From Synechococcaceae bacterium WB9_2_112 (GTDB lineage: Bacteria; Cyanobacteriota; Cyanobacteriia; PCC-6307; Cyanobiaceae): 54,059 nt of DNA. Both the position numbers and the translations under genes were made by a program. The notes under the pieces were generated by a model, which worked only from the letters and a program-made list of their open reading frames with translations, was not told the DNA's origin and searched no databases. The stretch covers positions 1 to 54,059 of the forward strand of contig RGUW01000003.1 in the NCBI GenBank assembly GCA_010027605.1. The letters run 5' to 3'. Positions 1-54,059 of the stretch are shown here, one piece after another (within the stretch, counting starts at the first letter, position 1; each line of letters begins with the position of its first letter).

Positions 1-2
1 CC

Positions 3-3000
3 CTGCTGGAGCACAGGGGTGCCCCGGTCGTGCTGTTGATCAACCAGGGCCTGGCCGATCTGCTCACCATCGGCGACCTGCACCGCCCCGATCTGTTCGC
101 CCTGGCGGTGCAGCGGCCGACGCCACTCGAGCACCGCGTGATCGAGGTGTCCGGGCGCCTGGCCGCCGACGGTCGCGAGCTGGAGCCGCTGAGGCTCGAT
201 CCAGCGTTGCAGCGGCAACTCGCCGAGGCCGTTGCCGATGGCTACCGCAGTGTTGCCATTGCGCTGCTGCACAGCACCGTCAATGGCGCCCACGAGCAGC
301 AATTGGCGACCTGGGTGGCATCACTCGGTCTTGAGCTCGAGGCCGTCAGCCTGTCGCACCGGCTCAGCCCGCTGCCCCGGCTGGTGCCCCGCGGTCAGAC
401 CACCCTGGTGGAGGCGGCGCTGGCGCCGGTGCTCAACCGCTACCTCGATCAGATCGAGGCGGCCTTGGCCGGCGCGGTGCCCCTGCGGGTGATGCGCTCC
501 AGTGGCGCCCTGGCGCCGCGCCCCTGGTTGCTCGCCAAGGACACGATCCTGTCGGGTCCGGCCGGGGGCATGGTCGGTGCCCTGGCCGTGGCCCGTCAGG
601 CGCTGCAGCAGGCCGGGTTGCCGTTGCAGCCGGTGGTCGGTTTCGACATGGGAGGCACCTCGACCGATGTGTTTCATGCCGCCGTGTCTCATGCCGCCGG
701 CGAAGCCGGCGACTGGGCCTGGCAACGCAGCAGCGAAACCGACGTGGCCGGGTTGCAGCTGCAGGCGCCGATGCTGCCGATCCACACCGTGGCGGCCGGC
801 GGCGGGTCGATCGTGCGCTTTGTCGGCGAGCGGCTGCAGGTGGGGCCTGCCTCGGCCGGTGCCGACCCGGGGCCTGCGGCCTATGGCCGCGGCGGTCCGC
901 TCACGGTCACCGATGCCAATGTGTTGTTGGGTCGCCTGCCCGAGCAGGCCTTGCCGGCGGTGTTTGGCCCGGGCGGCGACCAGCCCCTTGATCATGCCGT
1001 GGTGGCGCAAGGCTTCGCCGATCTCGCCCAGGCCATGTCGCTGGTGCGCCCTGGTGTCACGGCCGAGCAGGCTGCGGCCGGGGCCCTGCAGATCGCGGTC
1101 GAGACGATGGCCGCGGCGGTGCGACGCATCTCGATCGAGCAGGGACACGATCCGCGGGCGGCCCTGTTGGTGAGTTATGGCGGCGCCGCAGCCCAGCACG
1201 CCTGTCGCCTGGCCGATGCCTTGGGCCTGCAGCGGGTGCTGGTGCATCCCCTGGCCGGAGTGCTCTCGGCCTATGGCATCGGCATGGCGCCCCAGTCGTT
1301 GTTGCTGCAGCGCACGCTGGCCCAGCCGTTGAGCCTGGCGTCTGTGGGCGCTCTGCGCACCTTGGTCGCCAACCTGGTGGCCGAAGGCGAAGTCGAGCTG
1401 GCCCGGGTCGCTGGTCCGGCCCAGCGGATGCCGGCGGTATCCGTGCGCCTGGAACTGCGCCAGCCTGGCCAGGCCCAGGGGCTCGAGATCCCGTGGTCGG
1501 GGCGGCCTGCGGACCTTGCAGCCCATGGGGCTGACCCGGCTGAAACGGCTGACAACACAGAAGCGGCTGACGCTGCAGACCTGAATCACGCTGCAGACCT
1601 GGCGCAGCTGCGTGAGGTCTACAGCGATCGCCATCAGCAGCGCTACGGCTACCGCAGCTCAGTCGATGCGCTGGTGGTCGAACGGGTGCTGGTGGAGTTG
1701 CAGGCGGTGGCTGCCCCCCATCCGGCCGCGGCCGAGCTGCAGAAGCAGCCCCCAGTGGCTTCGGGCCCCACCACCAGCCGCCTCTGGATCGATGCCCACC
1801 AGGGCTGGCAGGTGGTGCCGCTGTGGCAGCGTGACCAGCTGCATGGTGGTCAGTGCCTCTGCGGCCCCGCGCTGGTGCTCGATGCGACCACCACCCTGGT
1901 GCTGGAGCCCGGTTGGCAGCTGCGCTGCCTGGCCGATGGGGCCCTGTTGCTGGAGACCGATCGACCTGCTCACCCGGTTACGGCTGTGAGCCCTTCGGCC
2001 TCAGCGCTGGATCCGGTGTTGCTGGAGCTGTATCACCACCGCTTCGCGGCCATTGCGGTGCAGATGGGGGTGCAGCTGCAGCAGAGCGCCTGTTCGATCA
2101 ATATCCGCGAGCGGCTCGACTATTCGTGCGCCCTGTTTGACCAGCAGGGTGCCCTGATCGCCAACGCGCCGCACATCCCGGTGCACCTGGGCTCCATGGG
2201 AGACAGCGTGGTGAGCCTGCTGGAGGCGGTGGCCCGCGGAGACCGTGCGCCCCTGGGCCCCGGCGATGTGGTGATCTCCAACAACCCCTACAACGGCGGC
2301 ACCCATCTGCCCGACATCACCGCCATCACACCGGTGTTTGCCCCAGGGGCGATGCGGGGTTTGCCGCCGCTGTTCTATGTGGCCTCCCGCGGTCACCACG
2401 CCGATGTGGGCGGCATCACTCCCGGCTCCATGCCCGCCAGCAGCCACACCATCGAGGAGGAAGGTCTGCTGCTCGACAACGTGCCCTATCTCGTCGATGG
2501 CGATGTTGATGCGTCGAGGTGGCGTTCACGTCTTCAGCAGATGCCCCATCCGGTGCGCAATGCCGATCAGATGCTGGCCGATCTGGAGGCCCAGGCCGCT
2601 GCCAATCGCAGCGGCGCCCAGGCTCTCGCTGAGTTGATCGCCCGCCAGGGTCTTGCCGAGGTTCAGGCCTACATGGCCCATGTGCAGGCCAATGCGGCAG
2701 CCGCGGTACGACGCTTGCTCACGCGTCTGAGCGATGGCGGTTGCACTCTGCAGCTCGATCATGGGGCCTGGATCTGTGTGGGCGTGCAGGTCGATCACAG
2801 CGCCCAGCGGTTGTGCATCGATTTCAGCGGCACTTCGCTCCAGCACGACGGCAACCTCAATGCCCCCCTTGCGGTGACCAAGGCGGCAGTGCTTTATGTG
2901 ATCCGCGCCCTTGTGGCCGAACCGATTCCACTCAATGCCGGTTGCTTTGAGCCGATCACCCTGATCGTCCCTGCCGGCAGCCTGCTCAATCCGTTGCCGC

Positions 3001-3560
3001 CGGCGGCGGTGGTGGCCGGAAATGTCGAGATCTCCCAGGCCATCGTCAACGCGCTGCTGGCGGCCCTGGGGCAGCAGGCGGCGAGCCAGGGAACCATGAA
3101 CAATCTGTGCTTCGGCAACGGCGCGCGCCAGTACTACGAAACCATTGGCGGTGGTTGTGGCGCCGGTCCCGGATACCAGGGTGGCTCGGCCGTTCAGAGC
3201 CACATGACCAATTCGCGCATCACCGATCCCGAGGTGCTGGAAGCCCGGCTGCCGGTGCGGCTCGAGCGCTTTGGCATCCGCCATGGCTCAGGAGGCCTGG
3301 GGCGCTGGCCGGGCGGCGACGGGGCGATCCGTCAGCTGCGCTTTCTTGAAGCGGTGACGGTGTCGCTGATCAGTGGCTCAAGGCGCGTGGCCCCACCTGG
3401 GCTGGCAGGTGGTGGCCCCGGTTCCATCGGCCACAACAGCCTGATCGGCCTCGATGGGGCGAGCACCCCGTTGCCCGGTTGCTTCGAGCGGCAGTTTCAA
3501 GCTGGTGAGGCGTTGCGGATCGAAACCCCCGGAGGTGGGGGCTTCGGACACCCGCTGTGA
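3..3560 (+). CDS. Hydantoinase A/B fusion (5-oxoprolinase family), 5'-truncated by window edge
   Basis: Frame is open from base 3. HyuA-like motifs ([45 protein letters not shown]) are followed by HyuB-like motifs ([75 protein letters not shown]). Confidence 0.93.
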
Positions 3561-3571
3561 GGTCCGCACGC

Positions 3572-4144
3572 TCAGGCCTGGGGTGCCGAGGGTGCGCTGA
3601 TCAGGTTGATGGCTGAAAAGGCCAGGCCGATGCCGAACAGGGTGCCGATCGCCCAGATGCTGTCGGTGGGCCACTCAGCGATCAGCATCCCCCCCAGGAT
3701 CGCTGTGACAATGCCGTCGATCAGCACCAGGCCGCGCGCTGGTCCGTTGCCGCTGGCCGCAGCCGCCAGTTCCATGACGCCTTCGAAGGCGAGCAGAAAG
3801 CCGACGAACAGGGTCAGGCTGACTTCGCTGTCGACCGGAAACGCCAGCACCCAGATCCCGCCGCCGAAGTAGAGCAGCCCCGACAGCAGGCGAAACAGCC
3901 TGCCCTTGAGGTCGGATTCACCGGTGAGCCGCAGCACCTGGCTGACCCCGGCGATCACGGCCACGGCGCCGATGGCAATGGTGAGCAGGGTGGCCGACAC
4001 GAACGGCACCACGATCGACAGGCCCGCGGCGGCAAACAGCAGGGCAGCCGTGATCCAGCGCAGGGTGGGTGAAGCCGGAACCGACACAGCAGCAAGAGAC
4101 AGACGTCGGCGCACACCATAGAGGGAGCTTTGCCTGGGCTCCAC
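3572..4144 (-). CDS. HdeD/DUF308-like multi-TM membrane protein
   Basis: 190 aa with repeated hydrophobic hairpins, e.g. ALLFAAAGLSIVVPFVSATLLTIAIGAVAVIAG. Confidence 0.7.
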   Translation of the reverse strand: MEPRQSSLYGVRRRLSLAAVSVPASPTLRWITAALLFAAAGLSIVVPFVSATLLTIAIGAVAVIAGVSQVLRLTGESDLKGRLFRLLSGLLYFGGGIWVLAFPVDSEVSLTLFVGFLLAFEGVMELAAAASGNGPARGLVLIDGIVTAILGGMLIAEWPTDSIWAIGTLFGIGLAFSAINLISAPSAPQA

Positions 4145-4173
4145 CGGGCGGTATCGCTGCGGCGCTCAGGTGA

Positions 4174-4190
4174 GGTTTGTATGGCAAACC
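4174..4190. promoter_or_regulatory. Perfect 6-bp inverted repeat GGTTTG-N5-CAAACC
   Basis: Read directly in the divergent intergenic region (DUF308-like minus, DUF2231/oxidase unit plus); function inferred. Confidence 0.4.
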
Positions 4191-4220
4191 ATCACAGAGT
4201 GACGCAGCCTGAACCAAGCC

Positions 4221-4241
4221 TCTGCACGATTGAGGTGCAGA
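4221..4241. promoter_or_regulatory. Perfect 7-bp inverted repeat TCTGCAC-N7-GTGCAGA
   Basis: Read directly just upstream of the DUF2231 start at 4260; function inferred. Confidence 0.4.
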
Positions 4242-4259
4242 CCTGACGACTCAGGATCC

Positions 4260-4757
4260 ATGCTCGAGCTGCTGCCGCCGCTCAACGATCACAACCTGCC
4301 CTGGATGGACACGATCCATCCGATCGTCGTCCATTTCGTGATCGCGATGGGGCTGATCAGCTTCGTCTTTGATCTGATCGGTGTGGCGTTTCGCAAGACC
4401 CAGCTGTTCGAAGTGAGTTTCTGGAATCTGCTCTTTGCCACAGCGGCCATTTTTGTGGCGATCATCTTTGGCCAGGTGGAGGCCGGCTTGGCCAATCCCT
4501 ACGGCGCCTCGAGCGAAATCCTCAATCTGCACAGCACCATCGGCTGGTCGTTGGCTGGCGTCCTCTCCCTGCTGTCGGGATGGCGCTATGTGCTGCGCAG
4601 CAAGGACCCCCAGCAGTTGCCCCTCTCGTTTCTGGGAGCCGGCGGGGTGCTCTCAGCTCTCATCGTGGTGCAGGTGATGCTGGGCAACCAGCTGATCTGG
4701 GTGTATGGCCTGCATACCGTTCCGGTGGTTCAGGCCGCTCGCGCCGGTCTGGTCTGA
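4260..4757 (+). CDS. DUF2231-like membrane protein (copy 1)
   Basis: MLELLPPLNDHNLPWMDTIHPIVVHFVIAMGLISF; HPxxVH motif and four hydrophobic segments; immediately upstream of copy 2. Confidence 0.75.
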   Translation: MLELLPPLNDHNLPWMDTIHPIVVHFVIAMGLISFVFDLIGVAFRKTQLFEVSFWNLLFATAAIFVAIIFGQVEAGLANPYGASSEILNLHSTIGWSLAGVLSLLSGWRYVLRSKDPQQLPLSFLGAGGVLSALIVVQVMLGNQLIWVYGLHTVPVVQAARAGLV

Positions 4758-4760
4758 GTC

Positions 4761-5387
4761 ATGACGACACCGCTTTACGTCACGCCTGAGGCGCCGATCG
4801 AGCAGCTCAGCGCGCAGCTGGGACCCAACGGCCTGCCCTATGCCGTGCCGATTCACCCCAATCTGGTGCACCTGACGATCGGCCTGTTTGTGATTGCCAT
4901 CGCCTTTGATATCGCTGGTGCGCTGTACCCGCTGGAGAAGCGGGTGTTCCGCTTTCTGGCCCTGCCGATCACCCGGGCCGGCTTTCACGATGTGGGCTGG
5001 TACAACCTGGTGGCCTGCGCCGTGGTGAGCTTCTTCACCGTGGCTGCGGGTTTTTACGAGATGCTCCTGGCCCAGCCCCTGGCGGGCGTCACCAGCAGCA
5101 TCGGCCTGCAGAGCATGGAGACCTTGCTGATCCACGGCGTGGGAGGGGTCGTCATTCTCCTGGTGATCGTCGCCATGACCGTGTGGCGTGGCTTTCAGCG
5201 CTTTCGCTGGCGCCGCGACATGGGCCGTCAGGTGCAGTGGATCTATCTGCTGGTGGGCCTGGGGCTGTTTCTGGTGATCGGTTTGCACGGCACCCTCGGC
5301 GCCGAACTGGCTGCCGAGTTTGGTGTGCATATCACCGCCGACCAGCTGCTGGCCGCCGGCGCTGACCTCAAGGAGGCCCTGCCATGA
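4761..5387 (+). CDS. DUF2231-like membrane protein (copy 2)
   Basis: HPNLVHLTIGLFVIAIAFDIAGALYPLEKR; same HPxxVH signature; 3' end overlaps the oxidase subunit II start (ATGA). Confidence 0.75.
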   Translation: MTTPLYVTPEAPIEQLSAQLGPNGLPYAVPIHPNLVHLTIGLFVIAIAFDIAGALYPLEKRVFRFLALPITRAGFHDVGWYNLVACAVVSFFTVAAGFYEMLLAQPLAGVTSSIGLQSMETLLIHGVGGVVILLVIVAMTVWRGFQRFRWRRDMGRQVQWIYLLVGLGLFLVIGLHGTLGAELAAEFGVHITADQLLAAGADLKEALP

Positions 5388-6328
5388 CCCCCTCACCCGC
5401 CCAGGGGCCCCGTTTCAGCCCGCTCTCGGTGATTGCCCTGATCGCCTGGGTTGGCGTGCTGGTCGCCCTCAGCATGTGGATGGGCCAGCTGTCTTACCAC
5501 TGGCTGCCGGTGCAGGCTTCAACCGCCGCGCCCCTGGTCGATGGGCTGTTCAGCTTTGAAACCGCAGTCGGCACCTTCGTGTTTGGCGGCGTGATTTCGG
5601 TCATGGTCTGGGTGATTGTGATGCACCGGGCCGAGAAGTACGACGCGAGCGACGCCGAACCCATCGAGGGCAACACCCGTCTCGAGATCATCTGGACAGC
5701 GATTCCCTTCGTGCTCGTGATGGCGATCGCCGTCTATGCCATGCGGGTCAACACCACCCTGGGGATGCTGGGCCCGATGGAGCACATCCACCTGCGCAGC
5801 TCCGTTGAGCAGGCTGGTGGTTATCCCGGTGATCGCCTGCCTGCCGAGCAGGTGGAGGTGATCGCCCGCCAATGGTCGTGGGAGTTTCGCTATCCGGGCT
5901 CCGACGTCTCCACCACCGAGTTGCATCTGGCGGTGGATGAGCCGGTCACCTTCAGGCTGGTTTCCGAGGATGTGCTGCACGGCTTCTTCATTCCGGCATT
6001 TCGCCTCAAGCAGGACATCGTGCCCGGTCGGGCCATCGATCTCAACGTGACCCCCACCCGCGAGGGGCGTTACCGGCTGCGCGATTCCCAGTTCAGCGGC
6101 ACCTGGTTCGCCGCCAACCAGGCCGATGTGGTGGTTGAAAGCGTCGAGGCTCACCAGGCCTGGCTTGAGGCTGCTGCCCGGCAGCCGCTGCAGAGCGGCC
6201 TCAGCGATGCCTCCCTTGAATACGCCCAACGGGGCCAGTCCAGAAAAGCCGGCTGGGCCACAGTTCCCCCGGCTCCCCCTCCACAGGTGAACGTGCCTGG
6301 ATCCAACACACAGCCCCATGACGGCTGA
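5384..6328 (+). CDS. ctaC: Haem-copper oxidase subunit II lacking CuA ligands (alternative/quinol oxidase type)
   Basis: Two N-terminal TMs; VEVIARQWSWEFRYPG and DVLHGFFIPAFRLKQDIVPGR are COX2 signatures. The canonical CSELCGxxHxxM loop reads DSQFSGTWFAAN. Confidence 0.92.
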   Translation: MTPSPAQGPRFSPLSVIALIAWVGVLVALSMWMGQLSYHWLPVQASTAAPLVDGLFSFETAVGTFVFGGVISVMVWVIVMHRAEKYDASDAEPIEGNTRLEIIWTAIPFVLVMAIAVYAMRVNTTLGMLGPMEHIHLRSSVEQAGGYPGDRLPAEQVEVIARQWSWEFRYPGSDVSTTELHLAVDEPVTFRLVSEDVLHGFFIPAFRLKQDIVPGRAIDLNVTPTREGRYRLRDSQFSGTWFAANQADVVVESVEAHQAWLEAAARQPLQSGLSDASLEYAQRGQSRKAGWATVPPAPPPQVNVPGSNTQPHDG

Positions 6329-6343
6329 GCCAGCAGCAATCCC

Positions 6344-8026
6344 ATGACCCTTGCAACCTTCCCCGCCAGCGAGCCCAAGCCCTCCTGGACCCGCTACTTC
6401 AGCTTCAACACCGATGCGAAGGTGATCGGGATTCAGTACATCGTGCTGGCCTTTTTCTTCTTTTTGATCGGCGGTCTGCTGGCGATGATCATTCGTGGCG
6501 AGCTGATCACACCCGAAGCCGATCTGGTCGATCGCACGGTCTACAACGGTATCTACACGATGCACGGCACCGTGATGCTCTTTCTGTTCATCTTCCCGGT
6601 GCTCAACGGGCTCAACAATCTGTTGATCCCCACCATGATCGGAGCCCCCGACATGGCGTTCCCGCGGCTCAATGCTGTGGCCTTCTGGTTGGTGCCCATC
6701 TTCGGCGTGCTGCTGATGAGCAGCTTCTTCGTGCCTGGCGGCCCCGCCTATTCGGGTTGGTGGTCCTATCCACCGGTGAGCATTCAGAATCCCCTGGGCC
6801 ATCTGATCAGCGGTCAGGGTCTGTGGCTCACGGCCGTGGCCCTCTCAGGGGTCTCGTCGATCATGGGCGCGGTGAATTTCGTCACCACGATCATTCGGAT
6901 GCGGGCCCCGGGCATGGGCTGGTTCCGCATGCCGGTGTTCTGCTGGACGGCCCTGGCGGCCCAGAGCCTGCAGCTGATCGGACTCCCTTCCCTGACAGGC
7001 GGCGCGATCATGCTGCTCATGGATCTGGTGGCGGGAACCACCTTCTACGACCCTGCTGGTGGTGGCGATCCGGTTCTCTACCAGCATTTTTTCTGGTTCT
7101 ATTCCCATCCGGCTGTCTACGTGATCATCCTGCCGGTGTTCGGCATTTTCTCTGAGCTGTTTCCGGTGTATGCGCGCAAGCCCTTGTTCGGCTACGTCTA
7201 TGTCGCCCTGGCTTCGTTCATCATCGTCGGTCTGGGTCTCATCGTCTGGGTGCACCACATGTTCCCCAGCGGAGTGGCCGAGTGGATGCGCAACCTGTTC
7301 ATGTTCACCACCATGTTGATTGCGGTTCCCACTGGTGTGAAGGTGTTTGCCTGGCTCGGCACCCTGTGGCGCGGCAAGCTTCGCCTGACCACTCCGATGC
7401 TGTTCTGCCTGGGTGGTTTGTTCAACTTCGTGTTTGCCGGCATCACCGGCATCATGCTGGCCACTGTGCCGATCGACCTGCATGTCTCCAACACCTACTT
7501 TGTGGTCGGTCACTTCCACTACGTGATCTATGGCGCAGCGGTGATGGGCATCTTTGCCGGCATCTACCACTGGTTCCCCAAGTTCATCGGTCGCATGCCC
7601 TACGAGGGCCTTGGCAAGCTGCATTTCCTGCTGACCTTTGTTGGGGCCAACCTGAATTTCCTGCCGATGCATCCGCTCGGACTGATGGGCATGCCCCGTC
7701 GTGTGTCGAGCTATGACCCGGAGTTTGCCTTCTGGAACGTGCTTGCCAGCCTGGGGGCATTCCTGCTTGGAGTTTCGATCATTCCGTTCTTGCTCAACAT
7801 GGTGAGCTCCTGGGTGCGCGGTCCCAAGGCCACCCACAACCCCTGGAATGCCATCGGTCTGGAGTGGTTGCTGCCTTCGCCACCTGCTGAAGACAACTTT
7901 GGCGAGCATGTGCCGGTTGTGATCTCCCGGCCCTATGGCTATGGCCTGGGCAAGCCGTTGGTGGAGCACCAGGCCGAGATCGAACAGGCCCTCGCCCTGG
8001 CCGAGCAACAGGAGGCAGCACGATGA
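6344..8026 (+). CDS. ctaD: Haem-copper oxidase subunit I
   Basis: Haem and CuB ligand motifs are intact: YTMHGTVML, WFYSHPAVYV, VWVHHMF, VVGHFHYV. Confidence 0.97.
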   Translation: MTLATFPASEPKPSWTRYFSFNTDAKVIGIQYIVLAFFFFLIGGLLAMIIRGELITPEADLVDRTVYNGIYTMHGTVMLFLFIFPVLNGLNNLLIPTMIGAPDMAFPRLNAVAFWLVPIFGVLLMSSFFVPGGPAYSGWWSYPPVSIQNPLGHLISGQGLWLTAVALSGVSSIMGAVNFVTTIIRMRAPGMGWFRMPVFCWTALAAQSLQLIGLPSLTGGAIMLLMDLVAGTTFYDPAGGGDPVLYQHFFWFYSHPAVYVIILPVFGIFSELFPVYARKPLFGYVYVALASFIIVGLGLIVWVHHMFPSGVAEWMRNLFMFTTMLIAVPTGVKVFAWLGTLWRGKLRLTTPMLFCLGGLFNFVFAGITGIMLATVPIDLHVSNTYFVVGHFHYVIYGAAVMGIFAGIYHWFPKFIGRMPYEGLGKLHFLLTFVGANLNFLPMHPLGLMGMPRRVSSYDPEFAFWNVLASLGAFLLGVSIIPFLLNMVSSWVRGPKATHNPWNAIGLEWLLPSPPAEDNFGEHVPVVISRPYGYGLGKPLVEHQAEIEQALALAEQQEAAR

Positions 8027-8622
8027 CCACCGCCTATCCCGCACCCAATGCCGAGCCCCAGCATGTTGAGGGTCACGAGAAGCACAATCTCACAGGCTTC
8101 ATCATCTTTCTGTGCTCCGAAAGTGTCATCTTTCTGGCCTTCTTCAGCGGCTATGCATTGCTGAAGACCAGTGCTCTCGATTGGTTGCCCCCCGGCGTCG
8201 AAGGTCTGGAATGGCAGATGCCGCTGATCAATTCGGTCGTGCTGGTCTCCAGCTCGGGCACGATCTACCTGGCTGAGCGGGCCATGGCCAAGGGCAACAT
8301 CTGGGGCTTCCGTGCCTTCTGGCTGCTGACCATGGCGCTGGGGTCTTATTTCCTCTACGGCCAGGCTGTTGAGTGGAGCGGCCTGCAGTTCGGCTTCACC
8401 TCGGGAACCTTCGGTGGCACGTTTTATCTCCTCACCGGCTTCCACGGTCTGCATGTGGCCACCGGTGTCGGCCTGATGACCTTGATGCTGATCAAATCGT
8501 TCATTCCCGGCAATTACAACGGGGGTGAGCAGGGGGTTCAGGCCACCTCGCTGTTCTGGCACTTCGTGGATGTCATCTGGATCATCCTCTTTGTGCTCAT
8601 TTATGTCTGGCAGCGGAGCTGA
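8023..8622 (+). CDS. ctaE: Haem-copper oxidase subunit III
   Basis: GTFGGTFYLLTGFHGLHVATGVGLM and TSLFWHFVDVIWIILF are COX3 signatures; overlaps ctaD by 4 nt. Confidence 0.95.
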   Translation: MTTAYPAPNAEPQHVEGHEKHNLTGFIIFLCSESVIFLAFFSGYALLKTSALDWLPPGVEGLEWQMPLINSVVLVSSSGTIYLAERAMAKGNIWGFRAFWLLTMALGSYFLYGQAVEWSGLQFGFTSGTFGGTFYLLTGFHGLHVATGVGLMTLMLIKSFIPGNYNGGEQGVQATSLFWHFVDVIWIILFVLIYVWQRS

Positions 8623-8625
8623 GCC

Positions 8626-10155
8626 ATGATCATCGACGACCGCCACTACGACGTCATCGTGATTGGCAGCGGCGCCGCCGGTGCCACCGTTGCCGCCAGC
8701 CTGGGGCAGAAAGGGCACAGCGTGCTGCTGCTCGAGCGCGGCGGCCCCATGCCCCTTGCCGACCAGAACGTCGCCGATGTGGAGCTGTTCCGCAAGGATC
8801 GCTATCACCCCAAGGAGCAGTGGTTCGGTACTGATGGTGATCCCTTCTCCCCCCAGGCGATCTATGCCTTCGGAGGCAACACGAAGATCTGGGGGGGCGT
8901 GCTCGAGCGCATGCGCGAGCGCGAGTTCGAGGGTCTGCATCTGCAGGAGGGGGCAGCACCGGCCTGGGGCCTGAACTACGCCGATCTGGAGCCCTGGTAC
9001 GAACAGGCCGAGAGCCTGTACCGGGTGCACGGTCGGGCCGGCAGTGATCCCACCGAACCCCGACGCAAGGCTGATTACGCCCAGCCTCCCCGATCGGTGG
9101 AGCCGTTTCTGGAGGAGTTGCGCCAGGGGCTGGAGCGCCATGGCGTGACGCCCTACCCGCTGCCGCTCAGCTGGTCGGATTCACCGATCGATCCCAGCGG
9201 CGATGCCGAACTGTTCGGTGTCGATCCGGCCCGTCAGTTTACCTCGGTGACCGTGCGAGGCGGCGCCGAAGTCACCCAGTTGCATGTCAACCCCAGGGGT
9301 CGTGAGGTCAAGGGGGTGCAGGCCCGGATCGATGGTCAGAGCTGGTTGTTCACTGCGCATCAGGTGGTGCTTGCAGCCGGTGCCATCAATACCGCGGCGA
9401 TCCTGCTGCGTTCTGCCAATGATCGACACCCCCGCGGTCTGGCCAATGGCTCCGATCAGGTGGGCCGCAACCTCATGAAGCTGCAACAGACGTCGATTCT
9501 GCAGCTGGCCGCGGTGTCCAACTCGGGCCGCTATGGCCGTTCGTTCGGGATCACCGATTTTCTCTGGGGCGACAGCAACGTCTCTTTTCCCCTCGGTGCC
9601 ATCGCCAATGGCGGCGGTGTCCTGCAGGACGCTCTGTTTGCCGAGTCACCCCCTGTGCTGTCGCTGGTGACCCGTCTGCTGCCTGACTTCGGCCTTGAGC
9701 AGCTGGCCTCCCGTTCGATCACCTGGTGGGCATCGAGCCCGGTGCTTCCCCAGCCCCACAACCGCATCAGCCTGAGGGGCGATCGCCTCCAGATCAACTA
9801 CGTCCCCAACAACCGCGAAGCGCACGACCGTCTCGTTTATCGCTGGATCGACGTGCTCAAGGCCGTGGAGGCCGATCCCCAGATCCAGGTGGTCAAGGCC
9901 GCGCCCACCCATCCGCGCGGCGAGGCACCGCTCTCGGCCATGGGCTATGCCTGCGGTACCTGTCGCATGGGCGATAACCCTGCCACGTCGGTGGTTGATC
10001 TGCAGGGCCGCAGCCATGAGCTGAGCAACCTCACCATTGCCGATGCGAGCATCTTTCCGGCGTGCCCGATGATGGGCTTCGGACTGACCATCATCGCCAA
10101 CGCCCTGAGGGTTGCCGAATCGGTCTCCTCGACGTTGTCATCGAGGGTGCCATGA
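8626..10155 (+). CDS. GMC-family FAD oxidoreductase (paralog without Cys cluster)
   Basis: N-terminal FAD-binding YDVIVIGSGAAGATVAASLGQKGHSVLLLERGG; GGNTKIWGGVLERMR; C-terminal CGTCRMG and IADASIFP. Confidence 0.88.
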   Translation: MIIDDRHYDVIVIGSGAAGATVAASLGQKGHSVLLLERGGPMPLADQNVADVELFRKDRYHPKEQWFGTDGDPFSPQAIYAFGGNTKIWGGVLERMREREFEGLHLQEGAAPAWGLNYADLEPWYEQAESLYRVHGRAGSDPTEPRRKADYAQPPRSVEPFLEELRQGLERHGVTPYPLPLSWSDSPIDPSGDAELFGVDPARQFTSVTVRGGAEVTQLHVNPRGREVKGVQARIDGQSWLFTAHQVVLAAGAINTAAILLRSANDRHPRGLANGSDQVGRNLMKLQQTSILQLAAVSNSGRYGRSFGITDFLWGDSNVSFPLGAIANGGGVLQDALFAESPPVLSLVTRLLPDFGLEQLASRSITWWASSPVLPQPHNRISLRGDRLQINYVPNNREAHDRLVYRWIDVLKAVEADPQIQVVKAAPTHPRGEAPLSAMGYACGTCRMGDNPATSVVDLQGRSHELSNLTIADASIFPACPMMGFGLTIIANALRVAESVSSTLSSRVP

Positions 10156-12848
10156 CGGCAAGCCCCGGGCCCTCGCCCGCGCCACCTGAGCAGGCGGCCC
10201 TGCCTTCTGAGCTCAGGCGTATCGCCGAGCGGGATTTCGGCCATCAGGACTGGGCTCTCTGGGGCAGCTATCTGCCCGAACGGCAGTGGGGCACGGTTCG
10301 TGAGGACTACTCGGCCGATGGAGATGCCTGGCGCTCCTTCCCCCATGACCATGCCCGTTCCAGGGCTTACCGCTGGGGAGAGGATGGCCTGCTCGGCATC
10401 TGCGATGCGGAGTGCCGACTCTGTTTTTCTCTGGCGATGTGGAACGGCCAGGATCCGATCCTCAAGGAGCGTCCCTTCGGTCTGGGCAATCCTGAGGGTA
10501 ATCATGGCGAGGACATCAAGGACTATTACTTCCATCTCGCGAACACCCCCACCCACAGCTTCATGCGTGGGTTGTACAAGTACCCACAGGCAGAGTTTCC
10601 ATACCAGCACCTTGTCAATGCAAACGGCTCCCGTGGTCGCGACCAGCCCGAGTACGAACTGGTGGATACGGGAATCTTTGATCAGGGCCGTTATTTCGAT
10701 GTCTTCATCGAATACGCCAAGGCCTCACCCACAGACCTGCTGATCCGCATTCGTGCTGTTAACCGTGGTCCTGATCCTGCACCGCTGACGCTGCTGCCGA
10801 CCCTGTGGCTGCGCAACACCTGGAGCTGGGGCTATCCCGATGAGTCGAAGCTGCCCATGCAGCTTGATGGAGATCGCTTGGTCACCGCCGATCTGCCCCA
10901 TCTGGGTTGCTACAGCCTCAGTTGCGATGAGACCGGCAGTTGGTTGTTCACCGACAACGAGACCAACCATGAGCGCCTCTATGGCCAACCCAATCCCACG
11001 AACTATCAAAAAGATGGCTTTCACCGTTATCTGATTCACGGCGAACAGGGAGCCATCAATCCAGCCCGGAGCGGTACCAAGGCGGCTCGCCAGCTGCAGC
11101 GAACGATCGCCCCCGGAGAGGAGTGGGTCGTCAAGCTGCGACTCTGCAGCAGGGACCTGGAGTCGCTATCTGCGTTTGGAGATGACTTTGACGCCGTGTT
11201 TGCACAGCGTGAGGCGGAGTGGAGCGCATCACTGCACCACATGGTGCCCAACCTCTCGGACGACGACCGTCTGATTCACAGTTCGGCGATCGCAGGCCTG
11301 TTGTGGTGCAAGAAGTACTACGGCTGGAGTGTGCTGCGCTGGCTCGAAGGGGATCTGACCCAGCCCCAGCCTCCGGCCAATCGCTGGCACACCGAAACCG
11401 CTCGATGGAGCCGGCTGCATGCCCATGACATCATCTCCATGCCCGATGCATGGGAATACCCCTATTTCTGCCAGTGGGACCTGATGTTCCACTCGGTCGC
11501 CTTTGCGATCATTGACCCCCAGACCGCCAAAGAGCAGTGCATGCTGCTGCGGTCGCCCCATTACACGGCTCCCAACGCCCAGACCCCGGCCTACGAATGG
11601 GCGCTGTCGGATCCCAACCCCCCGATCGGTGCCTGGGCAGCCCTGCGGGTGTTTCAGATCGAGCGCAAGCACTATGGGCGTTCCGATCACGGTTTTCTGC
11701 GTTCCGTGCTGCGCAAATTGCTTCTCGAGTACGGATGGTGGGCCAACCGCAACGATCGCTCTGGTGACAACGTCTTTGAAGGAGGGTTTCTCGGTCTCGA
11801 CAACATCGCCATCTTCGATCGCCGTTTTCCGCTCGCCGATGGCAGTCGCATCGAGCAATGCGACGGCACCGCCTGGATGGCGTCACTGAGCCTCAACCTG
11901 CTCGCCATTGCGGTTGAACTGAGCAGTGAGCAGGCCGAGTATCGCGATCTGTGTGAGCGGTTTGTGCACGACTTCGTGCAGCTGGCTATCACCATCAACC
12001 ATCCGGGACAGCGCGGCTATCTCAACTGGGACGAGCAGGACGGCTTCTACTACGACGTGATCAAGCGGCCGGATGGCAGCACCGATTATCTCCGCACCCG
12101 TTCACTCACAGGCCTGATTCCCCTGCTGGCGGTGGCCAGCTTTGATGTCGAGACAGTGACACGACTTCCCGAACTTGATGTGCTCAAGAGCATGAGCTGG
12201 TTTGTGCATGAGCGCACCACACCCACCTGGTTGGCTGCCAATCTCGGCCAGTGGCGCAACGACCGCATTCTGTTCACCCTGGTGCCTGAAGATCGACTGC
12301 GCCGCATCTGTGAACGTCTGTTCGATGAGGACGAGTTTCTTTCGCCCTATGGGATCCGTGCTTTGTCAAAGGTTTATGAGCAGCAGCCCTACCAGTTCAC
12401 CGAGGGTGGTGATCATGAGGTGCTCGCCTACAGCCCTGGTGACAGCCCTGTGGCGATGTTCGGCGGCAATTCAAACTGGCGCGGACCGATCTGGATTCCA
12501 GCCAATTTCCTGCTGATTGAGTCGTTGCAGAAATTCGCCCACTATTACGGTGACAGTTTCAAGGTGGAATTTCCCGCCCGCTCGGGCAACTGCTTCAATC
12601 TCTGGGAAGTGTCGCTGCAGCTCGAGCATCGGCTGGCCAACCTGTTCCGGCGTGACGCATCTGGCCGCAGGCCCTTCAACGGTGATGTCGAGCTGTTCCA
12701 GAACGATCCCCACTGGCGTGATCTGATCCTGTTCAACGAGTATTTCCACGGTGACAATGGTCGGGGCATCGGCGCCTCCCATCAGACGGGCTGGACCGCC
12801 ATGGTGGCCAAGATGATCAATCAGCTCAGTTGCTATCCGACGGGATAG
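10152..12848 (+). CDS. GH63/MGH1-like glucosidase
   Basis: About 898 aa; FGGNSNWRGPIWIPANFLLIESLQKF, YYDVIKRPDG, WDEQDGFYYD; ATGA overlap with the upstream GMC gene supports a start at 10152. Confidence 0.82.
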   Translation: MTASPGPSPAPPEQAALPSELRRIAERDFGHQDWALWGSYLPERQWGTVREDYSADGDAWRSFPHDHARSRAYRWGEDGLLGICDAECRLCFSLAMWNGQDPILKERPFGLGNPEGNHGEDIKDYYFHLANTPTHSFMRGLYKYPQAEFPYQHLVNANGSRGRDQPEYELVDTGIFDQGRYFDVFIEYAKASPTDLLIRIRAVNRGPDPAPLTLLPTLWLRNTWSWGYPDESKLPMQLDGDRLVTADLPHLGCYSLSCDETGSWLFTDNETNHERLYGQPNPTNYQKDGFHRYLIHGEQGAINPARSGTKAARQLQRTIAPGEEWVVKLRLCSRDLESLSAFGDDFDAVFAQREAEWSASLHHMVPNLSDDDRLIHSSAIAGLLWCKKYYGWSVLRWLEGDLTQPQPPANRWHTETARWSRLHAHDIISMPDAWEYPYFCQWDLMFHSVAFAIIDPQTAKEQCMLLRSPHYTAPNAQTPAYEWALSDPNPPIGAWAALRVFQIERKHYGRSDHGFLRSVLRKLLLEYGWWANRNDRSGDNVFEGGFLGLDNIAIFDRRFPLADGSRIEQCDGTAWMASLSLNLLAIAVELSSEQAEYRDLCERFVHDFVQLAITINHPGQRGYLNWDEQDGFYYDVIKRPDGSTDYLRTRSLTGLIPLLAVASFDVETVTRLPELDVLKSMSWFVHERTTPTWLAANLGQWRNDRILFTLVPEDRLRRICERLFDEDEFLSPYGIRALSKVYEQQPYQFTEGGDHEVLAYSPGDSPVAMFGGNSNWRGPIWIPANFLLIESLQKFAHYYGDSFKVEFPARSGNCFNLWEVSLQLEHRLANLFRRDASGRRPFNGDVELFQNDPHWRDLILFNEYFHGDNGRGIGASHQTGWTAMVAKMINQLSCYPTG

Positions 12849-12878
12849 CTCAGCCCCCCCTATTGCTTCCCAAGCGTC

Positions 12879-14504
12879 ATGCAGGAACTCAGCGGCCCGT
12901 CCTGGACCTCCTCACCCCTGCCACGGGCCGAACAGCTGCAGGTCAGCGACGGTGAGCACTTTGATGTGGTGATCATCGGTAGTGGTGCCGGTGGCGGCAC
13001 CCTGGCGCGGGTGCTGGCGCCCACCGGTCTCAGGATTCTGGTGATCGAGCGTGGTGATTGGCTCCCTCAGGAGCCTGAGAACTGGGATGCCGATGCGGTG
13101 TTCCAGCAGGGCCGCTACCTCTCCAAGGACACCTGGACCGACAAGCATGGCAAGCCGTTCCAACCCGGAAGCCATTACTTCGTTGGGGGGGCAACCAAGA
13201 TGTATGGGGCCCATCACTTCAGGCTGCGGGCACGCGATTTCGAGGAGCTTGTCCATGTCGATGGCATCTCTCCGGCCTGGCCCTTGCGCTACAGCGACTT
13301 CGAGCCCTGGTATCAGAAGGCCGAGGAGCTTTACCACGTGCATGGTCTGCGGGGTGAGGATCCGACCGAGCCTCCGGCCAGCGGCCCCTACCCCCATGCG
13401 CCGATCTCCCACGAACCACGGATCGCCAAGCTCGCCGACGATCTGCGCTCTGCGGGTCTCCATCCCTTCCACGCCCCCAGCGGGGTCATGCTGGATGAGG
13501 CCAACATGCCGTTCAGTCGCTGCCGCCGCTGCAACAGCTGTGATGGATTCCCTTGTCTGGTGCATGCCAAGAGCGATGCCGAGGTGATCGGCATCAGGCC
13601 GGCCCTGGGCTCCCACAACGTCACGTTGCTGACCCGCGCCGAGGTGAGGCGTCTGGAGACCGATGCCTCGGGCCGCAGTGTCAAGGCCGTGCAGCTGCTG
13701 CACAACGGTGCGCCCATGCGGGTCAGCGGTGATCTGGTGGTGGTGAGCTGCGGCGCCGCCAACAGTGCCCGCCTGCTGCTGATGTCGGCCAACGACAAGC
13801 ACCCCCGCGGTCTGGCCAATGGCAGCGACCAGGTCGGCCGCAACTACATGTTCCACAACAGCAAGGCGGCCGTAGCCCTGTCGCACGAGCCCAACCCGAC
13901 CGTCTTCCAGAAGACGATCTCCGTCAATGACTGGTACTTCGGGGATGCCGACTTCGACTACCCGATGGGCAACATTCAGATGACCGGCAAAACCCGCGGG
14001 GCGATCATGAAGGGTTATGCCCCGCTGGAAACCTTCTTCATGCCCAACTGGTCGATGGACAAGATCGCCGAGCATGCCCTCGACTTCTGGGTTTCGACAG
14101 AGGATCTCCCCAGCCCCGACAACCGCGTCACGATCACCCCTGACGGTGCGATCAATCTGGCCTACACCCCCAACAACCAGGCAGCCGCGGATCAACTCTG
14201 GAGTCGACTGCAGAGCCTGCTCGATCGGCTCTATCTCAAGGATCACCTGGTGGAGCGACAGGTCTATGTCAAGAACACCATGGGCATCGCCGCTGTCGGC
14301 CATCAGGCCGGCACCTGCCGCTTCGGCACCGATCCAGCCACGTCGGTGCTCGATGTGAACTGCAAGGCTCACGAGCTCGACAATCTGTATGTCGTCGATA
14401 CGAGCTTCTTCCCCAGCATCGGTGCGGTGAATCCATCGCTCACGGCGATTGCCAACGCCATCCGCGTCGGCCATCACCTCAGGGAGCGTCTGGGCGCCCG
14501 CTGA
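12879..14504 (+). CDS. GMC-family FAD oxidoreductase with Cys cluster
   Basis: FDVVIIGSGAGGGTLARVLAPTGLRILVIERG; GGATKMYGAHHFRLR; CRRCNSCDGFPC; CRFGTDPATSVLD; NPSLTAIANAIRVG. Confidence 0.9.
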   Translation: MQELSGPSWTSSPLPRAEQLQVSDGEHFDVVIIGSGAGGGTLARVLAPTGLRILVIERGDWLPQEPENWDADAVFQQGRYLSKDTWTDKHGKPFQPGSHYFVGGATKMYGAHHFRLRARDFEELVHVDGISPAWPLRYSDFEPWYQKAEELYHVHGLRGEDPTEPPASGPYPHAPISHEPRIAKLADDLRSAGLHPFHAPSGVMLDEANMPFSRCRRCNSCDGFPCLVHAKSDAEVIGIRPALGSHNVTLLTRAEVRRLETDASGRSVKAVQLLHNGAPMRVSGDLVVVSCGAANSARLLLMSANDKHPRGLANGSDQVGRNYMFHNSKAAVALSHEPNPTVFQKTISVNDWYFGDADFDYPMGNIQMTGKTRGAIMKGYAPLETFFMPNWSMDKIAEHALDFWVSTEDLPSPDNRVTITPDGAINLAYTPNNQAAADQLWSRLQSLLDRLYLKDHLVERQVYVKNTMGIAAVGHQAGTCRFGTDPATSVLDVNCKAHELDNLYVVDTSFFPSIGAVNPSLTAIANAIRVGHHLRERLGAR

Positions 14505-14537
14505 GTCAACACGGCTGGAATCAGGAGCTGTCCAAGC

Positions 14538-16001
14538 TTGGAACCCCTGCAGGAACCGCTGGCGCTCGGGGCTGACTGGCATGAGCCGTTGCCCCTGATC
14601 GGCCTCGATGAGGCGCTTGAAAACACCTTGCTCCACGCCGGCATCAGCCGCGAGACCCTGCTGGGTCGACTGCTGGCTGATCTTGGCCAGCCGCGGCTGC
14701 AGCCGCTGTTGTGGGTGCTGCCGCGTCGCTGGCGCCTGGCCCCGGCGGATCTGCCGCCTCGGCTGCAGGGTCTCAGTGCGGTGTTGCAGCAGGGCCTGAT
14801 CAGCCCGGTGGTGCTGGCGGCCCTGGTCGATGATCTGGCCCATCTGTGGCCGCCGCAACAGGGCGCTCAACCCACGGCTGTGGACCGCCTGAAGCGTGAG
14901 GCAGTGGTCTGGCAGAACCGCACCCTGCCCCTGCCCACCACCCTCGAGAGCCTGTGGGCCACGTCGGCCGTGCAGCCTGCTGCCACCGCGCAGGCTGCCC
15001 CTGTTGATGACGCCTCAACCGCGCGCTGGAGACATCTGCGTCAGGGTCTGCGCTGGACCAACGTGGGACTGGCCTTCAGCCAGTCCCTGGCTGAACGCTG
15101 CAGCAATGCCCAGCTGGCTCAGGTCTTCAACCGATTGGCGGCCAACGGTCTTGCCCAGGAGCCTTTCTGCTTCGAGGGATGCCGTGATGGGGCCTCGCTG
15201 TTGACGTGGTTTGTGGGTCGGGGCTGGCGCGTGTGCGCCCGTTTGCGCTGCAGCGTGGCCAGCTTCGGCTTCGGTGCGGCCCTTGAGCTCGAAGGCCAGC
15301 CTGTCAGACAGATCCCGCTGGCCCTGCCGATGCGCACTGGCCTGCTCAACGACCGTGGTCAGGAGGTGCTCTCGCTGTTGCCCCATACCGCTCTCGAGCT
15401 CGAGCTCAGTGATGGCGGCAGGACCTTTCGCCTGCAGTGGTTTCAGGGCACCACCGGCCTTTGCGGCTGGGACGCTCTCAACGATCTGCACCGCCCCTGG
15501 CAGAACGATCGCCAGAACGGAACCGTTCGCTACCTGGGCGAGCCGTTCAGCCCTGACCAGTGGCCCTCGCTATTGCACATGACCGAGCTGATCGCCGTGG
15601 TGCACAACCTCGAAGCGACTGATCAACATCTGCGCCTGGGCGGTTACGGCAGTCTTGGCTTCTGCATCGACAGCACCGCCTTGCTGCAACAGGCCCTCTG
15701 CGGTAGCTGTGACCTGTTCCCTTTGGTGCTGCCGGGGCTGTGGCGCGAAAGGCTGGAACAGCGGTGTGTGTCGCTGATCCATTCAGCCTCCCTGCCAGCA
15801 GGCGCCGCAGCGCTCAGCCATGCCTATCGCCAGGCTCTCCAGGCATTGCCCCTGGATTTTTCACACCACGGCGCCTCGGTCTCCGACGCCTGGCGGCGCC
15901 TGCAGGCATCCCTGCCATTGCACAGTCCGTTTGCCTTGATTCAGCAGCTGCACCAGCTGCAGCGTCCGCCTACGTCGTTGACACCGGCTCGTGACTGCTG
16001 A
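14538..16001 (+). CDS. Hypothetical protein (487 aa)
   Basis: Long ORF with TTG start, 33 nt after GMC copy 2 on the same strand; family not recognised. Confidence 0.65.
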   Translation: MEPLQEPLALGADWHEPLPLIGLDEALENTLLHAGISRETLLGRLLADLGQPRLQPLLWVLPRRWRLAPADLPPRLQGLSAVLQQGLISPVVLAALVDDLAHLWPPQQGAQPTAVDRLKREAVVWQNRTLPLPTTLESLWATSAVQPAATAQAAPVDDASTARWRHLRQGLRWTNVGLAFSQSLAERCSNAQLAQVFNRLAANGLAQEPFCFEGCRDGASLLTWFVGRGWRVCARLRCSVASFGFGAALELEGQPVRQIPLALPMRTGLLNDRGQEVLSLLPHTALELELSDGGRTFRLQWFQGTTGLCGWDALNDLHRPWQNDRQNGTVRYLGEPFSPDQWPSLLHMTELIAVVHNLEATDQHLRLGGYGSLGFCIDSTALLQQALCGSCDLFPLVLPGLWRERLEQRCVSLIHSASLPAGAAALSHAYRQALQALPLDFSHHGASVSDAWRRLQASLPLHSPFALIQQLHQLQRPPTSLTPARDC

Positions 16002-17079
16002 GTTGACTCACGATCGCTTGGATCACCGCCTCGCGATAGCGGTCTGCAAAGGGCCCGTTGCTGCCGTTGTGGTTCAGGCCAGTGATGTTCAGCCGCTGCA
16101 CCTGACCCCGGGCCACGGCGCGGTTCCAGTTGGACAGCGGCAGCAACGGTGAGCGCCCTGGGTAGGCAATGCGGCCAAAGGCGGCGACCGGGTCTCGACT
16201 GCCCACCACCATGGTGATCGCCCCCACCTGTTCCAGCAGCTGGTTGCCGCTGAACACCCCACAGCAGGTGATGATGCGCACCGGGCAGCGGCACAGACGA
16301 CGCAGATAGTCGGCCATCCCCATGGCCATTTCGCCGCCGCCGCTGTAACCCAGCAGCACCAACTCCACTGGCCCTCTGGTGTCGTCTGAGGGGGGGCAGA
16401 AACCCTGCTCAGCGAGCTTCTTGGCCACTTTCAGGGCCAGTTCATAATTGAGGATCGGGCCATAGCGGCGATCCGACGAGATCCCCACTTTGATCACGTT
16501 GTTGGCCTGCACCAGAAAGGAGCAGACAACGCTCACCAGGGTATTGGGATGGTGTTCCTGCAGGCTGAACAGACGACGCCAGAACCACTGGCTGCCCGTG
16601 TCATCGGCCAGACGTGACGGTGTCAGGGTGTAGGTCTCCAGTCCCTTGATCAGCTTCACGTCCACGGGCAGACGTTGCTCGAGAGCCTCAAGAAAGGCGG
16701 CCACCCGAGGTGGATGGTCCCGCTCACTCTGATGAATGCCGTCGAGATAGATCAGAAAGCAGGGGCTGCTGGACTCATCGGGGTCGTCGCCAAACAATTC
16801 GGCCGGTGGGGTGAGCCCCCCCAGCCAGCCATTCCAGAAGGCGAACTGACTGATCACCGAATAGACCCCGCTGATCGGAATCAGCAGCAGCACCAGCACC
16901 AGCAACGTCTGCAGCATGGTGGTCAGGTTCCGCCCCGAAAGCGTGGCCAGCAGACCAGGATCGGCGCGTCTGAAGACCAGCAGGGTGATGAGCCCGGTCA
17001 GCAGAACCAGCCAGAGCAACAGTTGGTGCAGCCTGCGCAGCCAACCCAGATGACTCCTGACCGCCAGCAGCGGCGCCAT
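15970..17079 (-). CDS. Membrane-anchored alpha/beta-hydrolase-like protein
   Basis: Two N-terminal TMs (LLLWLVLLTGLITLLVF, LLVLVLLLIPISGVYSVI), then VELVLLGYSGGGEMAMGMADYL nucleophile-elbow-like GYSGG. Confidence 0.65.
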   Translation of the reverse strand: MAPLLAVRSHLGWLRRLHQLLLWLVLLTGLITLLVFRRADPGLLATLSGRNLTTMLQTLLVLVLLLIPISGVYSVISQFAFWNGWLGGLTPPAELFGDDPDESSSPCFLIYLDGIHQSERDHPPRVAAFLEALEQRLPVDVKLIKGLETYTLTPSRLADDTGSQWFWRRLFSLQEHHPNTLVSVVCSFLVQANNVIKVGISSDRRYGPILNYELALKVAKKLAEQGFCPPSDDTRGPVELVLLGYSGGGEMAMGMADYLRRLCRCPVRIITCCGVFSGNQLLEQVGAITMVVGSRDPVAAFGRIAYPGRSPLLPLSNWNRAVARGQVQRLNITGLNHNGSNGPFADRYREAVIQAIVSQLSSHEPVSTT

Positions 17080-17621
17080 CAGACGGGTGACTCCGGGAGC
17101 AGTTCACTGGCCAGTCGTCGATAGCTGGCCTGCCACCCCTGATGGAAGAGGACCATCACCAGCAGCAGGGCCACGACGAATCCTGGAGTCGCCATCACCA
17201 GGGCCTGCTCATAGGGGAGGTCGAGTCGCGCATGCAGGAGCGTGACCACATTGAGGTGGATCAGAAACCAGATCACGGTGGCGATCAGATCACTGATGTA
17301 AGGCGCTGCCACAAAGCAGTAGAAGAGCCCTGGGATCAGTGCGGCTCCCAGCTTGTCGAGCAGTTCGCTTGGATGGACCACGGCACCGGTCAGAGCCTTG
17401 ATCATCAGGATGTTGAACAGGATCCCCAGCAGCAGGGCCAGCGCGAGCACCAGGCCATCAAGCACCAGTTGAACAGCGATCTGGCGGGGAGTCAGTCGGT
17501 TGGCCACCAGGGAAAACAGATGGGAGAGCGACATCGACAGCCCCACCAGCACGGCCAGTCCCAGTCCCACATCGGCCTGCATCAGCCAGACAGCCAGCCT
17601 GCCAAGGACCTCGGGGATCAT
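17079..17621 (-). CDS. Multi-TM membrane protein (possibly Yip1-like)
   Basis: Start taken at MIPEVLGRL from the ATGA overlap with the upstream gene; about 5 hydrophobic segments. Confidence 0.55.
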   Translation of the reverse strand: MIPEVLGRLAVWLMQADVGLGLAVLVGLSMSLSHLFSLVANRLTPRQIAVQLVLDGLVLALALLLGILFNILMIKALTGAVVHPSELLDKLGAALIPGLFYCFVAAPYISDLIATVIWFLIHLNVVTLLHARLDLPYEQALVMATPGFVVALLLVMVLFHQGWQASYRRLASELLPESPV

Positions 17622-18319
17622 GAGGCCTGGCGGTTGAGGCGTGGCCGGTTGACGATCCAGAGAACAAGGATCGACAGCACGGCGCAGTAGAAGCACCAGA
17701 CCGAGTTGAAGGTCTTGCTGTAGGTGAACCAGGTCAGGAAGATCGAGACAAAGATCAGTATTCCGAACAGCTTGACGGCTTTGTCCTTGAGAGCGACAAG
17801 GGGCAGCACGATGAAGCCCCAGTAGACCAGCTCACCGACGGGTTCGGTGTTGACGAAGTTGTGCCAGACGCTGTGCAGGTTGCTGATGTCATAGAGCAGG
17901 CGGCCTGTGCTGTGCACCGCAGGCTGCACCGCTGGAGGGTTGAACAGCACGGGCAGATAGAACCCGATCCCCAGCACTGTTGCGACGATGGCCACCCACT
18001 TGAATCGGTTGAGCACAGTCGTGCTCTCACTCCCCCGGGCGATCGACCAGGCACTCCAGGGAATCCAGATCATCCAGAAGCAATAGGCGAAGAACAGAAA
18101 TCCCAGTGAGGCCAGGCTGGTGAGGGGTTCGACCTTGCCGTTGTCGATCCCGGTCCAGACCAGACCTTCGGTGAACTGCTGCACCCCGAAGAAGAACGGG
18201 GTCAGCGCCAGGGGCACGTAGTTCTTCTGGTCAGTGGTTTTGGCGATATGGGTCGCATAGAGCCCCAGAGGCATCAGAACAGCCGAAGCGGTGAAGCTGG
18301 CTGAAGCGGAAAAACACAT
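17618..18319 (-). CDS. DUF6629-like multi-TM membrane protein
   Basis: Starts MCFSASASFTASAVLMPLGLYA; GVQQFTEGLVW; about 7 TM segments. Confidence 0.7.
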   Translation of the reverse strand: MCFSASASFTASAVLMPLGLYATHIAKTTDQKNYVPLALTPFFFGVQQFTEGLVWTGIDNGKVEPLTSLASLGFLFFAYCFWMIWIPWSAWSIARGSESTTVLNRFKWVAIVATVLGIGFYLPVLFNPPAVQPAVHSTGRLLYDISNLHSVWHNFVNTEPVGELVYWGFIVLPLVALKDKAVKLFGILIFVSIFLTWFTYSKTFNSVWCFYCAVLSILVLWIVNRPRLNRQAS

Positions 18320-18423
18320 GTCAGGTTGCAGCCGTGCACTGCTTCCATGCTGCGTCGTGGAAATTGCGATGCCAAGCGCTGTTCATGCTTTGTTTGGCAT
18401 GACGTTGCACAACGACAACCCGT

Positions 18424-19035
18424 TCAATCGTCGGCGGCCAGAAGTGTTGTCGCCAGGGTCTCCACCGCTTTGGGGTGATGCACCAGCTGCGGGTGGCTCC
18501 AGACCGGTAACGCCTGGTATGGGCCCACCGGCAGCACTCCGCGCCAGGCGGGCACCACCATGAGATCGAACGGGCAGTAGTAGCTCCAGCACTCGAGGTT
18601 GCCGAGCAGTTCGGGGTGTTCTCTCCAGTCACGATCCAGCTGCCGGAGGAACGGGCTTCCCAGTTTCATGTCGGCAATGCTCGGCAACCAGCGATGCGGC
18701 ACAAACTGGGCCGTGAGGGTCCCGCACTGTGGACTGCCCACACACACGAACCGCCGGGTGCGCCGGTGACCTTCGAGCTGCTGAATCCAGCAGCGGCTGA
18801 TCAGACCACCCATCGAAAAGCCGAGAATGTCGACCGTGCTGTCGGCACCAAAGGCGGCATTGATCTCGTGGTTGAGCCAGCGGGCCATGGTCTGGATCGG
18901 CACACCCCCCAGCCCGTGTGGCAGATGGGGCACCAGAACCTGGGGTATGGCCCCTTGGAGGCGGGCCATCAGTCGGTCGAACAGCCGTGGGGTATCCCAC
19001 AGACCGTGGACCAGCACCAGAGGCGGGCGCTGCAT
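18424..19035 (-). CDS. Alpha/beta hydrolase (lipase-like)
   Basis: MQRPPLVLVHGLWDTPRLFDRL; DILGFSMGGLISRCW (GFSMG elbow). The longer ORF extension overlaps the upstream gene, so it is not used. Confidence 0.8.
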   Translation of the reverse strand: MQRPPLVLVHGLWDTPRLFDRLMARLQGAIPQVLVPHLPHGLGGVPIQTMARWLNHEINAAFGADSTVDILGFSMGGLISRCWIQQLEGHRRTRRFVCVGSPQCGTLTAQFVPHRWLPSIADMKLGSPFLRQLDRDWREHPELLGNLECWSYYCPFDLMVVPAWRGVLPVGPYQALPVWSHPQLVHHPKAVETLATTLLAADD

Positions 19036-19547
19036 CAGCCCAGCATGGTCTGCAGCAGATCGCTGATCAGCAGGTTGTCCAGTGACCACAGACCACCGCC
19101 ACAGGTCGCCAACACCCCGCACATCACCACATACATGGCAGCCTTCTCCCAGCTGGGGGGCTCGCCGACTCCCATCGGACCGGCGTAATCGCCCTCTGGG
19201 ATCTGATAGGGATCCGGGGCAATGAAGGGAAATCCCATGCGGATCTCCAGCAGCATCGCGTAGGCCATCGAGCCCGCGATCGCGAGGGCTGCCAGAGGCG
19301 TCAACAGACCAGGAATCAGGGCGATCCCGGCACCCCACATCGAGAAGGCTGAGAGAAAGCAGAGCCAGGCCGGTGTCTTGAGGGCCTCCGACCAGGTCCT
19401 GAGGTTGCGCAGCTTGGGCCAGCCATGACGAATGAAGCAGATCCCCACAAACACCCGCAGCACCAGCAGGGCCGCCTGGGCGAGTGTTGATGGCGCACTT
19501 GGCACGATGAGTTCGACGATCGTGATGGGCATCGCGACGGGGGCCAC
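19035..19547 (-). CDS. DoxX-family membrane protein
   Basis: LLVLRVFVGICFIRHGWPKLRNLRTWSEALK; four TM segments. Confidence 0.75.
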   Translation of the reverse strand: MAPVAMPITIVELIVPSAPSTLAQAALLVLRVFVGICFIRHGWPKLRNLRTWSEALKTPAWLCFLSAFSMWGAGIALIPGLLTPLAALAIAGSMAYAMLLEIRMGFPFIAPDPYQIPEGDYAGPMGVGEPPSWEKAAMYVVMCGVLATCGGGLWSLDNLLISDLLQTMLG

Positions 19548-19548
19548 C

Positions 19549-20877
19549 TCAGGCGGGCTGGTTCGGCTCCAACTTAAGGAGCCCCTGCCGCTCCTGCAGC
19601 AGATCGGTCAAGGCGTGATAAATCGGTTTCGACATCAACAACCTGCCCGTGTAGGCGCCGATCACCGAGGCCACCATGATGCCCACCAGCAGTTGTTGAT
19701 CGCCGGCCATGTGAATGGCAAACACCAGGCTCATCACCGGAAGCTGGGTGGCTCCGGCCAGCCCGGCTGCCATGCCGATGGCCACTCCCAGGCTGCCCAG
19801 CTGCAGCCCATCGCTGATCAGTTGGCCGGTGACGGCTCCGATCGTGAGGGCAGGATCGATCAGACCGCCTGGAATGCCAGCACCCAGGCTCAGGCAGGGT
19901 CCGATGAGGCGTCCGACCAGATCACCGACACTCACATGATGGCCAAGCGGGTCGGCGAGCATCCACGCCATCAGAGCCTCTCCATCACCACCGCTGTTGC
20001 CGCCGCTGAGCAGCAGCAGCAGGCTCACCAGGCCGCCCAGCAGCAGGCCTGAGCGCCAGGGTCGTTTGAGGGCCTGCGGCACCAGGCGACGGGTGCTTTC
20101 GAACAACAGACGGGCGAACAGTCCGCCCATTGCGCCCGCGCACACCCCCAACCCCACGCCCAGCTTGAGCTGATCGAGTTCCTGGGGGTTGAGGTGCACG
20201 AGCCCCAGGGTGAACTGGGGCTGCCCACCCAGGTTGCTGATCTCTGCAGCCAGCGCACAGACCACAAGAGACGGCCAGATCAGCTGGGCTCCAAAGCTGC
20301 CGCACAGCTCCTCGGCCACAAAGACCACGCCCATGAGCGGAGCATTGAAGCCTCCGGCCAGGCCGGCACCGGCGCTGACGGCCAACAGGTTGGTTGTGGG
20401 GATGCGGGCCAGCAGTCCGGGCCAGCGACGGCGCAGGGCCTGGGCAACAGCCGCCCCCACCTGCACCACGGGACCTTCCCGTCCCAGGGACAGGAGGGCC
20501 AGGCTGGCGATTGACCAGAGACTGAGGCGTTTGACCGTCGACGGCGCCGACATCAGAGCGCCGGCCCGCTCGGGAGATTCCACACTGAGCATCGTCTGAG
20601 GAATGCCCGAGCCGCTGCCCTCCCGCCAGGGCCTGGCCTGGAGCGCCAGCAGCACCGGCATCACCACCAGCGGAACGCAGGCCTGGGCCACCAGGCCCGG
20701 GTGCCAGGCCCCGCCGTTGAAGGCGGGCAGGCGGTGGAGCAGCAGATCCTGCCAGTGGTCGATCAGATTCAGCGGCCAGCAGGCCAGCCCGACCAGCACG
20801 CCCACCAGGGCCAGCTGCAGCACCTGCTTCAGATCGACGCGCAGTCGTTCGGGCACCGATGTGGATGAAGGAGCCAT
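19549..20877 (-). CDS. ClC-type voltage-gated chloride channel/antiporter
   Basis: GSGIPQTMLS, GREGPVVQVGAAVAQ, AGAGLAGGFNAPLMGVVFVAEE and GAGIPGGLIDPALTIGAVTG are ClC signatures. Confidence 0.9.
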   Translation of the reverse strand: MAPSSTSVPERLRVDLKQVLQLALVGVLVGLACWPLNLIDHWQDLLLHRLPAFNGGAWHPGLVAQACVPLVVMPVLLALQARPWREGSGSGIPQTMLSVESPERAGALMSAPSTVKRLSLWSIASLALLSLGREGPVVQVGAAVAQALRRRWPGLLARIPTTNLLAVSAGAGLAGGFNAPLMGVVFVAEELCGSFGAQLIWPSLVVCALAAEISNLGGQPQFTLGLVHLNPQELDQLKLGVGLGVCAGAMGGLFARLLFESTRRLVPQALKRPWRSGLLLGGLVSLLLLLSGGNSGGDGEALMAWMLADPLGHHVSVGDLVGRLIGPCLSLGAGIPGGLIDPALTIGAVTGQLISDGLQLGSLGVAIGMAAGLAGATQLPVMSLVFAIHMAGDQQLLVGIMVASVIGAYTGRLLMSKPIYHALTDLLQERQGLLKLEPNQPA

Positions 20878-20944
20878 GGTGATCGGCGGCCGGGTGCGCG
20901 CTTTGGGGCCATCATCGGAGCAGATGGCACCAACCATGTTGACC

Positions 20945-23092
20945 ATGGCGGCAACTCTGTGCACGCTGACCCCCGGGCGGGCTGCACCGTTGGGGGCCAC
21001 GGTTGACCCGGGCGGCGTCAACTTCAGCCTTTATGCCCGAGATGCCACGGGGGTGGAGCTGTTGCTTTTCGATCGTCTCGACGATGCCCAGCCGTCCGCC
21101 GTCGTTCCCTTTCAGGGCGAGGAGCATCGCACAGGTCGCTACTGGCACGGGAGGGTGGCCGGCCTCGCAGCCGGTCAGCTGTACGGCTACCGGGTGTACG
21201 GCCCCAACCAGCCTGATGCCGGGTTGCGGTGTGACCCACAACAGCTCCTGCTCGATCCCTACGGGCAGGGTTTGGCGGTGCCAGAGGGTTATCGGCGCCA
21301 ACAGGGGCAGGCTGCCGGCGAGCAGGGCTGGGCCGGGGCGTTCAAGAGTGTTGTCGCCGATCTGGGGACCTACGACTGGCAGGGGGATTGCCCGCTCAAC
21401 CGCCCGGTGCGTGAAGCCATCATCTATGAACTTCATGTCAAGGGTTTCACGGCCCATCCGTCGGCAGGCCTCGATCCGTCGACAGCCGGGACCTACAGAG
21501 GCCTGATCGCCAAGATTCCCTATCTGCAGGACCTGGGTGTCACCGCAGTCGAGTTGCTGCCGGTGTTTCAGTTTGATCCTCAGGATGCTCCCGCTGGTCT
21601 GCCCAATTACTGGGGTTACCAGCCGATTTCCTTTCTGGTGCCTCACCACGGCTACAGCAGTGCCTGGCGCGGCGGTGGTGATGCCCTGGCGGTGCTCGAT
21701 GAGTTTCGCGACATGGTCAAGGCCCTGCACCGGGCGGGCATCGAGGTGATTCTTGATGTGGTGTTCAATCACACCGCCGAAGCCGATGCCGGCGGCCCCA
21801 CCTTCAGCTACCGCGGCCTGGCCAATGCCGACTACTACCTGCTCGATCCAGCGGATCCGGCCCGCTATCTCGACGTCACCGGCTGTTTCAACACCTTCAA
21901 CGGCAACAATCCGGTGGTGCGGCGGCTGATTCGCCACAGCCTGCGCCACTGGGTTCAGCACTTTCATATCGATGGCTTCCGTTTTGACCTGGCCTCGGTG
22001 CTGGCACGCGATGAGTCGGGGGATCCGGTGCCACGCCCTGCGATCCTGTGGGACCTCGACACCGATCCGGTTCTCGCCGGGACCAAGCTGATCGCCGAGG
22101 CCTGGGATGCCGCCGGCCTGTATCAGGTGGGTTCGTTCGTGGGCGACCGCTGGCAGGAGTGGAATGGCCGCTTTCGCGACGATGTGCGTCGCTTTCTCAA
22201 GGGCGATGCCGGGCAGGTGGCAGCGGTCAGCCAGCGGCTGATCGGCAGTCCCGACATCTACGGCTCCAAGCGCCGTGAAGCCGAGGCCAGCATCAATTTC
22301 ATCACCTGTCACGACGGGTTCACCCTGGCTGACCTCGTCAGTTACAACGGCAAGCACAATGAAGCCAACGGCGAAGACAACCGCGACGGATCCAGTGATA
22401 ACGCCAGCTGGAATTGCGGTGCCGAGGGTCCCAGCGACGATCCCGGAATCACAGCCCTCAGACAGCGGCAGATGCGCAATTTTCTGACGCTGCTGATGCT
22501 GTCATCGGGCACACCCATGCTGGCCATGGGCGATGAGATCTGCCGCAGCCAGGGGGGCAACAACAACGCCTACTGCCAGGACAACTCCATCAGCTGGCTC
22601 GACTGGAGCCTGCTCGATCAGCACCGCGACCTGCATCGCTTTGTCAGAGAGCTGATCGCCTATCGCAACCGCAGGGATGTGGTCATCGACGGCGACGCCT
22701 ACAGCCTGGCTGATCTGCTGCATCGCAACCAGATCACCTGGAACGGCGTGCAGCCCGGAGAGCCCGACCACAGCGACCAGTCACGCTCGCTGGCGATGAC
22801 CCTGACCAGCAGCAGTCACCGGTTTCGTCTCTGTCTCATGGTCAATGCCTGGTGGGAGCCGTTGACCTTCAGGCTGCCGGCAGCCGATTTCGGCGGCGAG
22901 AGCTGGCATCGCTGGATTGATACGTCACGGCCGTCGCCTGACGACATCGTTCCCTGGGATGGGGCCGTCGCCATCACTGCAGAACGTGCTCTGGTGGGTC
23001 CCCGTTCGGTGCTGGTGCTGATCGCAGGCCATCAGGGCTTGACCAGCAGCAGGGCGCCGGTGGCCATGGCGGCAAACAGCACGATCAGCTGA
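20945..23092 (+). CDS. glgX: Glycogen debranching enzyme GlgX-like
   Basis: LGATVDPGGVNFSLYARDATGVELLLFD; ILDVVFNHTAEAD; DGFRFDLASVLARD; ITCHDGFTLADLVSYNGKHNEANGEDNRDG. Start could be one of several ATGs (20924, 20936, 20945). Confidence 0.93.
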   Translation: MAATLCTLTPGRAAPLGATVDPGGVNFSLYARDATGVELLLFDRLDDAQPSAVVPFQGEEHRTGRYWHGRVAGLAAGQLYGYRVYGPNQPDAGLRCDPQQLLLDPYGQGLAVPEGYRRQQGQAAGEQGWAGAFKSVVADLGTYDWQGDCPLNRPVREAIIYELHVKGFTAHPSAGLDPSTAGTYRGLIAKIPYLQDLGVTAVELLPVFQFDPQDAPAGLPNYWGYQPISFLVPHHGYSSAWRGGGDALAVLDEFRDMVKALHRAGIEVILDVVFNHTAEADAGGPTFSYRGLANADYYLLDPADPARYLDVTGCFNTFNGNNPVVRRLIRHSLRHWVQHFHIDGFRFDLASVLARDESGDPVPRPAILWDLDTDPVLAGTKLIAEAWDAAGLYQVGSFVGDRWQEWNGRFRDDVRRFLKGDAGQVAAVSQRLIGSPDIYGSKRREAEASINFITCHDGFTLADLVSYNGKHNEANGEDNRDGSSDNASWNCGAEGPSDDPGITALRQRQMRNFLTLLMLSSGTPMLAMGDEICRSQGGNNNAYCQDNSISWLDWSLLDQHRDLHRFVRELIAYRNRRDVVIDGDAYSLADLLHRNQITWNGVQPGEPDHSDQSRSLAMTLTSSSHRFRLCLMVNAWWEPLTFRLPAADFGGESWHRWIDTSRPSPDDIVPWDGAVAITAERALVGPRSVLVLIAGHQGLTSSRAPVAMAANSTIS

Positions 23093-24147
23093 ACGCCTTC
23101 GTACCAGTCGACATTGCGGTTGTCGGTGATGCGCCCGATCATCACGATGGCAATGGCCAGGGAAGCAAGCGCTACCGGCGGCAGGCTCAGGTGCAGATAG
23201 CGCCCCATGGGCATACCCACCAGCACCAGCAGGGGAAGCACGAACAGCAGCAGTTGCAGGCTCGATTCCACCGTGCTGGTCATGACCAGCTGCATCTGCC
23301 GACGGGATGCCGCCTTGAAGGCCACCAGCGCTTCAGACAGGCAGGAGAACAGCGGCAACAGAAACAGACCCACGAACAGCGCATTGAGGTCAGAGCCTTC
23401 GACCACCAGCTCAAGCGCCCCTACCAGCCGATCCGAGATCAACGCCACCAGCCCTGTCACCAGCGCGAGGGCCAGCACGACGGCTGGCAGTGACAGCTGT
23501 GGAGTGCCGTTCTGCCTGGGTGCTGGCTGGTGTGCTCGCTGTTGTTGGCGAGCCAGGGGGGCCACCAACGCCAACAGGTAGTAGGCAAGCCCCATCACAG
23601 CGACGAGTGCCGAGTAGATGCTGAAGGCGTCAGCCTGATTGCTGCCCTGCAGTGCAGATCCCAGGCCCTGTTGGTAGAAGACCGAGGGCAGGGCCAGCAG
23701 GATCGCGCTCATCAGCAGCTGCTGGGTGTGCAGATCGCGGCTGTGGGGGTCGATGTCGAGCGATTGCGCCTCTCGGGTGGCGATCACGATGCTCACGCCG
23801 AGCACCAGCAGGCAGTTGATCACAACCGAGCCGGCGATGCTCGTCACCACCAGGGGATACAGGCCGCTGCTGAGGGCGTTGATCGCGACCAGCAGTTCGA
23901 CCACGTTGCCGAACACCACACTCACCAGACCGCCGAGCCGGGCCCCCAGGTGTTCGACCAGCTCCTCCACCAGCTGGCTGAGCACGATCGCCAGCGGTAC
24001 CAGGCCCAACCCGCTGAGGCCGAACTGCAGCAGGTGTCCACCCAGGCCGTTGAACAGGCTGCCCTGGACTGGCCACAGCATCAGCAGGGTGGCCAGCAGC
24101 AGCACTCTCCAGCGTGGCGGGGGCAGCAGCAGGCGGGTCAGCCCCAC
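23032..24147 (-). CDS. CaCA-superfamily (Ca2+/H+ antiporter-like) membrane protein
   Basis: VVFGNVVELLVAINALSSG...SIAGSVVINCLLVLG and the second repeat LSEALVAFKAASRRQ...ESSLQLLLFVLPLLVL resemble alpha-1/alpha-2 repeats. Confidence 0.75.
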   Translation of the reverse strand: MGLTRLLLPPPRWRVLLLATLLMLWPVQGSLFNGLGGHLLQFGLSGLGLVPLAIVLSQLVEELVEHLGARLGGLVSVVFGNVVELLVAINALSSGLYPLVVTSIAGSVVINCLLVLGVSIVIATREAQSLDIDPHSRDLHTQQLLMSAILLALPSVFYQQGLGSALQGSNQADAFSIYSALVAVMGLAYYLLALVAPLARQQQRAHQPAPRQNGTPQLSLPAVVLALALVTGLVALISDRLVGALELVVEGSDLNALFVGLFLLPLFSCLSEALVAFKAASRRQMQLVMTSTVESSLQLLLFVLPLLVLVGMPMGRYLHLSLPPVALASLAIAIVMIGRITDNRNVDWYEGVQLIVLFAAMATGALLLVKP

Positions 24148-24150
24148 CGA

Positions 24151-25079
24151 TCAGACCTCGACCAACTGCAGCCGGTGGCCGTCAGGATCAGCCACCTGCA
24201 GGGCCCGTCGGGCGCCGATGGCCTGCTGCTGGGTGCCCAGGTCCACCGGACCTGCGCCAATGATCCGGCCGCCAAAGGCCTCGACTCGGTCGACGAGTGC
24301 ATCGAGATCGTCGACCTGGAGCCTGATCTGCCAGTGGGCCAGATCGGCCGCTGAGAGGCCGGCGGGCATCGGCTGCAACGATGGCCGGTGATACGCACTT
24401 CGGTCTGATCAAGGTTGTCGAGGGCGTCCTGGGTGGGGCCGCTGTTGATGCCGTCGCCTCCCAGGCGCATCCCCAGCAGCTCGTCGTAAAAGCGGCAGCT
24501 GCGCGCGCTGTCGGCGATGCTGATCGCACTGTGATCAATGCCCAGCACTCCCGAACCGCGATGCCAGCGGGCATCGCCTTTGTCGGAAGGGAACTGCAGC
24601 AGTTCGAGGTTGTGGCCGTCGGGGTCCCTGAACTTGTAGGCCCGGATGCCGGCGGCGGCCCGGTTCCAGCTCGGCAGCGTCTGCGGTGCCCTGGAGATCG
24701 CCTTGGCCAGCCCAAGATCGAGGGCGGGCTGCAGTCGCTGCAGGGCGGCATCCAGATCGCTGGTGACCAGACACAGATGCTGGAACCACAGGTCGCAGCT
24801 GCGCGAATCGGCGGCAAGCGACTCGCCGGCTCGCTGCCCAGGACCGGGGTCGATGACCTGGGTGAGTTCGAGGCACTCCTCCCCCAGGTGCAGCCGCACC
24901 AGCCTGAACCGCCCCTGGGGCAGCCCCAGCAGTGCCCCGTAGGGACCACCCTCCAGCAGGCGGGTCTGGTCGGGGCAGAAGCCGAGATAGCGACTGTAGA
25001 AGTCGGTGCTGCAATCGCTGTCGGCCGTGGTGAAGCCCAGCTGCAGCACCCGCGGGTTGGTGCCGGTCTCGGTGGTCAT
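24151..25079 (-). pseudogene. VOC/glyoxalase-family protein with apparent 1-nt frameshift
   Basis: N-terminal frame MTTETGTNPRVLQLGFTTADSDCSTDFYSRYLGF...LDQTEVRITGHR ends in nonsense. The C-terminal VOC half (LQPMPAGLSAADLAHWQIRLQVDDLDALVDRVEAFGG...ADPDGHRLQLVEV) lies in another frame. Confidence 0.75.
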
Positions 25080-25519
25080 GGCGTCAGGGTTGTGAGCACA
25101 GCGGCGCCGGCCTCGGCAATGGCCAGGTCGGTCTCCGGTGTCATGCCCGAGACGCCGATCGCGCCGAGGCAATGCCCCGCATGCAGCAATGGAATGCCCC
25201 CGGCCATCGCCACGGCAGGCTGGCCGAAGATGCCGGCCAGTTGGGCCAGGGCCGGACGCTCGTTGTTGATCGCCTGCTCCTGCGGGGCGGTGGCTTTGCC
25301 GTTGAGCGCCGCCATGCGCGCCTTGGCCATCGCGGTCTCGGCACTGGCGGGGCTGGCGCCGTCGCAGCGATCAAAGCTCAACAGGTGCCCGCCGGCATCG
25401 ACGATGGCGATGCTCACCCGTGCCGAGCCTGTGGTGTCGGCATGGGCGGCCGCGGCGGTGTGGGCCGCCGCGATGATCTGGCGCACATCGCGCAGCTCGA
25501 GCTGGTGGGTGGGCAGCAT
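25076..25519 (-). CDS. GlcG/HbpS-like protein
   Basis: SIAIVDAGGHLLSFDRCDGASPASAETAMAKARMAA...IPLLHAGHCLGAIGVSGMTPETDLAIAEAGAAVL. Confidence 0.85.
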   Translation of the reverse strand: MLPTHQLELRDVRQIIAAAHTAAAAHADTTGSARVSIAIVDAGGHLLSFDRCDGASPASAETAMAKARMAALNGKATAPQEQAINNERPALAQLAGIFGQPAVAMAGGIPLLHAGHCLGAIGVSGMTPETDLAIAEAGAAVLTTLTP

Positions 25520-25779
25520 CAGTTCGGCCAGACGATCTGCATCAGCCACAGGTGACCTTCCAGGCTCACCCCTGCGGCTGCAGCCTCCAGTTCAGGCTCA
25601 CTGAGGCGGAGGGTGGCTTCGGCCTGGTGTCGCACCAGATCGACGCCGCTGAACACAAAGCCCAGTTCGGCGCCGAGCCGCGCGATGGCGTCGAGGTTGG
25701 GGCAGGCCTGCAGCCGCTGCAGCAGGCCTGAATCGGCCTTGGCCTGTTTCAGGAACGTTTCCAACGAGGGATTGGCCAT
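25519..25779 (-). CDS. Nif11-like domain protein
   Basis: MANPSLETFLKQAKADSGLLQRLQACPNLDAIARLGAELGFVFSGVDL; Nif11-type helical N-terminus followed by LSEPELEAAAAG. Confidence 0.7.
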   Translation of the reverse strand: MANPSLETFLKQAKADSGLLQRLQACPNLDAIARLGAELGFVFSGVDLVRHQAEATLRLSEPELEAAAAGVSLEGHLWLMQIVWPN

Positions 25780-25801
25780 GGTGATCAGGGGGGACAGCGG
25801 T

Positions 25802-26731
25802 TCAGGGGGCAGCGGCGCCGCGGGTGTTGGTGAACAGGCTGTAGATGGCGTGGGAGGCGCAGATGAACAGCCGACTGTGGTGGCGGTCGCCGAAGCACAG
25901 ATTGGAGACCCGTGCCGGTACGAGCACCTTGCCGATCAGGGTGCCATCGGGGGCGATGCAGTGCACGCCGTCGGCGGCGCTGCACCACAGGTTGCCGTCC
26001 TGATCGACCCGAAAACCATCGGCCCAACCGGGGTTGATGCTGTGAAACAACTCCCCGCCGCTGAGGCTGCGGCCATCGTCGCCGACGATGAATCGCCGAA
26101 TCCATTGGCGCGGCTGGGAGGCACCGGGAGCACCGGTTTCGGCCACATACAGAAACCGCTCATCGGGCGAAAACGCCAGTCCATTGGGACCGTCAAAGTC
26201 GCTGGCGACCGCCTCCACCGCGCCACTCTCGGGATCCAGGCGGTACAGGGCGGGCGGCTGCTCCGACTCCTGGCGTCCCCCCTCGTAGTCGTTCATCAGG
26301 CCATAGAGAGGATCGCTGAACCAGACCGCACCGTCGCGGCTGACGATCACATCGTTGGGCGCGTTGAGCCGATGACCGCGGGCATGGCTCACCAGGATGG
26401 TCACCGTGCCGTCGGGTTCCAATCGCGTCAGGCTGCGGCTGCTGTGGTGGCAGCTGATCAGGCGGCCCTGGCGGTCGCGGGTCTGGCCATTGGCAAAGTC
26501 TGAAGGTGCCCGGAACACCGTGACGCCGTGCTGCTCGCTCCAGCGCAGGGTGCGGTTGTTGGGAATGTCGTTGAACAGCAGGCAGTTGTGGTCACCGAAC
26601 CACACCGGCCCCTCAACCCAGCGAAAGCCATCCGCCAGCAGCTCGAGCTCGGCGTTGAACAGGACCAGACGCTCGAAGCGTGGATCGTGGCATTCGGTGC
26701 AGGCGGAAGGGTTCTGCATGGGGCGCTGCAC
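25802..26731 (-). CDS. SMP-30/gluconolactonase-like protein
   Basis: LLADGFRWVEGPVWFGDHNCLLFNDIPNNR; LNAPNDVIVSRDGAVWFSDPLYG; GPNGLAFSPDERFLYVAETG; GWADGFRVDQDGNLWCSA. Confidence 0.92.
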   Translation of the reverse strand: MQRPMQNPSACTECHDPRFERLVLFNAELELLADGFRWVEGPVWFGDHNCLLFNDIPNNRTLRWSEQHGVTVFRAPSDFANGQTRDRQGRLISCHHSSRSLTRLEPDGTVTILVSHARGHRLNAPNDVIVSRDGAVWFSDPLYGLMNDYEGGRQESEQPPALYRLDPESGAVEAVASDFDGPNGLAFSPDERFLYVAETGAPGASQPRQWIRRFIVGDDGRSLSGGELFHSINPGWADGFRVDQDGNLWCSAADGVHCIAPDGTLIGKVLVPARVSNLCFGDRHHSRLFICASHAIYSLFTNTRGAAAP

Positions 26732-27205
26732 TCAGCTGAAGAATCCGGGCGCCGCCCGACGCCAGGCCTCGTCGTTGCGTTGAATGATCAGCTGCACGCA
26801 GGGTTCATCACCGACCTGGGCCGAGAGATGACCGATGCGTCCATCGGGGGTGGTGATGCAGCCCTGATCGCCTCCGAAGGAGTATTCACCGGCCTGGATC
26901 ACCACCCTGTGGCCGTCCATGCTTTCGACTGACCAGGCGCCCCGCAGTACGTAGATCCACTTGGGAATGTGGTTTTCGTGCCAGTCGGCCTTCCAGCCCA
27001 CCGGCAGATAGGTGACAAAGGCATTGCCCTGCTCAAACAGGTGGCGTGAAAACTGCGGTGAGTCGCCCGGACCGAGCTGACCCAGCTCGAAACGATCGAT
27101 CGTGCACTGGCGCTGGCGGCTCACACCATCGTGGTCGCACCAGAGATGCCAGTAGGTTTCCGGCGCGGGGGCCTGGCTGTAGGGCTCGGCGATGGTCATG
27201 CTCAT
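26732..27205 (-). CDS. Cupin-domain protein
   Basis: WKADWHENHIPKWIYVLRGAWSVESMDGHRVVIQAGEYSFGGD. Confidence 0.75.
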   Translation of the reverse strand: MSMTIAEPYSQAPAPETYWHLWCDHDGVSRQRQCTIDRFELGQLGPGDSPQFSRHLFEQGNAFVTYLPVGWKADWHENHIPKWIYVLRGAWSVESMDGHRVVIQAGEYSFGGDQGCITTPDGRIGHLSAQVGDEPCVQLIIQRNDEAWRRAAPGFFS

Positions 27206-27606
27206 CCCTTGATGGCGATCGCCGAGATCTCCAGCTGGATGCCCAGCACCAGAGCCGAGACCTCCACCACAGCCCGAGAGGGGTAGGCGTTGGCATCGGG
27301 GAAATACTCCTGCCAGACCGCATCAAAGGTGTCGAGGGTGTCGATGTCGGTCAGGTAGACGGTGGCACTGACGACATCGCCAAAACTGAAGCCCGCTTCC
27401 TCGAGCACCGCCATCATGTTGCGCATCACCTGCCGCGCCTCCAGGGTGATGTCACCATTGCCGACGACCTGATCGGTTGCCGGATCGACCGGCAGCTGTC
27501 CGGTGATGAACAGCATGTCGCCCACCTGGAAGCCCTGGCTGTACGAGGCCACAGGCTTGGGGAAGCGGTCGCTGTGAATGGCTCGGCGGATCCGCGGTTC
27601 GGTCAT
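27202..27606 (-). CDS. RidA-family protein
   Basis: MLFITGQLPVDPATDQVVGNGDITLEARQVMRNMMAVLEEAGFSFGDVVSATVYLTDID...AYPSRAVVEVSAL. Confidence 0.92.
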   Translation of the reverse strand: MTEPRIRRAIHSDRFPKPVASYSQGFQVGDMLFITGQLPVDPATDQVVGNGDITLEARQVMRNMMAVLEEAGFSFGDVVSATVYLTDIDTLDTFDAVWQEYFPDANAYPSRAVVEVSALVLGIQLEISAIAIKG

Positions 27607-27789
27607 GGCCTGGGTGGTCGGTCTGGCTTGCCCACACCGTAGGGAGCTCCGCCGGGCTGTGAACCCACTGTTACGGAGCCCGGGTTGAGCTCTGGTTGCC
27701 GTCTGTCGTGGGGTGTTGCAGATGGCGGCACGCTCCGGCAGTTCCTCCTAGGTTCTGCGGCATTCCCCTTCGAGCCGAGGGCCCGAGCC

Positions 27790-28593
27790 ATGACCACCAA
27801 TCCCTATGCCCAGGAGACTCTCTCCACGTTGCTGGCGGGCAAGGTGGCGATCGTCACCGGTGGCAACAGCGGCATCGGCAGGTCGATCGTTGAATGCCTG
27901 GCGCAGCTGGGAGCCAAGGTGGTGATCGATTACCGCTCCCACCCTGAAGCCACCGAGGAGATCGAGAAGGAGATCGGCAGCTATGGCGGCAGCAGCTTCG
28001 GGGTGCAGGCCGATGTCTCGAAGCTGGATGACCTGCAGCGTCTGGTCGATACGGCCGTGAGCCGCTACGGACGCCTTGATGTGATGGTCAATAACGCCGG
28101 AATCGAGACCCGCACCTCGATTCTCGACACCACCCCCGACGACTACGACAAGGTCCTGGATGTCAACCTGCGGGGTGTGTTCTTTGCTACGCAGTTTGCG
28201 GCCAAGCAGATGATCGCCCAGGGCGGCGGAGGTCGCATCATCAATATCTCCTCGGTGCATGAAGACTGGCCAATGCCCAATAACACCCCGTACTGCTGCG
28301 CCAAGGGCGGTGTGCGCATGATGACGCGAACCGCAGCCCTCGAACTCGCACCCCACGGCATCACCGTGGTCAACGTGGGACCTGGAGCCGTTGCCACACC
28401 GATCAACGATTCGACCATGAACAATCCTGAGCTGCTGGCCAAGCTCAATGCAGCCATACCGCTGGGGCGGATGGCCCAGCCCGAGGAGATTGCCCGTGTG
28501 GTCGGCTTCCTCGCCAGCGATGCGGCCAGTTACATCACGGCGACCACGATCTTTGCCGATGGCGGCATCATGCAGAGCAGCCCGGGGCTGTGA
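27790..28593 (+). CDS. SDR-family oxidoreductase (glucose 1-dehydrogenase-like)
   Basis: GKVAIVTGGNSGIGRSIVECLAQLGAKVVI; VNNAGI; YCCAKGG; YITATTIFADGGIM. Confidence 0.93.
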   Translation: MTTNPYAQETLSTLLAGKVAIVTGGNSGIGRSIVECLAQLGAKVVIDYRSHPEATEEIEKEIGSYGGSSFGVQADVSKLDDLQRLVDTAVSRYGRLDVMVNNAGIETRTSILDTTPDDYDKVLDVNLRGVFFATQFAAKQMIAQGGGGRIINISSVHEDWPMPNNTPYCCAKGGVRMMTRTAALELAPHGITVVNVGPGAVATPINDSTMNNPELLAKLNAAIPLGRMAQPEEIARVVGFLASDAASYITATTIFADGGIMQSSPGL

Positions 28594-28598
28594 TCGCC

Positions 28599-29102
28599 AT
28601 GGCCACAGAGGAATTTGTCCCCCTGTCCCGTCTTGAAGCCGAACTCGGCATCAGCCGGGTTGATCTGTTGCTGTTGATCCGTCGCCTTGGCCTGGAGCCG
28701 ATCCGTCGGGGCATGCGCACGTTCCTGAGCAGTCAGGATGCCGCCATGCTGGTGAGCCGCATCGCCGGAGAGGGCACCGAATCGGTGGCGGCTGAACTGG
28801 TGCTGGAGGAGTCTCCGGTCAGTCAGCTGCCGGTTCCGATCGAGCCGCAGTGGTTCAAGGCGGATCTCTATGCCGACCTGCGGCTGTTTCGCGAACGCCT
28901 GGAGATTCTTGAGCGCCTGGTGCGCACCGGGATTGAGATCGACAGCCGGGAGCTGGCCGATCTGTTGCAGCTCAAACGTCTACCTTCCGTGGAGCAGCAG
29001 GGGGATGCCGCCTTCTTTGATCGTCTGGGGCTGCGGTTCTGGCGGCGCAACAGAGCCGGTCAGCGTCTCAGCTGGAGGGTGACAGCCAGCTCGGAACCAT
29101 GA
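28599..29102 (+). CDS. Small protein with HTH-like N-terminus
   Basis: SRLEAELGISRVDLLLLIRRLGLEPIRRGMRTFLSSQDAAML resembles a MerR-like HTH; 168 aa. Confidence 0.5.
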   Translation: MATEEFVPLSRLEAELGISRVDLLLLIRRLGLEPIRRGMRTFLSSQDAAMLVSRIAGEGTESVAAELVLEESPVSQLPVPIEPQWFKADLYADLRLFRERLEILERLVRTGIEIDSRELADLLQLKRLPSVEQQGDAAFFDRLGLRFWRRNRAGQRLSWRVTASSEP

Positions 29103-29191
29103 CAATGGCGTGAAATGGCGTGAGCTGTCTGTGGTTCCGTTGTTGACGCTCATTACGATGCGATCACTGATTATTTAGCCTGGAGATCACC

Positions 29192-30616
29192 GTGATTGTC
29201 AGTTGGTCTGACCTGTCGGTCCTGGCCGTCGTCCCGGCCTTGCTGGCGCAGACTTCTGAGCCTGGCGAAGCTGTTCTGGGCTCGGTGTTGCAGTCTCCCC
29301 AGACTCTGACGCTGGCCAGCTTGCCAGTGCAGCTTGCGGCCATCGGTCTGGTGCTGGTGATCAGCATCGTGGTCGATCGCTATGCCCTGCGCATTGGCGT
29401 GCCTGGGGCGTTGGCGCTGTTTGGTGCCGGGGTGGTCATCCAGCCGGTCTCGGGGTCGAGCTTTGATCACAAGGGCTTTGAAAGCCTGCACGTGATCGCC
29501 TTGTGCCTGTTGCTGTTCTACAGCGGTGTCAAGCTGTGCCGCCGGTATTTCAAGCGTCAGGACTATCTGATCCCATCGCTGCTGTTGTCGGTTCTGGGTG
29601 TGCTCATGGTGATTGTGATCGGTGCCGGCGTGATGTATTTCGCCCTCGGATCGATCGAGGCTCGCTTCAGCACAAGCTCCCAGCCGCTGTTGATCGCGAT
29701 GGCCATGTCGTATTGCATCGCCCCGTTGGATTGGGGCTCCTTCAGTTTTCTCGTCAAGCGGGTCAGGCGCTTCAGTGACCATGTCTCCGGAGTGCTGGAG
29801 TTTGAGACAGCCATCAGTGCTGCGATGACCCTTATCCTTGGCGATGCTCTGTTTGAGTTCTTCACCAACCAGGGGACCTCCACCTTGCTCTCGCGTGCTG
29901 TCAACATCTTTGTGGGCAGCATCTCCGAGGGTATCGTCGTCGGCGCTGTACTGGGCTATCTCCTCTCTGTGGCGATCAAGCGGTTTGCGCTGGAGCGCTC
30001 CCAGTCGATCGATCTGGCGATCGGATTCGTGATGATCGGTTACGGCTTCAATTCCTGGCTTGGCCAGGGTGGGCTGGTCTGCAGTCTGGTGATGGGACTG
30101 GTGGTGAGTGTCATGCTCTCCAACGAGGAAAGCAAGGATGAAAAAGAGATGCTGTCTGTTCAGCTTGAGTCGATCAACATTGCCTGCGAATCGCTGATTT
30201 TCTTCATGGCGGGTCTGGCGGTTGACCTGAGGCATGGCTTCCTTGCCTCACTGCTGGCTGGCATCGTGCTTGTTGCTGTGGTGTGGGTCCTGAGGCCCAT
30301 CACCGTGGCACTGTTTTTCCGTGGTTCCAACTTTCTCAATACTGGTGAGCAGCGCTTCCTGTCCTTCTGGGCACCCAAGGGAGCCATTTCCATGGCCCTG
30401 GCGATCACCATTCCCGACCTGATTGAAAAAAGCGGCATCCCCTACAGCCAGGTCATCAATCCAGTGTCTGAATCGTTCGTGATCGATTCGGTGTGTTTTG
30501 GGGTGGTGATTTCCATGCTGATCAAGAGTCTGATTCTCCCTTCCCTGCACCAATGGCTGGTGGTTGAGGTCAGTGACGCTCCAGTGGACGTGATTTCGGC
30601 TGGACCCTCGTCTTAG
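29192..30616 (+). CDS. CPA1-type cation:proton antiporter
   Basis: GTG start; multi-TM; LEFETAISAAMTLILGDALFEF; FWAPKGAISMALAITIPDL. Confidence 0.82.
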   Translation: MIVSWSDLSVLAVVPALLAQTSEPGEAVLGSVLQSPQTLTLASLPVQLAAIGLVLVISIVVDRYALRIGVPGALALFGAGVVIQPVSGSSFDHKGFESLHVIALCLLLFYSGVKLCRRYFKRQDYLIPSLLLSVLGVLMVIVIGAGVMYFALGSIEARFSTSSQPLLIAMAMSYCIAPLDWGSFSFLVKRVRRFSDHVSGVLEFETAISAAMTLILGDALFEFFTNQGTSTLLSRAVNIFVGSISEGIVVGAVLGYLLSVAIKRFALERSQSIDLAIGFVMIGYGFNSWLGQGGLVCSLVMGLVVSVMLSNEESKDEKEMLSVQLESINIACESLIFFMAGLAVDLRHGFLASLLAGIVLVAVVWVLRPITVALFFRGSNFLNTGEQRFLSFWAPKGAISMALAITIPDLIEKSGIPYSQVINPVSESFVIDSVCFGVVISMLIKSLILPSLHQWLVVEVSDAPVDVISAGPSS

Positions 30617-32732
30617 ACGTCGGCGTGCGCATTGCCATCAGGTTGTTGAGTTCGGCAAGCAGCAGGGGAATGTCAGCCAGCAGCACCGTCTGAAGCGGGG
30701 CGATCCATCCTGCTGCCGTCGCCAGCGACGTCACGAGCTGGCTCGCTCCCAGCAGACCAAGATTCTGGTTGCAGGCGTGGGTCATGCTGCGGCTGATTCG
30801 GATCAGTCGCGGCAACCACAGGGCATCAGCGCCGAGTGACAGATCGCAGATCGACGACAGATAGCGGCTGTCGTCATCCACATCCAGACCAATCGACACG
30901 TCGGCCTGGGCCAGTGCTGGCAGATCATGCAACACGTAGCCGACGAAGCCGACCGCTCCTTGCTGCTGCAACTGCTGGACCAGTTCGAGACGTTCGCTTG
31001 CCGTGCACGAGCCGTGTTGATGCTCGGGACTGATCCCCAGTTCGGTCGCGATCTCCCGCAGATTCTCCACCGGCTCACTGGCAATGAGATGGAGGGTGAT
31101 GCCCATGTTCCTGAGCAGCCCGCAGGTCTCGAGCCAATGGCCGTCGGGTTCGCGGATCAGTTCGACGCGGCCGAGCAGCTCGTCACCCTGCCAGACCTCC
31201 AGAGGCAGAAAGTGGGGATGGTGCGGCGCCGGTGCATCGCTTCTTGACTGGCGAAGGGTCCAGCAGCGACCGTCTTCGGCGTCGATGCGCCAGCCCTCGA
31301 ACAGGTCGTCGATGATGACGTTGCTGACGGCAACGGGATCGGCAACCTGCTGGAGTTGTTGTGACCAGATCACCGCGCCATCCTTGCCGCAGAGCCAACG
31401 CTGTGTTCCGGCCAGCAGTTGCACCAGGGACCCCGACCGCGCAGTGCTGCTGGTGTCGATCCGTTCGCACACCTGGATGCCGCCGATGCGATCAAGGCAG
31501 CTGCGGCTGATCACCAGATGGCGGATCGTGCCCAGGGTCTCGATCGCCTGGGGATGACGCACCCGCAGCTTGTGCAGATTCAGATCGGCAATGGCCGTGA
31601 TCTGGGCTGCCAGCTTGTGGCTTTCCCAGTCACTGACCGGGTTGAACTGGAAAGCCGCAAGTGAGCGCTCCACCGCACCCTGGGCCAGGAACACCCCACC
31701 GAGGCCCAGCAGCAGCGGGGGCATCACCCGCCGGTACGACTGGATCCAGCGTTCGGCGGCGCTGGGGTCGGGTTCGGGACGCTGGTGATGCTCGCGAAGC
31801 AGGTCGTAGGCCGGGTCGGAGCGGATGCAGCGTTCGATGCTTGCCGTGGCTTCGCCACTGATCACCAGCGCGCCCGGGAGGATCGCATCACCGGCTGCAA
31901 CCGCCTGCGGACGCCAGTCACCATCGACGAGACGGTTGATGATCACCAGCTTGCCGCTGGTCACTCTGGCTGAGAGAAAGCAGTGCTGACGCCGCCGCAG
32001 CGTGATGGTCATGCCAACGGTCGCCTCATGCAGTGGCAGGCGCTGCAGGGCGCCGTCGGGACTCAGGCATTCCAGGTTGACGGCGTCTCCGAGACGATCG
32101 AGGAGATGGTCGCTGTCAAGCAGCAGATCGTCGCGGTCCACGGCGTTCTGGGTCGCCTCGACCGCATCACCGATTGCCAGGTCGACCAGGGCTTCGGCTG
32201 CCAGGCCTCGACTCACCAGCACTCCCGAAAAACTCAGCTCCAGCGTCTCAACGGTGAGTTTGCGCTTTCTGAGCTGATGGATCACCTCACGGGTCAGAGG
32301 CCATAGCAGTAGCAACGTGGCACCGCTCATCACAAGGCTGGGGAGCGCCACCAGACCTTCAAGCGCGAGCAGCCCTGCGCAGACACCGCCATGGAGAAGG
32401 GTCTTCTGCACCTTCCGGCCCGAGAAGGGTGGGTTGGGCACAGTCAGCAGCGACTCCTCCAGGGGCGTCATCTGAAGGGCCAGCACCAGCAGGTTGATGA
32501 CTTCCTCGCGTCGGTGCTGGGGGTAGTCGATGCAGACCGAACCCGCTAGCGCATTGATGCGAAACCGCGACAGCCAGTGACAGCTGGTCAGGATCAAGCG
32601 GCAGTGATGGCGCAGCAGGGGCGATGCGATCAGCTCGGGCTGACGCACGCGCAGGCGACCGGGAAGATCGCTGACGATCTGCCAGCCCTCGCAGGCACTG
32701 CTGGATTGGGGTGTGCGCGTGGCGACGGCCAT
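30570..32732 (-). CDS. Pseudo-P-type ATPase (P1B-like, catalytic motifs lost)
   Basis: Architecture parallels the neighbouring P-type ATPase, e.g. GFVGYVLHDLPALAQADVSIGL vs AFVGDGINDSAALAYADVSVSF. The DKTGT position reads SRSCL. Confidence 0.8.
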   Translation of the reverse strand: MAVATRTPQSSSACEGWQIVSDLPGRLRVRQPELIASPLLRHHCRLILTSCHWLSRFRINALAGSVCIDYPQHRREEVINLLVLALQMTPLEESLLTVPNPPFSGRKVQKTLLHGGVCAGLLALEGLVALPSLVMSGATLLLLWPLTREVIHQLRKRKLTVETLELSFSGVLVSRGLAAEALVDLAIGDAVEATQNAVDRDDLLLDSDHLLDRLGDAVNLECLSPDGALQRLPLHEATVGMTITLRRRQHCFLSARVTSGKLVIINRLVDGDWRPQAVAAGDAILPGALVISGEATASIERCIRSDPAYDLLREHHQRPEPDPSAAERWIQSYRRVMPPLLLGLGGVFLAQGAVERSLAAFQFNPVSDWESHKLAAQITAIADLNLHKLRVRHPQAIETLGTIRHLVISRSCLDRIGGIQVCERIDTSSTARSGSLVQLLAGTQRWLCGKDGAVIWSQQLQQVADPVAVSNVIIDDLFEGWRIDAEDGRCWTLRQSRSDAPAPHHPHFLPLEVWQGDELLGRVELIREPDGHWLETCGLLRNMGITLHLIASEPVENLREIATELGISPEHQHGSCTASERLELVQQLQQQGAVGFVGYVLHDLPALAQADVSIGLDVDDDSRYLSSICDLSLGADALWLPRLIRISRSMTHACNQNLGLLGASQLVTSLATAAGWIAPLQTVLLADIPLLLAELNNLMAMRTPTSKTRVQPKSRPLERH

Positions 32733-32745
32733 GGTGCTAGGAGGA

Positions 32746-33300
32746 TCAACCCATGGTGCTGACTGCATCCATGAATGGACGCCTGAGCCACAGGGCCAGT
32801 TCCACCAGGGAGTAGGCCAACAGCACCACCAGGCTGCCGGGCGACAGCGGCAGCATCATGCCCACGATGCCCAGCAGCAGCAGTGCGCTGGCCGATGCCA
32901 GCAGGATCAGGCTGACGCCAGCACTGAGGCCGTTGAGCAGCCAGTGCAGTGGTGCCAGCAGGGTGCTCCCCGGTCCGCGCGTGTGGATCTGAATCGGGGC
33001 TGCTTCCGGGGGCTGGGCACCGCAGCCGTTCAGGGCCGCAAGCAGGGCCTGCACACCCTGACGCAAGGTCGATGGGGCCGTTTGTTGACCGTCCCGGTGA
33101 CCGTCACCAGGCGGTTGGTACCAGAGCACCACCGAGGTGGCGTTGCGGTTCAGCCGCCAGCGCAGGGGCAGGCCCTCCAGGTGATGCTGGAGCTGCTCCT
33201 GCAGCAGGGTCCATGAGAACGGGGTCGCCGAGTTGATCCGGTAGCGTTGCCGCATCGGACTCTTGTGGACCAGCTCAAGACAGCCGAGCAGGCTGGCCAT
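32746..33300 (-). CDS. HMA-like fold plus C-terminal TM hairpin protein
   Basis: RQRYRINSATPFSWTLLQEQLQHHLEGLPLRWRLNRNATSVVLWY, then SLILLASASALLLLGIVGMMLPLSPGSLVVLLAYSLVELALWL. Start 4 bp after the ATPase stop. Confidence 0.6.
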   Translation of the reverse strand: MASLLGCLELVHKSPMRQRYRINSATPFSWTLLQEQLQHHLEGLPLRWRLNRNATSVVLWYQPPGDGHRDGQQTAPSTLRQGVQALLAALNGCGAQPPEAAPIQIHTRGPGSTLLAPLHWLLNGLSAGVSLILLASASALLLLGIVGMMLPLSPGSLVVLLAYSLVELALWLRRPFMDAVSTMG

Positions 33301-33304
33301 GGGC

Positions 33305-35818
33305 TCAGGCCAGAAGTGCCACGTAGGTGCCGTCGCCGGAGACATGGCTCCACGACAGTCCTTCGGGATCGAGGCTGCGACTCCAGTTGGCCAGATCGCC
33401 ACGACGACGGCGCGCCGTGAGCGTCTGGTGCGTGGTGCCCAGTCGTGTTGCCAGGGCCTTCGCCGTCAGGGTTGTGGGAGCTTTGGCGTCGCCTGGGGTG
33501 TTGGTTTTCTCTGTGGCGTTTGCTGATGTCTTTGCTGGGGCGTTGCCGGAGGCGTCAGGCGTGGCAGTGGGTTGCGATGCGGGGGCGACCGATGGCAAGG
33601 GCGCGGGGGTGAAAGCCAGGGTGCGCATCGCATTGCCGGCAGCCACCAGGCAGGAGCCATTGTTGAGCAGCACAGCAGCGATCGGACTCACCGGGATGAA
33701 CGTGCCGATCACCAGAGCCGACAGGTTCGGAACGCCGACGATGCCGATGTTCTGACGCACCAGCGCGAAGGTGCGCCGGGCCAGATCCTGAGCCACCAGC
33801 AGACCGGAGACCTTGTCGTTGGTCAGCACGATGTCGGCCGTTTCACGGGCCAGATCGCTGCCGGAGGCAAAGGAAACCGACACGTCGGCATAGGCAAGAG
33901 CGGCCGAGTCATTGATGCCATCGCCCACGAAGGCAACCTTGTGACCTTGTTCGGCCAGCTGTTTCACCAGTTCGGCTTTCTGATCGGGAAGCGCTTCGGC
34001 ATGCACTTCGTGAGGTTCGAGACCCAGCTGGGCGGCGACGGCGTGAGCCACGCTGGCCACATCCCCGGTGAGCATGTGGGCCTGGATGCCTCGCCGGTGC
34101 AGTTCGGCCACCAGGTCACGGCTGTCGGGTCGCAGTTGATCAGCGGCATAGAACACGGCAGCCACGGTTCCGTCGACCGCCAGATAGACAGGCGTCGAGG
34201 CCTGCAGTGCCTGATCCGGGTGCAGCTCGGGTACAGCCAACCCCTCCTCGCGCAGGATCTTGGCGTTGCCGATCAGTACCGATTGACCGTCGATCACGGC
34301 GCAGACACCCTTGCCGATGCGGTAATCCCAGGCTTCGCAAGGCCCAGGATCGAGACCAAGGCCTTCGGCATGGGTCACGATCGCAGTGGCGATCGGATGG
34401 TTGAGCCCCTGCTCGGCACTGGTGGCCAGCCAGGTGAGTCGATGGAGGTCCAGGGTCGGGTGGAGCACATCGACATGCACCACCGAGGGATGACCCTGGG
34501 TCAGGGTGCCGGTCTTGTCGAACACGACCACATCGATGTCGACAAGTTGTTCGAGCGCCCGGCCGCTGCGAATCAACAGCCCCTGGGAGCCAGCCCGGGT
34601 CAGGGCCGCCATGATCGCAGTGGGAACCGAGACGCGCAGACCGGTGCCCAGATCGAACATCAGCAGTGAGGCCGCCTGGGCCACATTTCCGGCGCTCAGC
34701 AGCAGCGAGACGCCCGCCAGCATCAGCGTCGGCATCACGAACCGGTTGGCGATACGGGCGGCGAAGTTGCCGACCCGGGTGTCGTAGACCGGCGCAGCTT
34801 CGATCATTGCCGTGATCTGGCCGATGCGGGTCTCATCGCCCACGGCCTTGATCAGAACCGTCAGGGATCCTTCCAGCAGGATGAAGCCGGCCAGGACCTC
34901 GTCGCCGCTGCCGGCATGGCGAGGCACTGATTCACCGGTCAGCTTGACCACATCGAAACTGCCTTCGCCGCTCTCAATCACCCCATCGACCGGAATGCTG
35001 TCGCCGGGGAAGAACAGCACCCGGTCGCCCGCGATCAGCTCCGAGCTGGGCACGACCTCCTCGGAGCCGTCGGGACGCAGACGTCTTACATCAGCCTGCA
35101 GGCTGGCCAGCAGATCGGTGTTGGCTGAATGGGCGATGCGCTGGGTGGCGTCGCGCACGGCCTCGCCTCCCTCGATCATGCTGATCATCAGCGCGGGGCC
35201 CACCAGGAATCCTTCGAGGCTGTGCAGCGTGACAGCCAGAGCGTCGAGGAAGTCGACGTTGATCTTGCGTTCCTCACGCAGGCCGGCCCAGGCGCGTTTG
35301 AAGCTCAGGTGGGCCGAAACCAGAATGAAGCCGGCTACAGCCAGCGGTGGCAGGGCCAGGGGGCCGGCCAGCAGGGCCAGGGCCAATGAACTGACCGGCA
35401 GGATGATGCGTGACGGCACAAAGCTGTCATCGTCACCATCCTGCTCGGCGGCTGGCTTGGCGACGGCTTCTGGCTTCTCTGAGGCCAGCAGGACCGAGCT
35501 GTCGGGGAGGTCCCGAATCCATCGCTGCAGGGAGGCTTCATCGCAGGGTGCCAGCTCCGGGCTGGTGAACTGCACAACGCAGCTGCAGGCCAGGGGGTTC
35601 AGACGCACGTCCCGTACCTGCGGCAACCCAGCCAGATGGCGACGGAGCCCCTGCTGAACCGCTTCGCTGGGATGGAGCCGCAGCCGCAGCCGCAGGCCAC
35701 TGCGATGGACAACGGCCTCGACGGGGCTGTCGGCTGCAGTCAAAGGAACCAACCGGGGCCGTGGTCCGCCGCTGCGGCGGATGGTGCGGGCCCTGGAAGG
35801 CAACTCTTCAGCAAGCAC
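33305..35818 (-). CDS. Heavy-metal-type P-type ATPase without CPC motif, with C-terminal HTH-like tail
   Basis: LTGESVP, DKTGTLTQG, LNHPIATAI, MLTGD and VGDGINDSAALA are all intact; TM motif reads FDLGTGLRVSVPTAI. Confidence 0.93.
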   Translation of the reverse strand: MLAEELPSRARTIRRSGGPRPRLVPLTAADSPVEAVVHRSGLRLRLRLHPSEAVQQGLRRHLAGLPQVRDVRLNPLACSCVVQFTSPELAPCDEASLQRWIRDLPDSSVLLASEKPEAVAKPAAEQDGDDDSFVPSRIILPVSSLALALLAGPLALPPLAVAGFILVSAHLSFKRAWAGLREERKINVDFLDALAVTLHSLEGFLVGPALMISMIEGGEAVRDATQRIAHSANTDLLASLQADVRRLRPDGSEEVVPSSELIAGDRVLFFPGDSIPVDGVIESGEGSFDVVKLTGESVPRHAGSGDEVLAGFILLEGSLTVLIKAVGDETRIGQITAMIEAAPVYDTRVGNFAARIANRFVMPTLMLAGVSLLLSAGNVAQAASLLMFDLGTGLRVSVPTAIMAALTRAGSQGLLIRSGRALEQLVDIDVVVFDKTGTLTQGHPSVVHVDVLHPTLDLHRLTWLATSAEQGLNHPIATAIVTHAEGLGLDPGPCEAWDYRIGKGVCAVIDGQSVLIGNAKILREEGLAVPELHPDQALQASTPVYLAVDGTVAAVFYAADQLRPDSRDLVAELHRRGIQAHMLTGDVASVAHAVAAQLGLEPHEVHAEALPDQKAELVKQLAEQGHKVAFVGDGINDSAALAYADVSVSFASGSDLARETADIVLTNDKVSGLLVAQDLARRTFALVRQNIGIVGVPNLSALVIGTFIPVSPIAAVLLNNGSCLVAAGNAMRTLAFTPAPLPSVAPASQPTATPDASGNAPAKTSANATEKTNTPGDAKAPTTLTAKALATRLGTTHQTLTARRRRGDLANWSRSLDPEGLSWSHVSGDGTYVALLA

Positions 35819-35883
35819 GAGAGGAGGCAGGCGAGGGAATCGACGAAGCTGGAGCGAGACCGGAGGGGACGGAGGCCTCCTGC

Positions 35884-36240
35884 TTATTCGACCGTGATGT
35901 CGGTCACGGTCACGGTCTTCTTGGAGCTGCGTGCCCCATTGGCCTTCTTGGTGGGAGCCGCCGCCTGCTGATCGGCGTCGTCGAGTTCGGTGCGGGCTTC
36001 GGCCACCAGATCTCCGAGCGACTCAACGGCTTCGGCAGCGTGGCGGGCCACCGAGCGGGCGGCTGTGCCGGCAGCGCCGGCCACGGTGACGCCCACCTTG
36101 ATGCCGCCCTTGGCCATCGAGCGACCCACATGGTTCATCGAATCGCCGAGTTGGGGATTACCCAGGCGTCGCACCATCGGTGCCAGAGCCACGAGCCCTG
36201 CACCCACGCCGAAGGCCAGGACGGTTTCGAGTTCAAACAC
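35884..36240 (-). CDS. DUF5132-like small membrane protein (copy 1)
   Basis: GTG start; VFELETVLAFGVGAGLVALAPMVRRLG...VGRSMAKGGIKVGVTVAGAAG; paralogous to 37849-38142. Confidence 0.65.
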   Translation of the reverse strand: MFELETVLAFGVGAGLVALAPMVRRLGNPQLGDSMNHVGRSMAKGGIKVGVTVAGAAGTAARSVARHAAEAVESLGDLVAEARTELDDADQQAAAPTKKANGARSSKKTVTVTDITVE

Positions 36241-36309
36241 CGGATCAGAACATGGGCTCTGGCGCGACTTTACGGCAGATTGCCTGCAGATCAGCTCCAT
36301 GGTTCCGCC

Positions 36310-37407
36310 TTGATCACCGAGCCCGCTGCGGCGCGACTGTTGCTGGTCTGTGCTGAGACCGCACCTCAGCGCCGCTGGCTGGTCGAGGAGGCCTTGGCTG
36401 AACTGCTTCACCAGGAGCGTGAGCGCTCCCCGCTGGTGATTGATCTGAGCGGGACGGCTGTGGCGCCTCCGGCACAGGGCTCGGCACCTGCTCTTGATTG
36501 GCATGCCTATGACGGCGAGAGCTGGGCTGAACAGATCTGGCAGCAGCTGCTGCCCGTGCTGCAGCCCTGGTGGGAGCTGCTCGATGGAGCATCTGCGGTC
36601 CCCGAACCTCCAGGTCGTCAGGAGATTCCAGGGCTCGACGCGGTCTTGCGCTGCCTGTTTCTGGCCGATCAATGCGCCGGTCAGAGCACCGCAGAGGCGC
36701 AGGAGATCCTCGTGATCCTGCCGCCGCTGGAGCAGGCGCTGCCGATGCTGCAGCTGGCCTGCCGCGGACCGGATCTGCTCGAGGGACTCTGGCGACCCCT
36801 GCTGCAGTGGTGGAGCCAGACCCGGCAGCGCCTGGCCCAGTTCGAGCTGGTGTTGCGGTTGCGGCTGCCTTCGGCCGACAGCCTGGAACTGGCGGACCGC
36901 TGGCGTGACTGCCTCGAGCGGCTGGCCGAGCGGCTCGATCCGGTGGCGGCGACGGCCGAGGTGCTGCTGGCTGTCGCGGCCGAGCCCGCAGATCTGGAGG
37001 GTCTGGCTGCCCGCTTGGCTGCCCTGCCCCTGTGTGGACTGCCGCGGCTACGGCTCTGGCTCGACGCCAATCTGCCGGATGGGGTTGCGGTTCAGGTGCA
37101 GCAGCAGCTGGCGATGCCCCTGTTGATCGGCTGCCGAGATCGGCAGGGTCTGGATTCGCAGGTCTGGTTGCGCCAGCCGCTGCCGCAGCAGACCGTGCTC
37201 TGGCAAGACCGGCAAGGGCTCAAGTGCTGCAGGCTCTATCTGCCAGGACTGCAGCGCGAGGGCCTGCAGGTGCAGCGGATCGAGCAGATCCTGCAGATCC
37301 GCAGTGCCGGGTTGCGCCTGGCGGTGCCAATGCCCCAGGGATGGTCTCAGCTGGCCTGTCGATCGGCTCGGATCGACTCCCCCTGGCTCGTGATCGACTT
37401 CGGCTGA
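36310..37407 (+). CDS. Hypothetical protein, possibly ArsA/Get3-like without P-loop
   Basis: ARLLLVCAETAPQRRWLVEEALAELL...SPLVIDLSG N-terminus; C-terminus LYLPGLQREGLQVQRIEQILQIRSAGLRLAVPMPQGWSQLACRSARIDSPWLVIDFG. Confidence 0.5.
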   Translation: MITEPAAARLLLVCAETAPQRRWLVEEALAELLHQERERSPLVIDLSGTAVAPPAQGSAPALDWHAYDGESWAEQIWQQLLPVLQPWWELLDGASAVPEPPGRQEIPGLDAVLRCLFLADQCAGQSTAEAQEILVILPPLEQALPMLQLACRGPDLLEGLWRPLLQWWSQTRQRLAQFELVLRLRLPSADSLELADRWRDCLERLAERLDPVAATAEVLLAVAAEPADLEGLAARLAALPLCGLPRLRLWLDANLPDGVAVQVQQQLAMPLLIGCRDRQGLDSQVWLRQPLPQQTVLWQDRQGLKCCRLYLPGLQREGLQVQRIEQILQIRSAGLRLAVPMPQGWSQLACRSARIDSPWLVIDFG

Positions 37408-37844
37408 TCGGAAGACGCATCGTCCGAGTCCTTGGGTTCGGGCCGCCAGCCCATCCACCACGCCAGCAGGAAGAAGGGTGTTCCGGGAAGAATCGGCAGC
37501 GCCCAGCCTGCGATTGCCAGTGCCATCAGCAGCTTGATGGTTCGCTGGTGCGACTGACGCAACAGCCTCTGCCATCCCGATGGCGGCGGTTCGGGCAGGT
37601 GGGCGATCGGCTGATCCAGAACGGCGGCCAGCCTGGGCAATGGATCCTCAAGGGGCCGGTCGATCGATCGGCTGGTGATCACCAGTCCGCGGCCCGAGGC
37701 GGCCTCACGCACGATTGCGTCAGGATGCTGGTGCTCGAGCAGCCAGAGCACGCTGCGCATCTGCTCAGGACTCAGCCGCTCACCAAAGTCGATGCGCAGC
37801 CTGTGGGGCAGCTGATGCCGCACCCGCAGCCGTGGAGTCTGCAA
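37347..37844 (-). CDS. HMA-like protein with C-terminal TM hairpin
   Basis: RLRVRHQLPHRLRIDFGERLSPEQMRSVLWLLEHQHPDAIVREAASGRGLVITS, then LLMALAIAGWALPILPGTPFFLLAWWMGW. TTG start inferred. Confidence 0.5.
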   Translation of the reverse strand: MQTPRLRVRHQLPHRLRIDFGERLSPEQMRSVLWLLEHQHPDAIVREAASGRGLVITSRSIDRPLEDPLPRLAAVLDQPIAHLPEPPPSGWQRLLRQSHQRTIKLLMALAIAGWALPILPGTPFFLLAWWMGWRPEPKDSDDASSDQPKSITSQGESIRADRQAS

Positions 37845-37848
37845 GGGC

Positions 37849-38142
37849 TCAGCCGTTCTTGGCCGCCTTGGCCTGCTCGAGATCGGCCTTGGCTTCGGCC
37901 AGGAGGTCGGTGAAGCTTTCCCCGGCCTCCGACAGTCCCTGGCCCACGCGGCGCACCAGACCTGAGGAGCGATCGGCGATGCAGATGCCAACCTTGAGTC
38001 CCTGCTTGGTCAGGGAGCGGCCGGCACCGCTGATGGCGTTGGTGATGCGGTGTTCACGGCCGGTGACCGAGGCCACCAGGGGGGCAACCGCAACGAGGGC
38101 GGCACCGACGCCCATGGCGATGAGGGCTTCGAGCTCAAACAT
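37849..38142 (-). CDS. DUF5132-like small membrane protein (copy 2)
   Basis: MFELEALIAMGVGAALVAVAPLVASVTGREHRITNAISGAGRSLTKQGLKVGICIADRSSG; aligns with copy 1 without gaps near the start. Confidence 0.7.
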   Translation of the reverse strand: MFELEALIAMGVGAALVAVAPLVASVTGREHRITNAISGAGRSLTKQGLKVGICIADRSSGLVRRVGQGLSEAGESFTDLLAEAKADLEQAKAAKNG

Positions 38143-38172
38143 GGGATCGGAGCAACGGGGAAACAACCGCAC

Positions 38173-38197
38173 TGCCAACTTATCGTTGATGTTGGCA
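38173..38197. promoter_or_regulatory. Perfect 7-bp inverted repeat TGCCAAC-N11-GTTGGCA
   Basis: Read directly in the divergent gap between DUF5132 copy 2 (minus) and the HMA/glycine-zipper gene (plus). Confidence 0.4.
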
Positions 38198-38213
38198 TCT
38201 GTCTGCTGCATCG

Positions 38214-54059: not shown

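Follow-up and report, generated by a model that had tools for sequence, protein, structure and literature searches.

A P-type ATPase paralog with lost catalytic motifs is conserved beside an active sister pump in Cyanobiaceae

Genes and features of the locus

The window (the whole stretch of 54,059 nucleotides from Synechococcaceae bacterium WB9_2_112 that was analyzed) encodes a catalytically intact P-type ATPase and, two genes away on the same strand, a relative in which most catalytic motifs have been replaced, here called the pseudo-ATPase. The genes of the surrounding cluster, and the features of the pseudo-ATPase gene, are as follows (+, forward strand; −, reverse strand):

28590–29102 (+): F6, a conserved protein of 170 aa and unknown family, adjoining the block in 20 loci
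29192–30616 (+): cation/proton antiporter of the Na_H_Exchanger family
30570–32768 (−): pseudo-P-type ATPase of 732 aa, or of 720 aa if started at the ATG of 32732 (ORF, alignment, profile and model)
30924–30944 (−): VGYVLHD in place of VGDGIND, its last Asp (D615) invariant in the family (alignment)
31074–31088 (−): LIASE replacing MLTGD in the P domain (alignment)
31506–31508 (−): Ser421 codon at the position of the phosphorylated Asp (alignment to the active ATPase and 41 relatives)
31638–31652 (−): FQFNP in membrane helix M4, specific to the pseudo-ATPase, where the active pump has MFDLG (alignment)
31914–31934 (−): RLVDGDW replacing KLTGES in the A domain, with an invariant Gly (alignment)
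32469–32693 (−): N-terminal HMA-like domain with conserved R38 and R40 (Pfam, model, alignment)
32746–33300 (−): small HMA-like membrane protein (F1), encoded between the two ATPase genes (alignment, model)
33305–35818 (−): catalytically intact sister P1B-type ATPase, 837 aa, with DKTGT, TGES and GDGIND kept (motifs)
35884–36240 (−): DUF5132-like small membrane protein, core (Pfam, loci)
36330–37407 (+, opposite strand; start approximate): Get3d/ArsA-like protein without Walker A (F3) (profiles)
37347–37991 (−): HMA-like and DUF454-like membrane protein (F7) (Pfam, profile)
37849–38142 (−): second DUF5132-like protein, core (Pfam, loci)
38214–39140 (+): protein with an HMA-like N-terminus and glycine-zipper repeats (F9) (sequence)
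39116–39769 (−): beta-carbonic anhydrase (F4) (Pfam)

The pseudo-ATPase and antiporter genes are convergent, and their 3' ends overlap by 47 bases (30570–30616); a comparable overlap was present in locus L033. A DUF1345 membrane protein was also found around the pair, as was GDT1 in one group of genomes. The Pfam matches to DUF5132 were weak (E 0.004–0.06). The C-terminus of the active ATPase (33305–33450, −; also in L039) contains a helix-turn-helix-like stretch, LTAKALATRLGTTHQTLTARRRRGDLANWSRSLDPEGLSW, which is odd for a membrane pump.

F1, F7, F9 and the two ATPases have an N-terminal motif in common, [H/S]-x4-R-x-R. When F1 and F7 were compared by profile to the N-terminus of the pseudo-ATPase, the probability was 78, which is suggestive only. 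The model of F1 follows the order strand–strand–helix–strand–strand–helix, the same as the modeled N-terminus of the pseudo-ATPase, and a fold search with F1 returned no significant match. The HMA-like N-terminal domain of the pseudo-ATPase, F1, F7 and F9 resembles the CoBaHMA domain linked to calcyanin. That domain, reportedly described by Gaschignard and colleagues in 2024, is HMA-like, carries conserved basic residues, and occurs both in P-type ATPases and together with glycine zippers; it is not known to have been reported there with a pseudo-ATPase as partner. An HMA-like N-terminus combined with glycine zippers was found in the window (38214–39140) and in loci L103–L107 and L042, and the F9 architecture is reminiscent of the calcyanin of intracellular carbonate formation.

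An orthologue of F3 matched ArsA_HSP20 with an E-value of 6.6e-10, and a profile match to PDB entries 3igf and 8egk (E 5e-11) covered the last 80 residues. Walker A was absent from all 22 copies of F3 (the window and 21 related loci), so that the cluster holds, besides the pseudo-ATPase, another ATPase-like protein that lacks its ATP motif.

Motifs and predicted fold of the pseudo-ATPase

The open frame of the pseudo-ATPase runs for 732 codons from the first ATG without an internal stop, or for the roughly 720 counted by the sequence-only reading, which had started from the ATG at 32732. That reading had further proposed that every catalytic signature was replaced. Alignment to the active ATPase (33305–35818) confirmed a Ser (residue 421) for the phosphorylated Asp, with DKTGTLT changed to SRSCLDR, as well as the substitution of RLVDGDW for KLTGES and of LIASE for MLTGD; the HP of the N domain is missing too. 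The proposal went too far only at the GDGxND site, where the first Asp of GDGIND has gone and the second (D615) is kept. The sole DKTGT-coding site of the window (34506–34519, −) lies inside the active gene. No CPx or related metal motif was present in M4, which reads FQFNP in the pseudo-ATPase and FDLGTG in the active sister.

Searched as a single sequence, the pseudo-ATPase gave only weak, sub-cut-off Pfam matches (E1-E2_ATPase, E 0.00065; HMA_2, 0.007; hydrolase, 0.02). HMA_2 was matched at E<0.001 by 8 of its 41 relatives described below (best, 3.3e-6), and the window value was below gathering. Profile–profile comparison with the active pump by hhalign, on the other hand, gave a probability of 100 and an E-value of 1.5e-48 over 673 columns at 21% identity. 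Since this homology extends from end to end, the likeness is not due to chance, and the two proteins share a common descent.

The AlphaFold model, built from the 41 relatives, had a mean pLDDT of 78.6 and a pTM of 0.71. It matched P1B ATPases: the top fold matches were 4umw, 4umv and 4bbj, which are Zn and Cu P1B ATPases, the best being 4umw (E 1.4e-27; TM 0.60/0.71). In the model, Ser421 terminates a β-strand and the GYVLHD loop comes after another strand, a placement that fits the P domain of a P-type ATPase, and the predicted helices can be read as eight membrane spans, preceded by a ferredoxin-like domain at the N-terminus. Sequence homology and the modeled eight-helix, A/P/N-domain fold place the pseudo-ATPase by descent in the P1B group of the P-type ATPase superfamily, with the same general plan as ZntA, CopA and CadA. 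It differs from these proteins in lacking the phosphorylated Asp, TGES, HP, TGD and the CPx motif of M4, and in having mostly lost GDG. Judged from its sequence, it does not qualify as a P-type ATPase enzyme, having neither the phospho-Asp nor TGES nor the GDGxND Mg2+ site.

Conservation, selection and pairing with the active sister

A profile search of 401 genomes of the family (Cyanobiaceae), with positives taken at 1e-40, yielded 41 full-length relatives of the pseudo-ATPase in 28 genomes and seven genera. At most two candidates, the best, were scored per genome, so that copy numbers are lower bounds and short fragments may escape, as in genome G381. Position 421 was Ser in 32 relatives, Thr in nine and Asp in none; such confinement to two small hydroxyl residues is unlike the expectation under free drift. 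TGES was not aligned at its position in any of the 41 (a few had LTGDW), and the first Asp of the GDGxND site was lost in 31, with D615 kept in all. R38 and R40 of the N-terminus were likewise invariant, as was P377 of M4, and F375 was found in 40 of the 41. Conservation was lowest in the N domain (0.23) and highest in the HMA-like and membrane parts, the best conserved segments being the N-terminal HMA-like domain and M5–M6. Orthologs from the same genus, at 88, 61 and 55% identity, had identical motif replacements and, where the contigs reached, the same neighbors.

The dN/dS ratio between the window pseudo-ATPase and its 87% identical ortholog was 0.16 by NG86 and 0.11 by YN00. Twelve close pairs of pseudo-ATPases gave 0.05–0.24 (NG86) and 0.05–0.31 (YN00), far below 1, compared to 0.09–0.13 and 0.06–0.16, respectively, for seven pairs of active ATPases. 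(The saturated pair G108/G132, with a dS of 5.6, was left out.) The pseudo-ATPases are therefore under purifying selection, yet they evolve faster than the active copies, with a mean pairwise distance of 0.63 vs. 0.34. No ortholog retaining DKTGT was found in Cyanobiaceae, and no broken frame besides those at contig ends. Selection for a non-catalytic role, as the sequence-only reading had suggested, would account for the low dN/dS, the open frames and the absence of Asp from all 41 relatives, and is well supported by these data. The dN/dS values and intact frames rule out simple decay, and the presence of the gene in 28 genomes rules out an artefact of the assembly or of a single genome.

The order active ATPase, small membrane protein, pseudo-ATPase on one strand was found in 26 loci, with two cut by contig ends; contig breaks separate the genes of the block in genomes G003 and G004. 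A strict active-pump profile was positive in 30 of the 401 family genomes. Both genes were found in 28 genomes, the active gene only in two, and neither in 371. In the first of the two exceptions, G381, a fragment of the pseudo-ATPase is present at a contig end, and in the second, G396, the contig stops inside the small protein. The pseudo-ATPase thus occurs in 29 of the 30 active-positive genomes (G396 being unjudgeable), and none was scored at 1e-40 in the remaining 371. Fisher's test on 28/30 vs. 0/371 gave p = 4.5e-41 with genomes treated as independent of kinship. Near-complete genomes without either gene exist in genera g5, g6, g10, g19 and g59, all of which (five genera or more) also have members with both genes, indicating that the pair appears and disappears together.

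Some pseudo-ATPase genes stand alone, apart from the active gene: beside a Na_Ca_ex-family antiporter (L093, L096, L099 and L100), beside a GDT1-family gene (L036 and L040), or in other settings. Each genome with such a solo copy also carries the active gene. A mirror-tree comparison gave a distance correlation of 0.91 between pseudo- and active ATPases and of 0.95 with another gene of the block. Since that gene correlates no worse, the value is explained by co-inheritance of the block, and we rejected it as proof of coevolution.

A class-wide search of 393 genomes with the pseudo-ATPase profile returned mostly active ATPases of the HMA_2 type that keep DKTGT. Some 40 loci were inspected, of which several were tandem pairs, and second copies outside the family had intact, decaying or lost motifs: intact save for GEGIND in L176–L179; DKTGT and GDSISD in G489 (L188); DQQ-TLT in G570 (L191); AKTGT, NGDL and GEGIDD in G643 (L189); and ARTGT in G538 (L198). 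Decay does happen among these distant relatives, as the Asp-to-Ala copy of G538 is split by an insertion; ≈1.5 kb of inserted DNA lies between its last helices (L198, 3207–5092). Na_Ca_ex-family genes were observed close to related, active ATPases in other cyanobacteria (L039, L177 and L179), and GDT1 beside others. A pan-cyanobacterial presence was rejected, as class- and phylum-wide searches placed the deep pseudo-ATPase clade in Cyanobiaceae only.

In a free tree with the motif columns removed, the Cyanobiaceae pseudo-ATPases formed one clade with full support, set apart from the Asp-to-Ala copies of G643 and G538. However, a tree joining this clade with G643, G538 and G489 had a slightly better likelihood (AU p 0.78). 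Since the joined tree fits no worse, one partner lineage and several independent losses are both compatible with the data, and the very long branches of the pseudo-ATPase tree call for caution in placing the Asp losses.

Possible roles of the pseudo-ATPase

On balance, we consider it probable, if barely so, that the pseudo-ATPase is a P1B-derived pseudoenzyme dedicated to the active ATPase two genes upstream, as its non-catalytic partner or regulator. The two proteins would share one membrane complex in which the active ATPase does all the ATP work. The pseudo-ATPase, unable to be phosphorylated, might be held in a fixed state, from which it could regulate the active pump or, by way of the conserved HMA-like and membrane domains, offer a site for a cation or a lipid. 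The solo copies apart from the active gene count against such a partnership, as does genome G348, where the two genes are on different contigs, and no P-type ATPase is known to require a paralogous subunit. More tentatively, the pump may be heteromeric, with one paralog hydrolyzing ATP and the dead paralog as an obligatory subunit, in which case the intact, partly degraded and dead second copies of other cyanobacteria would be stages of the same transition. P-type ATPases are usually viewed as self-sufficient pumps, and pseudoenzyme subunits are already known for kinases and ABC proteins. KdpFABC combines a P-type ATPase with other membrane subunits; there the partner, KdpA, is channel-like and not a dead paralog.

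The strong conservation of the membrane helices and of the new M4 signature FxFxP, together with the solo copies next to Na_Ca_ex- and GDT1-family antiporters, could also mean that the pseudo-ATPase acts alone and gives cations a passive or secondary route, in which the eight-helix domain is kept and the dead cytosolic head is a mere fixed frame. This seems unlikely, since the gene is present only in genomes with the active sister and usually inside its block. Quite unlikely, too, is a role as scaffold or as anchor in the membrane, by which the HMA-like and DUF5132 proteins of the cluster would be gathered into a membrane patch without direct control of the pump, given that a 732-aa ATPase fold makes an expensive scaffold. 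Several block proteins do share the [H/S]-x4-R-x-R motif, and the pump is accompanied by small membrane proteins of DUF5132-like type, in keeping with the PacL proteins that cluster P-ATPases in Mycobacterium (PMC9374683, PMC13043812). In the effluxosomes of PacL with CtpC or CtpG, as here, small membrane proteins are encoded with a P1B ATPase, which suggests that pump platforms might form; PacL proteins, however, are short DUF1490 proteins and not ATPase paralogs, and those of the window are DUF5132-like.

The fixed Ser or Thr at position 421 and the invariant D615 might be taken to indicate an unconventional activity, such as ATP binding or phosphorylation of residue 421. A precedent is ERMA/TMEM94, a P-type fold with degenerate DKTGT, TGES and GDGxND motifs (DKQGIL and GSSANL) that is nevertheless a reported Mg2+ transporter (PMC13322241). 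ERMA, however, is eukaryotic, has no active sister paired with it, and retains and requires the catalytic Asp. The pseudo-ATPase lacks Asp, TGES, HP, TGD and usually the Mg-binding Asp, and its N domain is the most variable part, making residual activity very unlikely. A decaying relic of a tandem duplication is scarcely credible: the faster evolution and the interrupted distant relative would fit it, but the low dN/dS, the 41 full-length frames in seven genera and the uniform change of Asp to Ser or Thr do not.

For the pump as a whole, Ca2+ or Mn2+ might be a likelier substrate than Cu or Zn, since a CPx motif is missing and divalent-cation/proton antiporters are encoded nearby.

Our literature search, with most subscription papers outside its reach, found no description of such an active/pseudo pair and no paper joining a P-type ATPase with a pseudoenzyme. 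What is new here is the family-wide conservation of the pseudo-ATPase, its near-strict pairing with the active sister, and the existence of partly degraded relatives. A pseudo-ATPase kept by selection beside a working twin suggests that the pump depends on a non-catalytic partner, and conserved motif-less paralogs of this kind would bring pseudoenzyme subunits into the P-type ATPase superfamily; with the partly degraded relatives at hand, the evolutionary route from pump to pseudo-pump can be tested. In a comparison of marine picocyanobacteria, a P-type ATPase cluster that is specific to the brackish clades VIII and 5.2 was listed with one or two copies (PMC7522525); this cluster may or may not correspond to the family in the window.
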